Below, piece by piece: positions 1-64,000 of a stretch of DNA of 64,000 nucleotides. The position numbers were made by a program, and so were the translations under genes. The stretch comes from Agrobacterium larrymoorei. Lineage in GTDB: Bacteria > Pseudomonadota > Alphaproteobacteria > Rhizobiales > Rhizobiaceae. The stretch covers positions 62,001-126,000 of the forward strand of contig NZ_JAAMFB010000016.1 in NCBI RefSeq assembly GCF_013322225.1, read 5' to 3'. The first letter of the stretch is position 1; the number at the start of each line of letters is the position of its first letter. The notes beneath the pieces are model-generated. The model was not told the DNA's origin. It saw only the letters and a program-made list of their open reading frames with translations, and did not search any database.

Positions 1-112
1 CGTAGGCTCGCCCTGGCATGTCAGCCTCGGCGCCATAACCGGCATTCTCGTCGCGGTCATCTTTCCCCCTTCCCAGACGGAAAAATCTCTGGCTGACGAG
101 GAGATTGCCTGA
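1..112 (+). CDS. azlC: AzlC-family branched-chain amino acid exporter subunit, C-terminal fragment
   Basis: Only the last 36 codons are in the window; the 5' end lies before base 1. The visible residues (GAITGILVAVIFPP followed by a short charged tail) form one hydrophobic helix and a cytoplasmic end, as at the C terminus of AzlC proteins. The TGA stop overlaps the ATG of the next gene, which is clearly AzlD, and AzlC-AzlD is a known two-component exporter of branched-chain amino acids. The call rests mostly on that pairing. Confidence 0.75.
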   Translation, partial: VGSPWHVSLGAITGILVAVIFPPSQTEKSLADEEIA

Positions 113-426
113 TGAACGAGCTTTTCGACGTCCAAACACTTATCATCATCTTCGCTGGCGCAGTCGCAACATATATCACCCGCGTCGGCGGTTACGTGCT
201 GATGACCCGGATGAAAACAATTCCTCCCCGCATGGAAGCAGGGCTGAACGCCGTTCCCGTCGCCGTGCTAACGACCCTCGTCGCCCCCGCTTTTTTCGAA
301 GGCGGCTATGAGGTCAAACTCGGCATGATCGTTGCCCTCATCGTCGGCCTGCGATTCCCCGGCCTGACCATGCTTGCAGCAGGCTGGGGACTGGTGGTGG
401 CGATGCGGTACTTTTCGCTGGCTTGA
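112..426 (+). CDS. azlD: AzlD-family small membrane subunit of amino acid exporter
   Basis: A 104-residue, strongly hydrophobic protein with about four membrane segments. It carries features typical of AzlD: an ITRVGGYVLM stretch after the first helix, and RMEAGLNAVPVAVLTTLVAP in the middle. AzlD is the small inner-membrane partner of AzlC in export of branched-chain amino acids and analogues. Start and stop of the pair overlap by three bases (TGATG pattern), so the two are translationally coupled. It converges with the aminopeptidase gene downstream. Confidence 0.85.
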   Translation: MNELFDVQTLIIIFAGAVATYITRVGGYVLMTRMKTIPPRMEAGLNAVPVAVLTTLVAPAFFEGGYEVKLGMIVALIVGLRFPGLTMLAAGWGLVVAMRYFSLA

Positions 427-460
427 GGTCGAGTCAGTGCCGTCAGCCTCGGACTCGACC
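427..460. terminator. Inverted repeat between convergent azlD and pepP
   Basis: A perfect 9-base inverted repeat (GGTCGAGTC / GACTCGACC) with a 16-base loop begins directly after the azlD stop, in the 62-base gap before the converging aminopeptidase gene. No clear T-run follows on either strand, so it may be a weak bidirectional terminator or a remnant of an intergenic palindrome. Confidence 0.4.
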
Positions 461-488
461 CAAAGATGACGGCGGAGACAGAAAACTC

Positions 489-2318
489 TCAAACCGCCTC
501 GGTTGCAGCAATTAACCACTCCTGCACACCCGCAACGGAAATCAGCGGCATCAGCTTTTCACGCACGGTCGCATGGTAGTCGTTCAGCCACTGCCGCTCG
601 TCCTCGCTCAGCAGCGCAACGACGACCAGACGGCGGTCGATGGGGCACCAGGTCAGTGTTTCGAACGAAAGCATCGGCTGATCGCCACCTTCGATTGCCT
701 CAGCCTCCCGCACATAAATCAGGTTCTCGATACGAATTCCGAATTCACCAGGGCGGTAGTAGCCGGGCTCATTGGACAGGATCATTCCCGGTAGTATTTC
801 CTGCTGCGAAACGCGGGAGATACGCTGCGGCCCCTCATGCACAGAGAGATAGGAGCCGACGCCATGGCCGGTGCCGTGGCCGTAATCGGCCCCTGCTTTC
901 CACAGCGCAATTCGAGCCAGCGGATCGAGGTCGCAGCCTCTGGTTCCCTTTGGAAAACGTGCTGCACTAATGCCGATCACGCCTTTCAGGACCAGCGTAA
1001 AGAAACGCTTCTGTTCCTCGGGCACATTGCCGATGGCGACCGTGCGGGTGATGTCCGTGGTGCCGTTGACATATTGCGCGCCGGAATCGACGAGGAACAT
1101 CTCACCGTCTTTCAGCACGCGGTCGCTTTCCGTCGTCACACGATAGTGGATGATTGCTGCGTTCTCACCGGCACCGGAAATCGTATCGAAGGAAATGTCC
1201 TTAAGCGGGTTTTGCATCGCCTGCCCTACCCGCGCGCGAACCTCTTCAAGCGCCTTCACGGCCTGAATTTCGGTGACGCTGCCCGGTTGCTGGCCGTCCA
1301 GCCAGGCGAGATATTCCACCATCGCCGCGCCGTCCTGAACATGTGCGGCAGCGGAACCGGCAATCTCCGCCTCGTTTTTGCAGGCGCGCGGCAGCTTGAC
1401 CGGATCGGTCGCCTCGATCACCTCTCCACCAGCGTCCTTAATGACCCGCGTCAGGGCAACCGGCACGACATCGACATCCGCAAGGATCTTGCCGCCCTTT
1501 TCCGCGATGAGGCGAAGACGCAGTTCGATATCACTCGGTGCGTATTGCGTCGCCAGCGGGGCGAGATATTCGGCTGCCTCTGAACCGATCTTGCGCTTAT
1601 CGAGAAACAGCTCAGCTTCGCCATTCGCGTGAATGATGGCCCGCGCCAGCGGATGCGGTGTGTGTGGCACGTCATTGCCGCGGATGTTGAAAATCCAGGC
1701 GATGGAGGATGGATCGGCAATCAGCACGGCATCGGCGTTGCGCAGCGTCACGATCTGCCCAACCGTGTCGATCTTTTGCCGCGCGGCATGTCCGGTAAAG
1801 GCACCCGGCTGAATGCTGATGGGCTCGAGAGGTTCAACCGGGCGCCCCTCCCATAAAGGATCTAGCGGATTGCTGGCCAGAAGCACGACCGCGCCATTTT
1901 TGGGTGAAAGTGCCTTTTCAAACCGCGCCAGCTCGGCGCTGGTATGCAGCCACGGATCGATGCCAAGCCGGAAACCGTCCGGCGCATTGTCAGCAAGCCA
2001 TTTTGCAGGCGGAGCGCCGACCAGATCACCGCCAGTAAAAACGGTTTGATCCACCTGCGAGGCAAGCTGGGTGGTGTAGCGACCATCAACGAATACGATA
2101 GCCTGGGAGCGCGTGACCAGCACGACCCCGGCAGACCCCGTAAAACCGCTTAGCCACGCCATCCGCTCGGCACATTCGGGCACATACTCGCCCTGATATT
2201 CGTCGGCACGCGGCACGAGAAAGCCATCGATGCGAAGCGCATCGAACGTGCTCCTCAGTGCCTCGACACGTGCTTTGCCGAATTGCGGGGTAGACTTGTT
2301 TTCGAAGGTCTGGAACAT
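489..2318 (-). CDS. pepP: Xaa-Pro aminopeptidase (aminopeptidase P, M24B)
   Basis: A 609-residue cytoplasmic metallopeptidase that removes an N-terminal residue preceding proline. It has the long three-domain layout: two creatinase-type N domains (about residues 10-310), a pita-bread catalytic domain, and a C-terminal extension. The two-metal site is complete: Asp in LVDSGAQYVNGTTDITR (both Asp), His in GTGHGVGSYLSVHEGP, Glu in SNEPGYYRPGEFGIRIEN (both Glu). The reading frame stays open for 49 more codons upstream, but the ATG at 2318 is followed at once by conserved sequence (FETF-type start, then KARVEALR) and has a GGAAAG ribosome site, so I start there. Confidence 0.93.
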   Translation of the reverse strand: MFQTFENKSTPQFGKARVEALRSTFDALRIDGFLVPRADEYQGEYVPECAERMAWLSGFTGSAGVVLVTRSQAIVFVDGRYTTQLASQVDQTVFTGGDLVGAPPAKWLADNAPDGFRLGIDPWLHTSAELARFEKALSPKNGAVVLLASNPLDPLWEGRPVEPLEPISIQPGAFTGHAARQKIDTVGQIVTLRNADAVLIADPSSIAWIFNIRGNDVPHTPHPLARAIIHANGEAELFLDKRKIGSEAAEYLAPLATQYAPSDIELRLRLIAEKGGKILADVDVVPVALTRVIKDAGGEVIEATDPVKLPRACKNEAEIAGSAAAHVQDGAAMVEYLAWLDGQQPGSVTEIQAVKALEEVRARVGQAMQNPLKDISFDTISGAGENAAIIHYRVTTESDRVLKDGEMFLVDSGAQYVNGTTDITRTVAIGNVPEEQKRFFTLVLKGVIGISAARFPKGTRGCDLDPLARIALWKAGADYGHGTGHGVGSYLSVHEGPQRISRVSQQEILPGMILSNEPGYYRPGEFGIRIENLIYVREAEAIEGGDQPMLSFETLTWCPIDRRLVVVALLSEDERQWLNDYHATVREKLMPLISVAGVQEWLIAATEAV

Positions 2319-2573
2319 GACATGCTTTCCGAAAGAACTGATTTGTGGCGGACCATAACGCGTCATGAAGCCCGAGGTCCAGATGAAAGAACCCTCTCCT
2401 GACGCCGCACAATTTTCAGGCAAGATGACGTAAATCAGCGTGTAGACGACAGTCGATATGCGCATCGCGCATATCTATGATGCGAGCAACCCACTACCGG
2501 AATGACCCATCTCGATCTATATCTGCGTCATCGAAAGGGCGACGAAACGCCCTGAGAAACAAGGATTAGAACA

Positions 2574-2747
2574 ATGGCTAAGTCGATTTTCCGCACAGCT
2601 TTGGATCGTGTCATCGCAGCACGCCAGCATCAGGCAGATCGTTATGTCAGCGGCGCAATGCTGAGCCTCGACGATCAGGCGATCGCAGCGCTTGGCACAA
2701 CCCGCGAAGAACTTCGCCGCAAGGCGAAATCCAGCTACGCGTTCTGA
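2574..2747 (+). CDS. Small conserved-looking rhizobial protein, 57 aa, unknown function
   Basis: A 57-codon gene starting ATG with a well-placed AAGGA site 8 bases upstream. The product starts MAKSIFRTALDRVIAARQ and ends KAKSSYAF; it is basic, probably two short helices with a conserved-looking YVSGAMLSLDD link, and has no signal or membrane segment. Composition matches the neighbours and the layout (short, basic, aromatic C terminus) resembles small stress-type proteins of rhizobia, but I cannot name a function. It is divergent from pepP. Its stop lies two bases before the first hairpin of a putative small RNA, whose promoter may sit inside the gene's last codons. Confidence 0.65.
   Translation: MAKSIFRTALDRVIAARQHQADRYVSGAMLSLDDQAIAALGTTREELRRKAKSSYAF
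2712..2740 (+). promoter_or_regulatory. Possible promoter for the small RNA, inside the end of the 57-aa gene
   Basis: CTTCGC at 2712-2717 and CTACGC at 2735-2740 are separated by exactly 17 bases and place a start near base 2747, at the foot of the first RNA hairpin. The match to the rhizobial housekeeping consensus (CTTGAC, CTATAT) is only partial, so this is tentative; the RNA could instead be processed from the upstream mRNA. Confidence 0.3.
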
Positions 2748-2884
2748 GCATTGCCGGGGCGGAACTCCTCCCTCCACCGTTCTGGCAATGGAATGCGTTG
2801 ACCCGCTTGAGCAGCTCCTCCCACAGCTCGCGGGTTCGGTCATCCAGACCGATCGAGAAGGCGGCGCGCAAGCGTCGCCTTTTT
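2748..2884 (+). ncRNA. Putative trans-acting small RNA with two anti-Shine-Dalgarno loops (alpha-r14/NfeR1-like)
   Basis: Three consecutive stem-loops fill the gap between the 57-aa gene and the peroxiredoxin gene. Hairpin 1 (2749-2790) pairs 14 bases, three of them G-U, around a 14-base loop; hairpin 2 (2801-2835) pairs 6+4 bases with a 2-base bulge around a 13-base loop. Both loops display the identical 8-mer CTCCTCCC (2765-2772 and 2815-2822), the complement of a ribosome-binding site. Hairpin 3 is a GCAA-tetraloop terminator. This architecture matches what is known of the alpha-r14 family of rhizobial small RNAs (NfeR1 in Sinorhizobium), which expose anti-Shine-Dalgarno motifs in loops to repress transporter mRNAs. 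Family assignment is by structure, not by alignment. Confidence 0.72.
2858..2884 (+). terminator. Rho-independent terminator of the small RNA
   Basis: Ten-base stem AAGGCGGCGC / GCGTCGCCTT with one G-T pair, a GCAA tetraloop, and a following run of Ts. It is one of the cleanest intrinsic terminators in the window and fixes the 3' end of the putative small RNA. Confidence 0.85.
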
Positions 2885-2994
2885 CGTTTCGGTCCATCAG
2901 TGATACGTAGACACAACTCATCGCCAGCTTCCCATATCTCTTACAGAGGCTCAGTGCGCAGCCGAATTCTGCGTGTTCACGCTGCCGAAAACAG

Positions 2995-3024
2995 CTTCAC
3001 ACTTTTCCGTCTGATGCTCTATAG
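2995..3024 (+). promoter_or_regulatory. Candidate sigma-70 promoter of the peroxiredoxin gene
   Basis: CTTCAC (2995-3000) and CTATAG (3019-3024) with an 18-base spacer resemble the rhizobial housekeeping promoter and would start transcription about 23 bases before the peroxiredoxin ATG. It lies after the small-RNA terminator, so the gene needs its own promoter here. Confidence 0.5.
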
Positions 3025-3053
3025 TCGCGCGATCATTGCCACAGGAGCGATTA

Positions 3054-3539
3054 ATGACCATCAAGATCGGCGACAAACTTCCTTCCGCAACCTTCAAGGA
3101 AAAAACTGCGGACGGCCCTGTCGAAACCACGACTGACCAGCTTTTCAACGGCAAAAAAGTCGTCGTCTTCGCAGTTCCAGGTGCTTTCACGCCCACTTGC
3201 TCGCTGAATCATCTTCCAGGTTACCTCGAAAACCGCGACGCGATTCTGGGTCGCGGTGTCGATGACATCGCAGTCATCTCCGTGAATGACTGGCATGTGA
3301 TGGGTGCCTGGGCGGAGTCCTCCGGCGGACAAGGGAAAATTCACTTTCTCGCAGACTGGGATGCATCCTTTACAAAGGCACTAGGTCTCGATGCAGACCT
3401 TTCCGCTGGCGGCCTCGGTGTGCGCTCCAAGCGTTATTCCATGGTGGTAGAAGACGGCGTTGTGAAATCCTTGAATGTCGAGGACAACCCCGGCCAAGCC
3501 ACCGTTTCATCGGCAGCCACCATCCTGGAACAGCTTTGA
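3054..3539 (+). CDS. Peroxiredoxin, Prx5/AhpE-type redoxin
   Basis: A 161-residue cytoplasmic thiol peroxidase reducing hydroperoxides. The active-site stretch VPGAFTPTCSLNHLPGY places the peroxidatic cysteine at residue 49 within the P-x-x-x-T-x-x-C signature. It is the only cysteine in the protein, so a second resolving thiol must come from glutathione, glutaredoxin or thioredoxin, as in 1-Cys Prx5 members. The start at MTIKIGDKLP has CAGGAG 7 bases upstream; the open frame extends six codons further but without support. It stands alone, with its own promoter and a hairpin after the stop. Confidence 0.92.
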   Translation: MTIKIGDKLPSATFKEKTADGPVETTTDQLFNGKKVVVFAVPGAFTPTCSLNHLPGYLENRDAILGRGVDDIAVISVNDWHVMGAWAESSGGQGKIHFLADWDASFTKALGLDADLSAGGLGVRSKRYSMVVEDGVVKSLNVEDNPGQATVSSAATILEQL

Positions 3540-3548
3540 TATAAAATT

Positions 3549-3575
3549 GGCGGCACGTGGCTATACCGTGCCGCC
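3549..3575. terminator. Hairpin between peroxiredoxin gene and the converging small ORF
   Basis: Perfect 8-base GC-rich stem (GGCGGCAC / GTGCCGCC) with an 11-base loop, nine bases after the peroxiredoxin stop. It could serve both strands because the 58-aa minus-strand ORF ends two bases beyond it. T-runs are weak. Confidence 0.5.
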
Positions 3576-3577
3576 TA

Positions 3578-3754
3578 TCACGTTGTAAAATATGGCTTTC
3601 TGATCGATGAATAAGTCGGCAGGCTATCGGGCCTTGCGGGTCTATCCAGAAAATCGTCGTTAGAAATTTGACTCGCAGTCACTTCGAGAGCACGGCATCT
3701 ACGTTGTGAGGTGGGCGACGGATAACGATAGGTGTGGCTTTCCATCAGCATCAT
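3578..3754 (-). CDS. Possible small protein, 58 aa, unknown
   Basis: A 58-codon frame on the minus strand in an otherwise empty 310-base gap. It begins with ATG ATG CTG ATG and has a perfect GGAGG ribosome site 5 bases upstream, which is better than most genes here. The product (MMLMESHTYRYPSPTSQ at its start) is polar, without membrane segment, rich in Ser, Pro and Arg, and I do not recognise it. The stop falls beside a terminator-like hairpin. Support is the ribosome site and the position; no homology can be claimed. Confidence 0.38.
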   Translation of the reverse strand: MMLMESHTYRYPSPTSQRRCRALEVTASQISNDDFLDRPARPDSLPTYSSIRKPYFTT

Positions 3755-3849
3755 GGCTGCCTCCGTTCGACATCCTTTATTTTAATGTAATAATGTTACA
3801 ACCTGATGAAAAAGGCCAATTGAGTGATAATGTTCATAACAAAGCGGGT

Positions 3850-4158
3850 TTAGATCGCGAGGTCGAACACCAGCAATCCTGCAGCGCCGCCATCGGTAAG
3901 ACCAATCAAACGATCGCCCACTTCGACATGTTGTGGATGCGTCAGATACTCGTCTCGCGCTTCCACGCTTTCCATGGTGACGATGAAACCATCCTGAAAA
4001 CCGCCATTCAGGCCTTCAGAAGAAACGTTCTGACCGTATTTCACATCCACAACACCGGGAATCACGTCTTTGAGCGCGTCAATCGCCTCATAGATGGCTT
4101 GTTTTTCAGAAGTCGTAACGGCGGATTTGAAACGCAGGAATACACAGTGCAAAATCAT
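3850..4158 (-). CDS. Dabb-domain (stress-responsive A/B barrel) protein
   Basis: A 102-residue single-domain protein of the dimeric alpha-beta barrel (Dabb) family. The N-terminal strand MILHCVFLRFKSAVT, the helix SEKQAIYEAIDALKDVIPGV, then DVKYGQNVSSEGLNGGFQDG and the later HPQHVEV are the usual signature. Members are stress-related or act in small-molecule enzymes; the real substrate is unknown. It has an AGGGACACTTC leader on its own strand and no obvious operon partner; rnhA lies 156 bases upstream in the same orientation with unremarkable sequence between. Confidence 0.85.
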   Translation of the reverse strand: MILHCVFLRFKSAVTTSEKQAIYEAIDALKDVIPGVVDVKYGQNVSSEGLNGGFQDGFIVTMESVEARDEYLTHPQHVEVGDRLIGLTDGGAAGLLVFDLAI

Positions 4159-4314
4159 GAAGTGTCCCTCTCTTCTCTATCGATCCGGTAAATAGGCCTT
4201 CGGCCCTGCAACGCAAACTGAAATGACAGAGCAGATGTCCGGTCTAACTCGCCGACGTGACAAGTAGTGCATCACGAACGCGTATGGTGCGGCAGAGACC
4301 GTCGATTGCCGCCA

Positions 4315-4755
4315 TTACCTCCGCTTGAAGGGCTCCATACCCTTTCGAGCCAGCTCATCGGCCCGCTCGTTTTCGGGATGACCAGCATGGCCCTTCACCC
4401 AGTGTAGCGTCACCTTATGGCGCTCCCGTGCGGTTTCCAGCGCCTGCCAAAGCTCGACATTCTTGACAGGCTTGTTATCGGCGGTTTTCCAGCCTTTTTT
4501 CTTCCAGCCAAAAATCCATTTCGTGATGCCATCCTTCACATAGGCGCTATCTGTGTAAAGATCGACTTCGCAGGGCGATTTCAGCGCGTTGAGCGACTGA
4601 ATGGCGGCCATCAATTCCATGCGGTTGTTGGTCGTTTCCGCCTCACCGCCGCAGAGTTCTTTTTCTACCTCGCCATAGCGAAGCACAGCGCCCCAGCCGC
4701 CCGGACCCGGATTGCCGGAACAGGCGCCATCGGTAAAAATATCGACATGCTTCAT
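4315..4755 (-). CDS. rnhA: Ribonuclease HI
   Basis: A 146-residue enzyme that cleaves the RNA strand of RNA-DNA hybrids, for example R-loops and primer remnants. The catalytic carboxylates are visible: Asp9 ([16 protein letters not shown]), Glu47 (NNRMELMA), Asp69 (YTDSAYV) and Asp133 (NERADELA), with the catalytic-loop His at about residue 123 ([11 protein letters not shown]). A basic protrusion ([17 protein letters not shown]) is present as in the Escherichia coli enzyme. Its ATG overlaps the thrB stop by one base, so it is the last gene of the ctaC-to-rnhA cluster. Confidence 0.96.
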
Positions 4756-5720
4756 CAGCCGGCCAATCCATATTCGGCAACATCGCTAATAGAGCGGTGG
4801 AATCGCAGCTTGCGCAGATATTCGAGTGGATCCTTCTTCACCACCAACGCACCTTCTGGCGTGGTCAACCAGTCGTAAAGCCTGGTCAGGAAGAAACGCA
4901 ACGCGGAGCCCCGCGCCAGCAGAGGTAGCGCCTCCAACTCTGCGTCATTCAATGGCCGCACGGACTGATAGCCCTCCAGCAGCGCTTTGCCCTTAGTCAC
5001 GTTGTATGCGCCATCCTTCTCGAAGCACCATGCGTTCAGGCAGATCGAGACATCGTAGGCCAGAAGATCGTTGCAGGCGAAATAGAAGTCGATCAAACCC
5101 GACAACTCGTCGCCGAGGAAGAAGACATTGTCCTGAAAAAGATCGGCATGAATGACACCTGCTGGCAAGTCCTTTGGCCAGTTGGCCGCGAGAAAAGCAA
5201 GATCGCTGCCGATTTCCTGCTGCAACCCCTTCTCCACCTCATCGGCACGCGCTTCCGACTTGGCCCACAATTCCTTCCAGCCTTCCACCGAAAGCGAATT
5301 TCGACGTTCCAGTTCGAAGCCTTCGCCCGCCAGATGCATGGCAGCCAGCGCCTTGCCAACTTCGCGGCAATGTTTCGCCTCAGGCTTTCGCAGCCACATG
5401 CCTTCAAGAAATGAAATCAGTGCTGCCGGACGACCGGAAAGCTCACCCAGCAACTTGCCATCTTTGCGTGGCAGCGGCAGCGGGCAGGATAGGCCTTTGG
5501 CAAACAGATGTTGCTTCAGGCCGAGAAAAAACGGCAGGTCTGACTTTTCCACGCGCTTTTCGTAAAGCGTCAGGATCAGCGGGTCCTTCGTCGTGTGCAG
5601 CAGGAAGTTGGTGTTCTCGACGCCCTCGGCAATGCCTTTATAGGAGGTCAATTCGCCAACGTCGTACTGACCGAGAAAATCTCTCAGGTCATCTTCTGTG
5701 ATGTCCGTGTAAACTGCCAA
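4755..5720 (-). CDS. thrB: Homoserine kinase (APH-fold type)
   Basis: A 321-residue kinase that phosphorylates homoserine in threonine biosynthesis. It belongs to the aminoglycoside-phosphotransferase-like ThrB group rather than the GHMP group: the glycine-poor N lobe ([19 protein letters not shown]), the catalytic loop [13 protein letters not shown] with Asp and Asn, and the metal-binding [11 protein letters not shown]. Length is usual for the alphaproteobacterial form. It lies between ispH and rnhA on the same strand, 31 bases after ispH, a standard ispH-thrB-rnhA order in rhizobia. Confidence 0.94.
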
Positions 5721-5751
5721 TGGATTTCTCGTAAGGGAAAAGGGTTTTAAC

Positions 5752-6798
5752 TCAGTTACTTATCGCGGCTTTCGAATGCAACGCATCGCGCGCACTTCCG
5801 TTGACGAATGCCATGTCTTCTGTGGTGAGTTCAATGTTGCGAAGCTCGCGGTTGACCAGAAAATGTTCGGTCTCTTCAACCGTCACGGCCAGATCGAGCG
5901 TGGTATCGAAGCGGGCCTTGAAGGCCTCGATGATCTCATCCACGATGACTTCCGGGGCAGATGCACCGGCGGACAAACCAAGCGTGCGAATGTCGCCGAT
6001 CTCATCCCAATCGATTTCGGACGCGCGCTGTACCAGAACGGAGCGCTCGGCCCCTGCCTTCAAAGCAACCTCGACGAGCCGCTTGGAATTGGAGGAGTTC
6101 GGCGCGCCGACGACAATGAACAGATCGCAGCCAGGCGCAGCCTGCTTCACCGCATCCTGCCGGTTTGTCGTGGCATAACAGATGCTGTCAGCGGCGGGTG
6201 ACTGCATGGCCGGAAACCGTTCCTGCAGCTTTGCGATGACCCCCGCCGTATCATCCACCGACAAGGTAGTCTGCGTGACAAAGCCGAGATTTTCCGTATC
6301 GACCGGCTGATAGCGCGCCGCATCTTCAACCGTCTCAACAAGCGAAACGGAGCCTTCAGGCAGCTGCCCCATGGTGCCAATGACCTCGGGATGCCCGGCA
6401 TGGCCGATCAACACCACATGGCGACCGAGGCGCTGGTGACGCATGGCCTGCTTGTGAACCTTGGAAACCAGCGGGCAAGTCGCGTCGAGATAGAACAGGT
6501 TCCTCGACTGCGCATCTTCCGGCACGGATTTCGGCACGCCGTGCGCGGAGAACACGACCGGCTGCTCCCGGTGTTCCGCAGGAATTTCGTTCAGTTCCTC
6601 GACAAAGATCGCGCCCTTTGCCTCCAGACCTTCGACCACGTAGCGATTATGCACGATCTCATGGCGTACATAAACTGGCGCGCCATAGGCCTTCAGAGCC
6701 AGAACGACGATCTGGATAGCGCGATCTACTCCGGCACAAAAGCCACGCGGACCGCAGAGCCGAATGGTAAGGGGCGGCTTGGAAACGGCGATGTTCAT
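5752..6798 (-). CDS. ispH: 4-hydroxy-3-methylbut-2-enyl diphosphate reductase
   Basis: Last enzyme of the MEP isoprenoid pathway, making IPP and DMAPP with an iron-sulfur cluster. The three cluster cysteines are at residues 21 ([12 protein letters not shown]), 108 ([11 protein letters not shown]) and 207 ([11 protein letters not shown]). Other family motifs: [29 protein letters not shown] and SSNSKRL. The ATG at 6798, with GCAGGAGCAGG just upstream, gives 348 residues; the frame is open 35 codons further but that part is not IspH-like. Dxs, the first enzyme of the same pathway, is encoded at about 34-36 kb. Confidence 0.96.
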
Positions 6799-6824
6799 TC
6801 CTGCTCCTTCTGCCTCCCGGTATC

Positions 6825-7577
6825 TCAGTCGCTGGTGTTTCTTGAGCCCCGGACATAGGCAAAACCGGCCACGAAGACAAGGGCGGCGGCTAATCCGTAC
6901 CATGTAATCGCATATTGAAGGTGATTATTCGGCAGATCGATGATCGTCACGCCACCTTTTGGCCAGCCACCGGGATTGGGTGCGGTATCAGCATCAACAA
7001 AAAACGGGACCAGGCTATTGCGCGAAATACCCGCGCTATCGGCCATGGCGCGCAAATCCTTCCAATAATAGATATTTTTCGTAAGATCGTTGTCCGGCAA
7101 CATCATCGAGGGCTTTTTGGCAAGCTGTGCTCTGGCAAGCCCCTCGATCGCAACGAGGCCGTCAACCTGTCCCAGACTACGTTTGGTCGCATCCTTCATC
7201 TCATAGGGTACGAACCCGCGATTGACGAAGATCGAGCGCCCGTCGGCAAGCTTCAGGGGCGTGTAAATGTAATAACCCGTCTGCCCTTGATGGGTGGCAA
7301 AGAAATGCTGTTCTTTCGTATGGTCGAAGGTGCCGGAAAGGCGAACCGTGCGATATTCGATATCGCCACCCGATGCGGCAAGCCGCTCGATCTCTGCAAG
7401 CTCGACAGCGGGTGTGTGCGTGCGCTGCTGGATATCGGCCATCAACGCCTCTTTCCAGTAGAGCCGCTGAACCTGCCATGTGCCAAGCGACAGAAGGATG
7501 ATCAACGCCATCAGCACAAGCGGCCCTGCAAACCACATACGGCGTTGCGAAGGCTTTATGGCAATCGTTTCAACCAT
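6825..7577 (-). CDS. SURF1-family cytochrome oxidase assembly protein
   Basis: A 250-residue inner-membrane protein that helps insert haem a into subunit I of the aa3 oxidase. It has the SURF1 layout: a membrane helix near residues 20-40 ([25 protein letters not shown], with the conserved GTWQ-RxxWK), a large periplasmic part containing [18 protein letters not shown] and [15 protein letters not shown], and a second helix at the C terminus. The ATG at 7577 overlaps the stop of the DUF983 gene by eight bases and has AGGATCG upstream. Confidence 0.92.
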
Positions 7578-7956
7578 GATCGATCCTGCCTTCACTCGCA
7601 TTATTGCGATATTGCAGCGCGACCATGATACCTTTGAGTTTACGCAGAAGAACGAGCGACGCCACCACTGTCAGCGGTAGCCAGATCAGCGCGTGGGCCC
7701 AGAGCGGAAGTGCGAAAGTGGCATCGAACCACAGAGCCAGACCCAGGATAAGAAAGCCCATAATCATCATGACGAAGACCGCAGGGCCGTCGCCTGCATC
7801 CGCGAATGTATAGTCGAGACCGCAAGCCGTACATTGCGGCTTCAATTTCAGAAAGCCATCGAAAAGCTTACCTCGCCCGCAACGCGGGCAGCAGCCTTGC
7901 AAACCGACCTTGACCGGATCGACCGGCGGAAAATCATGTCGCTCATCTTCGGTCAT
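7570..7956 (-). CDS. DUF983 membrane protein
   Basis: A 128-residue protein with a four-cysteine N-terminal zinc-ribbon-like segment (CCPRCGRGKLF, then CTACGLDY) followed by two membrane helices (FVMMIMGFLILGLALWF and WLPLTVVASLVLLRKLKG). This is DUF983, regularly found beside cytochrome oxidase genes in alphaproteobacteria; its exact role is not established. The chosen ATG has GGGAGGAGC immediately upstream. It lies between ctaE and the SURF1 gene and is translationally coupled to the latter. Confidence 0.88.
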   Translation of the reverse strand: MTEDERHDFPPVDPVKVGLQGCCPRCGRGKLFDGFLKLKPQCTACGLDYTFADAGDGPAVFVMMIMGFLILGLALWFDATFALPLWAHALIWLPLTVVASLVLLRKLKGIMVALQYRNNASEGRIDHG

Positions 7957-8022
7957 TGTTGCTCCTCCCCCAAAAAAACAAGGGGCAGCAATGCCGCCCC
8001 TCATGAAGTCGCAATGTCAGGC

Positions 8023-8898
8023 TCAGTGCGCGATAGGCGCGCCCCAGCCACCCCAGATATAGATAGCGAAGAAAAGAAACAGCCAGACGACGTCGACGAA
8101 GTGCCAATACCATGCAGCAGATTCGAAGCCGAAATGGTGCTTGGGCGTAAAGCCGCCGGCAATGGCGCGGAAAAGGCAGACCAGCAAAAAGACGGTTCCG
8201 ACGAAGACATGGAAGCCGTGGAAACCCGTCGCCATGAAGAAGGTCGCACCGTAGATGGAGTTCTTGAAGTCGAAGGGGGCGTGGACATACTCGTAAATCT
8301 GCACGGCGGAGAAGAGCACACCGAGCGCGACGGTTAACGACAGGCCCGTAATCAGACCCTTGCGATCATTATGCAGCAGGGCGTGATGCGCCCATGTCAC
8401 GCAGGTACCGGAGAGCAGCAGGATAACGGTGTTGTAAAGCGGAAGATGCCATGGATCGATGACCTCGATACCCTTTGGCGGCCACTGCCCGCCCGTATAG
8501 GCGAGGCGCGATGCCTGAATTGCCTCATGCGGATAAAGGCTGGCATCGAAATAGGCCCAGAACCATGCCACGAAGAACATGACCTCGGAGGCGATGAACA
8601 TGATCATGCCATAACGCAAATGAAGCGATACGACCGGCGTATGGTTGCCTTCGTCACCCTCCTTGATGGTATCCGCCCACCATGCGTACATCGTATAGAG
8701 AACGATCGCGAGGCCAATGTAGAACAGCCAGGGATTGGCCAACTCCATGCCGAACAGCTTGAACGAGCCGCCATTCAGGTAGCGCATATAACAGATGCCG
8801 CCGAACGTCAGAACGAAGGCGCCTATCGATGCCAGGATCGGCCAAGGGCTGGGGCTTATGATATGGTAGTCGTGGTTTTTCTGGTGCGTGTCTGCCAT
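8023..8898 (-). CDS. ctaE: Cytochrome c oxidase subunit III
   Basis: A 291-residue polytopic subunit of the aa3 oxidase. Seven membrane helices are apparent, with the family motifs PSPWPILASIGAF, VMFFVAWFWAYFDASLYP, GKWP-type GGQWPPKGIEVIDPWHLPLYNT split across a loop, TWAHHALL, FFMATGFHGFHVFVGT and AAWYWHFVDVVWLFLF. It sits in the normal place, downstream of ctaG and upstream of DUF983/surf1. The 108 bases before it separate it from ctaG and show only short GC-rich palindromes. Confidence 0.96.
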   Translation of the reverse strand: MADTHQKNHDYHIISPSPWPILASIGAFVLTFGGICYMRYLNGGSFKLFGMELANPWLFYIGLAIVLYTMYAWWADTIKEGDEGNHTPVVSLHLRYGMIMFIASEVMFFVAWFWAYFDASLYPHEAIQASRLAYTGGQWPPKGIEVIDPWHLPLYNTVILLLSGTCVTWAHHALLHNDRKGLITGLSLTVALGVLFSAVQIYEYVHAPFDFKNSIYGATFFMATGFHGFHVFVGTVFLLVCLFRAIAGGFTPKHHFGFESAAWYWHFVDVVWLFLFFAIYIWGGWGAPIAH

Positions 8899-9006
8899 GT
8901 GAACAATCCCCCGAAGGCTCTTCCCTTATCTCACTCGATCAGTGTCATTCCTGCGACCGTATCGGCGTCACTCCCGCGGCGCAGCGTTTATAGCCGCGCC
9001 ACCCTC

Positions 9007-9615
9007 TCACAGTTTCGTTTCGTCACGTTCATTCTTTACCGGCAAGGACGCAACCGGTTTTTCCGTCTTGGATGGATAAAACGTATAGGACAAAGTTAGC
9101 GTATGAATATTTCTGGTTTCACGCGCCTTGACGATTTCCGGATCGATAAAGAAAACGACCGGCATTTCAAGGGTTTCACCCGGCTGCAGAGTGGTTTCGG
9201 TAAAGCAGAAACATTGAACCTTGTTGAAATAGGCTCCCGCTTCCATTGGCGTCACGTTGAAGACAGCGCTTCCCGTGGTCGCGACAGGTGACCGATTCGT
9301 TGCCTTGAACGTCACCTGTATCGTCTCACCGATTCTTGGTTCGACAGACTTTTCGACGGGGCGGAAATCCCAGTTCAAGCCGCTGGATGTGTTGGCATCG
9401 AAGGTCACCTTCATCGTCTCATCAAGGATGACATCGGAATATTGCTCCACGCGCTGGGTGGTGCCGTTATAACCCGTGACCTGACAAAAAAGGCGGTAGA
9501 GTGGGACGGAGGCATAGGCCATGCCGACCATGCCGCAGACGAAGATAACGCAAAGCACAAGAATAGAGCCGTTGCTCGTCTTCTTACCTGTCTCCGCTTT
9601 TTCACTCGCTCCCAT
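9007..9615 (-). CDS. ctaG: Cytochrome oxidase copper chaperone, CtaG/Cox11 family
   Basis: A 202-residue protein tethered to the inner membrane by one N-terminal helix ([28 protein letters not shown]) with an immunoglobulin-like periplasmic domain. It delivers copper to the CuB site of subunit I. The copper-binding pair is in [12 protein letters not shown], and GYNGTTQRV and [15 protein letters not shown] are typical of the family. The small coxF gene lies 27 bases upstream. Length matches other alphaproteobacterial Cox11 proteins. Confidence 0.94.
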
Positions 9616-9642
9616 GGTTCCTCCTCTCCCACAGACCGATGG

Positions 9643-9774
9643 TCAATGACCGCCGATTTTTATGATGGTGACGATGTAGAACAGGACCACCAGAGCTGCC
9701 AGAACGACACCGAGCGCGACGTTGCGCCCTCGCCTGGATTTCTTTTGAGCCTCGTTCAGCTTGATAGTGTCCAT
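9643..9774 (-). CDS. coxF: CoxF-like 43-aa membrane protein of the oxidase operon
   Basis: A 43-residue protein: a basic N terminus ([18 protein letters not shown]) followed by one membrane helix (VALGVVLAALVVLFYIVTII) and KIGGH. Size, charge pattern and place between ctaB and ctaG match the small CoxF/subunit-IV-like proteins annotated in rhizobial cta operons. Its ATG overlaps the ctaB stop by one base (TGATG), so it is translated with ctaB. A role in oxidase assembly or stability is inferred from context; the family is poorly characterised. Confidence 0.8.
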   Translation of the reverse strand: MDTIKLNEAQKKSRRGRNVALGVVLAALVVLFYIVTIIKIGGH

Positions 9775-10727
9775 CAGAACACTCCTTCGGCAAGCGCCAT
9801 CAAGGATGGCGCGAGATGATCGGCGAGAAGGCCAGAGAAAATTGCGAAGAGGTAGAAGACCGAATAGGCGAACATCTTCTTTGCCTCTACCATTTTCTCG
9901 TCGCCATCCGGCGTGCGACGCACCGAAATCGAACAGTATACGAAGATCGCGCTCAGCAACGCCGCAAAAATGCCGTAACCGGCGCTGGCAAGACCCGTGA
10001 AATAGGGAGCGACCGCCACTGCCGCAGTCAGTACGGCATAGGCGATCATCTGGTTCTTGGTGGAACGTTCGCCTGCAACATTCGGCATCATCGGAATGCC
10101 GACCGAGCCGTAATCACGCATCTTGAACAGAGCCAGCGCCCAGAAATGCGCAGGCGTCCAGAGGAAGATGATGAGAAACAGGATGGTGCTGTCGAGCGAG
10201 ACATTACCGGTTACGCAGGCCCAGCCCAACATAGGGGGAAATGCCCCTGCCGCGCCACCGATAACGATGTTCTGCGGTGTAGAGCGCTTAAGCCACATCG
10301 TATAGACGACGGCATAGAAGAAGATCGTGAAGGCCAGCAGACCGGCGGAAAACCAGTTGACCGCAAGTCCCAGAATGACGACTGAGAAGGCCGACAATGT
10401 AAGGCCGAACGCGAGCGCTTCGCCCGGCGCGATGCGGCCGGATGGGATGGGACGCTTTGCCGTACGGGTCATCACCGCATCGATATCGGCATCGTACCAC
10501 ATGTTGAGCGCGCCGGATGCTCCCGCGCCAACGGCAATACAGAGTACCGCCACAAGTCCGAGAACCGGATTGATTTCGCCGGGAGCAAGTATCAAGCCAG
10601 CGAACGCGGTAAACACCACGAGCGACATGACGCGAGGCTTCAGCAATTCGAAATAATCGCGCGCGCCAGCTTCGGATAGCGAAGTCGGTTCAATGGCAAG
10701 CGTATCGCGATTGTCGATAAGGGTCAT
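9774..10727 (-). CDS. ctaB: Protohaem IX farnesyltransferase (haem O synthase)
   Basis: A 317-residue polytopic UbiA-family prenyltransferase that adds farnesyl to haem B, the first step to haem A. The first aspartate-rich motif is [19 protein letters not shown]; the second region is [18 protein letters not shown]. About nine membrane helices are visible. It lies 118 bases downstream of ctaD, after a nested inverted repeat, and overlaps coxF at its stop. Confidence 0.96.
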
Positions 10728-10785
10728 TCTTTCCTGCTTTCATGGGATACGCCGCGTGAAAAACACGGCGCTCCATTGGTCTTCA

Positions 10786-10836
10786 TCCGAGCGTAAAACT
10801 GGCATTTACCATGCCCGATCAATATTTACGCTCGGA
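10786..10836. repeat. Nested inverted repeat between ctaD and ctaB
   Basis: A perfect 12-base inverted repeat (TCCGAGCGTAAA / TTTACGCTCGGA) encloses a second small hairpin (GGCAT-TTACC-ATGCC). Within an operon this could be a partial terminator or an RNA-processing/stabiliser element that adjusts ctaB relative to ctaCD. No strong T-run follows on the minus strand. Confidence 0.6.
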
Positions 10837-10845
10837 CAAAATGCC

Positions 10846-12552
<1,707 letters not shown>

Positions 12553-12557
12553 TTACG

Positions 12558-13454
12558 TCAGTTGGTTTCGTTTCCGGCAACGCGAATGGCGCTTGGCGCG
12601 TCTGCGGAAGCCATGAGCGCCCGGTTGGCGCCGCTCAGATCGGAAGCAGCAGCAGCGAACCAGGTGTTGTATTGCTCTTGCGAAACCACCCGTATGGCGA
12701 TGGGCATGTAGGCATGATCCTTGCCGCAAAGCTCAGAACACTGCCCGTAATAGAGACCTTCTTTTTCTGGCTTGAACCAAGTTTCGTTCAAACGGCCCGG
12801 TACGGCATCGATCTTGACGCCGAAGGCAGGCATTGCGAAGGCGTGAATGACGTCCGTCGGTGCCGAGGTGACAAGCAGGCGAACAGTTTTGCCAACGGGA
12901 ACGACCATTTCATTGTCGACGGCGAGAAGGCGTGGGTAACGCGCACGATCTTCTTTGCCTGCGGCGGCGCGATCCGGGTCTTTAAGCAGGTAGCTGTCGA
13001 AAGCGAGTGGCTCTGCGCCCTCTGCCGTCGTTTGATACTCATAGTTCCACTGCCACTGGGTGGCGGTCGCCTTCAACGTCAGGTCCGGATTCTCCGGCTG
13101 CGCGAGCTGAGCATTGAGAAGATTGAAGGACGGGAACGCTAGAAACAGCAGAATGAGAACCGGAGCAAGCGTCCAGACGATCTCGATCGCCGTGTTATGG
13201 CTCGTTTTGGAAGGCACCGGATTCTTGGCTGCATGAAATTTTACGGCGACGATGATGAGCAGCGCGAGCACGAACAGGGTCACCGGCACGATGAACCAGA
13301 GCGTATATTGTTCGAACCAGCGAATTTCATGCATGATAGGCGTTGCAGCCTCCTGCAACCCCATCTGCCACTCCCTTGGCTGGTCGGCCTGAGCGCCACC
13401 AGCCAAGATGAGACAGATCATGCCCACCAAGCCTGCGTAAATCCTGTTCGTCAC
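12558..13454 (-). CDS. ctaC: Cytochrome c oxidase subunit II
   Basis: A 298-residue subunit carrying the CuA centre that accepts electrons from cytochrome c. It has a signal peptide (GLVGMICLILAGGAQA), two membrane helices (about residues 50-72 and 92-113) and a periplasmic cupredoxin domain. CuA ligands are present in DVIHAFAMP and CSELCGKDHAYM. The aromatic patch TQWQWNYEY is conserved. It is the first gene of the long minus-strand cluster; a CTATAT box lies 58 bases upstream. Confidence 0.97.
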   Translation of the reverse strand: MTNRIYAGLVGMICLILAGGAQADQPREWQMGLQEAATPIMHEIRWFEQYTLWFIVPVTLFVLALLIIVAVKFHAAKNPVPSKTSHNTAIEIVWTLAPVLILLFLAFPSFNLLNAQLAQPENPDLTLKATATQWQWNYEYQTTAEGAEPLAFDSYLLKDPDRAAAGKEDRARYPRLLAVDNEMVVPVGKTVRLLVTSAPTDVIHAFAMPAFGVKIDAVPGRLNETWFKPEKEGLYYGQCSELCGKDHAYMPIAIRVVSQEQYNTWFAAAASDLSGANRALMASADAPSAIRVAGNETN

Positions 13455-13787
13455 GGTATCTCTCCCTCACCGCGCATGAGCTTGATCAAACCCAAGCGCA
13501 GAATCCATGCCATATAGTCTAGACTTCAAATCACAGTTTGCTCTCCGCCGCAATATCGCCTTGCTTTTGGAAAGAGGCATTTTCCCGGGATAGTTTTACG
13601 GCAACACAGCCCGGTCGCAGACCTCTCAAGCCTGGTCGAAGATATGGTTTGCAGGCTCCACTGCCAGCGCGCGGCGGATGATCAGTCCTATTTTGGCCGT
13701 AGTCGCTTGGAATTGAAGGGATCGGCTCTTTCATTTCCGCAACAGGAAGTCAAAATAGCCTCACTGATTCGAATTCCAGAGGTATCT
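13455..13787. other. Divergent intergenic region ctaC / ialB
   Basis: About 330 bases between divergent genes. On the minus strand a perfect CTATAT (13512-13517) fits a -10 box for the cta cluster, though no good -35 lies 17 bases upstream of it. A 67-codon minus-strand frame here has no credible ribosome site and is not called. No other structure was seen. Confidence 0.4.
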
Positions 13788-14306
13788 ATGCGTCCGTCTC
13801 CGATTGCGCGTGCATTTCTTTTCGCCGCCGGTCTATCTATCCTCGCTCCCGCCGCGGGCTTTGCCCAGCAACAGCCGGGAACGCCGAAATCGACGCATGG
13901 TCCATGGTCGGTCATCTGCGACAAGCCAGCAGGCGCGTCGGAAGAGCAATGCGCGCTGATGCAGAACGTGATTGCCGATGACCGCCCGGAAGTCGGTCTT
14001 TCCGTCGTGGTTCTCAAAACGGCGGATCGCAAGTCACGCATCCTGCGCATTCTCGCTCCGCTCGGCGTCCTGTTGAAGGACGGCATGGAGCTTTACATCG
14101 ACAACAACAATATCGGCCGTGCCTATTTCACCCGCTGCTTCTCCGAGGGCTGCTACGTGGAAGTGGACATCGACGACGAATTGTTGAAGGTCCTGCGTGC
14201 TGGCAAGAACGCCGTTTTTGCTCTGCGGGAATCTGTCGATCAGGATCGCGTCGGTATTCCTATCGAGCTGACCGGCTTTGCCGAGGGCTACGACGCATTG
14301 CCGTGA
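13788..14306 (+). CDS. Invasion-associated locus B (IalB) family periplasmic protein
   Basis: A 172-residue secreted protein: signal peptide (AFLFAAGLSILAPAAGFAQQ) then the IalB domain with the typical THGPWSVICDKP start, CALMQNV, and paired cysteines near the end (FTRCFSEGCYVEVDID). In Bartonella the founding member aids erythrocyte invasion; in rhizobia these are common periplasmic proteins of unknown role. The ATG has an AGAGG site 6 bases upstream; the longer open frame beginning 48 codons earlier lacks a signal peptide. Confidence 0.85.
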   Translation: MRPSPIARAFLFAAGLSILAPAAGFAQQQPGTPKSTHGPWSVICDKPAGASEEQCALMQNVIADDRPEVGLSVVVLKTADRKSRILRILAPLGVLLKDGMELYIDNNNIGRAYFTRCFSEGCYVEVDIDDELLKVLRAGKNAVFALRESVDQDRVGIPIELTGFAEGYDALP

Positions 14307-14368
14307 TCGCTCTTGCGTCTCCAGTCTGCAACACTTAGATGCGATTGACGCTAAAAGTGGAGCCTGCG

Positions 14369-15784
14369 ATGACACAAGACCTTCTGACCCTCTTCGATTG
14401 CGATGAAGGACAACTGCGCGCCCAGGTCGCCGACGCCCTTAACGGCGCAGACGATGGTGAGCTATTCGTCGAGCATGCGCAGGCTGAATCGCTGACATTC
14501 GACAATGGTCGCCTCAAGGGCGGCAGCTTCAACACCGATCAAGGCTTTGGCCTTCGCGCCGTCGCGGGCGAGACGGTGGGCTATGCCCATGCGGGCGAGC
14601 TTTCGCTCGCCGCCCTCAAACGCGCATCAGACGCAGTTGGTGCCGTTACCAACGGCTATTCCGGCTCCTACGCAGCGGCACCTCAACGCACCAACAAGAA
14701 ACTCTATGGCGATGAGAACCCCATCGGCGCGCCCTCTTTCGAGGAGAAGGTCAAGCTGCTGACGGAGATCGACGCTTATCTTCGCGACAAGGACCCAAAG
14801 GTGCGCCAAGTCACGGCCTCCGTTTCGGCCAGCTGGCAGGTGGTTGATATCCTGCGTGCCGATGGCCATCGCGTGAACGACATTCGCCCTATGACCCGCA
14901 TCAACATTTCCGTCGTTGCTGGCGAGGGCGACCGGCAGGAGAGCGGCTCCTACGGCATCGGAGGCAGAGTCGGATTTGGCGATTTCGTTACCGTCGAAAA
15001 CTGGCAGCGCGGCGCAGATCAGGCGTTGCGGCAGGCTCTTGTTAATCTCACCGCGATCGATGCACCCGCAGGCACGATGGATGTCGTGTTGGGCTCCGGC
15101 TGGCCAGGCGTCATGTTGCATGAAGCCGTGGGACACGGACTGGAGGGTGATTTCAATCGCAAGAAGACCTCAGCCTTCGCAGGGCTTCTCGGCGAAATGG
15201 TTGCAGCCCCCGGCGTGACCGTGGTGGACGACGGGACGATGGATAATCGTCGCGGCTCTCTGACCGTCGATGATGAAGGTACGCCTTCCGGCTATAATGT
15301 ATTGATCGAAAACGGCAAACTCGTCGGATACATGCAGGATCGCCAGAATGCGCGCTTGATGGGCATGAAAGCCACGGGCAACGGCCGCCGCCAGGGCTAC
15401 GCCCATGTGCCGATGCCGCGCATGACCAACACCTACATGCTGGGTGGCGACAAGACGCCGGAAGAAATCATCGCGTCGGTGAAAAAGGGCATCTATGCCG
15501 TTTCCTTCGGCGGCGGTCAGGTGGATATCACATCCGGCAAATTCGTGTTCGGCTGCACCGAAGCGTACCTCATCGAAAACGGTAAGATCGGCGCGCCCGT
15601 TAAAGGTGCGATGCTGATCGGTAACGGCCCTGATGCAATGAAACGCGTCACGATGATCGGCAACGACATGAAGCTGGACACCGGCATCGGCAATTGCGGC
15701 AAGGCTGGCCAGTGGGTTCCCGTTGGCGTCGGTCAGCCGCATTTGCGTATGGATCAGATTACGGTTGGTGGAACGAAGGCGTGA
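14369..15784 (+). CDS. tldD: Metalloprotease TldD
   Basis: A 471-residue cytoplasmic zinc protease (PmbA/TldD family) that, with PmbA/TldE, degrades peptides and matures some antibiotics. The zinc motif HEAVGHGLEGD (HExxxH) and the following Cys in VFGCTEAYLIENGKI are present, as are DDEGTPSGYN and RMTNTYM. The start at MTQDLLTLF, ten codons inside the open frame, matches the family. No pmbA is adjacent. Confidence 0.95.
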   Translation: MTQDLLTLFDCDEGQLRAQVADALNGADDGELFVEHAQAESLTFDNGRLKGGSFNTDQGFGLRAVAGETVGYAHAGELSLAALKRASDAVGAVTNGYSGSYAAAPQRTNKKLYGDENPIGAPSFEEKVKLLTEIDAYLRDKDPKVRQVTASVSASWQVVDILRADGHRVNDIRPMTRINISVVAGEGDRQESGSYGIGGRVGFGDFVTVENWQRGADQALRQALVNLTAIDAPAGTMDVVLGSGWPGVMLHEAVGHGLEGDFNRKKTSAFAGLLGEMVAAPGVTVVDDGTMDNRRGSLTVDDEGTPSGYNVLIENGKLVGYMQDRQNARLMGMKATGNGRRQGYAHVPMPRMTNTYMLGGDKTPEEIIASVKKGIYAVSFGGGQVDITSGKFVFGCTEAYLIENGKIGAPVKGAMLIGNGPDAMKRVTMIGNDMKLDTGIGNCGKAGQWVPVGVGQPHLRMDQITVGGTKA

Positions 15785-15857
15785 TGATTGCATTCCAGTA
15801 ACAAGCGTGTAGCCTCACCGAATATTCAGGCACATAAATTTACTGGACAAGGAATAT

Positions 15858-16295
15858 ATGACATTCATTGCCAATGCCCTCGTCCCCGAACTTGCCGTCA
15901 GCGACTGGCACAAGAGCCGCACTTTCTATTGCGATCTCATCGGGTTTCACGTGGTTTATGAGAGACCGGAAGAGGGTTTCACCTATCTCGCGCTCGGCGA
16001 CGCGCAATTGATGATCGACCAGATCGGTGCAGGACGAACCTTCGAGCAGGACGGTGCTCCGATCAGCTTCCCATTCGGGCGTGGGATGAACCTGCAACTG
16101 TCCGTTCCCTCTCTCGACCCTGTTCTGGAGAGGCTGAAACTCGCTCGGATAAAACTTTTCCTGCCACTGGAGGAAAAGTGGTACCGCAAGGGCGAAACGG
16201 AGGCCGGCAACCGGCAGTTCGTCGTGGCCGACCCGGATGGCTATTTGATCCGGCCCTTCGAGAGTCTTGGCGAACGCGCCTTCCGGTTCGGTTGA
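15858..16295 (+). CDS. VOC-family (glyoxalase/bleomycin-resistance fold) protein
   Basis: A 145-residue protein with two beta-alpha-beta-beta-beta modules. It starts FIANALVPELAVSDWHKSRTFY, continues CDLIGFHVVYERPE, and ends with VADPDGYLIRPFESLG; the dimeric bleomycin-resistance-type members look just like this. Such proteins bind small molecules or act as dioxygenases or isomerases; the substrate cannot be read from sequence. The ATG is preceded by GGACAAGGAAT. A HAD hydrolase gene follows nine bases after the stop, so the pair may be co-transcribed. Confidence 0.85.
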   Translation: MTFIANALVPELAVSDWHKSRTFYCDLIGFHVVYERPEEGFTYLALGDAQLMIDQIGAGRTFEQDGAPISFPFGRGMNLQLSVPSLDPVLERLKLARIKLFLPLEEKWYRKGETEAGNRQFVVADPDGYLIRPFESLGERAFRFG

Positions 16296-16303
16296 GACAC
16301 GAC

Positions 16304-16978
16304 ATGACGATATCTCTTAGACCGCAGGCAGTCATCTTCGATATGGATGGTCTTTTGATCGAGAGCGAGAAGCTCTATCGAGATTCGTTTCTCGCCGCAT
16401 CGGAAGAAGGCGGACATGGTATGTCGGTCGATGTTTATCAGCGGGTTTGCGGTAGTCCTTGGGAGGTCATAGCTGGCACCATCCACGCAGAATACGGTCG
16501 TGACTTTCCGATGAACCAGTTCCGCGATGCCTGGCTTCGGCATTTGGCAGTCCAGATGGCGGATGGCGTCGCGTTGAAAGCGGGCGTCGTGCAAATGCTC
16601 GACCTGCTCGATACCCTCCGCTTGCCGCGCGCCATCGCCACGTCCTCAGGGCATGAGGCCGTTAACCGGCATCTTGGCCCCTTCAATATCATCAGGCGCT
16701 TCGACCACATCGTCGCGCGCGGCGATTATGCCGAACCCAAGCCTTCACCCCTGCCCTATCTGACGGCAGCACAAAAGCTCGGCTTGGAACCGGCACTTTG
16801 TCTGGCTTTGGAAGATTCCTACCACGGTGTTCAATCTGCCTACAGCGCGGGAATGCAGGTTGTCATGGTGCCGGATGTCGCGCCGGCAACGGAGGTTATG
16901 CGAGATAAATGCATTGCGATCTGCGGTGATCTGTTTGAGGTCGCGGCAATGTTGAGCGTTCCTGTAGCGGGAGCTTAA
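16304..16978 (+). CDS. HAD-superfamily hydrolase (beta-phosphoglucomutase-like)
   Basis: A 224-residue phosphatase-type enzyme. Motif I is FDMDGLLIES (nucleophile Asp and acid Asp), motif II ATSSGHE, motif III/IV KPSPLPYLTAAQKLG followed by ALEDSYHGVQSA. A helical cap between motifs I and II marks subfamily IA. Substrate unknown; sugar phosphates are usual. The real start is the ATG nine bases after the VOC gene stop, not the upstream ATG that overlaps that gene. Confidence 0.9.
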   Translation: MTISLRPQAVIFDMDGLLIESEKLYRDSFLAASEEGGHGMSVDVYQRVCGSPWEVIAGTIHAEYGRDFPMNQFRDAWLRHLAVQMADGVALKAGVVQMLDLLDTLRLPRAIATSSGHEAVNRHLGPFNIIRRFDHIVARGDYAEPKPSPLPYLTAAQKLGLEPALCLALEDSYHGVQSAYSAGMQVVMVPDVAPATEVMRDKCIAICGDLFEVAAMLSVPVAGA

Positions 16979-16982
16979 AGGC

Positions 16983-17288
16983 CTACGCCACCGGTTCGAA
17001 CAGCCACTTGCGCTTGATCGAGCCTTTCAGATCGAGATCGTTATGGTAGGCAAGCAGAAGCACATGACCCAATAGGTCGGCAGCTTCGTCCAACAAATCC
17101 TGTCGCATCTCCTCCGGCGTCTTACCCTTGGCTCTGCCCCGCCCGCTCAGACGATTCCATGCTTGCGTGACCTCACCAACCTCTTCCTGAAGCTTCAGTA
17201 GATACCAGTCACGGTCACGCTCGATCTTGTTTGCATCGGCGTATTTATGCGATGCCTGCTCGAATTGCTGCATGAGGTCGGAAAGCAT
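16983..17288 (-). CDS. MazG-like nucleotide pyrophosphohydrolase
   Basis: A 101-residue all-helical protein with the MazG metal motif: LQEEVGEVTQAW (E-E-x-x-E) and, after a short loop, LLDEAADLLGHVLLL (E-x-x-D). Members hydrolyse nucleoside triphosphates or phosphoribosyl-ATP and are thought to clean nucleotide pools. The single short domain resembles the phosphoribosyl-ATP diphosphatase/MazG-related class rather than full MazG. It converges with the HAD gene with four bases between stops. Confidence 0.82.
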   Translation of the reverse strand: MLSDLMQQFEQASHKYADANKIERDRDWYLLKLQEEVGEVTQAWNRLSGRGRAKGKTPEEMRQDLLDEAADLLGHVLLLAYHNDLDLKGSIKRKWLFEPVA

Positions 17289-17366
17289 ACGTTCCTCCTT
17301 TGTTCATGCGCAATGGTGACCATGATTCCTTCCGCGAGTCGATAGGCAATATCTCGCGGAACATAT

Positions 17367-17987
17367 TCACGGGTACATCCGAACCTTCGTCCACGGCGCG
17401 TCGAGAGCATCACGGCGGAACTCCACGCGGTCGTGCAGGCGGAATTTGCGGTCGTGCCAGAACTCAATGGTTAGCGGCTGAATGCGGAAGCCTGACCAAT
17501 GCGATGGTCGGGGAATTTCGCCGATGGCATATTTTGCGGTATATTCGGCAACGGCCTTTTCCAGCGCAAACCGGCTTTCCAGCGGGCGGGACTGTTTGGA
17601 TGCCCAGGCGCCGATGCGGCTGCCGCGTGGGCGTGACGCGTAGTACTCGTCCGCTTCGGCATCGCTGACGACCTCCACAAGCCCTCGGATACGCACCTGC
17701 CTGCGCAGGCTTTTCCAGTGAAAGCACATGGCCGCTTTCTTTTGGCCCAGAATCTCAACGCCCTTTCGGCTTTCGAAATTCGTGTAGAAAACGAAGCCGC
17801 GTTCGTCGGCGCCTTTGAGCAGCACCATGCGCACGCTTGGCATGCCGTCTTCGTCTACCGAGGCCAGAGCCACGGCGTTCGGATCGTTCACCTCGGACGC
17901 AGTTGCATCCCGCAACCATTCGGCGAAAAGCGCGAAAGGCTCATTTTCTTCGGTGAAGTCACTAGATGTTAACCCCGTTTCCGACAT
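17367..17987 (-). CDS. pdxH: Pyridoxamine 5'-phosphate oxidase
   Basis: A 206-residue FMN enzyme forming pyridoxal 5'-phosphate, the last step of vitamin B6 synthesis and salvage. FMN and substrate regions are recognisable: [21 protein letters not shown] (FMN site, positions about 50-70), [35 protein letters not shown], and the C-terminal signature [18 protein letters not shown]. It is divergent from a lipoprotein gene with 57 bases between, which must hold both promoters. Confidence 0.95.
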
Positions 17988-18044
17988 ATTGAATAAAATG
18001 CTCCCGAGCTGATTTGCGTACCAGAGATGGTTTCTGGGTAAGAG

Positions 18045-18494
18045 ATGGTGATCGTCATAGCAAAGTCGAACAGGCGAACAAAGAGCTTCCTTGCATCGGT
18101 CGTGGATCTTTCCGCAACTGGTTTGATGCTTGTGATGCTGACGAGCTGCGTCAGCCTCGATCTGTTCGGCGGAGACAAGGTGGACAAGTCGCTGTCCACG
18201 GCCTCCGTTCCCAACCAGCAGAATGGACCTGCACTTACGGACGACGCGACAATCCGCAACGCGGTGACATCCGCCGACATTTCAAAACTGGCCGATTCTC
18301 CCCTGCCCTGGGCCAATGCCGCAACGGGCAGCGCTGGCGTCGTAACCGCCATCCGCGAGGATAGAAGCACGGGCTTTGTCTGCCGCGATTTCAGAACCAC
18401 GCGCCACTCCTATGAAGGTATCGCCGCCTATTCCGGTCAGGCGTGCCTTTCCGAAACGGGTGAATGGCTGATGACCCGCTTCGATCAGAAATAA
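18045..18494 (+). CDS. Surface-antigen-type lipoprotein (RT0821/Lpp0805-like)
   Basis: A 149-residue protein with a long basic leader, hydrophobic segment and lipobox (MLTSC, Cys at about residue 35), so probably anchored to a membrane after signal peptidase II cleavage. The C-terminal part ([19 protein letters not shown] then [14 protein letters not shown]) matches the short domain found in RT0821/Lpp0805-type surface antigens of alphaproteobacteria. Function unknown. A GGTAAGAG ribosome site precedes the ATG. Confidence 0.72.
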
Positions 18495-18709
18495 TAAATT
18501 TACCTTAGTTTTCGACAAGTACATCGCCAGCGGCGCCGGTCGACTGGCGTAAAGGTATGATTAGCAACTTCTTGGCACATTCAAACCAAATTCCGAACTA
18601 AACCGTGCAACGCAAGGAAAGGCTTGCACGTTCAGATCGGGTGTTGTTGGCGTTTCCAGTTTCCATGATGGATACATGTCTGGAAACGCAGGCGTAACTG
18701 GTGGTTCGG

Positions 18710-19816
18710 ATGCGTGATCCTTATTCTATTCTCGGCGTTCAAAAAGATGCCGGTTCCGACGAGATAAAAGCGGCGTGGCGCTCGAAGGCGAAAACCGTGC
18801 ATCCCGATCAAAACCGGGATGACCCGGATGCGACGGCGCGTTTTGCCGAAATCGGCCAGGCCTACGATCTTCTCAAGGACCCCAAGAAGCGCGGTCTCTA
18901 TGATCAGGCACGGCGGGCAGCGGAAGGCAAACGGCGCGACCAGACAATTATGCAGCAGCGCGAAGCTGCACGGCAGGCAGCCGAGCGGGCAAAGGCGGCT
19001 GAAAAGTTGATGGAAGAACTGGCGCGGGCGCAGGAGCGCACCGCCAAAGCCGCTGGCACCTCTGCGGGTGACGCGCATGGCACGACCCAAACCGGATCTC
19101 CCAATACCGACAAAACGGCGAAGCCAGAAACGGCGGAAGATATGCTGGAGCGCATTTTCGGCACCGACGCCAAAGCGAAAGCGGCTGGAGACAGAGGCGA
19201 CCCTTCTTCCGGCGACGATCAGTCCGACAAAAGCGAAACGGCAGCGGCAGGAAACGGATTTTTCGGCGCGCTCATCCGCCGCATTCGCGGCACACCGGTC
19301 GTCCCGGAAAAAGCACCGGATATGACCGCAGAGGCAATCGTCAGCGTCAGTGATCTCGTTGAACAGAAATGGATTACCATCAGGATGCCTGACGAGCGGG
19401 ACGTTCGTTTCCCGCTCGAGGCGGGAATGACCGATGGACACAGTCTGCGCCTCAAGGGACAGGGACTGAAGCTGCCGGAGCTGTCGCGCGGCGATCTCGT
19501 GGTGACGATTCTCGTGTCGAGAACGGATGAGTTCACCGTTCGGGATCACGATATCCACACGACTTTACCAATTTTGCTTGCAGACGCGGTGCTTGGTTGC
19601 GAGGCAACCGTCAAATCTCCACGGGGAGAGCTGAGCGTTTCGGTCCCTGCCTGGTCGGGTTCCGACAAGGCCATCCGGGTCGAAGGAAAGGGACTGCAAA
19701 GGCAGGACGGCACGTTCGGCGATCTGGTCGTCGAACTGCGCATCGTGCTTCTGGAAACGCCGGATGCCAAGGTGACAGACCTTATGCGGCATATGCGTGA
19801 AGGACTTTATCTTTAG
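18710..19816 (+). CDS. DnaJ-like co-chaperone (CbpA type)
   Basis: A 368-residue J-domain protein. The J domain (residues 1-65) has the HPD tripeptide (VHPDQNRDDPDATARF) needed to stimulate DnaK ATPase. A charged, coiled-coil-prone stretch rich in Ala, Arg and Glu (about 70-110) and a low-complexity linker follow, then a C-terminal peptide-binding domain (EAGMTDGHSLRLKGQGLK, TTLPILLADAVLGCEATV). There is no zinc finger, so it is CbpA-like rather than DnaJ. A GTG three codons earlier is open, but the ATG at MRDPYSILGV fits the family. Confidence 0.9.
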   Translation: MRDPYSILGVQKDAGSDEIKAAWRSKAKTVHPDQNRDDPDATARFAEIGQAYDLLKDPKKRGLYDQARRAAEGKRRDQTIMQQREAARQAAERAKAAEKLMEELARAQERTAKAAGTSAGDAHGTTQTGSPNTDKTAKPETAEDMLERIFGTDAKAKAAGDRGDPSSGDDQSDKSETAAAGNGFFGALIRRIRGTPVVPEKAPDMTAEAIVSVSDLVEQKWITIRMPDERDVRFPLEAGMTDGHSLRLKGQGLKLPELSRGDLVVTILVSRTDEFTVRDHDIHTTLPILLADAVLGCEATVKSPRGELSVSVPAWSGSDKAIRVEGKGLQRQDGTFGDLVVELRIVLLETPDAKVTDLMRHMREGLYL

Positions 19817-20131
19817 GATAGAGGTGGCGAAGCTTCGTTACGCTCGCCTTGGTGTTTTATTCCCCTAACACCACAGCCGCACCACCATTGCGCCCTGCTT
19901 TTTTATGAAAGCAGTGCACAATGACCCTTTGTTACGCTCACTAACACGAGATGATCCGGGCGCTGCTTGAACAGCCGTTCGGCCTATGCCATAGGCAACG
20001 TCGATCTAAAGTAAGCCGCGCAAAACCGTTTTCCCGGAATAGCGGTCACGGCACGCATCAAAACAAGAAGTTGAAGCATATAGAGCAGATCCGAAAGATC
20101 GCGGTGCGCTTCGAAGTATAGGGAGCACATA
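19817..20131. other. Intergenic region, dnaJ-like gene to fabI
   Basis: About 315 bases without a credible gene. Near its start a GGCGAAGC...GCTCGCC hairpin (19826-19848, one bulged base) followed by TTGGTGTTTT, and overlapping a second TGGTGTT/AACACCA pair (19850-19873), may end the dnaJ-like transcript. The rest presumably contains the fabI promoter; no clear boxes were identified. Confidence 0.4.
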
Positions 20132-20950
20132 ATGGCTCAGACATCTGGCCTGATGGCTGGCAAGCGCGGCCTCATCATGGGCGTCGCAAACAATCGTTCC
20201 ATTGCCTGGGGCATTGCAAAGGCTTGTGCCGATGCCGGTGCCGAACTGGCCTTCACCTGGCAGGGTGACGCTCTCAAGAAGCGCGTAGAACCTTTGGCGC
20301 AGGAACTGGGCGCGTTCATGGCAGGCCATTGCGATGTGACGGATCTGACCACCATCGACACCGTGTTCTCGAATCTCGAAGCCCACTGGGGCAAGATCGA
20401 TTTCGTCGTGCATGCCATCGCGTTCTCCGACAAGGACGAGCTGACAGGTCGTTATCTTGATACCAGCCGCGACAACTTCAATCGCACCATGGATATCTCG
20501 GTCTTCTCGCTGGCAGCCGTCGCCAAGCGCGCCGACCCTGTTATGAACGATGGCGGCTCGATCCTCACCCTCACCTATTACGGTGCGGAAAAGGTAATGC
20601 CGAACTACAACGTCATGGGCGTCGCCAAGGCTGCGCTCGAAGCCAGCGTTCGTTATCTGGCGGTCGATCTCGGCAATCGTGGCATCCGCGTCAATGCGGT
20701 TTCCGCCGGTCCCATCAAGACGCTGGCCGCCTCCGGCATCGGCGACTTCCGCTATATCCTCAAGTGGAACGAATATAACGCACCGCTCAAGCGCACCGTT
20801 TCCATCGAGGAAGTCGGCAAGTCTGCACTTTATCTGCTTTCAGACTTGTCCACCGGCGTTACTGGCGAAGTTCACCATGTCGATTCCGGTTACCACACCA
20901 TCGGCATGAAAGCGGTAGACGCACCCGACATCTCTGTCGTAAAAGACTGA
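20132..20950 (+). CDS. fabI: Enoyl-[acyl-carrier-protein] reductase (NADH), FabI
   Basis: A 272-residue short-chain-dehydrogenase-type enzyme completing each fatty-acid elongation cycle. The divergent nucleotide motif GVANNRSIAWGIAKA, and the FabI-type catalytic residues Tyr149, Tyr159 and Lys166 (TYYGAEKVMPNYNVMGVAKAA in two pieces) are all present; the Tyr-x6-Lys spacing is the FabI hallmark. GVTGEVHHVDSGYHTIGM near the end is typical. A GGGAGCAC site precedes the ATG. Rhizobia often carry a second fabI; this window shows one. Confidence 0.95.
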   Translation: MAQTSGLMAGKRGLIMGVANNRSIAWGIAKACADAGAELAFTWQGDALKKRVEPLAQELGAFMAGHCDVTDLTTIDTVFSNLEAHWGKIDFVVHAIAFSDKDELTGRYLDTSRDNFNRTMDISVFSLAAVAKRADPVMNDGGSILTLTYYGAEKVMPNYNVMGVAKAALEASVRYLAVDLGNRGIRVNAVSAGPIKTLAASGIGDFRYILKWNEYNAPLKRTVSIEEVGKSALYLLSDLSTGVTGEVHHVDSGYHTIGMKAVDAPDISVVKD

Positions 20951-20958
20951 CCACATGC

Positions 20959-20989
20959 TGCGCCGCAGGATTTTAAAACCAGCGGCGCA
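20959..20989 (+). terminator. Probable fabI terminator
   Basis: Perfect 8-base stem TGCGCCGC / GCGGCGCA with a 15-base loop, starting nine bases after the fabI stop and followed by TTCGGTCTTTT. The loop is AT-rich and itself could pair TTTTAAAA. Confidence 0.55.
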
Positions 20990-21029
20990 TTCGGTCTTTT
21001 GACGATGGAATGCGAATAGAGGTGCTGAT

Positions 21030-21638
21030 TTGCTGGTCTATGTTATCCGTCACGGACAGACAGACTGGAACGCGATACGCAGGCTTCAAGGCCAAAAAGA
21101 CATTCCCCTCAATGACTTCGGTCGATCTCAGGCAATCGGGAACGGCCACGCCCTTGCGCAAATTCTAGGCTCGAAAGCGCAAGAGTTCGATTACGTCGCA
21201 AGCCCGCTCGGTCGCACGCGCGAGACGATGGAACTCATGCGCAGCGCCATGAATCTCGACCCTCAAGCTTACCGCACAGATGACCGTCTGGTAGAAGTTT
21301 CCTTCGGAGACTGGGAAGGCTACACCCTACCCGAGCTGAAAGTGGCGTTTCCAGAACGTGTCAAAGCGCGACGGGCTGCGAAGTGGGATTTCATTCCCCC
21401 GGGCAAGGAAGCGGAGAGCTACGAAATCCTCTCGTGGCGCGTTGGCGCTTGGCTGTCGTCCGTCGAGCGCAAGACGGTCTGCGTATGCCACGGCGGTGTG
21501 ATCCGCTCGATCTTCCGGCTGGTGGCTGGTATGGATAAGGATGAGGCGTCGGAAATTCCGATCCCACAGGATCGGATTTTGAAGATCGAGACCGACAGGA
21601 AGCTCGCCGAATGGATCGGCGCTAACGAGGATATCTGA
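21030..21638 (+). CDS. Histidine phosphatase family protein (phosphoglycerate-mutase-like)
   Basis: A 202-residue enzyme with the phospho-acceptor motif VIRHGQTDWN at the N terminus, followed by GQKDIPLNDFGRSQA, SPLGRTRETM, and the second catalytic His in VCVCHGGVIRSI. This is the broad-specificity phosphatase/cofactor-dependent mutase branch 1; substrate unknown. The start codon appears to be TTG: MLVYVIRHG must begin there, with GAGGTG five bases upstream and no in-frame ATG or GTG before the catalytic His. Confidence 0.88.
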   Translation: MLVYVIRHGQTDWNAIRRLQGQKDIPLNDFGRSQAIGNGHALAQILGSKAQEFDYVASPLGRTRETMELMRSAMNLDPQAYRTDDRLVEVSFGDWEGYTLPELKVAFPERVKARRAAKWDFIPPGKEAESYEILSWRVGAWLSSVERKTVCVCHGGVIRSIFRLVAGMDKDEASEIPIPQDRILKIETDRKLAEWIGANEDI

Positions 21639-21642
21639 GCGC

Positions 21643-21903
21643 TTACTGCACGACTTCCAGATCATCCACGACCCGCTTTCCGTCGACTTCCGTGTAGAAC
21701 ACCAGCACCTTTACACCCGGCTGAAGTCCTTCGAAATTGAATTCCTCCGGCACCTTGTAATTCTTGCCATCTGCAAGAGTGATCGAAAGCCCTTTGACAT
21801 CCACCCTGCTGATGGTGGACTCGACGTCTACGCTCTGCGCAAAGCCGTTAAGGGGAGCAAACAAATGTGCGGTGGCCAACAGTGCGGCAATCATCAAACG
21901 CAT
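21643..21903 (-). CDS. DUF1344 secreted small protein
   Basis: An 86-residue protein with a signal peptide (MRLMIAALLATAHLFAP, ending GFAQS) and a single small beta domain: DVESTISRVDVKGLSITLADGK and LQPGVKVLVFYTEVDGKRVVDDLEV. This matches DUF1344, common in rhizobia, of unknown function. The ATG at 21903 has GAAGGAAG upstream; the open frame extends 41 codons further but would remove the signal peptide. It converges with the phosphatase gene, four bases between stops. Confidence 0.8.
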   Translation of the reverse strand: MRLMIAALLATAHLFAPLNGFAQSVDVESTISRVDVKGLSITLADGKNYKVPEEFNFEGLQPGVKVLVFYTEVDGKRVVDDLEVVQ

Positions 21904-22171
21904 GGATCTGGCTTCCTTCAGGCTTATTACGATTTTTCGACGTGCCAAGATTTGTCTCCCGATTGTGGCGGAAATTGCCCGCAAGCATGGCATTTTCTGT
22001 AAAATTCGTGAATGGATTTTAACCAATAATCAAGCGTTTACGCTCGCCCGCAGATAACCCGCCGTTTTCCCTTTTAACCTGCAATGCGTAATACTGAATA
22101 TTACAGGATTCAGAATATATTTCATTTTAGCTGATAATATTCGCAAGACATCTGGATTAGGGACTATTTGA

Positions 22172-24619
22172 GTGAACTCGCCGAATAAAGCCGTAAGATT
22201 TCTCGGTATTGCCAACAAAACGCATTTTGCCATTTTCTTGTTAGCAACCAGCGGTTCCTTCATTCTCGCGTCCATCTTCGGCAGCGCCCTGCTGTGGATT
22301 GTCCTACCGGTGTTTTCCACCGCTTTCCTGCTGGTGGAACGCCATCGTAATCTGCGTGCGCTCCATACTAGGGAAAACAAGCTTCTCGAAATCTCACAGC
22401 GCTTCCAGCTTGCTCTGGATAGTTCAGATATTGGCCTGTGGGAAATTGATGATAACGGCTCCTGCTATCTGGATGATCGCTCTGCACGGCTGCACGAGTT
22501 CGGTATCCACAAAATCGATGTATCCGTCTCCCAATGGCTCTCCGCAATTCTTTCGGAGGATCGTGAAAAGGCCAGCACGTTTCTATCGAACTGCACCAAA
22601 GGAGATCACACCGTCTCGGAAGTTTACAGGGTCGTCGGGAAAGGCGGCGGCATCCGCTATGTCCGCGCCGCCGGGGCCAGCTATCTGACGCAGGACGGCA
22701 GCAGCCGTACGACCGGCATCATGTGGGATGTGACCGCCGACATGCGCATGGCGCAGACCCTGAAGGAATCCAAATATAGCAGCGATGTGAAGAACGCCGA
22801 ACTGGAGTTGGCCCTGCAGGAGCTTTCGGCCCGCGAACACGATCTGACGACGCTCTCGCGCCGTCTCGACCTTGCGCTGGAATCCTATAATTGCGGCATA
22901 TGGGAAGCGGATTTGCGGGATAACAGCGCCTATTGGGACCCCCGTATGCACCAGCTTTACGGACTACCGTTTAAGGGAAACGGTCTGACCACCCGTCAGA
23001 TGTGGCTCGACTGCCTACACCCGAATGACCGTCAGAGTGCGGTCGAGACGGCGGATCGCTCTGCGGAAAGAAACGAGACGCTGCTGAATGTGCATCGCAT
23101 TTTGCTAGCGACTGGGGACATCCGTTACATCCGTTCCGTCGGGCAGGTTCATACCGCGCGCGATGGCACCCGAAGGATCGTCGGCATCGCCTTCGATGTG
23201 ACCGAAGATCACCGTCTGGCGGAGGAACTGAAGGCCGCGAAAGACGAGGCCGAGGCCCGAAATGCAGAACTGATAGAGGCGAAATCCCGCATCGAACACA
23301 ATGCGCTTCATGATCCGCTGACCGGCCTTGCCAATCGCAGGCGGCTGGACGATGAGCTTGATCTGCTCTCCACCCCCAGCGTCGACCCTGATCATAAACG
23401 TTTTGCAATTCTCCATCTCGATCTTGACCGTTTCAAACAGATCAACGACACGCTCGGACATGCTGCGGGCGACGCCATGCTGGTTCATACCGCTGAGATT
23501 CTGCGCCGGAGTGTTCATGATGGCGACGTCGTGGCGCGCATCGGTGGCGACGAGTTCGTTATTCTGACGAGCCACATGGGTGACAAGGATCACGTCAAAA
23601 CGGTAGCGGCGAACATTATCGGCGCATTCAAACACCCATTCGATTTTCAGGGCTTTACGTGTCGATGCGGCGTTTCCATCGGCATCGCCTTTGGCGAGAG
23701 CAACAGCAGCGACGCGCGCAAGACGCTGATCAATGCCGATCTAGCGCTCTATCGCGCCAAGGCACTGGGCCGAAACCGCTACGAATTCTTTACGCAGAAC
23801 CTGCAGGCAGAACTCGTCAATCACAAACGGATGGCCGACGAAATCCTCGCCGGACTGGAAAACGGAGAGTTCGAGACCTGGTATCAGCCGCAGTTCTGCA
23901 TCCAGAGCGGTAATATCGTGGGTATAGAAGCGCTGGTTCGCTGGCGTCACCCCACACGCGGCCTTCTCACCCCCGACAAGTTCCTGAAAATTGCCGAGGA
24001 ACTGAACGTCGTTCAGGCGTTGGACAGAATAGTGCTCCAGACCGCCCTTCAGGATAGGCGAACCTGGAACCTCAGGGGGCTGAACATTCCCCGTGTCGCC
24101 GTGAATGTTTCGCTTCGGCGTCTGCACGATGAGCATCTGGTTGAAAGCCTGAAAGAGCTTTCGATCCAGCCCGGCGAAGTCACTTTCGAACTGGTCGAGT
24201 CGATATTTCTCGATGATAGCGAAGAACTGGTCGTCCGCAACATCGAAAGAATCAAGTCGCTGGGTATCGATATCGAGATCGACGATTTCGGGACGGGCCA
24301 TACCTCGCTCATCAGCCTGCTGCGTTTGAAACCCAACCGTCTGAAAATCGACAGGCAGCTTGTCATGCCGATCCTCGCCTCTCCGCAGGAACGGGCGCTG
24401 GTTCGTTCAATCATCGATATCGCCCGCTCTCTTGGCGTCGAAACGGTAGCCGAAGGCGTGGAGACCCACGGTCATGCAACGATGCTGAGGCAGATGGGCT
24501 GCGACATTGCCCAGGGATATGCTTTCTCAAAGCCCCTGCCCGCGCAGGACTTTGCGTCCTTCGCAACATCCGATAGCTGGCGTGGTTTTCCGCAGCCACT
24601 TCAAGAGATCACAGCCTGA
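22172..24619 (+). CDS. Membrane PAS-PAS-GGDEF-EAL cyclic-di-GMP signalling protein
   Basis: An 815-residue protein: two N-terminal membrane helices (about 12-50), two PAS domains (about 65-195 and 225-350; both end in the PAC-type GI-x-FDVT/MWDVT motif), a GGDEF domain (motif RIGGDEFVI, 458-462) and an EAL domain (motif GIEALVRWRHP, 586-588). The EAL catalytic set looks complete: Asn in VNVSLRRL, Glu in FELVES, DDFGTGHTS, Lys in LKIDRQ, EGVET and QGYAFS. The GGDEF core is intact, but the inhibitory I-site Arg-x-x-Asp five residues upstream reads HDGD, so it is lost. Start appears to be GTG. Isolated gene. Confidence 0.92.
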   Translation: MNSPNKAVRFLGIANKTHFAIFLLATSGSFILASIFGSALLWIVLPVFSTAFLLVERHRNLRALHTRENKLLEISQRFQLALDSSDIGLWEIDDNGSCYLDDRSARLHEFGIHKIDVSVSQWLSAILSEDREKASTFLSNCTKGDHTVSEVYRVVGKGGGIRYVRAAGASYLTQDGSSRTTGIMWDVTADMRMAQTLKESKYSSDVKNAELELALQELSAREHDLTTLSRRLDLALESYNCGIWEADLRDNSAYWDPRMHQLYGLPFKGNGLTTRQMWLDCLHPNDRQSAVETADRSAERNETLLNVHRILLATGDIRYIRSVGQVHTARDGTRRIVGIAFDVTEDHRLAEELKAAKDEAEARNAELIEAKSRIEHNALHDPLTGLANRRRLDDELDLLSTPSVDPDHKRFAILHLDLDRFKQINDTLGHAAGDAMLVHTAEILRRSVHDGDVVARIGGDEFVILTSHMGDKDHVKTVAANIIGAFKHPFDFQGFTCRCGVSIGIAFGESNSSDARKTLINADLALYRAKALGRNRYEFFTQNLQAELVNHKRMADEILAGLENGEFETWYQPQFCIQSGNIVGIEALVRWRHPTRGLLTPDKFLKIAEELNVVQALDRIVLQTALQDRRTWNLRGLNIPRVAVNVSLRRLHDEHLVESLKELSIQPGEVTFELVESIFLDDSEELVVRNIERIKSLGIDIEIDDFGTGHTSLISLLRLKPNRLKIDRQLVMPILASPQERALVRSIIDIARSLGVETVAEGVETHGHATMLRQMGCDIAQGYAFSKPLPAQDFASFATSDSWRGFPQPLQEITA

Positions 24620-24757
24620 TCGGCTTACGGCGCTGAGTGTACGCGAAGGCGCGAAGTTGGGCTTTTGCCCGGTGACATTTTACACTAAGGAGAGGACCGG
24701 TAATTTTGAAAAACTGCGTGTCTTCAGAGAAACGCTTCCGGGTCGGTCTGGTTTATC

Positions 24758-25855
24758 ATGTCGCATAACACTTTCGGTCATCTCTTCCGCGTTTCCACCT
24801 GGGGCGAAAGCCATGGTCCTGCATTGGGCTGCGTGGTGGATGGCTGCCCTCCCGGCATTCGTTTTACACTTGCAGAAGTTCAGGCCTGGATGGACAAGCG
24901 CAAGCCTGGTCAAAGCCGGTTCGTGACGCAACGGCGTGAAGACGATATCGTGAAGGTTCTCTCCGGCGTTATGCTGGATGAGGACGGGGAGACGATGATC
25001 ACCACCGGGACGCCCGTTTCGATGCTGATCGAGAACACCGACCAGCGCTCCAAGGATTACGGCGAAATTGCCCGACGTTACCGCCCTGGCCACGCGGATT
25101 TCACGTATGATCTGAAATACGGCATTCGTGACTATCGTGGCGGTGGGCGCTCCTCTGCCAGAGAGACGGCAGCGCGTGTTGCAGCAGGTGCACTGGCGCG
25201 TAAGGTGGTTCCAAGTCTTAATGTGCGCGGCGCGCTGGTCCAGATCGGCAAGCACAAGATCAATCGTGCCAATTGGGACTGGGCGCAGGTCAACGAAAAC
25301 CCGTTCTTCTGCCCGGACGCGGACATGGTGCCCGTTTGGGAAGAATATCTTGACGGTATCCGCAAGGCGGGCTCCTCCATCGGTGCGGTCATCGAGGTTG
25401 TAGCGAAAGGCGTTCCGGCCGGGATCGGCGCACCGCTTTATGCCAAGCTCGATCAGGATATTGCTTCCAACCTCATGTCAATCAACGCTGTGAAGGGCGT
25501 CGAGATCGGTGAAGGCTTTGCCTCTGCCGAGCTGACCGGCGAAGAAAACGCCGACGAGATGCGCATGGGCAATGACGGCAATCCGATTTTCCTGTCCAAC
25601 CATGCGGGCGGCATTCTTGGTGGCATCGCCACCGGCCAGCCGATTGTGGCACGCTTTGCAATCAAGCCGACATCCTCCATATTGACGGAGCGCCAGTCCA
25701 TCGACGCAGATGGCAACAATGTCGAAGTCCGCACCAAGGGCCGTCACGACCCCTGTGTCGGCATTCGTGCCGTGCCGATTGGCGAGGCCATGGTCGCCTG
25801 CACCGTTGCCGATCATTATTTGCGAGATCGCGGCCAGACCGGTCGCCTGAAATAA
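24758..25855 (+). CDS. aroC: Chorismate synthase
   Basis: A 365-residue FMN-dependent enzyme of the shikimate pathway making chorismate from EPSP. Signatures: [24 protein letters not shown] split over two motifs at the N terminus, [34 protein letters not shown] and the C-terminal [19 protein letters not shown]. Residues for FMN and phosphate binding are all in place. ribB begins 14 bases after its stop, so the two are co-transcribed. Confidence 0.96.
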
Positions 25856-25869
25856 TAAGGAACATCACC

Positions 25870-26970
25870 ATGACCTACGATCAAAAACGCGTCGTTGAAG
25901 CCATCCGCGCCTTCGAGGCGGGCGAGATCGTGGTGGTGATGGATGATGACGACCGCGAAAACGAAGGCGATCTGATCGTTGCTGCCGTGCACTGCACGGC
26001 GGAAAAAATGGCCTTCATCGTGCGCCACACCTCCGGCATCGTGTGCGCGCCCATGCCGCGCGATGAGGCAAAGCGGCTGAACCTCAACGCCATGGTGGCG
26101 GAGAACGACAGCGCCCACACCACCGCTTTTACCGTTTCCGTCGATTTCAAGCACGGAACGACGACCGGCATTTCCGCCGATGACCGCAATCTGACGGTGC
26201 GTAATTTGGCCAACCCGAATGTCGGCGCGTCCGACTTCACGCGGCCTGGCCACATCTTCCCCCTCGTTTCCCGCGAAGGCGGCGTCCTGATGCGTTCCGG
26301 CCATACGGAAGCAGCGGTCGATTTGTGCAAGCTTGCAGGCCTGCCGCTGATCGGCGTCATCAGCGAACTCGTCAATGACGATGGCACCGTGATGCGTGGC
26401 CCACAGGTTTCGTCTTTTGCCGAAAGCCACGGCCTGAAGCAGGTCTCCGTTGCCGACCTGATCGCCTATCGCCAGCGCAAGGAAACGCTGGTGGAACTGG
26501 AATCGGAATTCACCATCGAAACGCCTTTCGGACCCGCCAAGGCGCAGACCTACTCCCTCCCCTGGGATCCGATGCAGCATATGGCCGTCATCTTTGGCGA
26601 CATCCGCGACGGCGTCGACATTCCGGTGCGCCTGCACACGGAAAATGTTGCCGACGACATTTTCGGCAAGAAGCAGCCTGTTCAGCATTATATGCAGAAA
26701 ATCTCGCAGGAGGGCCGCGGCGTCATCATCTATCTGCGCGAAGGCTCGGTGGGCGTTGGGCAGGTTGCCGGACGCCGCAAGGCTCGCGAGCCGGATGAGG
26801 CCCATGCGCAAGCCCGGACCCGCGACGAGGAATGGCTGGAAATCGGTCTCGGCGCGCAGATCCTCAAAGATCTGGGCATCAGCTCTATCAAGCTTCTCAC
26901 GACCCGCGAGCGCCACTATGTCGGCCTCGAAGGATTTGGCATTCAGATCAGCTCGACAGATATATGCTGA
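25870..26970 (+). CDS. ribB: 3,4-dihydroxy-2-butanone 4-phosphate synthase with degenerate GTP-cyclohydrolase-II-like domain (RibBX type)
   Basis: A 366-residue protein of riboflavin synthesis. The N-terminal RibB domain (1-205) is complete: MDDDDRENEGDL acidic loop, RHTSGIVCAPM, GISADDRNLTV, RPGHIFPL, RSGHTEAAVDL and GVISELVNDDG. The C-terminal half is GCH-II-like (VRLHTENVADDIFG, QEGRGVIIYLREG), but the three zinc-binding cysteines expected near HxExxxGDxLxSxxCDC are absent, so GTP cyclohydrolase II activity is unlikely. Such RibB plus non-functional RibA-like fusions are described in Proteobacteria as RibBX. A separate ribA must exist elsewhere. A 14-base gap to aroC leaves no room for an FMN riboswitch. 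Confidence 0.92.
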   Translation: MTYDQKRVVEAIRAFEAGEIVVVMDDDDRENEGDLIVAAVHCTAEKMAFIVRHTSGIVCAPMPRDEAKRLNLNAMVAENDSAHTTAFTVSVDFKHGTTTGISADDRNLTVRNLANPNVGASDFTRPGHIFPLVSREGGVLMRSGHTEAAVDLCKLAGLPLIGVISELVNDDGTVMRGPQVSSFAESHGLKQVSVADLIAYRQRKETLVELESEFTIETPFGPAKAQTYSLPWDPMQHMAVIFGDIRDGVDIPVRLHTENVADDIFGKKQPVQHYMQKISQEGRGVIIYLREGSVGVGQVAGRRKAREPDEAHAQARTRDEEWLEIGLGAQILKDLGISSIKLLTTRERHYVGLEGFGIQISSTDIC

Positions 26971-26979
26971 CCATCGCTT

Positions 26980-27013
26980 TGGCCCTGCGCGCCCAATCGA
27001 GGCGCACAGGGCA
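26980..27013. terminator. Bidirectional terminator between ribB and the alpha/beta hydrolase gene
   Basis: A 12-base stem (GCCCTGCGCGCC / GGCGCACAGGGC, one C-A mismatch) extended by a T-A pair, with a 7-base loop, lies between the converging stops. It lacks a long T-run on either side but is the only strong structure in the 50-base gap. Confidence 0.65.
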
Positions 27014-27020
27014 ATGGCGT

Positions 27021-27881
27021 TTACAGGTCTTGGCGGCTCAGAAAACGCCTGATGAGTTCGGCGATCTCATCGACATGCGTCTCCAGAGCGAAGTGCCCCG
27101 TATCGAGCAGATGGATTTCTACATTCGGTAGGTCACGCCTGTAAGCCTCTGCTCCAGCAGGGATGAATGCCGGATCGTGCTTGCCCCATACGGCCAGCAA
27201 AGGCGGCTGGAACTCGCGGAAATACGCCTGAAATTCGGGATAACGGTCCAGATTGGTGCGGTAATCCAGAATGAGATCGAGCTGGATTTCCTCTGCGCCG
27301 GGACGCGACATCAAGGCAATATCAAGCATGTAGCCATCCGGCCCGAGCCTTTCCGGGTTCGTGCCGGTGCGGTATTGCCAGTTTTCGATAACGTCTGCGG
27401 AAAGCGATGCGCGGCATGCTTCGCGCGTTTCAGCACTCGGGTTGCGCCAATATTCTTCCCATGCAGTCCACTCATCACTGAAACCATCGGTATAGGCATT
27501 GCCGTTTTGACTGATAATCGCCGTCACTTTTTCCGGATGCTTCACGGCCAGGCGGTAACCGGTCGGCGCGCCGTAGTCGAAGACGTAGAGCGCATATTTC
27601 TCAAGCCCGAGACTTTGCGTGAAGCCATGGATCACATTGGCAAGGTTGTCGAAAGTATATTCGAACCTGCCACGATCTGGTGCGCTTGTGTAGCCAAAGC
27701 CGGGCAAGTCGGGGGCGATTACCCGATAGGTATCGGAAAGCTTGGGCATGAGTTCGCGGAACATATGGCTGGAAGACGGGAAGCCATGCAGGAGTAAGAG
27801 AACAGGCCCGTCCTTCGGACCCGCCTCCCGATAAAACACATCCACGTATCCGACAGTCTGGCGCTTATAGGTGATAGACAT
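27021..27881 (-). CDS. Alpha/beta hydrolase, epoxide hydrolase / haloalkane dehalogenase-like
   Basis: A 286-residue hydrolase. Oxyanion motif LLLLHGFPSSSHMF; the nucleophile elbow is YVFDYGAPTGYRLA, giving an Asp nucleophile (Asp in FDYG) rather than Ser, as in soluble epoxide hydrolases and haloalkane dehalogenases; acid Asp in WGKHDPAFIPAGA; His in LDTGHFALETH. Substrate unknown. The ATG at 27881 has a GAGGTTT site; an ATG ten codons upstream has none. It is divergent from a TetR gene with 110 bases and a palindrome between, so that regulator probably controls it. Confidence 0.88.
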   Translation of the reverse strand: MSITYKRQTVGYVDVFYREAGPKDGPVLLLLHGFPSSSHMFRELMPKLSDTYRVIAPDLPGFGYTSAPDRGRFEYTFDNLANVIHGFTQSLGLEKYALYVFDYGAPTGYRLAVKHPEKVTAIISQNGNAYTDGFSDEWTAWEEYWRNPSAETREACRASLSADVIENWQYRTGTNPERLGPDGYMLDIALMSRPGAEEIQLDLILDYRTNLDRYPEFQAYFREFQPPLLAVWGKHDPAFIPAGAEAYRRDLPNVEIHLLDTGHFALETHVDEIAELIRRFLSRQDL

Positions 27882-27922
27882 TTCAAACCTCGATTGCTGT
27901 TTCATATCCACGCCAAAATACT

Positions 27923-27932
27923 ACCGATCGGT
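27923..27932. promoter_or_regulatory. Candidate TetR-family operator palindrome
   Basis: A perfect 10-base palindrome ACCGATCGGT lies in the 110-base divergent region between the hydrolase and tetR starts, 41 bases upstream of the hydrolase ATG and 60 upstream of tetR. Core sequences of this type (ACCGNNCGGT) occur in operators of many TetR repressors. The link to the adjacent regulator is inferred. Confidence 0.5.
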
Positions 27933-27991
27933 CGTTTGTAAATATAAAAAATTTGTGATAGCAAAAACTGACATTCGCGAGTGAGAGACCG

Positions 27992-28543
27992 ATGACAAAA
28001 GTGAGCCGAGACAAAATCATCCACGCTGCCCGTGAGCTTTTTCGCGAAAAGGGCTATGCGGGCGCATCGATGCAGGATCTCGCCGACGAGGTGGGCTTAC
28101 GAAAAGCATCGCTCTACATGCGTTTTCCAAACAAGGAATCACTTGTCCCCGAGGTGCTTGATTCGACTTTGGAAGAAACCTTCGACATTCCTGATATCGA
28201 CCGTGTCGAGTGGCGAAAAGCCTTCGAAATGATCGTCCTATCCATCGCCAAGAGCCTTTCAGAGCGAAAGCGCTGCGTGGGCTTTCATCTTGCCTACGGC
28301 ATTGGTGAAGACACGCCGCTGGCCAAGCAGGCGGTAAAAGACTTCTTTCAGGGACACCGCGACCGGATGACGGAGGTACTCGAGAAAGGCATGCCCCGCG
28401 AAAAGGCCGAAATTCTCGCAGCCGACGCACTGGTAAGGCTGGAGGGCGCAACATTACTGCTGGCCTTGTTCGATGAACGCGAAGCGATGGACCGCGCCGT
28501 GTCCGCGACACTGGACTCGCTGCCGGAACCCGGCAAGCGTTAA
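27992..28543 (+). CDS. TetR/AcrR-family transcriptional regulator
   Basis: A 183-residue repressor: N-terminal helix-turn-helix (KIIHAARELFREKGYAGASM then QDLADEVGLRKASLYMRFPN, residues 8-50) and an all-helical ligand-binding C-terminal domain (LSIAKSLSERKRCVGFHLAYG, VRLEGATLLLALFDE). Divergent to an alpha/beta hydrolase gene, the classic arrangement for a local repressor that senses the substrate or product of that enzyme. It converges with a YcaQ-like gene, 29 bases between stops. Confidence 0.9.
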   Translation: MTKVSRDKIIHAARELFREKGYAGASMQDLADEVGLRKASLYMRFPNKESLVPEVLDSTLEETFDIPDIDRVEWRKAFEMIVLSIAKSLSERKRCVGFHLAYGIGEDTPLAKQAVKDFFQGHRDRMTEVLEKGMPREKAEILAADALVRLEGATLLLALFDEREAMDRAVSATLDSLPEPGKR

Positions 28544-28572
28544 GGGTAGCTATTCTCACGCGCCACCGCGGA

Positions 28573-29769
28573 TCAGATCAGCCAACCATCCAGATAACGT
28601 ACGCTTTCCACGCCCGTGAACTTGGCGAGCCGGTTCAGTTCCGCATCCAGCTTTTCCAGTCTCCCGGAAGACGGGCGAACGCCTTTCTCCAACCAAAGCC
28701 GCTTTACATCCAGCGTGCCGTTTTTTCGCTCCGCCTTCATGTCGATACGGCCTATCAGTCGGCCGCCTTCCAGAAGCGGAAAAACATAATAGCCATATTG
28801 CCGCTTCGGCTCCGGCACGAAGACCTCGATACGATAAAAGAAACCGAACAGCCGTTCGGTGCGGGCGCGGTTTCGAAGCAAAGGATCAAAGGGACTGAGT
28901 ACGCGGATACGCTGAGGTGGCTGCAAACTGGCCTCGGCCTGCGCGTCGCCGGCAAAACCGGCAAATGCATAGGACGCCCGCTCCTTTGCGCCATTGGCAG
29001 AAACAAGCGACACCTCGGTCAACTCATCGCGGTGGTTCGCTATCCAGTCTCTCGCCTCCTGCGGCGTGACGATATCGAAGAACGCTGAAATTTCGCCAGA
29101 TGTGGCAAAGCCAAGACGGTTCAATGCTTCTCGGCAGGCCCAATCGACAAACTCTTCATGGTCCACCTCCAAATCATGGTGCTGAGAGGGGATGACCCGT
29201 TCGGCCAGGTCATAGACCTTCTGGAAATTAACGCGCCCCGAGATTGCCAACTTGCCCGTGTGCCACAGATATTCCAGCGCAGTCTTGGAGGGATGCCAGT
29301 TCCACCAGCCGCCGGACTGATGGTCTTCCGCCTTCATATCGCGCGACATGACCGCGCCGTTCTCCGCTATTCGCTGGAAAGTTTCCTCGAAAGCAGCGTC
29401 GAAGCCCTCCCCCTGCCATTTTCGCCACCGTTCGAGCAGGATCGGTTCACGCCTTCGAAACCGGTGTTTCCAATAGGGATAGAATGCCGAAGGAAGGATC
29501 GACGCGTCATGCGTCCAGTGTTCGAAAAGTGCCCGGTCCTTTTCCAGAAGCGCCGTCAGATGCTCCCGCCTGTAGGTCTGGTTTCTGGAGAAGATAATTT
29601 GGTGATGCGCACGCTCTACCGTCGCGATGCTATCCACCTGCACGAAGCCCAGTTCGGTGATAAGTTGCAGCAGATCATTCTTGCTCATTGCCTTGCCCGG
29701 CGGGGCAGATAGTCCCTGCCGTGCCAGAAAGATACGCCGCGCTGCTTCGTTCGAAACCTGAATCGCCAT
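28573..29769 (-). CDS. Winged-helix DNA-binding protein, YcaQ/AlkX-like
   Basis: A 398-residue protein of the winged-helix YcaQ family (DUF1006). The E. coli member unhooks interstrand DNA crosslinks as a glycosylase. Typical segments: ITELGFVQVDSIATVERAHHQI near the N terminus (the Q-x-D catalytic-type region), EHWTHDASILP, WWNWHPSKTALEYLWHTGKL, RVLSPFDPLLRNRARTERLF and YYVFPLLEGGRLIGRIDMKA. Catalytic details are not proven for rhizobial members. It is divergent from the bio operon. Confidence 0.82.
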   Translation of the reverse strand: MAIQVSNEAARRIFLARQGLSAPPGKAMSKNDLLQLITELGFVQVDSIATVERAHHQIIFSRNQTYRREHLTALLEKDRALFEHWTHDASILPSAFYPYWKHRFRRREPILLERWRKWQGEGFDAAFEETFQRIAENGAVMSRDMKAEDHQSGGWWNWHPSKTALEYLWHTGKLAISGRVNFQKVYDLAERVIPSQHHDLEVDHEEFVDWACREALNRLGFATSGEISAFFDIVTPQEARDWIANHRDELTEVSLVSANGAKERASYAFAGFAGDAQAEASLQPPQRIRVLSPFDPLLRNRARTERLFGFFYRIEVFVPEPKRQYGYYVFPLLEGGRLIGRIDMKAERKNGTLDVKRLWLEKGVRPSSGRLEKLDAELNRLAKFTGVESVRYLDGWLI

Positions 29770-29846
29770 GGCAAAAGCCTATGGCCGCACACATAAAAAA
29801 GCAATGTTCTTTTTTTGTTCTTGATTTTGTTTGTGTGGACATATGT

Positions 29847-29856
29847 TTATAGAAGC
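29847..29856 (+). promoter_or_regulatory. Possible BioR half-site upstream of bioM
   Basis: TTATAGAAGC matches seven of ten positions of the BioR operator known from Agrobacterium biotin genes (TTATAGATAA type). It lies 24 bases before the bioM start codon. The second half is poor, so this is only a lead. Confidence 0.25.
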
Positions 29857-29880
29857 GCCACGAGATGGCAGGGGACGGAC

Positions 29881-30561
29881 GTGACGATCCAATTTCATGA
29901 TGCAGGTGTCGCCTTCGAGGGACGAACGGCTATCGAGCCTCTCAGCATTTCGCTGAGCGAGCGACGCATAGGCATCATTGGCCTTAATGGCTCCGGCAAG
30001 ACCACCTTCGCGCGCATGATCAACAGCCTCACGAAGCCGACGACAGGCCGCGTCTGCGTGAATGAACTGGACACGATGAAAGATGCCGATGCGGTGCTGA
30101 GAGAGGTCGGCTTCGTTTTCCAGAACCCGCAAAACCAGATCATTTTGCCGATCATCCATGACGATATCGCATTCGGACTGAAGAACCGAGGTATGGACAA
30201 GGCAGCCATCGATGCAGCCGTTCAAGCAATGCTTCTACGCTTCGGTATCGAGCACCTTGGGAACCGTCGTGCACATGAACTTTCCGGCGGCGAATTGCAG
30301 TTGGCGGCGCTTGCGGCTTTGACTATTACAGGCCCTAGAATACTGATCATGGATGAGCCGACCAACCAGCTCGATCTCAAAAATCGGGCTGTCGTTGAGC
30401 GAACGATGGCAAGCCTCGAGCAAAGCCTTATCGTCATCACCCATGATCTACCGCTGCTGGAAAGTTTCGACCGTGTGCTTCTGTTTCACGAGGGGCGGCT
30501 CCTCGTCGATGCCCTACCCGCAGAAGCGATCCGCGCCTATCGCGAGGTGGCGCTGTCGTGA
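29881..30561 (+). CDS. bioM: Biotin ECF transporter ATPase
   Basis: A 226-residue ATPase of the energy-coupling-factor importer BioMNY. Walker A GIIGLNGSGKTTFAR, Q-loop GFVFQNPQNQIILP (double Q typical of ECF ATPases), signature ELSGGELQLAALA, Walker B ILIMDEPTNQLD, and switch His in IVITHDLPLL are complete. The start is a GTG at 29881 with GGGGACG upstream, because the longer open frame adds an unrelated hydrophobic leader. Stop overlaps the bioN start by four bases. Confidence 0.92.
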   Translation: MTIQFHDAGVAFEGRTAIEPLSISLSERRIGIIGLNGSGKTTFARMINSLTKPTTGRVCVNELDTMKDADAVLREVGFVFQNPQNQIILPIIHDDIAFGLKNRGMDKAAIDAAVQAMLLRFGIEHLGNRRAHELSGGELQLAALAALTITGPRILIMDEPTNQLDLKNRAVVERTMASLEQSLIVITHDLPLLESFDRVLLFHEGRLLVDALPAEAIRAYREVALS

Positions 30562-31190
30562 GAAGCCTCTACGCAGAAGGGACAGGCTGGCTGTATCGGC
30601 TCGCGCCGCGTGTAAAGCTGTTAGCGCTGGCGCTGTTCAGCATCGGATTGTTTCTGACGCGCAGCCCCGCCCTTCTGGTTATTGCCGTCATACTGGCAAT
30701 AGTCGTCCTTTGGCAGGCTCATCTGGGCATGCGCGAAACGCTGTCGCGTTTGCGTGCCGTTTTCCTTACAATCATGATCATCGCGGCCTTCAGCTACCTG
30801 CTCATTCCGGTGATGGATGCTACCATCACGTTACTGAGGTTGATCGCCCTGACACTCCTGGCAACAGCGATTACGGCAAGCGTCAGTATCTCGCAGTTCA
30901 TGGACGAGATCAGCTTGGCGCTGCGTCCACTGGAAAAACTGGGGTTCGCTAGAGCATCGGATATCGGTCTTGCGGTGGGGCTCGTCGTGCGGTTCGTGCC
31001 GGAGGTGATTAATCGCTACCACACGCTGAAGGACGCGCACCGGGCGCGCGGCAGCCGCGTAAAACTTCACAGTGCTCTCGTTCCACTCATCATTATGACG
31101 TTGAAGGATGCCGACGCGATTGCCGATGCCATTGACGCGCGCGGTTTCAGAGGTCAAACCTCGCAGGGACAAAAGGGAGAGCCCACATGA
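30558..31190 (+). CDS. bioN: Biotin ECF transporter transmembrane subunit (EcfT)
   Basis: A 210-residue membrane protein with about five helices. Its C-terminal cytoplasmic part carries the two Ala-Arg-Gly coupling motifs typical of EcfT (HRARGSRV and DARGFRGQ), which contact the ATPase. GTG start overlapping the bioM stop (GTGA), and a 4-base overlap with bioY (ATGA), so the three genes form one coupled operon. Confidence 0.92.
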   Translation: MRSLYAEGTGWLYRLAPRVKLLALALFSIGLFLTRSPALLVIAVILAIVVLWQAHLGMRETLSRLRAVFLTIMIIAAFSYLLIPVMDATITLLRLIALTLLATAITASVSISQFMDEISLALRPLEKLGFARASDIGLAVGLVVRFVPEVINRYHTLKDAHRARGSRVKLHSALVPLIIMTLKDADAIADAIDARGFRGQTSQGQKGEPT

Positions 31191-31750
31191 AAACCCGTGA
31201 CCTCGTATTGATCTCGCTGTTTTCCGCCATCATCATCGCGCTCGGTCTGCTGCCGCCCATTCCGCTCGGCTTCATTCCGGTACCGATCACGGCGCAGTCG
31301 CTTGGCGTAATGCTGGCAGGTGTCGTTCTGGGCGCCAAGCGCGGGACATTCGCGGTACTTCTGACGATCCTCATCGCCGCCATTGGCCTGCCCGTCCTTT
31401 CTGGTGGTCGTGGCGGGCTTTCGATTTTCACCACGCCGACCACCGGCTTCCTCATCGGCTGGATCGCCGCTGCTTTCGTCACCGGATACCTTTCAGAGCG
31501 GATCGTGAAGGCAGGCCAACCTGCACTGGCGCAAGGCATCGGCTTTTTTCTGGCGAGCATTGCGGGCGGCGTGATCGTTCTCTATGCCTTTGGCATCACC
31601 TATCTCGCGTTCGCAACCGGTATTGGTTTCGAAAAGGCCTTTCTTGGGTCGATGGCTTTCATTCCCGGCGACCTCGTAAAGGCCGTATTCGCTGCGCTCA
31701 CCGGTCGCGCGGTGATGGCCGGTTATCCGCTGCTGCCACAACGCGCCTGA
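31187..31750 (+). CDS. bioY: Biotin ECF transporter substrate-binding subunit
   Basis: A 187-residue, six-helix S component that binds biotin. Family features: ALGLLPPIPLGFIPVPITAQ at the first loop, LAGVVLGAKRGTFAVLLTILIAAIGLPVLSGG in pieces, TPTTGFLIGWI and FIPGDLVKAVFAALTGRAV. With bioM and bioN it makes a complete BioMNY importer, which suggests this strain takes up biotin at least in part from outside. Confidence 0.95.
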   Translation: MKTRDLVLISLFSAIIIALGLLPPIPLGFIPVPITAQSLGVMLAGVVLGAKRGTFAVLLTILIAAIGLPVLSGGRGGLSIFTTPTTGFLIGWIAAAFVTGYLSERIVKAGQPALAQGIGFFLASIAGGVIVLYAFGITYLAFATGIGFEKAFLGSMAFIPGDLVKAVFAALTGRAVMAGYPLLPQRA

Positions 31751-31784
31751 CCTTCGGCCAACAGACATTTCAGGAGTCAGCATC

Positions 31785-32720
31785 ATGGCCACAAGGCTTT
31801 ACGAGCATCCGATATTCCTGGAACACATCACGCCGGAGGGACACCCGGAGAGGCCCGACCGTCTGCGCTCGCTGAATATCGCGCTCGAGCACCCGAACTT
31901 CGAGCGGCTTGAGAGAAAAGAGGCGCCGCAGGCAAATGAGGACGCCGTTCTTCTTGCCCATCCTGAAAGCCACCTGATTTCGGTCATGCGGCAGATTCCG
32001 GAAGAAGACGGCGAGATCAACCGTATCGAAGCAGATACATATGCTTCGCCCAAAAGCCTGCAAGCGGCGCTGACCGGCATCGGCGCTGCCATGGCCGCGG
32101 TCGATGACGTGTTCAAAGGTGCGGCCGACAACGTCTTCGTCGCAAGCCGCCCTCCGGGCCACCATGCAGAGACCGAAAAGGCAATGGGTTTTTGCCTGTT
32201 CAACAACGCCGCAATTGCCGCCCGCCACGCGCAGAAGGTACACGGCGCAGAGCGGGTCGCCATCGTCGACTGGGACGTGCATCACGGTAACGGCACGCAG
32301 GATATTTTCTGGAACGACACCTCCGTGCTGTTCTGCTCTACCCACCAGATGCCGCTTTACCCCTGGAGCGGGGAGAAGAAGGAAACCGGCATCAAGAACA
32401 ATATCGTCAATGCGCCGCTCTCGCCCAATACCGGCAGCGAGCATTTCCGCGAAGCCTTCAAATCACGCGTGCTTCCGGCACTTGCCGATTTCTCACCTGA
32501 CCTCATCATCATCTCGGCGGGTTTCGATGCGCATCACCGAGATCCGCTGGCACAAATCAATCTGGTTGGCGATGATTTCGATTGGGCGACGGGGCGAATT
32601 CTGGAGATGGCGGACAAATATGCCAGCAACCGGGTCGTCAGCCTGCTGGAAGGCGGCTATGATCTGGAAGGGCTGGCGGAATCGGCAGCCATGCATATTT
32701 TGAGAATGATGAAGGGTTGA
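31785..32720 (+). CDS. Histone-deacetylase-family (HDAC/AcuC-like) amidohydrolase
   Basis: A 311-residue zinc amidohydrolase of the class II HDAC-like group. Catalytic elements: SRPPGHHAE (His-His), [16 protein letters not shown] (zinc Asp and His), [15 protein letters not shown] (zinc Asp) and [11 protein letters not shown] (Tyr). Bacterial relatives deacetylate acetyl-lysine, acetoin-pathway enzymes or acetylpolyamines; which applies is unknown. It is followed by xseB two bases after the stop, an order common in Rhizobiaceae. Confidence 0.93.
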
Positions 32721-32722
32721 AC

Positions 32723-32977
32723 ATGACGGAAAATGCCACCACAGCCGATGTCAGCGGTTATTCTTTCGAAAAGGCCGTCGCCGAGCTGGAAAGCATTGTA
32801 GCCCGCCTGGAACGTGGCGACGTGGCGCTGGACGAATCCATCGCCATCTACGAGCGCGGCGAAGCCCTGAAGAAGCATTGCGAGGCGCTGCTGACGACGG
32901 CTGAAAAGCGTATCGAGAAGATCAGGCTGGACCGCGCGGGCAAGCCCCAGGGCGTAGAGCCGCTGGACGGGGAGTGA
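32723..32977 (+). CDS. xseB: Exodeoxyribonuclease VII small subunit
   Basis: An 84-residue helical protein with the XseB signature [37 protein letters not shown] and [16 protein letters not shown]. It binds XseA to form the exonuclease VII that degrades single-stranded DNA. ATG at 32723, two codons inside the open frame and just after the HDAC gene stop; coupled translation is likely. Confidence 0.95.
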
Positions 32978-32990
32978 GGGTCGCTCACTT

Positions 32991-33077
32991 CGTCATGCTC
33001 GGGCTCGTCCCGAGCATTTGCCGAGGTATCGTATGTTTCGACGTGAGTAAGTCCTCCGGACAAGTCCGAGGATGACG
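32991..33077. repeat. RIME/REP-like palindromic intergenic doublet
   Basis: An 87-base element bounded by CGTCAT and ATGACG. It holds two hairpins: ATGCTCGGG-CTCGT-CCCGAGCAT (9 perfect pairs, 32995-33017) and CCTCCGGA-CAAG-TCCGAGG (33053-33071, one bulge). GTCAT-CTCGG-type mirrored hairpins are the hallmark of rhizobial intergenic palindromic repeats (RIME family). It lies between xseB and the pirin gene. Only one copy is seen in the window. Confidence 0.65.
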
Positions 33078-33211
33078 TTGAAAAATGAGGTGAACCCAGC
33101 CTCACAACGCGCCTAAATACACAATCGCGCTGAACACACTGTTTATAACCAAATCCTCACGCGCCTCGCAAATCGTGGTAATCTTCGGGTCAACGACGCA
33201 GGAGAAAACCC

Positions 33212-34135
33212 ATGTCCTTTTTTCCCGGGAAAGACCCCGCCGCTGGTGATGCCTTTGCCTGCGATGCCATAGAGAACCTGATCATTCCGCGATCGAGCGA
33301 TATTGGCGGCTTTTCCGTGCGTCGGGCCTTACCGACGCGGGAGCGGCGGCTGGTGGGACCATTCATATTCTTCGACCGCATGGGCCCGGCGATCCTGAAG
33401 GCTGACGAGGCGCTGGACGTAAAGCCGCATCCCCATATCGGGCTTTCAACGGTCACGTACCTGTTCGATGGCGAAATCAAGCACCGTGACAGTCTCGGTA
33501 CGGAGCTCGTCATCCGGCCCGGCGATATCAACCTCATGACGGCGGGGCGCGGCATCGTACATTCGGAGCGCACGCCGGAAAATCTTCGCGGTCACCCCCT
33601 GTCGATGTCCGGTCTGCAAACATGGCTGGCGTTGCCTGACGACAAGGAGGAAATTGTGCCGGATTTCGCCCACACCGAACGAAGCGCAATGCCACTCATC
33701 GACACGACAGGCGCACAGGGTCGCGTCGTGATTGGCTCGTTTGCCGGTCTGCGATCTCCGGTCAAGACATTTACGGATACGCTATATGCGGATCTGACAC
33801 TCGCACCCGCTGCGAAGTTCCCCTTTCCCGCAGACCACGAAGAGCGGGCAATCTACATCCTTTCCGGGTCGCTGGAGGTCGCAGGCGACGTGTTCGCGGC
33901 GGACCAGCTGCTGGCCTTCCGGGCAGGAGATGACATCACCTTAAAAGGCGGCGTTAACGGCTGTCACATCATGCTGTTCGGGGGTGCAGCCTTGAATTCG
34001 AAGCGATATATCTGGTGGAACTTCGTCTCGTCATCAAAAGAACGCATAGAGCAGGCCAAGGAAGAATGGCGAACCGGGCGTTTCGATATCGTTCCAGGGG
34101 ATGAGGAAGAGTTTGTCCCTTTGCCGCAGGGTTGA
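33212..34135 (+). CDS. Pirin-family cupin protein
   Basis: A 307-residue double-cupin protein. The metal site is visible in the N-terminal cupin: KPHPHIGLSTVTYLFDGEIKH (three His) and AGRGIVHSERTPE. Pirins include quercetin dioxygenases and redox-responsive regulators; the in vivo role of this member is unknown. GCAGGAGAAAAC precedes the ATG. It stands alone between the palindromic repeat and dxs. Confidence 0.92.
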   Translation: MSFFPGKDPAAGDAFACDAIENLIIPRSSDIGGFSVRRALPTRERRLVGPFIFFDRMGPAILKADEALDVKPHPHIGLSTVTYLFDGEIKHRDSLGTELVIRPGDINLMTAGRGIVHSERTPENLRGHPLSMSGLQTWLALPDDKEEIVPDFAHTERSAMPLIDTTGAQGRVVIGSFAGLRSPVKTFTDTLYADLTLAPAAKFPFPADHEERAIYILSGSLEVAGDVFAADQLLAFRAGDDITLKGGVNGCHIMLFGGAALNSKRYIWWNFVSSSKERIEQAKEEWRTGRFDIVPGDEEEFVPLPQG

Positions 34136-34226
34136 AACCGGTTAAAACGAATTAAAAGCTTGCCGAGGGCGCAACTGTCACCCATCTACCGAGCAAGTTT
34201 CCTTATACAATACGAAGGCCGAACGA

Positions 34227-36146
34227 TTGACCGGAATGCCAGAAACACCGTTGCTTGACCGGGTGAAATTCCCATCCGATCTCAAGGCGATAGAGGATCG
34301 CGACCTGCCCCAACTGGCCAGGGAATTGCGCGACGAGATGATCGATGCAGTCTCCAAGACGGGTGGGCATCTGGGTGCTGGTCTCGGTGTGGTGGAACTG
34401 ACGATTGCCATCCACAAGGTTTTCAACACGCCGGAAGACCGGCTGATCTTCGATGTCGGCCATCAGTGTTATCCGCACAAGATATTGACAGGGCGACGGG
34501 ATCGCATCCGCACGCTGCGACAGGAAGGCGGGCTTTCCGGCTTCACCCGCCGCGCAGAGAGCGAGTATGACGATTTCGGCGCTGGACATTCCTCCACCTC
34601 CATTTCCGCCGGTCTCGGCATGGCAGTCGCAGCCGAGCTGGACAAGAGTGACCGCAAGGTCATCTCCATCATCGGCGATGGCTCCATGTCCGCGGGCATG
34701 GCTTTCGAGGCGTTGAATAATGCAGGTGCGTTGGACGCGCGTCTCATCGTCATCCTCAACGACAACGACATGTCGATTGCTCCGCCGACAGGCGCGATGA
34801 GCGCCTATCTGGCCCGCCTCGCCTCCGGGCGCACCTATATGGGCTTTCGCGATTTCGGGAAGAAGCTGACGGCCTATCTCGGCAAGACGATCGACCGTGC
34901 GATTACCCGCGCCGTAACGCACGCACGCGGCTATGTAACGGGCGGCACGCTGTTCGAAGAGCTCGGCTTCTACCATATCGGTCCCATCGACGGCCATTCT
35001 TTCGATCATCTGCTCCCGGTGCTGCGAAACGTGCGCGACAACCAGAAGGGGCCGGTTCTGATTCACGTCGTGACCCAGAAAGGCAAGGGTTACGCACCTG
35101 CCGAGGCGGCGGCGGACAAATATCACGGCGTCAACAAGTTCGACGTCATCACGGGCGCACAGGCTAAGGCCAAGCCGAATGCGCCAAGCTATACATCCGT
35201 CTTCGCCGAAGCTCTGGTGCAGGAAGCGACGCTGGACGAAAAGATCGTCGGCGTCACCGCAGCAATGCCGAGCGGCACCGGGTTGGACAAGCTGGCCGAA
35301 ATTTTTCCCAAACGCACCTTCGATGTCGGCATTGCCGAGCAGCACGCGGTAACATTTGCGGCCGGACTGGCGACAGAGGGCTACAAGCCCTTCTGCGCGC
35401 TCTACTCTACATTCCTTCAACGCGGTTACGACCAGCTGGTGCACGATGTAGCGCTTCAGGGTTTGCCGGTCCGCTTTCCGATAGACCGTGCCGGTTTCGT
35501 TGGCGCAGATGGTCCGACCCACGCAGGCTCGTTCGACACCACCTTCCTTGCGACTTTGCCGGGCATGGTGGTGATGGCGGCATCCGACGAGGCGGAACTG
35601 AAGCATATGGTGCGCACTGCCGCTGCCTATGACGAAGGCCCGATTTCATTCCGTTATCCACGCGGTGAAGGCGTGGGCATTGAAATGCCGGTGCGCGGTG
35701 AAATTCTCGAAATCGGCAAGGGCCGTATCATTAAGGAAGGTACGAAGATTGCGCTGCTTTCCTTCGGAACCCGCCTCGCCGATGCTCTTGCTGCCGCAGA
35801 AGATTTGGACGCGGCAGGGCTTTCGACGACTGTTGCGGATGCACGCTTCGCCAAGCCGCTCGACCTCGACCTAATTCGCCAGTTGGCGAGCCACCACGAG
35901 GTACTGCTGACTATTGAGGAAGGCTCCTCTGGCGGCTTTGGCGCACAGGTGCTGCATTTCATGGCGAGTGCCGGGTTGCTGGATATGGGCCTCAAGGTTC
36001 GTACCCTCACCTTGCCGGATCAATGGGTCGAGCAGGCCAAACCCGAGACGATGTATGCCGAAGCAGGGCTGGACCGGGCAGGCATCGTTTCTGCTGTATT
36101 TGCCGCCCTGGGACAGAAACAACCAGGCGTCGGTTTCGCTGGATAA
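34227..36146 (+). CDS. dxs: 1-deoxy-D-xylulose-5-phosphate synthase
   Basis: A 639-residue thiamine-diphosphate enzyme that starts the MEP isoprenoid pathway from pyruvate and glyceraldehyde 3-phosphate. Features: [16 protein letters not shown], ThDP motif [28 protein letters not shown]-type [32 protein letters not shown] and [18 protein letters not shown] split. The sequence as I remember it from Agrobacterium begins MTGMPxTPLLDRV, which here means a TTG start; GAAGG lies eight bases before that TTG, whereas the ATG three codons later is too far from it. Confidence 0.96.
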
Positions 36147-36170
36147 GCGAAAGCATCTCATCAAAAAAGA

Positions 36171-36200
36171 AACCCGCCGGATTGCTCCGGCGGGTTTTTT
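36171..36200 (+). terminator. dxs terminator
   Basis: Ten-base perfect stem AACCCGCCGG / CCGGCGGGTT with a six-base loop and T-run. It can also serve the minus-strand chemoreceptor gene, which ends 24 bases beyond it. Confidence 0.9.
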
Positions 36201-36224
36201 GTTAGTGCTGCATGCGCGTTTAGC

Positions 36225-38258
36225 TCAGAACTCTTCCCAGTTCTGCTCGGCGGCCTTAGCCGAGCTGCTTGGAGCTGGAGCAAAGGCTTGCGCAAGGCTC
36301 TGCCCGAGCGCGCGGGCTGGAGACGCTACCGGACGGGCCGTTACTTTTGCGGCGACCGGTGTCGAGCGAGGCTTCGAAGAATAGACCGGCTTGACCGCAG
36401 TCATCGGCGCGGCACGGGGAGCCGAAGGTGTGGTCATCGGTGCCGGTGTGAAGGCAGCAGCCGACCGTACGCCGCCACCGAGGTTGAACTGGCCGATCAG
36501 GCCGTTCAGTGCTTCGGCTTCGCGCGCCAGCGAATGGCTGGCAGCGGTCTGCTGTTCCACCATGGCGGCGTTCTGCTGCGTGCCCTGGTCCATGGTGTTT
36601 ACGGCGGTGTTGATTTCCTGCAATCCCGTGGACTGTTCACGCGATGCGGTGACGATGGCGCTGACGTGAGCGTTGATCTCTTCTACCTCGGCCACGATAA
36701 GCTGAAGCGCCTTGCCGGTCTCGTCGACGAGGTTGACCCCGTTTTCGACATGCTGGCTCGAGGTACTGATCAGCGCCTTGATTTCCTTCGCCGCATTTGC
36801 AGAGCGTTGCGCAAGCTCACGCACTTCCTGCGCCACCACAGCAAAGCCCTTACCGGCTTCGCCTGCGCGTGCCGCTTCGACACCGGCGTTCAGCGCGAGC
36901 AGATTGGTCTGGAAAGCAATGTCGTCGATGACGCCGATGATGTTGGTGATCTCACCGGAGGACTTTTCGATTTCCTGCATGGCGGCAACGGCCTTGCGAA
37001 CCACCGTGCCGGACTTCTCGGCACCTGCGCGAGCGCGCTGAACCAGAGCGCCCGCCTCTTCAGCACCCTTGGCGCTGTCCCGAACGGTCGTCGTGACTTC
37101 CTCCAGAGCGGCAGCCGTCTGTTCAATGGAAGCCGCCTGCTGTTCGGTGCGGCGCGACAGGTCGTCGGCAGCAGACAGCATTTCAGACGCACCGGCATTG
37201 ATCGCGGCTGCATTCTCGCCGACCTTGCGAAGGGTTTCCTGCAACTTGTCGAGCGAGGTGTTGAAGTTTACGCGAAGCGGCTCGATGAAGTCGGTGAACG
37301 GAGATTCGATGCGGTAAGCGAGGTTGCCATTGGAGAGAGCTTCGAGACCCTTGGCAAGCTCTTCGCGGGCAAAGAGCTGCTCGGCATCCGCACGGGCCTT
37401 ATCGGCCTCGGCGCGGCGGCGATCTGCTTCCGTTGCGGAACGCATACGGTCGCTTTCGCTGGACAGGCGGGTCTTTTCGATGCCGGCTTCCTTGAAGACA
37501 AGAACGGCCTTCGCCATTTGGCCCACTTCGTCACCACGGTCGAGCGCGGGAACGTCGACGGTCGTATCACCTTCTGCCAGACGGCCCATGGCCTTCGTCA
37601 TTCCGACGATGGGCGCAACGATGGCGCGCGACAGCAGCCAGATCAGCAGAACGGAAACGATACCAGCGGCAGCACCGCCACCAAGAAGTGCGAATTCCAG
37701 ATTGGCGTGCGTCGAAGCCTGTTGATTATTGAGGCTGGTCGAAAGTACGGTCAGCTGCTCCTTGATCTTGGCAGCATTTGCACGAAAGCCGTCGAGCTGG
37801 CCCTTGGCCTGATTGCGCCCGATCTCGATGATTTCGGAAATAGGCGCCTCGGTCGTCTTTCGCGCCGCCATCTGCGGCTCGGCCAGTTCCTTGTAGAACA
37901 CGGTCGCGGAGGCCTGCATGTCATCGATGGACTTCAGGATTTCAGGCTTGCCGGCAGCGAAACCACGTGCTTCGTCCAGCTTCTTCAGCATCAGGTCGCG
38001 TTGAGCGCCGACGTCGTTATATGTGCTGTCACTGCGAAACAGAAGGAAGCCGCGCTGGTTGACGGCCTGCTCCAGCATGGCAGCCTTGGCTTCATCAACG
38101 GCCTGCATCAATTTGGACGTCGTCACCTGCTCTGCAGATACCCGTCGCGCATCGATTGTTTGCAGGAAAACCACCGCTGATGCCACAAGGCAGACGCCCA
38201 TCAAGGCGATGAAAGTAACCACCAGCTTGAGATTAATGGGCAAATTTTTCAAAGACAT
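36225..38258 (-). CDS. Methyl-accepting chemotaxis protein with CheR-tether tail
   Basis: A 677-residue chemoreceptor. TM1 11-33, periplasmic CHASE3-like helical sensor with NQRGFLLFR (about 40-185), TM2 188-210, HAMP 211-262, a second HAMP-like segment (about 300-355), then the signalling domain with the conserved hairpin tip ([19 protein letters not shown] and [19 protein letters not shown]). The last five residues are NWEEF, the CheR/CheB-docking pentapeptide found at the end of high-abundance receptors. A Pro/Ala-rich flexible linker (about 600-670) connects it. Start ATG at 38258; a TTG six codons earlier is open. Confidence 0.94.
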
Positions 38259-38519
38259 CGAGAACTCTTTCGACAAGCGTCGGGTGGCTCACTGGCAAAC
38301 CTGTGCCGTCCCGCGCATCTTTAATGGGAGGATTTTGCCTTCATGGCAGCAAGGTCAAGCTAATCTCAACGTTAAGGGCAATCTGATATAAAGCTGTTTA
38401 GATTCGCTTAAATTCACCGAATTCTTATGGGTAAAGCAGGCTAGAATCCGATGCCATGGCCGGTCGGAAACGATAAAATCGCTTGCGCTGCGGGCGATTG
38501 GTCGTCATTGACACAAACC

Positions 38520-39272
38520 ATGACCAAAATGACTGAAAATCAACGGCTGGACCAGCTTCTGGTGGCCAAAGGGCTGTTCGCCAGCCGTTCCCGTGCAAGG
38601 GATGCAGTGTCGCGTGGCACGGTGAGCGTAAATGGCAAGATCGTTACAAAGCCGAGCCTGTCCTTCCCTGAAAATGCGGTGATCGCCATAGACGATCCCG
38701 CGCAGGATTATGTTTCGCGCGCGGCGCTGAAGCTCGTAGCGGCACTCGATCATTTCAAGCTCGACCCTTCCGGCCATGAGTGTCTGGATGTGGGCGCGTC
38801 TACCGGCGGCTTTACCGAGGTTCTGCTGCAACGGGGTGCCGCGCATGTAACAGCCATCGATGTCGGGCATGGGCAAATCCACCCGCGTGTGGAGGCCGAC
38901 CCACGCGTCACGAGCATCGAGGGGCTGAACGCCCGCTTTCTTAGCGAAGACGACATCGAAAACCGCCCGATCAGCTTCATCGTCTCCGATGTTTCCTTTA
39001 TCTCGCTGAAAATCGCGCTTGCACCTGCACTGGAGCTGGCCGAACCGGAGGCCTTTGCCGTTCTGCTGGTGAAGCCACAGTTCGAGGCTGGTCGCGATGC
39101 GATCAGCAAGGCGGGTCTGCTGAAAGAACCGGAAAGCGCTCCGCAGGTCGCCGCAGAGCTGGAACGTTGGCTGGTGGAAGACATGGGCTGGATCAGCCTT
39201 GGCCTCATCCCCTCCCCGATCTCCGGCGGAGACGGCAATGTTGAATTCCTTCTCGGAGGCAGAAAGCCATGA
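38520..39272 (+). CDS. tlyA: TlyA-family rRNA (cytidine-2'-O)-methyltransferase
   Basis: A 250-residue protein with an N-terminal S4 RNA-binding domain (RLDQLLVAKGLFASRSRARD) and a FtsJ-like methyltransferase domain (CLDVGASTGGFTEVLL at about 89-100, IVSDVSFISLK, VKPQFEAG). TlyA methylates ribosomal RNA and determines capreomycin sensitivity in mycobacteria; older annotations call it haemolysin. Two ATGs three codons apart are possible and neither has a strong ribosome site, so the exact start is uncertain. Overlaps the next gene by four bases. Confidence 0.9.
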   Translation: MTKMTENQRLDQLLVAKGLFASRSRARDAVSRGTVSVNGKIVTKPSLSFPENAVIAIDDPAQDYVSRAALKLVAALDHFKLDPSGHECLDVGASTGGFTEVLLQRGAAHVTAIDVGHGQIHPRVEADPRVTSIEGLNARFLSEDDIENRPISFIVSDVSFISLKIALAPALELAEPEAFAVLLVKPQFEAGRDAISKAGLLKEPESAPQVAAELERWLVEDMGWISLGLIPSPISGGDGNVEFLLGGRKP

Positions 39273-40519
39273 GCACCCAGACCGTAAAAATCCAGAGCCT
39301 CGGCGCGCAGGGCGACGGCATTGCACACGGTCCCGAGGGCACGGTCTATGTGCCCTTCACGCTGCCGGGCGAAACCGTGGCGATCGCCCGCGTGAAAGAC
39401 GAGGGCACCGTCATGTCCATCGCAGAAGCCTCGCCCGACCGCCGGGAGCCTGCCTGTCGGCATTTCGGGCCAGAGGGAAAGAACGGTACCTGCGGCGGCT
39501 GTTCGCTGCAACATGTAGCGGATGAGCCCTACCACGCCTTCAAGCGCAACCTCGTCTTTTCCGCACTGAGATCGAAAGGAATCGATATTGAGGTCGATCC
39601 TCTCGTGATCTGTCGCCCCGGCGAGCGGAGACGCGTCGTTTTCGCCGCCCGCAAGACGGAAAAAGGTCTGCTCCTCGGTTACAGCCAGGCGGGAAGTCAC
39701 CACATCGTCGACATCGAGGAATGTCCCATCGCCGCAGTGGGGATCATCTCGAAACTGGACGCCATCCGCGCCATCGGCCTGACAGTGACATCGAATGCGG
39801 AGCCGTTCCGCATCGCGGTGCTGGAAACGCTGTCCGGGCTTGATATCTCCATCGAAGGCATCAAGTCGGTCAATGACAAGCAGCGCCGTGCGCTCACCGA
39901 CACAGTGCTTTCCATGCGCGGTATCGCACGCGTTTCGCTTGCGGGCGAAATCCTGATCGAACCGCAGAAGCCAGAGATCGAATTCAATGGCGTAAAGGTG
40001 CTGCCACCAGCGGGCAGCTTCGTGCAGGCAACCAAGTCTGCCGAACAAGCCATGGCGGATTTGGTGTTTTCCCATGTCGGAAAATCCAAGCGAATTGCCG
40101 ACCTCTTCTGCGGAACCGGCACCTTTGCGCTGCGGCTGGCACGCGTGGCCAGGGTTCATGCAGTGGAGGCGGAAGACAAGCCATTGAAGGCGCTGGATTT
40201 TGCAGCGCGCAACACGCAGGGCCTGAAACCCGTCAGCATCGAAAAGCGTGATCTCTTCCGTCATGCGCTGATCGCCAAGGAACTGAAGAACTACGACGCC
40301 GTGGTCTTCGATCCGCCGCGCGCAGGTGCGGAACTTCAGAGCAAGGAACTGGCGCGCAGCACCGTCAGGAAGATCGTCGCCGTCAGCTGCAATCCGTTAT
40401 CGCTAGCGCGTGATCTGTCGATTCTCATTCAGGGCGGTTACCGCGTGACGCGGGTTGTGCCCATCGACCAGTTCCTGTGGTCGCCGCATGTCGAGGCCGT
40501 GGCTTTTCTGGAGAAGTGA
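39269..40519 (+). CDS. Class I RNA (uracil-5-)-methyltransferase, RumA/TrmA family
   Basis: A 416-residue SAM enzyme: N-terminal TRAM domain (TVKIQSLGAQGDGIAHGPEG), iron-sulfur cysteines (CRHFGPEGKNGTCGGCSLQ plus ECPIA), Rossmann motif IADLFCGTGTFALRLA, FDPPRAGAE and the catalytic cysteine loop VAVSCNPLSLARD. Similar enzymes make 5-methyluridine in 23S rRNA (RlmC/RlmD) or tRNA (TrmA); which position this one targets cannot be read directly. Coupled to tlyA by ATGA overlap. Confidence 0.9.
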   Translation: MSTQTVKIQSLGAQGDGIAHGPEGTVYVPFTLPGETVAIARVKDEGTVMSIAEASPDRREPACRHFGPEGKNGTCGGCSLQHVADEPYHAFKRNLVFSALRSKGIDIEVDPLVICRPGERRRVVFAARKTEKGLLLGYSQAGSHHIVDIEECPIAAVGIISKLDAIRAIGLTVTSNAEPFRIAVLETLSGLDISIEGIKSVNDKQRRALTDTVLSMRGIARVSLAGEILIEPQKPEIEFNGVKVLPPAGSFVQATKSAEQAMADLVFSHVGKSKRIADLFCGTGTFALRLARVARVHAVEAEDKPLKALDFAARNTQGLKPVSIEKRDLFRHALIAKELKNYDAVVFDPPRAGAELQSKELARSTVRKIVAVSCNPLSLARDLSILIQGGYRVTRVVPIDQFLWSPHVEAVAFLEK

Positions 40520-40525
40520 GCCTCT

Positions 40526-41410
40526 TCAGTTGCTTTCCTTGCGAAGATGGATAGTCACCCAGCCATTGCGCCAGATGGTGCGGATATGGCTCAACTGCGC
40601 GCCGTTATAGGCCGAAAGAACTTTCCAGCGCTGCGAAGCGAGAATGCCGGAAAGGATGACCGTACCGCCCGGAGCCAGATGCGCCACCAGTTGCGGTGCC
40701 ATCTTGATGAGTGGACGGGCCAGAATATTGGCGATGATGAGATCGAAAGGGCCATGCTTGCGGAACGAATCCGAATGGAAGCCGGGCGCGGTTTCGAAGG
40801 AAATGCCGGAGACGATGCCGTTCAGGCGCGCATTCTCCTTCGCCACTTTCGTTGCGATGGGGTCGATATCCGTCGCCAGAACCGGCACCTTGCGCATCTT
40901 CGCAGTGGCGATGGCGAGGACACCGCTGCCGGTGCCTAGATCGAGCGCGTTACGGATGGTGCGTGCGCGCAGCACTTCTTCGATCATCTCGAGGCAGCCC
41001 GCCGTCGTGCCGTGGTGACCGGTGCCGAAAGCCTGCCCCGCCTCGATCTCGATAGCGAGATCGTTTGCGCGCACCTTGTCGCGGTCGTGCGATCCGTGAA
41101 CGAGAAAGCGCCCTGCCCGCACCGGCTTTAGCCCTTCAAGCGACTTTGCGATCCAATCCACGTCGGGAATGACTTCGCGCTCTATTTTCAAATGTGGAAA
41201 TGCCGCTTTCAGCAGCGTGTCGAAGCGTTCGGTGATGTCCTCTTCCTGCTCTAGCAGCAGGTAGATCGACGCTTCCCAAATGTCGCGCTTTTCGTCCACT
41301 TCCGTCGTGGCGATGGCTATGTCTTCCTCGCCAAAGACCTCCGACATGACATCAAGCACTTCGCCTGCCTGAACTTCGGTGGTGGTGACATAGAGACGGA
41401 TTTCGCTCAC
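40526..41410 (-). CDS. prmA: Ribosomal protein L11 methyltransferase
   Basis: A 294-residue SAM enzyme that trimethylates L11. N-terminal substrate-recognition domain (EIRLYVTTTEVQAGEVLDVM), linker, then the catalytic domain with AGQAFGTGHHGTTAGCLEMI split, DLGTGSGVLAIATAKM and the NILARPLIKMAPQL motif (the N-I-x-x-x-P-L type conserved in PrmA). Converges with the methyltransferase gene with six bases between stops. Confidence 0.93.
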   Translation of the reverse strand: MSEIRLYVTTTEVQAGEVLDVMSEVFGEEDIAIATTEVDEKRDIWEASIYLLLEQEEDITERFDTLLKAAFPHLKIEREVIPDVDWIAKSLEGLKPVRAGRFLVHGSHDRDKVRANDLAIEIEAGQAFGTGHHGTTAGCLEMIEEVLRARTIRNALDLGTGSGVLAIATAKMRKVPVLATDIDPIATKVAKENARLNGIVSGISFETAPGFHSDSFRKHGPFDLIIANILARPLIKMAPQLVAHLAPGGTVILSGILASQRWKVLSAYNGAQLSHIRTIWRNGWVTIHLRKESN

Positions 41411-41501
41411 GGCTGACGCTTTCTTCGAATGGTATCAGCGTCAGCCTTTGCCACAAAACCCGCGTCAATCCAATGGATCGACGCAGGATTATTCTATGGC
41501 C

Positions 41502-42101
41502 TCAGATCTTCAGGAGATTTTCCAGCTTTTGCACGGCCACATCAGGGTTTTCCCCGTAGGCGATGGTTCCGGCAAAGCCGCCGTCTGGACGCAGCAGAAT
41601 AACAGATGCCGTGTGATCCATGGTGTACTCGCCATTTGGATCCTTCTCGTCTACCGGCATCTTCTTGGCATAGATGCGATACCCCTTCAGCATCTCGGCA
41701 ATCTTGTCAGGCGCACCGGTGATACCCGTTATACGCTTGGAAACATTGGAAATATACTGGTTCATGATCTCCGGCGTATCACGCTCGGGGTCGACCGAAA
41801 CGAAATAGGCCTGCATCTTGTCGCCAGCCGGGTCCACTTTCTCCATCCAGCCATTCATTTCGAACAGGGTTGTCGGGCACACCTCAGGGCAGTGGGTGAA
41901 ACCGAAGAAGAGTGCGGTCGGCTTACCCTGAAATGCCTTTTCCGTAATAGGCTGACCATTCTGCGCGACCAGTTGGAACGGCGTACCGTAAACCTCTTCC
42001 ACCATTTCATTTCGGCTCTTGGTCAACTCCATCGTCAACCAGCCCATGACGCCAAGCAAAACGACCACAGCGCCCCAAAGCGCGAAACGGATATTTTTCA
42101 T
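41502..42101 (-). CDS. SCO1/SenC/PrrC-family copper protein
   Basis: A 199-residue thioredoxin-fold protein with one N-terminal membrane anchor (IRFALWGAVVVLLGVMGWL). The copper/redox motif GFTHCPEVCPTTLFEM (C-x3-C) and the distal His in YTMDHTASVILL are present. Sco proteins deliver copper to the CuA site of cytochrome oxidase, so it probably serves CtaC encoded near 13 kb. ATG at 42101 with GAGGAAC upstream. Not in the cta operon. Confidence 0.92.
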   Translation of the reverse strand: MKNIRFALWGAVVVLLGVMGWLTMELTKSRNEMVEEVYGTPFQLVAQNGQPITEKAFQGKPTALFFGFTHCPEVCPTTLFEMNGWMEKVDPAGDKMQAYFVSVDPERDTPEIMNQYISNVSKRITGITGAPDKIAEMLKGYRIYAKKMPVDEKDPNGEYTMDHTASVILLRPDGGFAGTIAYGENPDVAVQKLENLLKI

Positions 42102-42226
42102 GCTGTTCCTCGATAAGCCCTTCGGCCGGAAACCCAGCCTCTTACAGCTTGTGATAACCAAGCGGGCGATTTTGCGCAAATCAAGAAGCCGGTGAGAACG
42201 ACACCGCGCTGTTTTGTCTCACGAGA

Positions 42227-42385
42227 TCAAAAACACCAAGCAATGCCGTTTTGAACGGTCGCGAGAAAGATGTCCGTGCTGTGACGGAGCCAGCCTTCGA
42301 AGGTCATTAGTGAAAGATACAGGATGCCGCCGGTAGCAACGGCACCGAAAAGCAACTTGCCGGAATGTGAAAGGATGGCGCTCAT
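42227..42385 (-). CDS. Small membrane protein, 52 aa, unknown
   Basis: A 52-codon frame encoding MSAILSHSGKLLFGAVATGG, one membrane helix, then SLMTFEGWLRHSTDIFLATV and a C-terminal QNGIAWCF. The balanced amphipathic pattern after the helix looks like a real small inner-membrane protein rather than a chance frame, but the ribosome site is weak and the role is unknown. It lies between the Sco gene and cheW. A longer frame starting 19 codons upstream adds an unlikely Cys-rich leader. Confidence 0.5.
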   Translation of the reverse strand: MSAILSHSGKLLFGAVATGGILYLSLMTFEGWLRHSTDIFLATVQNGIAWCF

Positions 42386-42607
42386 GCTGATAAATATACT
42401 GTAAATGCCGCAGCAAGTAAAAGGCTCGGAAACCTTTTTCAAAAGGTTACATCACGCTGTTAGGGAAAGCTTAAGTGGTTCTTGCCATGATGCTCGCCAG
42501 CGGTTCGCACAAGCGCTCGACATGATGTCACCGGAACGACCGGACACCGCATATCTCCGAAAAATTCAATACGGCCCGCCAGAGAGCCGTTAGGAAAAGT
42601 TCCGGCC

Positions 42608-43075
42608 ATGACGAACGCCATCAAACAATCCGGCGCATATCTCGAAATCGTTTCCTTCCATCTCGGCGATCAGGAATTCTGCATCGACATCATGGCGATC
42701 CGCGAAATTCGCGGCTGGGCGCCCGTGACGCCGATGCCCCACACACCGCCTTATGTCCTTGGCCTCATCAACCTGCGTGGCGCAGTGATCCCGGTCATCG
42801 ACATGGCCTGCCGCCTCGGCATGAAAATGACCGAGCCGTCAGAGCGTTCTGCCATCATCGTCACCGACATCGGCGGCAAGCTGGTCGGCCTGCTCGTCGA
42901 GCAGGTTTCCGACATGATGACGATCAAGTCCGAAGACCTCCAGCCCGCCCCGGAAATCATCCCGGAAGAACAGCGCGACTTCTGCCGCGGCATCGTGGCG
43001 CTGGAAAAAAGCATGGTCTGCTTCCTCAACCTCGACACCGTTATCGCGGACGAGCTCTCGCGCGAAGCTGCTTAA
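42608..43075 (+). CDS. cheW: CheW-type chemotaxis coupling protein (orphan)
   Basis: A 155-residue single CheW domain: EIVSFHLGDQEFCIDIMAIR, REIRGWAPVTPMPHTPPYVLG, GLINLRGAVIPVIDMACRLG, then VGLLVEQVSDMMTIK and the final FCRGIVALEKSMVCFLNLD. It couples receptors to the CheA kinase. It is not next to cheA or cheR here; the nearest chemotaxis gene is the receptor 4.4 kb upstream, so it is an orphan cheW. TTAGGAAAAG gives the ribosome site. Confidence 0.94.
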   Translation: MTNAIKQSGAYLEIVSFHLGDQEFCIDIMAIREIRGWAPVTPMPHTPPYVLGLINLRGAVIPVIDMACRLGMKMTEPSERSAIIVTDIGGKLVGLLVEQVSDMMTIKSEDLQPAPEIIPEEQRDFCRGIVALEKSMVCFLNLDTVIADELSREAA

Positions 43076-43101
43076 GCGATCTAATTTCCGATGGAATTTC
43101 G

Positions 43102-43132
43102 AAAATGGCGGGCTCTTGCTCGCCATTTTTTC
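43102..43132 (+). terminator. cheW terminator
   Basis: Nine-base stem AAAATGGCG / CGCCATTTT with a 10-base loop and a T-run, 26 bases after the cheW stop. The A-flank gives a T-run on the minus strand too, so it can also end creA. Confidence 0.88.
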
Positions 43133-43154
43133 GTTCGGGGGAACGCGCCGAGCT

Positions 43155-43643
43155 TCAAGGCTTGCCGTTCTTCCACGTCACGTTCTGCCCATAAAGCGGC
43201 ACGGTCGAAATCGCCATCTTCGCCGACCCATCGGTCAGTTCACGCGTGTGGACCAGATAGACCAGCGTGTCGTTGGCCTTGTCGTAAATCCGGTTCACAA
43301 CCAGCTTCTTCCAAACAAGCGACATGCCCTGCCGGAACACCTCTTCACCGCCCTTGGAGAGATCGATATCCCCTACCTCCACCGGCCCCGTCTGGCTGCA
43401 CGAAATCGCATTGTTGGAAGGGTCTTCAAACCAGTTGCCGTTCTTAAGCCTATCGATCACGCCGCGGTCGAAATAGGTGATATGGCACGTCACACCCTTC
43501 ACTTCGGGATCGGCAATCGCCTCGATCTTGATATCGTTGCCGGTCCAGTCCACCCCGACTTCGCCGACGACCTGCGCCTGCGCAGCAAAAGGCAGCAATG
43601 CCACACCTGAAACCAGCAGCGCCCGAAGCTTTTGTGAAATCAT
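43155..43643 (-). CDS. creA: CreA-family periplasmic protein
   Basis: A 162-residue secreted protein: signal peptide (SQKLRALLVSGVALLPFAAQAQ) then the CreA domain with GEVGVDWTGNDIKIEAIADP, GVTCHITYFDRGVI, EDPSNNAISCSQTGP and VWKKLVVNRIYDKANDTLVYL in pieces; two cysteines probably form a disulfide. CreA function is unknown. A textbook GGAGGTAAAGG site precedes the chosen ATG, which is 18 codons inside the open frame. Confidence 0.9.
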   Translation of the reverse strand: MISQKLRALLVSGVALLPFAAQAQVVGEVGVDWTGNDIKIEAIADPEVKGVTCHITYFDRGVIDRLKNGNWFEDPSNNAISCSQTGPVEVGDIDLSKGGEEVFRQGMSLVWKKLVVNRIYDKANDTLVYLVHTRELTDGSAKMAISTVPLYGQNVTWKNGKP

Positions 43644-43707
43644 AGCCTTTACCTCCATATCTGGAATAACAGATAGGGTGGCGTGCGCACGTAACAAGAT
43701 GGATGGA

Positions 43708-44298
43708 TTAGCGTTTTCTCATTGTGCAGGGCTCATAGCCCATGGCATGCAAACGCCCCGCCACCATGCCGATCCTTGCCGGGATTTCGTGGACATATTG
43801 GAGCGCCAGCTCCTTCGCCGCCGCAATCGCAGCCGACGCACAGACCACAGCGTCCTCCGCGGCATTGTGATGGACGAATCTCAACTGCAAATGGTGCGCG
43901 ATGATATTCAGCTTATGCGACGGCAGTGACGGCCAAACCCGCTGCGCCATCTTCACGCTGCAAAAGTAGGAAAGCTGCGGATAACTCTGGCGATATTTAT
44001 CGAAGCTCGCACGCATCACGCTGAAATCGAAGGCAGCATTATGCGCGATCATAGTCGCGTCGCGGAAGTCGTCGACAAATTCATCCATGACCTCGGGAAA
44101 CTCCGGCGCATCTTCCACGTCCTCGGGCCGGATACCATGCACGGCGATGTTGAAGGAAGAAAACCGCATATCCTTCGGTCGGATCAGCCGCTCCTCGACG
44201 CGCTGGATCACCCCATCCTCGATCCAGGCAAGCCCCACGGAGCAGGCGCTGCCACGCTCCTCATTGGCGGTTTCGAAATCGATGGCGATGGTCTTCAA
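43708..44298 (-). CDS. DEDD-family 3'-5' exonuclease (DnaQ/epsilon-like)
   Basis: A 196-residue exonuclease: Exo I TIAIDFETAN, Exo II IAHNAAFDFSVM, Exo III VHHNAAEDAVVC, so all acidic residues are there. A stand-alone proofreading-type domain of the PolC/epsilon branch, possibly in DNA repair. The domain starts immediately at the probable start codon, a TTG (LKTIAIDFETAN) preceded by GGGAATCG; no ATG is available close by and the longer frame is not protein-like. Start therefore tentative. Confidence 0.85.
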   Translation of the reverse strand: MKTIAIDFETANEERGSACSVGLAWIEDGVIQRVEERLIRPKDMRFSSFNIAVHGIRPEDVEDAPEFPEVMDEFVDDFRDATMIAHNAAFDFSVMRASFDKYRQSYPQLSYFCSVKMAQRVWPSLPSHKLNIIAHHLQLRFVHHNAAEDAVVCASAAIAAAKELALQYVHEIPARIGMVAGRLHAMGYEPCTMRKR

Positions 44299-44566
44299 GA
44301 AGCGATTCCCGTGTTGTCCAGAGCGGGCAATAGCGGAAACTACCGCAAAAATGAAGGCCCGGTGTTGACGGCAGGGCACACGGGCGGCATCTTCCGCGCG
44401 TGATCGCAACGACCAACACGATGATGCTCACGGCAACGACCACCGTAACCACGGCGGGCGATGGAGCATTGGCGCGATAGGTTTCGCGATCCTTCCCTCA
44501 AAGCCCTGCCGAAGCAGCAGGGCGAGACACTGCACCTGCTCTTCCAACTGCAAAAAGGAAACAGGC

Positions 44567-45097
44567 ATGTCACAGTCCACTGAACCATCTCATCAAACGG
44601 ATTTCTCAATTGGCGACGTCATCATACGGGGCATCAGGCCAGATGATGCTGAAGCCGCGACAAGAGTGCTGAACATGCCGGGGGTCCGTCATGGCACGCT
44701 GCGCCAGCCCTTTCAGAGCATCTCCCAAACCCACCGCTATATTGAAGAACTGACACCTGCCGATATCGTGATCGTTGCCGAATGGCATGGTATTTTTCTT
44801 GGCCAAGCCGGTCTCTATGCCCAACGAGGCCGTCGCCGCCATGCAGCGTCCCTCGGGCTTGGCATTCATGATGATTTCACCGGCAAGGGTATAGGAAACC
44901 TTTTCCTGAAAACACTTCTGGATGCCGCCGATAACTGGCATGACCTCAAGCGCATCGAGTTGAATGTCTTCACCGACAATCTGGGTGCCGTCCACCTCTA
45001 TGAAAAGTTTGGTTTCGCAAAGGAAGGCGTGATGAGGCAATACGCCTTCCGCAATGGCACCTACGCCGATTGCTATCTGATGGCACGCCTCCGATGA
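44567..45097 (+). CDS. GNAT-family N-acetyltransferase
   Basis: A 176-residue acetyltransferase of the RimJ/SpeG-like type: N-terminal IIRGIRPDDAEAATRVLNMPG, acetyl-CoA motif GLGIHDDFTGKGIGNLFLKTLL (the R/Q-x-x-G-x-G/A loop reads FTGKGIG), and the ending VFTDNLGAVHLYEKFGFAKEGVMRQYA. Substrate unknown. An AAAAAGGAAAC site precedes the ATG. Convergent with ligA, 18 bases between stops. Confidence 0.9.
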   Translation: MSQSTEPSHQTDFSIGDVIIRGIRPDDAEAATRVLNMPGVRHGTLRQPFQSISQTHRYIEELTPADIVIVAEWHGIFLGQAGLYAQRGRRRHAASLGLGIHDDFTGKGIGNLFLKTLLDAADNWHDLKRIELNVFTDNLGAVHLYEKFGFAKEGVMRQYAFRNGTYADCYLMARLR

Positions 45098-45115
45098 CGG
45101 GACTTCCGGCTGGTC

Positions 45116-47317
<2,202 letters not shown>

Positions 47318-47455
47318 TTACCTCAAAATTCCGGCAAGAAAAAATGGATAAATGTACGGTAGAAATCAAATAAAATACAACCTGGCTATTTTCTTGAGGA
47401 AAATGCTTTGCTATGCATCGCTCATCAAACATACATATTCAGGTAAGTTTTTATA

Positions 47456-47965
47456 ATGGATAGCCAATTCGGTTGCGTGCGTTCTCCGGAGAAAATCGAC
47501 AAATGGGAAGAAGGACGCAGGCCGGAATCCATCTCGACATTGAACGGTCCGCTTGCTGGAAATCTTGAAAAACTGAAAGCGCTCGCCCAGTGCGATTTGT
47601 TCCGGTTCGCCGCCCGCGCAAAGAATTACATTTGGGCAATGGACGAGGCTGGCGAAATTGTAATCGCCGTTGAAGAGCTCGCGTTGGATAAACCGGAAGC
47701 TGACTACACCGGCTATCCACGGCGGCGCGGTTACAAGCATCCTTCGGAAGAGAAGAAGCTGGGGCACCCTACTCTCCTCAACGGCGGCAAAGCCCGTATC
47801 GCAGGGGAACTGGCTTTCGACGATGATGATGATGGGTTGGTTTGGGTGCTCAACGCCAATTCGGGGCGTTACTGCAAGCAAATGCCCCCCACGAATGCGC
47901 AGATTGACGCCGTTGCAGATGTTTTCAAAGATCTTGGTGTTGACGTAAAAGTTGACTACGACTAA
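47456..47965 (+). CDS. Unrecognised protein, 169 aa; possible toxin-like C-terminal motif
   Basis: A soluble 169-residue protein without signal or membrane segment, with AGGTAAG nine bases before ATG. I do not recognise a family with confidence. The middle reads LFRFAARAKNYIWAMDEAGE (about 48-67), and the C-terminal part has HPTLLNGGKARIAGELAFDD and VWVLNANSGRYC (His104, AGEL 116-119, SGRY 136-139). That H-x-x-L-x-x-G...A-G-E...N-x-S-G-(H/R)-Y pattern resembles a segment I recall from C-terminal domains of polymorphic-toxin proteins, but this is memory of a pattern, not a match. It is AT-richer than neighbours and interrupts ligA-recN synteny. Confidence 0.7.
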   Translation: MDSQFGCVRSPEKIDKWEEGRRPESISTLNGPLAGNLEKLKALAQCDLFRFAARAKNYIWAMDEAGEIVIAVEELALDKPEADYTGYPRRRGYKHPSEEKKLGHPTLLNGGKARIAGELAFDDDDDGLVWVLNANSGRYCKQMPPTNAQIDAVADVFKDLGVDVKVDYD

Positions 47966-48049
47966 CGAACGCAATTTAATATGGTGCGTTAATCCCCACA
48001 CAAGCAAACCAGTGATATGGTGCGTAAGAGATTATTTATGGAGATAGCA

Positions 48050-48382
48050 ATGACGAACTCTCTCAAGATCGAGTTGATGTCACGTTTAGGCACGTTCCGC
48101 CCAAGCGACCGCACCCATATCGATAACGCGCTCAAAAATGAGGCGAACAGACAGACTGCACTCGACGCGATAAAGGACTTTGTTATCGGTTGGGAAGAAG
48201 CAGATTGGCTCGAAGCCTACTCAATAGAGCGAATAGGCAAATGGATAGCCAAATATCAGTCCAAGCATACTGTCGATGTACTATCGGGTTGGGCGAGGAA
48301 AAACTCTCCTGCACGCCAGCCTGCGCGTCCAGCCCTGCTACGCGGTCTTGAAGTTGGCGCCAAGAATAAAGAGTTCGCCTGA
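48050..48382 (+). CDS. Unrecognised small protein, 110 aa, partner of the upstream gene
   Basis: A 110-residue protein, mainly helical (LKIELMSRLGTFRPSDRTHI then DFVIGWEEADWLEAYSIERI), ending in a basic Pro/Arg-rich tail. GGAG six bases before the ATG at 48050 decides that start over two earlier in-frame ATGs. It follows the 169-aa gene by 84 bases, and an 11-base direct repeat (ATATGGTGCGT at 47979 and 48015) lies between them. Function unknown; position suggests it works with the upstream gene, for instance as an antidote. The terminator after it supports a two-gene unit. Confidence 0.65.
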   Translation: MTNSLKIELMSRLGTFRPSDRTHIDNALKNEANRQTALDAIKDFVIGWEEADWLEAYSIERIGKWIAKYQSKHTVDVLSGWARKNSPARQPARPALLRGLEVGAKNKEFA

Positions 48383-48413
48383 CGGTATCCGTAAATCCTC
48401 GTTTGAATCAGTG

Positions 48414-48441
48414 AGCCTCGCATCTTCGCGGGGCTTTTTTC
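48414..48441 (+). terminator. Terminator of the two-gene cassette
   Basis: Eight-base stem AGCCTCGC / GCGGGGCT (one T-G pair), six-base loop and a run of six Ts. It ends the 169-aa/110-aa unit before the LysE gene. Confidence 0.85.
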
Positions 48442-48533
48442 TTACCACCGTCATCGCTCTTCCAACACTATTCAAAGGCTTGGAATCGCATAGAGTAAAT
48501 ATCCGGACTATGACTCAAGCTCCGGAGCCGCCC

Positions 48534-49148
48534 ATGGACATCACGACGCTCTTTGCCTTCGTCGCTGCTTTCTTTGTTTTCGCAGCCAGTCCCGGCCCGG
48601 ATAATATGACCATCGTCGCGCGAACGATAACTCATGGCGCGCCTTCCGGCATCGCTTATGGCGCAGGAACGGTCGCTGGCATCCTCGTGTTCCTCACCCT
48701 TGCCGCCTTCGGCCTGTCCTTGATTGCGCAGGAGATGGGATTGGTGATGACGGTGTTGCGTTACGGCGGCGCGGCTTATCTCATATGGATGGGTATCAAG
48801 CTGTGGACGGCGCAGCCAGTCGTTCCGCAGCTTCAGCCGACCGGTGAGCCGCGCGGCCTGTTTTCGATCTTCCTCACTGGCCTTGTGCTCAATCTTGGCA
48901 ACCCCAAAATGCCGCTTTTCTACGTGGCATTATTGCCAAGTGTCGTTGGCGCGTCTTTAACGCTCGATCACCTTACGGCGCTCGCGGCAGTTATTCTCGG
49001 CGTCGAGATCGTGGTCATTGGCGGCCATGTGCTGCTCGCCTTGCGCGCCCGCAAGCTTCTGCGTTCTGAACGCGTTGTGAGGAGGGTCAACAGGGTGGCG
49101 GGAGGCGTCATGATCGGCTCTGGCGTAGCCGTTGGCGCAAGCAACTAA
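48534..49148 (+). CDS. LysE/RhtB-family amino acid exporter
   Basis: A 204-residue inner-membrane protein with about six helices. The family signature is AASPGPDNMTIVARTITHG near the N terminus; NLGNPKMPLFYVALLPSVV at the fourth to fifth helix is also typical. LysE/RhtB proteins export amino acids or their derivatives; the substrate is unknown. The ATG at 48534 has GGAG eight bases upstream; the open frame extends far upstream through the terminator. Its stop overlaps recN's stop (convergent, four bases). Confidence 0.9.
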   Translation: MDITTLFAFVAAFFVFAASPGPDNMTIVARTITHGAPSGIAYGAGTVAGILVFLTLAAFGLSLIAQEMGLVMTVLRYGGAAYLIWMGIKLWTAQPVVPQLQPTGEPRGLFSIFLTGLVLNLGNPKMPLFYVALLPSVVGASLTLDHLTALAAVILGVEIVVIGGHVLLALRARKLLRSERVVRRVNRVAGGVMIGSGVAVGASN

Positions 49149-50818
49149 TCCTGCGCCGCCAGCAACCGCGCAGCCGCCGCCCTCGCCTCGTCCGTCACCG
49201 AGGCACCGGCCAGCATGCGCGCAATTTCCTCGGTCCGGTGCTCAGGCTGCATGGTCGCCACACGTGTGGCAATCCGCTCGCTGCCATCGCCCGCCGGACC
49301 CTTGGCGATCAGCAGATGCGTTGAAGCACGGGCCGCAACCTGTGGAGCGTGGGTAACAGAGAGTACCTGCACTGTTTTCGACAGCCGCTTCAACCGCTGG
49401 CCGATGGCGTCTGCGACCGCGCCACCCACGCCCGTATCGATTTCATCGAAGACGAGTGTCGGCGCAGAGCCACGGTCGGCAAGCGCGACCTTCAGCGCCA
49501 GCAGGAAGCGGGAAAGCTCGCCACCCGACGCAACTTTCATGATTGGGCCGGGGCGTGTGCCAGGGTTGGTCTGGACATGGAATTCCACCACGTCGATACC
49601 GTCCGCAGAGGCTGAAGCAGCGTCGCTGGCCACTTCCACTGTGAAGCGAGCCCGCTCCAATTTCAATGCTGGCAATTCGGCCATGACCGCCTCGGAAAGC
49701 GACGCAGCAGCATGGCGGCGCTTGTCGGAAAGAGAAAGCGCGGCATGATCGAAATCGGCTTTGACGACACCAAGCTGCGCTTCGAGCTTGGTGAGCTTTT
49801 CTTCACCAGCATCCAGATCGGCAAGATCACCCACCATACGCTCTGCCAGCGCCGGAAGATCGGTAACAGGAACCGAATACTTACGACCGGCTGCGCGTAG
49901 CGCAAACAGGCGCTCTTCCACACGCTCCAGCTCACGCGGATCGAACTCGGTGCGACGAAGGGCTGCTTCCACTTCCATCTGTGCGTTGGAGAGATTGTCC
50001 AGCGCTGCATCTAGCAACTGCACTGTCTCTTCTAGGAGCCCTGGCGCTTCGTGGCTCTTGCGCTCCAGACGGCGCATCATGGAAGCGATGATCGGAACCG
50101 GGGAGGCATTGCCATTGAGGAATTCGCTGGCCTCAGCGATATCGCCCGCAATCCTTTCGGATTTCTGCATCACAGCACGGCGTTCCGCCAGTTCGTCTTC
50201 CTCGCCATCGCGGGGAGAAAGCGCCTCCAGCTCTTCGACGGAGGAGCGAAGATAGTCCGCCTCCCGCGCCGCCGCCTCGACCTTGGCGCGATGCACCTTC
50301 AAGGCACGCTCGGCATCTCTCCATGTGCGGTAAAGGCCTTGTACCGCTGTCACTTCTTCAGTCAGGCCAGCAAAAGCATCGAGAAGCGTGCGGTGTGCGT
50401 TGGTGTCCACCAGCGCGCGATCATCATGCTGCCCATGAATTTCAACCAGATGCTGGCCGAGCTGGCGCATCATCTGCACGGACACGGCCTGATCGTTGAC
50501 GTAGGCCTTGGTGCGCCCGTCTGCGGATTGCACGCGACGGAAAATCAGGTCACCGTCGTCATCGAGACCGTTTTCGCGCAGTAGCAGGCGCGCCGGGTGA
50601 TCCATGCCCACTTCAAAGGTGGCAGTCACCTGCCCCTTGTCCTCGCCGTGGCGCACAAGCCCGCCATCGCCGCGCCCGCCAAGCGCCAGCGAAAGACTAT
50701 CGAGAAGGATAGATTTACCGGCACCAGTTTCACCGGTCAGCACCGAGAGCCCGGCCTCGAACCCAAGGTCGAGCCGTTCGATCAGAACGATATCGCGGAT
50801 CGAAAGCTGGACCAGCAT
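49145..50818 (-). CDS. recN: DNA repair protein RecN
   Basis: A 557-residue SMC-like ATPase acting in double-strand break repair. Walker A at 29-36 (GETGAGKS), a coiled-coil middle (about 150-370), signature KVASGGELSRFLLALK and Walker B APTLVFDEIDTGVGG; VHGQHDD-type EIHGQHDDRALVD after Walker A. 19 bases separate it from bamD. The order lpxC-bamD-recN-ligA is usual in rhizobia. Confidence 0.96.
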   Translation of the reverse strand: MLVQLSIRDIVLIERLDLGFEAGLSVLTGETGAGKSILLDSLSLALGGRGDGGLVRHGEDKGQVTATFEVGMDHPARLLLRENGLDDDGDLIFRRVQSADGRTKAYVNDQAVSVQMMRQLGQHLVEIHGQHDDRALVDTNAHRTLLDAFAGLTEEVTAVQGLYRTWRDAERALKVHRAKVEAAAREADYLRSSVEELEALSPRDGEEDELAERRAVMQKSERIAGDIAEASEFLNGNASPVPIIASMMRRLERKSHEAPGLLEETVQLLDAALDNLSNAQMEVEAALRRTEFDPRELERVEERLFALRAAGRKYSVPVTDLPALAERMVGDLADLDAGEEKLTKLEAQLGVVKADFDHAALSLSDKRRHAAASLSEAVMAELPALKLERARFTVEVASDAASASADGIDVVEFHVQTNPGTRPGPIMKVASGGELSRFLLALKVALADRGSAPTLVFDEIDTGVGGAVADAIGQRLKRLSKTVQVLSVTHAPQVAARASTHLLIAKGPAGDGSERIATRVATMQPEHRTEEIARMLAGASVTDEARAAAARLLAAQD

Positions 50819-50836
50819 GCTATTTCGACCTTAACC

Positions 50837-51703
50837 TCAGGCTCCAACCAGCTTTTTGCCAGCGCGTGAAATCCAGGATTCGCGGTTTTCACGGGGCTCC
50901 AGCCCCTGCCCCTTCAACAGCTTGAAGGAATCGTCGTACCATTCGCTGTCAGGATAGTTGTTGCCGAGAACCGCAGCAGCCGTCTGCGCCTCGTCAGCAA
51001 GGCCCATTGCGTAATAGGCCTCCGTCAGGCGCGCCAGCGCTTCCTCAATCTGGTTGGTGTTCTGGTACTGCTCCACCACGATGCGGAAACGGGAGACCGC
51101 AGCGAGATATTCCTTGCGCTCCAGATAGTAACGGCCAACCTGCATTTCACGACCGGCAAGCTGGTCACGCGCAAAACGAATCTTGGCCTGCGCGTCGGCT
51201 ACATATTCCGAATCGGGATAGTCGTTGACGACCTTGTTCATGGCCTCGATGGTGCGCTGTGCGGCTCGCTGGTCCTGCGTCACGTCGGCAATCTGCTTGG
51301 AATAGGCAAGGCCGATCATGTACTGAACGTAAGCGGCGTCTTTCGCCCGCGGATATTGCTTGAGGAAACGTGTACCGGAAGCAATCGCCGCTTCATTCTT
51401 GCTCTGACGAGTGGCGATGAAAGTGTTCATCACCAGAGCCTTCTGGCCCCATTCCGTGAAGGGATACTGCTTGTCGATTGCGGAGAACTTGCGCCCAGCC
51501 TCGGTCATGTTGCCTGCGTTCATGTTCGCAAGGCCCTGACGATAGAGAACATCCGGTGGATCTGTCTCGACACCAAGCTTGGTAATGTCGATATCCGGGT
51601 CGGACTGGCAGGCCGTTACCAGCGCACTGGCACCCAGCAGCATTACCGATACGAGGGCCGCCCGCACCGTTCCATTCATCGCACCAGACCCTACACGCTT
51701 CAT
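50837..51703 (-). CDS. bamD: Outer-membrane assembly lipoprotein BamD
   Basis: A 288-residue lipoprotein of the BAM complex that inserts beta-barrel proteins into the outer membrane. Signal with lipobox LVTACQS, then TPR-like helical repeats (DPPDVLYRQGLANMNAGNM, FSAIDKQYPFTEWGQKAL, YPRAKDAAYVQYMIGLAYSK). Two ATGs eight codons apart are possible; both keep the signal intact and I keep the first. Clusters with lpxC upstream and recN downstream. Confidence 0.94.
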   Translation of the reverse strand: MKRVGSGAMNGTVRAALVSVMLLGASALVTACQSDPDIDITKLGVETDPPDVLYRQGLANMNAGNMTEAGRKFSAIDKQYPFTEWGQKALVMNTFIATRQSKNEAAIASGTRFLKQYPRAKDAAYVQYMIGLAYSKQIADVTQDQRAAQRTIEAMNKVVNDYPDSEYVADAQAKIRFARDQLAGREMQVGRYYLERKEYLAAVSRFRIVVEQYQNTNQIEEALARLTEAYYAMGLADEAQTAAAVLGNNYPDSEWYDDSFKLLKGQGLEPRENRESWISRAGKKLVGA

Positions 51704-52021
51704 TCGACAGTTCCCACTTCCTGCGTCAATACAGAGCTTTGGCTTTTTACTTCGGCGTTTCTAGCCATAAAAGCCCCCGCAGGGCAACGCAATGATGACG
51801 CAATAACGCATTTTTATGGCAGGGTCCCGCATTGCGGGTGATAATCTTGACTTACTGCCATGGAATTCTTGTCAGTGTACAGGAATACATGTTGCAGGAA
51901 CGGCAGAACGCCAAGGTTTCATCACTCTCCCCATTCCTGTCCTTGTGACGGGAATGGCGGAGAAAAATGCGAAAAACCGCCCCAAGGGACGGCTTCAATC
52001 TTGTTTCATCGCAAACCGACC
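51704..52021. other. Intergenic region lpxC to bamD
   Basis: About 320 bases without a gene. It holds the lpxC terminator at one end and a small palindrome CCCGCATTGCGGG (51826-51838); the rest should hold the bamD promoter. Nothing else was recognised. Confidence 0.5.
51971..51993 (-). terminator. lpxC terminator
   Basis: On the minus strand a six-base stem GCCGTC / GGCGGT (two G-T pairs) with loop CCTTGG is followed by TTTTTC, 29 bases after the lpxC stop. Small but correctly placed. Confidence 0.6.
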
Positions 52022-52981
52022 TTACGCAGACCAGGGCGCAAATTCCTGCTGCTGAATCGCTACGAATTCACGCGCACGAACAACCGGGCTGCGGACTGCC
52101 GGTGCTTCCACGATCTCGTAAGCAGTTGGATCACTAAGCAGCGCCTTCAATGCGTTTGCATTGACCTTGTGGCCGCCGCGATAGGAACGGTAGCAACCGA
52201 TGAACTGCGCACCGGCAAGAGCCAGATCGCCTACGGCATCGAGCGTCTTGTGACGAACGAACTCGTCCTTCTCGTAGCGCAGGCCTTCCATATTGATGAC
52301 AGTGTTGTCGTCGGAGATCACCACCGAGTTTTCCAGCGAGGAGCCGAGTGCGTAACCGGCAGCCCACAAGCGCTCCACATCACGCATGAAGCCGAACGTA
52401 CGGGCCCGGGAAAGCTCGTTCTTGAAGGTTTCCGCAGTCAGGTCACCCTTCCAGGTTTGACGACCGATGAGCGGCGTATCGAAATCGATTTCCACTTCGA
52501 ATCGCGTGCCGTCATAAGGGCGGAACTCCGCCCAGGATGCACCCGCGTCAATACGAACAGGCTTGATGACGCGAATGTAACGGCGCTTCACGCCGAGGTT
52601 TACGATGCCGACCGACTCGATGGCTTCAATGAAAGGTGCAGAGCTGCCGTCCATGATCGGAACTTCGGGGCCGTCGACTTCAACCATGAGATTATCGATA
52701 CCCATGGCAAAGATACCAGCCATGACATGCTCAACTGTCGCGACCGACTGTGCAGGCGAGCGGCCGATGACGGTGCAAAGATCCGTGTTGCCAACATTGG
52801 CGGAAACGGCCTTCACTTCCACGACGGAACCATTGTCCAGCGTACGGCTGAAAACGATGCCGGTGCCCGCTTCCGCAGGCTGGAAGGTCATGGAAGCCGG
52901 ATTGCCCGAATGCACGCCGATGCCCTTGAGCTGAACAGGGCTGGCGATAGTTGTCTGAAATCCGAGCAGTCCGATGGTCAT
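52022..52981 (-). CDS. lpxC: UDP-3-O-acyl-N-acetylglucosamine deacetylase
   Basis: A 319-residue zinc amidase, the committed step of lipid A synthesis. Zinc and catalytic residues: His85 in VATVEHVMAGIFA, HKTLDAVGDLALAG (His and Asp), and the proton-relay His in RSYRGGHKVNAN. The inserted repeats (IDNLMVEVDGPEVPIMDGSS) are those of LpxC. Located between ftsZ and bamD, its normal place in alphaproteobacteria. Confidence 0.97.
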   Translation of the reverse strand: MTIGLLGFQTTIASPVQLKGIGVHSGNPASMTFQPAEAGTGIVFSRTLDNGSVVEVKAVSANVGNTDLCTVIGRSPAQSVATVEHVMAGIFAMGIDNLMVEVDGPEVPIMDGSSAPFIEAIESVGIVNLGVKRRYIRVIKPVRIDAGASWAEFRPYDGTRFEVEIDFDTPLIGRQTWKGDLTAETFKNELSRARTFGFMRDVERLWAAGYALGSSLENSVVISDDNTVINMEGLRYEKDEFVRHKTLDAVGDLALAGAQFIGCYRSYRGGHKVNANALKALLSDPTAYEIVEAPAVRSPVVRAREFVAIQQQEFAPWSA

Positions 52982-53202
52982 GCGTAGGTGCCTTTTCGTA
53001 TGAACCCGCCGATTTTACCGGCCCGGTTCGAAGTCCTGCGATGGGCATTGCACCCGCCGCACTGTATTAATTCTGTCGTCCTATGGTCATACATAAGCGC
53101 ACCTGCGTACCATCTCAAATCACTGTTGATTTCGTATTGTTACACAGTCAAGCATTTGAAAAAATTAATGTAACAGCCGCTTATCCAAGGTGATGAAACA
53201 GC

Positions 53203-53231
53203 AATACCCGGGCCTTGTGAACCCGGGTATT
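53203..53231 (-). terminator. ftsZ terminator
   Basis: Ten-base perfect stem AATACCCGGG / CCCGGGTATT with a nine-base loop, 46 bases after the ftsZ stop (minus strand). T-run weak; the stem is strong. It separates ftsZ from lpxC, whose promoter should lie in the AT-rich sequence at 52982-53200. Confidence 0.75.
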
Positions 53232-53277
53232 TCATTAGACGGAGAATCGCAAGACGGCTCTCCAATCGCTCTGTTGA

Positions 53278-55038
53278 TCAGTTCGACTGACGGCGCAGGA
53301 AGGCCGGAATTTCGAGTTGATCGTCTTCGTGATGGCTGGAAGCGGCAGGCGTCTGACGGCCATGATCATCCAGGTTTCCGCGACGCGGTGCGTACATGCT
53401 TGCTTCCTGAGACAGCGGACGGCGCTGCTGCGGAGCCATGCTTGGTGCGTCCATCATCTCGGAAGGAACGGCTTCGTCCTCATCGCGACGGCCAAGCGAA
53501 TTTGTGATTCGCTTGAGAAGGCCCATCGGACCGCGCTCTTCCGGCGCTGCGTGAGCAGCCTGCGTGCGATGATCCATTTCAGCCTTTACGACCGGAGGAA
53601 AGTCCTCGACCTTTGGCATGCGAACCGGCTCCGGCTGGCGTGCGACAGGTGCTGGTTCATGGTGAACCTGAGCCTGCGGCTGTGCCATGCGCGGAGCCGG
53701 CGCTGCGACCTGCTCCGGAGCGTGGTATACAGGCGCCGGAGCGGCCTGAACCGGTGCTGCGGGGCGAGCAACGACCGGCGCTTCGGCCGGAGCAGATGCG
53801 AACAACTTGCTCTGAGGGCGGAACTCGGCTTCCGCCTGTGCCTGGCGGAGCTGCTGTTCGGCAGCTGCCAGTGCGAGTTCGCGTTCCATATCGACTTCTG
53901 CAGAACGGATAGTCTGAGCAATCGGGTCTACGGACTTTGGTGCCTGCGATACATAGGCAGGCTGAACTGCGGCCGGAGCAGGAGCAACGGCCGCGGAAGG
54001 ACGGATAACGGGCTTTGCAGCAAGAGCGGCAGCAGCGCGCATGTCGGCGGCGTGCTGTTCGATCTGGCCGGGGACGCGGTCGATACCGGTCGCAACGACG
54101 GAGACGCGGATGAGGCCTTCGAGAGCTTCATCGAATGTCGCGCCGAGGATGATGTTTGCATCCGGATCGACTTCTTCGCGGATACGGGTAGCCGCTTCGT
54201 CGACTTCGAACAGCGTCATGTCGCGACCACCGGTGATGGAGATCAGCAGGCCTTGAGCGCCCTTCATCGAGGTTTCGTCCAGCAGCGGGTTTGCAATCGC
54301 CGCCTCAGCAGCCTGCATTGCGCGGCCTTCGCCGGAAGCTTCGCCCGTACCCATCATTGCACGGCCCATTTCGCGCATCACGGAGCGAACGTCAGCGAAG
54401 TCGAGGTTGATGAGACCTTCCTTCACCATCAGGTCGGTGATGCAGGCAACGCCAGAGTAGAGAACCTGGTCGGCCATCGCGAATGCGTCGGCGAACGTGG
54501 TCTTGTCGTTGGCGATGCGGAACAGATTCTGGTTCGGGATCACGATCAGCGTGTCGACCGACTTCTGAAGCTCTTCAATGCCCTGTTCGGCCAGACGCAT
54601 GCGGCGACCGCCTTCGAAGTGGAACGGCTTGGTCACGACGCCGACCGTCAGAATGCCCTTGTTGCGGGCAGCCTGAGCGACGACCGGAGCTGCACCCGTA
54701 CCGGTGCCGCCGCCCATACCTGCGGTGACGAAGCACATGTGCGTACCGTTCAGGTGATCGATGATTTCATCAATGCACTCTTCAGCAGCAGCGCGACCGA
54801 CTTCCGGCTGCGAACCAGCGCCGAGACCCTCGGTGACATTGACGCCGAGCTGGATAACCCGGTCGGCCTTGGTCATGGTCAGGGCCTGTGCATCCGTGTT
54901 GGCGACGACGAAATCGACGCCCTGGAGACCAGCCGTGATCATGTTATTTACTGCGTTACCGCCGCCACCGCCAACGCCGAAAACGGTGATGCGTGGCTTC
55001 AGCTCGGTGATATCCGGCTTTTGCAGCTGTATCGTCAT
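53278..55038 (-). CDS. ftsZ: Cell division GTPase FtsZ
   Basis: A 586-residue tubulin homologue forming the division ring. GTP-binding [14 protein letters not shown] and tubulin motif [15 protein letters not shown] (109-115), T7-loop [11 protein letters not shown]. After the globular part (about 1-320) a very long linker rich in Ala, Pro and Gln leads to the C-terminal conserved peptide [10 protein letters not shown], which binds FtsA and other partners. The ATG at 55038 has AGGAATGG; 15 extra codons upstream are not FtsZ-like. Long-linker FtsZ is usual in rhizobia. Confidence 0.97.
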
Positions 55039-55133
55039 TTTACCATTCCTTCTATCTATGGCCGGCAACGCCCCGCAGGCCAATTCTCTTGATCTTCAAC
55101 TCACTCCTTTTCCGAAAAAACGCCGGAAAAGGA

Positions 55134-56468
55134 TTAGAAACTTTCTTTCAGCCACTGCCCCACACGGGCGATACGCCCGTTGCCCATTCCAAACGGCGAG
55201 AACATGCCACCCTGCGCCGCGTGAATTTCGATGTCTGCGATCTGCGGATAGATCATCAGTCCGCAAGCCGTTGAAAAGGCCGGGCCCTTGGCCGCAACCG
55301 GCAAACCTGCAACGCCCATCGGACGCCCGATGCGCACATTGCGAGCCAGAATTTTCCGGGCCGTTTCCGGCAGGCCGGTCAGCTGGCTTGCGCCGCCCGT
55401 CAAAACCACGCGCTTGCCGACGATCGGGCTGAAACCGGACTTCTGAATGCGGTCGCGGATCAGTTCCAGCGTTTCCTCGATGCGGGCGCGAATGATACGG
55501 CTGACCAGCGCCTTCGAGACCTGCGATGGCTGGTCGCGATCGTCTTCGCCGATAGGCGGGACGGCGATCATTTCGCGGTCGTCGACACCACCATTAGCGA
55601 GCGACGATCCATGCACGACCTTCAGCCGCTCAGCATCTTCGATGCGGGTGGACAAACCACGGGCAAGGTCAGTCGTTACGTGATGACCGCCAAGGCCGAT
55701 GGCGTCCGTGTGAACCAGCCGACCTTCGGCAAAGACCGAAATCGTCGTCGTACCGCCGCCCATGTCGATAGCCGCGCAGCCGAGTTCGACTTCATCATCC
55801 ACCAGCGCTGCAAGGCCGCTGGCATAAGGTGTCGCAACAATGCCCTCGACCGAGAGGTGAGCGCGGTTGATGCAGAGTTCCAGATTCTTCAGCGCCGTGC
55901 GTTCCGCCGTCACCACATGCATGTCCACGCCCAGAAGGTCGCCATACATCGACAGTGGATCGCGAATGCCGCGCTCACCATCCAGTGAATAGCCGGTGGG
56001 TAGCGAATGCAGAATGGCGCGGTCCTGACGCAAAGACTGTTGGCTGGCAGCAACCAGCACCTTGCGAAGATCGCCCGCTTCGACTTCCTGTCCGCCGAGA
56101 TCGATGCTCGCGGTGTAAATGTCGCTTGCCAGACGGCCAGCGGAGACGTTCACGATCAAACTATCGACCGTCAAACCCGCCATCCGCTCTGCTGCATCCA
56201 CGGCCAGACGGATAACGCCTTCCAGCGCATCGAGATCGGCGATAACGCCCGACTTCACACCGCGCGAGCGCTGGTGACCAATGCCGATGACATCAACCTT
56301 GTGCGTGCGGCCGGGCAGAACTTCACTCTCCTGGCGCGGCGTCAGACGACCGATCATGCAGACGACCTTGGTCGAACCGATATCGAGAACCGACACGACA
56401 TGGCTGCGCTTGGAGGGCAGCGGCTTCAAGCGCGGGAGGCCGAGATGGGAAGAACCAAACAAGCTCAT
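55134..56468 (-). CDS. ftsA: Cell division protein FtsA
   Basis: A 444-residue actin-like protein that tethers FtsZ to the membrane. Phosphate-1 loop VSVLDIGSTKVVCMIG, GAAIDMGGGTTTISVF, and VVLTGGASQLTGLPE mark the actin fold; VIRLAVDAAERMAG is in the 1C domain; the C terminus (RIARVGQWLKESF) is the amphipathic membrane-targeting helix. Start overlaps the ftsQ stop by four bases (ATGA). Confidence 0.96.
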   Translation of the reverse strand: MSLFGSSHLGLPRLKPLPSKRSHVVSVLDIGSTKVVCMIGRLTPRQESEVLPGRTHKVDVIGIGHQRSRGVKSGVIADLDALEGVIRLAVDAAERMAGLTVDSLIVNVSAGRLASDIYTASIDLGGQEVEAGDLRKVLVAASQQSLRQDRAILHSLPTGYSLDGERGIRDPLSMYGDLLGVDMHVVTAERTALKNLELCINRAHLSVEGIVATPYASGLAALVDDEVELGCAAIDMGGGTTTISVFAEGRLVHTDAIGLGGHHVTTDLARGLSTRIEDAERLKVVHGSSLANGGVDDREMIAVPPIGEDDRDQPSQVSKALVSRIIRARIEETLELIRDRIQKSGFSPIVGKRVVLTGGASQLTGLPETARKILARNVRIGRPMGVAGLPVAAKGPAFSTACGLMIYPQIADIEIHAAQGGMFSPFGMGNGRIARVGQWLKESF

Positions 56469-57394
56469 GTGCTCTTCTCCGCCTTCTTGATGGCCTCGCT
56501 GCGTGCATCCACGGCAGCCTGACGACGCTCTGCGGCGCCTTCAGTCAACTGAACCGTAGTGCGGTCGGGCAGACGTAGATCGACAGCCGCGACATCACGC
56601 GACAGAATCTTCTGTTCCAGATCGAGACGCGCCAGAAGCTGTAGAGCCTTCGGCACGTTTTCCTCAGGCAGCTTGACGACGATCCCGTTGTCCAGATGCA
56701 GATCCCAGCGGCGACCGGCAACGCGAACATAAGCGCGAACGCGGCTGCGGATTTCCGGCCAGTCAGCCAGTTCGCCAACGAAACCGGCAGCGCCGGTTTC
56801 CGCGTCACGGCCTACGAACAGCGGCAGTTCTGCATATTTGTTGTCGCGCAGCGGCGCGATGACGCTGCCGCTCTTTTCGATCAGCGAAAGCTCCGAGCCA
56901 TGCTGCCAGATGCCGAATGCCTGACGCTCCTTGAGGCGAACGTCGATGGTCTTCGGATAGACCTTGCGGATATCGACATCTTCGACCCACGGCAGATCTG
57001 CAAGCTTTTTGCGGGCAGCATTCACATCAAGAGCGATGAGCGAGGTCGCGCCGTCGAGACCGAGAAGCTGGAAGACTTCGATTTCCGAGGTCTGTAAATT
57101 ACCGGAAACCTTCACATCCTCGACCGCAAAGCCGGCCGCCGATGTCGTCGCCTGCGCAACCACCTCCGTATGGCCGCCAAGCGACATGCCATAGAGGCCG
57201 ACAGCCGAGAAGAAGACGAGCGTCGAGACCGTGCCGGTATAGGCAGGAATATGAACGCGGCCCGTCGCCAGACTAACGCAGAAACGGAATGCGCGGCGCA
57301 ACGGGCGCGGCAGAACGATCCGGTCATCGGCACCTGCCGACGCGAATTCATCGCGCTTTCTAGCTGTCGATTTTTTGCCCTTTACCGCAAGCAC
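56465..57394 (-). CDS. ftsQ: Cell division protein FtsQ
   Basis: A 309-residue bitopic division protein. Cytoplasmic N terminus, one membrane helix ([21 protein letters not shown]), a POTRA domain ([20 protein letters not shown]) and the FtsQ beta domain ([28 protein letters not shown]). The start is a GTG (VLAVKGKKS) six bases after GGAGGA; the TTG seven codons earlier would overlap ddl more and lacks a site. It overlaps the ddl stop by 13 bases. Confidence 0.94.
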
Positions 57395-58308
57395 GAAGCG
57401 TCCTCCACCATCCAACGGACAAGCTCACCAAACGAGCAACCCTGATGGGCCGCCATTTCGGGCACGAGGGAGGTTGGCGTCATGCCCGGCTGGGTGTTGA
57501 TTTCCAGCCAGATAATCTCGCCATCTTCTGAGAAACGGTCGTCGTAACGGAAGTCCGAACGGCTTACGCCACGGCAGCCAATCACCTGATGCGCCATAAC
57601 GGCCAATGATTGGATTTTTTGGTAAATTTTCGGTGAAATTTCCGCCGGGATGACGTGCTTTGAGCCACCTTTGGCGTATTTCGCATCGTAATCATAGAAA
57701 TTGTGACCGAGCGGCACCACCTCGGTAACGCCCAAGGCTTCGCCGTTCATGACGCCGCAGGTCAGCTCGCGACCATGAATATAGCGCTCCACCATCACCG
57801 CATCGCCGTAACGCCAGTCGGCAGATCCGAGAATTTGAGGCGGATGCGATTGATCTTCCTTGACGATCACGACGCCGAAGCTCGAACCTTCGCGGACCGG
57901 CTTCACCACATAGGGCGGCTCCAGCGGATGCTGGTTGCCGATATCGTGACGGTTCATAAGCTTTTCGGCAGCGACGGGAATGCCGCTCGCGGCAGCGATT
58001 TTCTTCGACTGCGACTTGTTCATTGCCAGCGAGGACGCGGCAACACCGGAATGCGTATAGGGAATTTCGAGATATTCCAGAATGCCCTGGATCGTACCGT
58101 CTTCGCCGAAAGGGCCGTGGAGCGCATTAAAAGCGACATCGGGACGCAGATCGACCAGCGTGGACGCGATGTTGCGATCCACATCCACGCGCGTAACCTT
58201 ATAGCCCTCGCCTTCCAGCGCGGATGCGCAAGCCTCTCCCGACGAGAGGCTGACCGGCCGCTCCGAAGAAAACCCACCCATAAGAACAGCTACGTGTTTG
58301 CCGCCCAT
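57382..58308 (-). CDS. ddl: D-alanine-D-alanine ligase
   Basis: A 308-residue ATP-grasp enzyme making the D-Ala-D-Ala dipeptide for peptidoglycan. [51 protein letters not shown], the ATP loop [15 protein letters not shown] and [18 protein letters not shown] are all standard. First gene of ddl-ftsQ-ftsA-ftsZ. Unlike the usual alphaproteobacterial order, murB is not directly upstream: an MFS gene and a glycosyltransferase gene lie between. Confidence 0.96.
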
Positions 58309-58366
58309 GAAAAACCTCTGACACTCAAAACCTTAGGGCGTGACCATCGAAACCAGAGTGGCTCGC

Positions 58367-58610
58367 GATTCTCTCACCCGACCGTGCCAAACACTTAAGC
58401 GTCATTAAGGTTAATGAAGTGTTTACTTTCGTTAACCGAAACGTCCGCTGAAGCGATTTTTGTTAAAGAATCACATCAGGCACGAATTCCTTCCTTAGAA
58501 TCAGAGCGTTGCGACCAATGCAAGATTCAGAATTTCAACCTATGGCAAATAAATCCATTGCGCGCCCATTCGGAATCAACATCGAAAGCAAGGGCGATTC
58601 GTTAAGATTC
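58367..58610. promoter_or_regulatory. Cluster of seven GANTC (CcrM methylation) sites upstream of ddl-ftsQA
   Basis: GANTC occurs at 58367, 58468, 58498, 58524, 58573, 58596 and 58606: seven in 244 bases, where about one is expected by chance. GANTC is the target of the cell-cycle adenine methyltransferase CcrM, known in alphaproteobacteria to influence cell-cycle promoters. The spacing clusters in the half nearer ddl. Confidence 0.6.
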
Positions 58611-58793
58611 GGCGTTTTTCCCCAGCCAATTTGGGACTGATAGCGACGCTCAACACGGCCCGCCTCATATGCCATCACGCGTGAAATAGATCAGCCTCGG
58701 CATGGCGAGCCGCAAACCCTCAAACGTAAAACTCCACAACATCCATAAGTTTTTTGAAAAATATTGCGTCTCAACCGTTTCAAAGGATCGAAA

Positions 58794-58807
58794 ATTGCGT
58801 TAACGCA
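58794..58807. promoter_or_regulatory. Palindrome TTGCGTTAACGCAA upstream of the MFS gene
   Basis: A perfect 14-base palindrome, TTGCGTTAACGCAA, lies 53 bases before the MFS start codon, a typical place and form for a dimeric repressor or activator site. No regulator gene is adjacent. Confidence 0.45.
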
Positions 58808-58859
58808 ACGTCAGCCCGACAAAGGGTCATAAGTCTTACTTAACAATGGAACGATTACC

Positions 58860-60164
58860 ATGTCCGACGCGATATCCCGTGTATCGCCGACAGCTGACAA
58901 ACCGAACGATGTAAAGACAAATTCGCCTGCACGAGTTCTTACTGCCAGCCTGGTCGGCACGACCATCGAATTCTTCGATTTTTACGTTTATGCGACTGCC
59001 GCTGTGCTCGTGTTTCCGACGCTGTTCTTCCCGAATAGCGATCCGATGACGGCGCTGCTTGCATCCTTCGCTACCTTCTCCATCGCCTTTTTCGCCCGCC
59101 CGCTCGGCGCTCTGGTGTTCGGCCATTATGGAGACCGCGTAGGCCGCAAGACGACGCTGGTTGCGGCTCTTTTGACGATGGGTATCTCCACCGTCGTGAT
59201 CGGCCTTCTGCCCTCCTACGAAACAGCTGGCGTTCTCGCACCTCTGCTGCTGGCGCTTTGCCGTTTCGGCCAGGGCTTCGGTCTTGGTGGCGAATGGGGC
59301 GGTGCCGTTCTTCTGGCAACGGAAAATGCGCCTCCCGGCAAGCGGAACTTTTACGCCATGTTCCCGCAGCTCGGCGCACCTGTCGGCCTGTTCCTGTCTT
59401 CGGGCATCTTCTGGCTGCTTCTGCACGTCATGTCGAATGAAGCGCTGATTTCCTGGGGCTGGCGCATTCCGTTCATCGCCTCGATCCTGCTGATCGGTGT
59501 TGGTCTTTGGGTTCGTCTATCGATCACGGAAACACCCGACTTCCAGAAAGCCATCGAAAAGCATGAGCGCGTTGCTGTTCCTGCCAAGGAAATCTTCACC
59601 AAGTACAAGCGCAGCCTGTTCCTCGGAACATTCGTCGCGCTCGTCACCTTCGTGCTGTTCTATATCGGTACGGCCTGGCTGCTGTCCTACAACGTCAAGG
59701 TTTTGAAAATCCCGTTCCTCGACGCTCTGGAAATCCAGATCCTCAGCGCCGTCGTCTTCGGTATCTTCATCCCGCTGACCGGCATCGTGGGCGATAAGGT
59801 AGGCCGTCGCCTGTCTCTCATCGTTATCACGGTCCTGATCGCAGCCTTCTCGTTCCTGCTCCCGGTTCTTCTGACCGGCGGTGAAGCAGGCGTCGCGGTC
59901 TTCGCGGCCAGCTCCATGGCGCTGATGGGCATGACCTATGCGCTGATCGGTGCCGCACTTGCCGCGCCGTTCCCGACGAGCGTCCGCTATACCGGCGCAT
60001 CGCTGACCTTCAACTTCGCAGGCATCGTCGGCGCGTCATTGGCACCCTATATCGCCACATGGCTCCAGACCAATTACGGCATGGCAGCCGTCGGTTATTA
60101 CCTCGGCATTGCCGCAGTCATCACGCTGGTCTGCATCCTTGCTTCCGGAAAAGACGAAGTGTAA
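58860..60164 (+). CDS. MFS transporter, metabolite:H+ symporter (MHS) type
   Basis: A 434-residue 12-helix transporter. The MHS signatures are clear: GTTIEFFDFYVYATAAVLVF at helix 1, FFARPLGALVFGHYGDRVGRK (motif A), QGFGLGGEWGGAVLLATENAP, and SLTFNFAGIVGASLAPYIA near the end. Relatives carry dicarboxylates, proline-betaine or shikimate; the substrate is unknown. The ATG at 58860 follows a weak AATGGAACG. It lies between ddl and the glycosyltransferase gene and is not an expected member of the division cluster. Confidence 0.92.
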   Translation: MSDAISRVSPTADKPNDVKTNSPARVLTASLVGTTIEFFDFYVYATAAVLVFPTLFFPNSDPMTALLASFATFSIAFFARPLGALVFGHYGDRVGRKTTLVAALLTMGISTVVIGLLPSYETAGVLAPLLLALCRFGQGFGLGGEWGGAVLLATENAPPGKRNFYAMFPQLGAPVGLFLSSGIFWLLLHVMSNEALISWGWRIPFIASILLIGVGLWVRLSITETPDFQKAIEKHERVAVPAKEIFTKYKRSLFLGTFVALVTFVLFYIGTAWLLSYNVKVLKIPFLDALEIQILSAVVFGIFIPLTGIVGDKVGRRLSLIVITVLIAAFSFLLPVLLTGGEAGVAVFAASSMALMGMTYALIGAALAAPFPTSVRYTGASLTFNFAGIVGASLAPYIATWLQTNYGMAAVGYYLGIAAVITLVCILASGKDEV

Positions 60165-60174
60165 AACATATAAA

Positions 60175-60200
60175 AGGGGCGACGCAGCCACGTCGCCCCT
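60175..60200. terminator. Bidirectional hairpin between MFS and glycosyltransferase genes
   Basis: Ten-base perfect stem AGGGGCGACG / CGTCGCCCCT with loop CAGCCA, ten bases after the MFS stop, in the 88-base gap between converging genes. Preceding As give a short T-run on the minus strand. Confidence 0.75.
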
Positions 60201-60252
60201 ATTGACTCAAGAACAGAGATAATTCCTGCAGACTATCGCATGCAGATGCCTC

Positions 60253-62235
60253 TTAGACCTCATCAGCGACTTTCACGTGGACCGATGTGTCGAAATCGGT
60301 CCGGCGATGCAGATTACGGGCAGTGGCCGATGGCAGACGCAAGGCGCGATCGTCTCGAAAATACTCTTGGCCAGTTCGGCGTGCAAGAAGTGCCATGATC
60401 GGCGCAGCTGTAAAGGTGAGGAGCGGATTGACGAGCGCAAAGGCAGACACAGCAGTATCGAGCCAGGGATTAAATTGCGCTGTGTAGGCAACGATACCGA
60501 TGATTGGCAGCAGCGATGCGGCTAGCATCAGTTCGGTAGAGGCTCCGCTGAGTGCCGACGCCACCGTGTGATGAGACGAAAACTTGGGCGTCCGCTGCCA
60601 CTTCATCTCCTTGCCAAGCGCAGCGCTGATGGCCGCTACTCCGCGTACATGGCCAAGAGCCAATCCCGCAAACCATGCAGCGAAGATATTTCCAAGTTTT
60701 TTACAGCCACATATCCGGTACTCTGTAACAGTGCGGATTACGCCGTATCCTATCAGCAAACCGAAACAAATATATACGAGAGGCGGCAGTTGCAGACTGG
60801 GTATGACACCCAGCCAAACACAAACCGGGTAGATAAGCGCAAAAACAATATTGGAAACAAGTCTGTAGGTAATTCCCAGAGCCGCCAGCGAGCGGTAGAT
60901 CTCGTAGCATTTCCCCCATGCCGTCAAATTGTTCGAACCACCCATACGAGTGGGCAAAAACAAACGCCAATGGCGACGCAATTGCTGCATAGGCCCGGCG
61001 GTCCAGCGAAAGCGCTGCTTTTTCCAGTCGCTGAAATTGTCGGGCATTAGGCCTCTGCCATAGCTATAGGGCAGGAAGATGCCGCCATAACCCTCGGCGC
61101 GAATTCTGATTGCAATTTCGGAATCCTCGGTCTGACACCATTCTGCCCAGCGCCCTGCTCTTTCGACCGCGGCCTTGCTCAGCACGCACATCGTTCCCAC
61201 AGTAAAAGATGCACCCATCTCGCTTGCACTGGGATGTTCAAGGCGGGTCGGCGGCATGTAATCCCAATAGCAGGCACGATTGAAGAACGTCGCGTCATTG
61301 CAGCGATAATCATGCGAGGTTTGAACGAAGCCAAATCCTGGATCATCAAAAAAGGGCACGAGATGAGATAGAAATCCAGCTTCGCACAAATAGTCCGCGT
61401 CCATGATCGCAATCAACTCTGCGGATGGGTCGGTTCGGTCCAGGCAGTAGTTGAGAGCACCAGCCTTGGCACCGGTAAGACCTTCGACATGAAAGAAGCG
61501 GAACCGTTCTATGCCAAGTGCGCTGTTGAGCTTTTGACAATGTGCCTCGACTGGCTTCCACAGAGCCGGGTCCATTGTGTTGTTGTCGCACACCAGAACT
61601 TCGAAATTATCATAATCGATAGCGGCTATATGATCGAGTGTCTCAATGACTATGTGAGGAGGCTCGGCATGAACGGGAACGTGGACCGAGACACGCTTAT
61701 GACCGACGCCTGAGAAATGGGGTGAGTTTGGTTGAAACCACTGTTTCCTGGTGAGAAGACCAAAAGTGCCGACCTCGATAAAGGCAACGACCATCATCCA
61801 GATAGCGGACAGCAGACTAAGGGTGACCAGAGCGAGAATGAGGGATGAAGGATATTCCTGCGCGCTCAGCCAATCATAACCCCAGGCAAAGCTAGACATA
61901 CTGTACAGAGGCGCGGCGATCACAAAATTCAACCCCGCTGCACTCAGATGCGGCAACAACGTTGCTATGACGACCGACAGAATAACGACGATCAAAAATA
62001 CCGGAATTAGAGCCTCGATCGCGACGAACAAAGCAGATGCGCTTGCCGCCATGACTGCAAGAATATGCACCTGAATAAAGTCATACCTGGATGTCCAGCG
62101 CACGCGATAGGCATCGGCGGTCGAGATGAGACCCCATACCCCGCCCAGAAAGATAAACCAACATGAGAATGAAAAAGATGCCAGCGTGACGTCAGCAGCA
62201 TTCGCAAGCCAGCCCTCGATAAAATAAAGACTCAT
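60253..62235 (-). CDS. Membrane GT2 glycosyltransferase, cellulose-synthase-like
   Basis: A 660-residue processive-type family-2 transferase. About four N-terminal membrane helices (20-155), cytoplasmic catalytic domain (180-430) and about five C-terminal helices. Catalytic signature complete: Asp in VLVCDNNTMDP (217), MDADY (279-281), QTED (368-371) and QRFRW (407-411), the D,D,D,QxxRW set of cellulose, curdlan and mixed-linkage glucan synthases. Length is close to curdlan synthase (about 650 residues); no PilZ domain follows, so no built-in cyclic-di-GMP sensor. Product unknown; no partner glycan genes lie beside it. Composition is AT-richer than the mur/fts genes around it. AGGA before the ATG. 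Confidence 0.88.
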   Translation of the reverse strand: MSLYFIEGWLANAADVTLASFSFSCWFIFLGGVWGLISTADAYRVRWTSRYDFIQVHILAVMAASASALFVAIEALIPVFLIVVILSVVIATLLPHLSAAGLNFVIAAPLYSMSSFAWGYDWLSAQEYPSSLILALVTLSLLSAIWMMVVAFIEVGTFGLLTRKQWFQPNSPHFSGVGHKRVSVHVPVHAEPPHIVIETLDHIAAIDYDNFEVLVCDNNTMDPALWKPVEAHCQKLNSALGIERFRFFHVEGLTGAKAGALNYCLDRTDPSAELIAIMDADYLCEAGFLSHLVPFFDDPGFGFVQTSHDYRCNDATFFNRACYWDYMPPTRLEHPSASEMGASFTVGTMCVLSKAAVERAGRWAEWCQTEDSEIAIRIRAEGYGGIFLPYSYGRGLMPDNFSDWKKQRFRWTAGPMQQLRRHWRLFLPTRMGGSNNLTAWGKCYEIYRSLAALGITYRLVSNIVFALIYPVCVWLGVIPSLQLPPLVYICFGLLIGYGVIRTVTEYRICGCKKLGNIFAAWFAGLALGHVRGVAAISAALGKEMKWQRTPKFSSHHTVASALSGASTELMLAASLLPIIGIVAYTAQFNPWLDTAVSAFALVNPLLTFTAAPIMALLARRTGQEYFRDDRALRLPSATARNLHRRTDFDTSVHVKVADEV

Positions 62236-62362
62236 AACAATTCCTGATTATAAAACGAAATCCAAAAAACCTAAGAGGGTAATGTGAATTGAAATAACCT
62301 TTAATTGCAAGATTGCAATAGGCAACTTTTAAGAGTGTCACCTTGCGTTGCATTGAGGCTTT

Positions 62363-62383
62363 TCGTCGCGATTTGGGCGACGA
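62363..62383. repeat. Hairpin upstream of the glycosyltransferase gene
   Basis: A seven-base stem TCGTCGC / GCGACGA with a seven-base loop lies between the murB terminator and the glycosyltransferase start. It may be part of a tandem terminator after murB or of the glycosyltransferase leader. Confidence 0.45.
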
Positions 62384-62392
62384 TGAGCTCAC

Positions 62393-62424
62393 ATAGAAAA
62401 ACCCACTGCCGTCGACAGTGGGTT
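62393..62424 (-). terminator. murB terminator
   Basis: On the minus strand a nine-base perfect stem AACCCACTG / CAGTGGGTT with a seven-base loop is followed by TTTTCTAT. It lies about 95 bases after the murB stop and should cut transcription before the glycosyltransferase gene, which therefore needs its own promoter. Confidence 0.82.
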
Positions 62425-62519
62425 CGCTGTTGAAACGAATGTGATTCAAAAAGCGTAAGAGCGACTTGCCGCTAAAAAGAGGGCGGCGGATACCGCGCGC
62501 ACCTTACGCTTGCCTTTTC

Positions 62520-63485
62520 CTACTTGCCCATAAAGGGCTCGACTTCCCGGCCTGGCATGAACAGCCCAAGGCGCTTGATTTCCCATTCCAGCCGGATGCC
62601 CGACTGTTCGAAGACACGCTTGCGCACCGCTTCGCCCAGATACTCCAGATCGTAGCCGGTAGCATGGCCGGTGTTGATCATGAAGTTGCAGTGCAGCGAG
62701 GACATCTGCGCGCCGCCGATAACCATGCCTCGGCCACCTGCCTCATCGATCAGTTCCCAGGCCGAATGGCCCTCGGGGTTTTTGAAGGTAGAGCCGCCCG
62801 TCTGTTCGCGGATTGGCTGAACCGTCTCGCGGTGATGGCGCACGGCATCCATGTCGGCACGGATCTTGGCACGATCTTCAGGGTAACCTTCAAACAGCGC
62901 GCCAATGAAGATCAGGCCCTTGTCGGCACCCGAATGGCGGTAGCTGTACTGCATGTCGGCGTTGGACAGTGTGTGCTGGTTGCCCTGACGGTCCACCGCA
63001 TAAACCTCGACAACACGCTCACGCGTCTCGCCGCCATTGGCGCCCGCATTCATGCGCAGCGCACCGCCGATGGAGCCGGGAATGCCGTAATAGAAATGGA
63101 AACCACCTATGCCATTATCCATGGCCATGGCGGCTATGTGTTTGTCGGGGCAGATCGCACCGGCCTTGATGCGGTTTTCACCGGCGAGCTCCACCTGGCC
63201 AAAGCCCTTGGCGGACAGGCGCACGACGACGCCCGGAATGCCGCCATCACGAACCAGCAGGTTGGAACCGACGCCAACGACCGTCAGCGGAACATCTTCC
63301 GGCAGGAGCTTGAGGAAGGTGATGAGATCGTCCGTATCGTGGGGCTGGAACATCAGTTCCGCAAGACCACCGGCTCTGAACCACGTTACGCGATCCATTG
63401 GCGAATCCGGCGTCACACGTCCTCTGAGTTCCTTTACTCCGTCGCCGAGCCTTTCCAGCAACTTTACCCCATCCACCTGTCTCAT
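62520..63485 (-). CDS. murB: UDP-N-acetylenolpyruvoylglucosamine reductase
   Basis: A 321-residue FAD enzyme forming UDP-N-acetylmuramate. FAD-binding [15 protein letters not shown] and [35 protein letters not shown] and the catalytic-Ser region [20 protein letters not shown]; type II MurB (no third-domain insertion). The N terminus [23 protein letters not shown] is typical for rhizobia. Start overlaps the murC stop by four bases (ATGA). Confidence 0.96.
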
Positions 63486-64000
63486 GCAGACTTTCCTGAA
63501 ATGCTATCCAATTCCAAAGGCAGCGCCGCCGCCCATTGTGTAATATTACCTGCGCCCAGCAGCACCACGAAATCGCCCGGACTTGCAATCTCAGCAACAG
63601 TCCGCGCCAGATCGTCGCGCGAGGCGAGATGACGCGCGTCCCGATGTCCCGCCGCTTTTGCAGCCGATACGAGTGCTTCGGAATTCACGCCCTCGATCGC
63701 ATCTTCACCCGCCGCATAAACCGGAGCAAGAAGAATCGTGTCGGCATCATTGAAACAATGTGCGAAATCTTCGAACAGGCTGGAAAGACGTGAGTAACGA
63801 TGTGGCTGGTGGACGGCGATAATGCGGCCCTTGCACGCCTCGCGCGCAGCCTTCAGAACCGCTTTGATCTCCACGGGATGGTGTCCGTAATCGTCAAAGA
63901 CCTGAACACCGTTGCTTTCGCCCGTCAGCGTGAAGCGTCGCTTGACCCCACCGAAGGACGCAAGGCCCTTCTTGATGTCTTCCACCGAGATGCCAAGACG
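63482..64000 (-). CDS. murC: UDP-N-acetylmuramate-alanine ligase, C-terminal part
   Basis: Only the last 172 residues are in the window; the 5' part lies beyond base 64000. The visible part is the C-terminal domain of Mur[58 protein letters not shown] and [11 protein letters not shown]. MurC adds L-alanine to UDP-MurNAc. Coupled to murB. Confidence 0.94.

Follow-up and report, generated by a model that had tools for sequence, protein, structure and literature searches.

The window, which is the whole 64,000-nt stretch of DNA analysed here (G000:C1:62001-126000, from a 4.85-Mb genome), contains a small open reading frame (ORF) and a series of stem-loops flanked by an M24 peptidase gene (489-2465, minus strand) and a Redoxin-family gene (3036-3539, plus strand). 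The features of this interval, each with its basis in parentheses, are as follows:

2459-2482, plus strand: LsrB/VtlR-type box TGCG-N6-GCAT with a conserved right side of C, then TG (core and extended form across loci)
2517-2522, plus strand: putative -10-like element CTATAT, with a predicted transcription start near 2529
2537-2552, plus strand: predicted 5' UTR hairpin GGGCG-ACGAAA-CGCCC (many relatives look similar by eye, with other stem letters)
2561-2565, plus strand: ribosome site AAGGA of the ORF (sequence)
2574-2747, plus strand: gene for a DUF1127-like small protein of 57 aa (conservation, dN/dS, hhalign)
2737-2746, plus strand: 5' strand of stem P0, inside the end of the ORF and including the stop codon (shuffle test)
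2749-2790, plus strand: hairpin 1 (HP1), 14-bp stem and 14-nt loop AACTCCTCCCTCCA (fold)
2765-2772, plus strand: first anti-Shine-Dalgarno (aSD) seed CTCCTCCC, in the HP1 loop (sequence, conservation)
2789-2798, plus strand: 3' strand of stem P0, directly past HP1 (shuffle test)
2801-2835, plus strand: hairpin 2 (HP2), 13-nt loop AGCTCCTCCCACA between GAGC and GCTC (pattern, covariation)
2815-2822, plus strand: second aSD seed CTCCTCCC, in the HP2 loop (sequence, conservation)
2837-2851, plus strand: small hairpin, missing from many same-genus relatives (fold)
2858-2884, plus strand: intrinsic terminator with GCAA loop and T5 (fold)

A first-pass annotation of this DNA had described three stem-loops, and all of them are present, with the loop sizes it gave (14 and 13 bases) and the GCAA-loop terminator. 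The identical 8-mer that it placed in both loops was likewise recovered, unpaired in the minimum free energy (MFE) and the centroid structure. This 8-mer occurs exactly twice in 2400-2900 and, across the genome, 63 times on the forward and 70 times on the reverse strand, and by our own arithmetic about 0.05 pairs within 60 nt are expected by chance per strand. The MFE of 2740-2895 is -73.2 kcal/mol as compared with -55.3 (sd 3.8) for shuffled sequences (z -4.73), and none of 200 dinucleotide shuffles was as good. A simple scan for terminators came up empty over 2380-3060; the likely reason is that it prolongs the terminator stem via A-T pairs into the T run.

The Redoxin-family gene occupies the place of a convergent ORF of approximately 300 aa, which we take to be PrmA, pointing to a local rearrangement. 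Since all 11 of the other listed loci have this ORF, with a similar ending, instead, a specific link of the locus to the peroxiredoxin gene was ruled out.

A conserved small protein gene and its upstream box

Of 25 same-genus genomes, 19 encode the 57-aa protein, as do two of 16 others of the order, and its profile has matches in 193 of the 297 family genomes. Its 57 genus-assigned loci include Agrobacterium, Neorhizobium, Rhizobium, Ciceribacter and Pseudorhizobium, with Xaviernesmea, Hoeflea, Nitratireductor and Mesorhizobium as further genera. Among 55 sequences the median dN/dS is 0.22, computed from 1277 of 1485 pairs after restriction to a pS of 0.05 to 0.7. Against the other 54 sequences, the window gene has a raw pN/pS of 0.41; synonymous sites in this comparison are probably close to saturated. 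Judged from these ratios, the ORF evolves as a protein under purifying selection.

Seven of the 57 residues are arginine, and the protein has no Pfam or NCBIfam match. It is not among the 13 matches of the genome to the DUF1127 model (PF06568; curated cut-off 23.3 bits) up to an E value of 10, and 21 of its relatives gave no match to this model up to an E value of 5. Filing under Pfam DUF1127 was ruled out by this failure of the model. An hhalign run against 29 DUF1127 proteins taken from relatives gave 85% and an E value of 6e-6 (single comparison) over 26 columns, which is profile-profile homology and not a Pfam criterion, and it is on this comparison that we call the protein DUF1127-like.

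Loci were compared after dropping 10 identical copies from 78, leaving 68. The box core TGC-N7-GCA lies 135 to 85 nt before the start codon in 66 of these (all except L043 and L109), and the extended box (core, then C and TG) is present in 63. No extended box occurred at 55 control sites, which are ATGs after two strong ribosome-site patterns (36 of them open an ORF of 80 aa or longer) and were searched over a slightly narrower span (-150 to -60) than the loci (-165 to -60). The family search gave 28 additional loci, from which copies of the first set were not removed; 22 of them have the box and five an HP2-like stem. Elsewhere in the genome, the extended box precedes the first of its own abcR genes (abcR1, at -71) and two of its four ar14 copies (at -66). 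Short DUF1127 genes have it in only five of 26 cases, with the palindrome within 200 nt in 24 of 26.

The regulator LsrB binds TGCA-N6-GCAT of the NfeR1 promoter and acts directly on nfeR1, as described in section 5 of PMC10746234. VtlR, the same regulator, is described as binding the abcR1, atu1667 and vrsA promoters in Agrobacterium tumefaciens (PMC7486931), and direct activation of abcR1 by LsrB/VtlR is reported in PMC8844928 and PMC7486931. The published VtlR consensus reads GCAT-N3-TG-N3-T, as against GCAT-N3-TA-N3-T at the box in the window. From the likeness of these boxes we infer that LsrB drives the locus.

The first-pass annotation had suggested that transcription might begin within the small gene. 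The conserved box and the -10-like element are instead upstream of the ORF, and a consensus promoter scan listed no plus-strand promoter-like site inside it, so that an internal promoter is not supported. In the same scan a site at 2453-2481 that overlaps the box was listed, and CTATAT was not.

Hairpins, exposed motifs and a stem across the stop codon

HP2 was matched by pattern in 47 of the 68 loci, always including the 19 same-genus ones; 21 lack it by this pattern, four of which (L043, L078, L095 and L112) still have CCTCC motifs. All counts for HP1, HP2 and P0 refer to the 47 HP2-bearing loci. In the HP2 alignment (47 rows, 34 distinct), 97.9% of cells are paired, 11 cells are changed on both sides and the covariation score is 0.127 as compared with 0.072, values that none of 500 shuffles reached, and slid controls pair at 14-48%. 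Two of the five measures are weak, the number of pairs changed on both sides being matched by 11 and that of further pair types by 61 of the 500 shuffles, and six of the 10 pairs are invariant. HP1 alone folds barely above chance (median z -1.6; z < -2 in 17 of 47 loci) and its stems vary by lineage. Variable stems with constant loops have been described for ar14 and cuckoo RNAs (PMC10746234; PMC3927594, section 2.7). Conservation and covariation together rule out chance hairpins.

An exposed aSD motif 5' of HP2, between the stop codon and HP2, is present in 44 of the 47 loci under a lenient pattern that admits TCTCCC, and in 18 of the 19 same-genus loci (all except L040). In all 44 it is mostly unpaired (above 0.8), with a mean of 0.977 as compared with 0.611 when the flanks are shuffled letter by letter, and in just 19 of 44 is it enclosed in more pairs than in 95% of shuffles. 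The copy scored in L060 and L091 is the one at the stop codon and not that in the hairpin loop; these two loci carry an additional CTCCTCCCC at the ORF stop codon beyond the hairpin copies. The exact 8-mer precedes HP2 in 22 of 47 loci, lies in HP2 in 33 and is found in both places in 12. The core TCCTCC occupies both places in 37, and the full 9-mer CCUCCUCCC occurs before HP2 in seven and in HP2 in four. No aSD motif is present in the loci of Hoeflea, Nitratireductor and Mesorhizobium or in several others, which carry the ORF and in most cases also the box.

Two elements, the small hairpin at 2837-2851 and stem P0, are absent from the first-pass annotation. The last codons of the ORF including its stop codon (2737-2746) pair with 2789-2798 past HP1, and this stem outperforms letter-by-letter shuffles of the downstream segment in 43 of the 47 loci (P<0.05), 31 of which also pass P<0.01, counts that are not independent because the loci are related (18 share one identical strand pair). 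The two strands show matching changes, with ACGCGTTC/GAATGCGT here, ACGTATTC/GAATACGT in many loci and CGTGTTC/GAACACG in L063 and L068. P0 could keep the ORF and the RNA joined rather than release the RNA. An overlap of the RNA with the small gene, hinted at earlier, is thus borne out by a stem that takes in the stop codon, and not by an internal promoter.

Relation to known anti-Shine-Dalgarno RNAs

At gathering scores, Rfam gave no match in the whole window. With relaxed thresholds, ar14 (RF02344) aligned over its full length at 19.2 bits, as compared with a cut-off of 58.8, which makes the locus the fifth-best ar14 match of the genome; the next scores are 15.4 and twice 14.0 bits. Four copies elsewhere in the genome exceed the cut-off at 117.3, 114.8, 109.8 and 106.1 bits (on C19, C51, C57 and C28, respectively). 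Membership in ar14, for which the first-pass annotation had named the Rfam model as the check, was ruled out by this score and by the four true copies. What holds of the proposed likeness to ar14/NfeR1 are the aSD loops, the terminator and a plausible role in blocking ribosome sites, and two rather than three aSD hairpins were found, as had been claimed. Among 20 related loci two matched ar14 up to an E value of 1, both below the cut-off (L068, 27.4 bits; L148, 39.3 bits). L148, from genome G100, encodes the same small protein, carries a third aSD motif in its terminator loop and scores 22.3 bits with CcsR1, likewise below the cut-off. It is a possible link between the ar14 and CcsR types.

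Beyond the aSD loops, the locus and ar14/NfeR1 share a box of the form TGC(A/G)-N6-GCAT approximately 70 nt before the predicted start and presumably the blocking of ribosome sites. However, NfeR1 is described with three hairpins each bearing CCUCCUCCC (PMC10746234), whereas the locus has two, in which CUCCUCCC is preceded by A in one and by G in the other. In ar14 an LsrB-type box and a sigma-70 promoter are located directly 5' of the RNA; here a box and a -10-like element are present and lie 5' of the ORF. A discrete Hfq-independent RNA of approximately 123 nt is characteristic of ar14. The RNA of the locus is attached to the ORF.

By analogy, the nearest published model of the locus is the ccaF1-CcsR1-4 operon of Rhodobacter sphaeroides, which, like the CIN1 and cuckoo RNAs, is described with a short DUF1127 or DUF1127-like gene followed on the same strand by aSD-loop hairpins and a terminator. 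In Rhodobacter, RNase E is reported to cut the precursor into a DUF1127 mRNA and aSD RNAs (PMC10253847). Constant loops on variable stems are a further likeness to CIN1 and cuckoo (PMC10253847, PMC10746234). The CcsR1 model (RF02791, cut-off 65.3 bits) gave no match in 2540-3060 up to an E value of 10. The gene adjacent to CIN1/cuckoo is a short DUF1127 gene (PMC10253847); the adjacent 57-aa gene of the locus is related to DUF1127 only by profile-profile comparison. Cuckoo RNAs are described with two, three or four adjacent CCUCCUCCC-loop hairpins (PMC3927594, section 2.7), and the locus has two, with eight of the nine letters. Finally, ccaF1-CcsR has a published RpoHI/RpoHII promoter and CCUCCUCCC loops, in contrast to the LsrB-type box, the CUCCUCCC loops and the P0 stem reaching into the ORF found here.

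A closer match than the window locus to ccaF1-CcsR was found on another contig of the same genome (C57:201733-202117; L045, L011), where a true DUF1127 gene (C57:201733-201840) directly precedes an ar14 copy, forming a canonical-looking DUF1127 and aSD-RNA locus. In this ar14 copy an extra CCTCCTCCC hairpin precedes the part matched by Rfam. A single CCTCCC also lies in the 3' UTR of each of two more short DUF1127 genes of the genome, L046 (C11:2656-2760) and L044 (C11:3245-3355), predicted to be unpaired in L046 and mostly paired with a GAGG in L044. In two relatives, L150 (G316) and L154 (G262), the 57-aa gene is followed by a diverged second copy, which starts approximately 390 nt after the first.

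The 8-nt seed CUCCUCCC is also identical to that in a hairpin loop of AbcR1/AbcR2 (PMC8844928), and the first of the two abcR genes of the genome (C1:236858 and C1:237061) has the identical extended box. The ar15 model (RF02345) matched the genome twice up to an E value of 0.1, neither time at the locus, and had no match in 2540-3060 up to an E value of 10. The A. tumefaciens gene atu1667 resembles the 57-aa gene as a small-protein gene reported to be directly activated by VtlR (PMC7486931). It is, however, another gene, as its Brucella orthologues are described as DUF1127 genes (PMC12595884), whereas the window protein fails the DUF1127 model. The locus could correspond to the VtlR-dependent RNA of approximately 225 nt between atu0985 and atu0986, for which PMC7486931 reports no upstream box. 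A literature search over titles and abstract openings returned no description of the locus, and an earlier one may exist in the cuckoo, CcaF1 or Eisfeld et al. LsrB-RNA papers.

Candidate targets and a proposed dual transcript

In Sinorhizobium meliloti AbcR1/2, which are described as silencing mRNAs for transport and metabolism, CUCCUCCC is the aSD1 loop motif (PMC8844928). In the genome, GGGAGGAG-N2-10-ATG occurs 34 times, as compared with six for the reversed pattern. Genes for ABC/TRAP transporters account for 10 of 22 ORFs behind GGGAGGAG (L182, L183, L184, L186, L188, L190, L193, L196, L197 and L201) and for one of 14 behind TAAGGAGA, a difference of modest significance (one-sided Fisher P 0.016) against a control that is one arbitrary pattern. 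In this comparison 30 of the 34 sites had loci, 22 of the 30 with an ORF of 80 aa or longer, as did 14 of 25 in the control. The enrichment fits any RNA with a CUCCUCCC seed and not the RNA of the window alone; AbcR1 and the four ar14 copies of the genome have an identical or almost identical seed, and the targets are not specific.

We propose that a LysR-type regulator of the LsrB/VtlR kind would turn on a single transcript of approximately 356 nt, predicted to run from near 2529 to 2884, the 5' part of which would be the mRNA of the 57-aa DUF1127-like protein. The 3' part, which begins in the final codons of the ORF and includes the terminator, would fold into two hairpins each exposing CUCCUCCC, and the acting form may be the intact mRNA or, more likely, a piece of approximately 140-150 nt cut near the stop codon. 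This RNA would pair with GGGAGGAG-like ribosome sites, chiefly those of transporter genes, and block their translation. We consider this proposal as a whole, a regulated transcript that is both mRNA and aSD RNA acting in trans, to be reasonably probable. What the analysis demonstrates is the anatomy of the locus, its conservation and covariation, the coding constraint and the box; the regulator, the start site, processing, the targets and action in trans belong to the proposal. The locus itself is real and conserved and is probably functional; an aSD RNA joined to a small protein is of a known kind, and the variant arrangement is new.

If the hairpins instead belonged to a free-standing small RNA of the ar14/NfeR1 type, transcribed from a separate promoter within an incidental ORF or at its end, the aSD loops, the full-length though weak ar14 alignment and the 39.3 bits of the relative L148 would be accounted for. 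We regard this as improbable, since the score in the window is just 19.2 bits with four true copies elsewhere, the box and -10-like element precede an ORF that has no plus-strand promoter-like site listed, the ORF is under purifying selection and P0 needs the end of the ORF. A role in cis only, in which the 3' UTR protects the mRNA and ends transcription, P0 tunes translation or decay and the loops have no targets in trans, would suit the inclusion of the stop codon in P0 in most of the 47 loci, as well as the loci that lack aSD hairpins and retain the ORF, often with a terminator-like end. Yet the loop motif is kept although HP1 stems differ by lineage, a pure 3' end would not need it, and it equals the working seed of AbcR1/2 (PMC8844928), making this explanation rather unlikely.

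The hairpins might also be a binding site of the small protein, which would mature or store the RNA as CcaF1 does with CcsR, the main output being feedback. Both the published CcaF1 model (PMC10253847) and the DUF1127-like profile match are consistent with such a role, but many loci have the protein without hairpins, and DUF1127 proteins of Agrobacterium and Escherichia coli are reported to bind the kinase PhoR (PMC12501420), so that we give it only a slim chance. An extension of the proposed dual transcript is that translation gates it: the terminating ribosome would open or close P0 and thereby decide whether the seeds are presented or released, and the small protein would bind its own tail. 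This we put forward as a speculative possibility. If it were true, one LsrB/VtlR target would be protein and RNA at once.

In rhizobia, Agrobacterium and Brucella, LsrB/VtlR acts via small RNAs as well as small DUF1127 genes, and for atu1667 the authors left open, in their account of the gene, whether protein or RNA carries the function (PMC7486931). Both Rfam ar14 and Pfam DUF1127 overlook a locus such as the one described here. It seems to unite a small protein and an aSD RNA in one conserved unit with a structure across the stop codon, and the question of protein or RNA function could therefore be addressed in it by separate mutations of the ORF and the loops.
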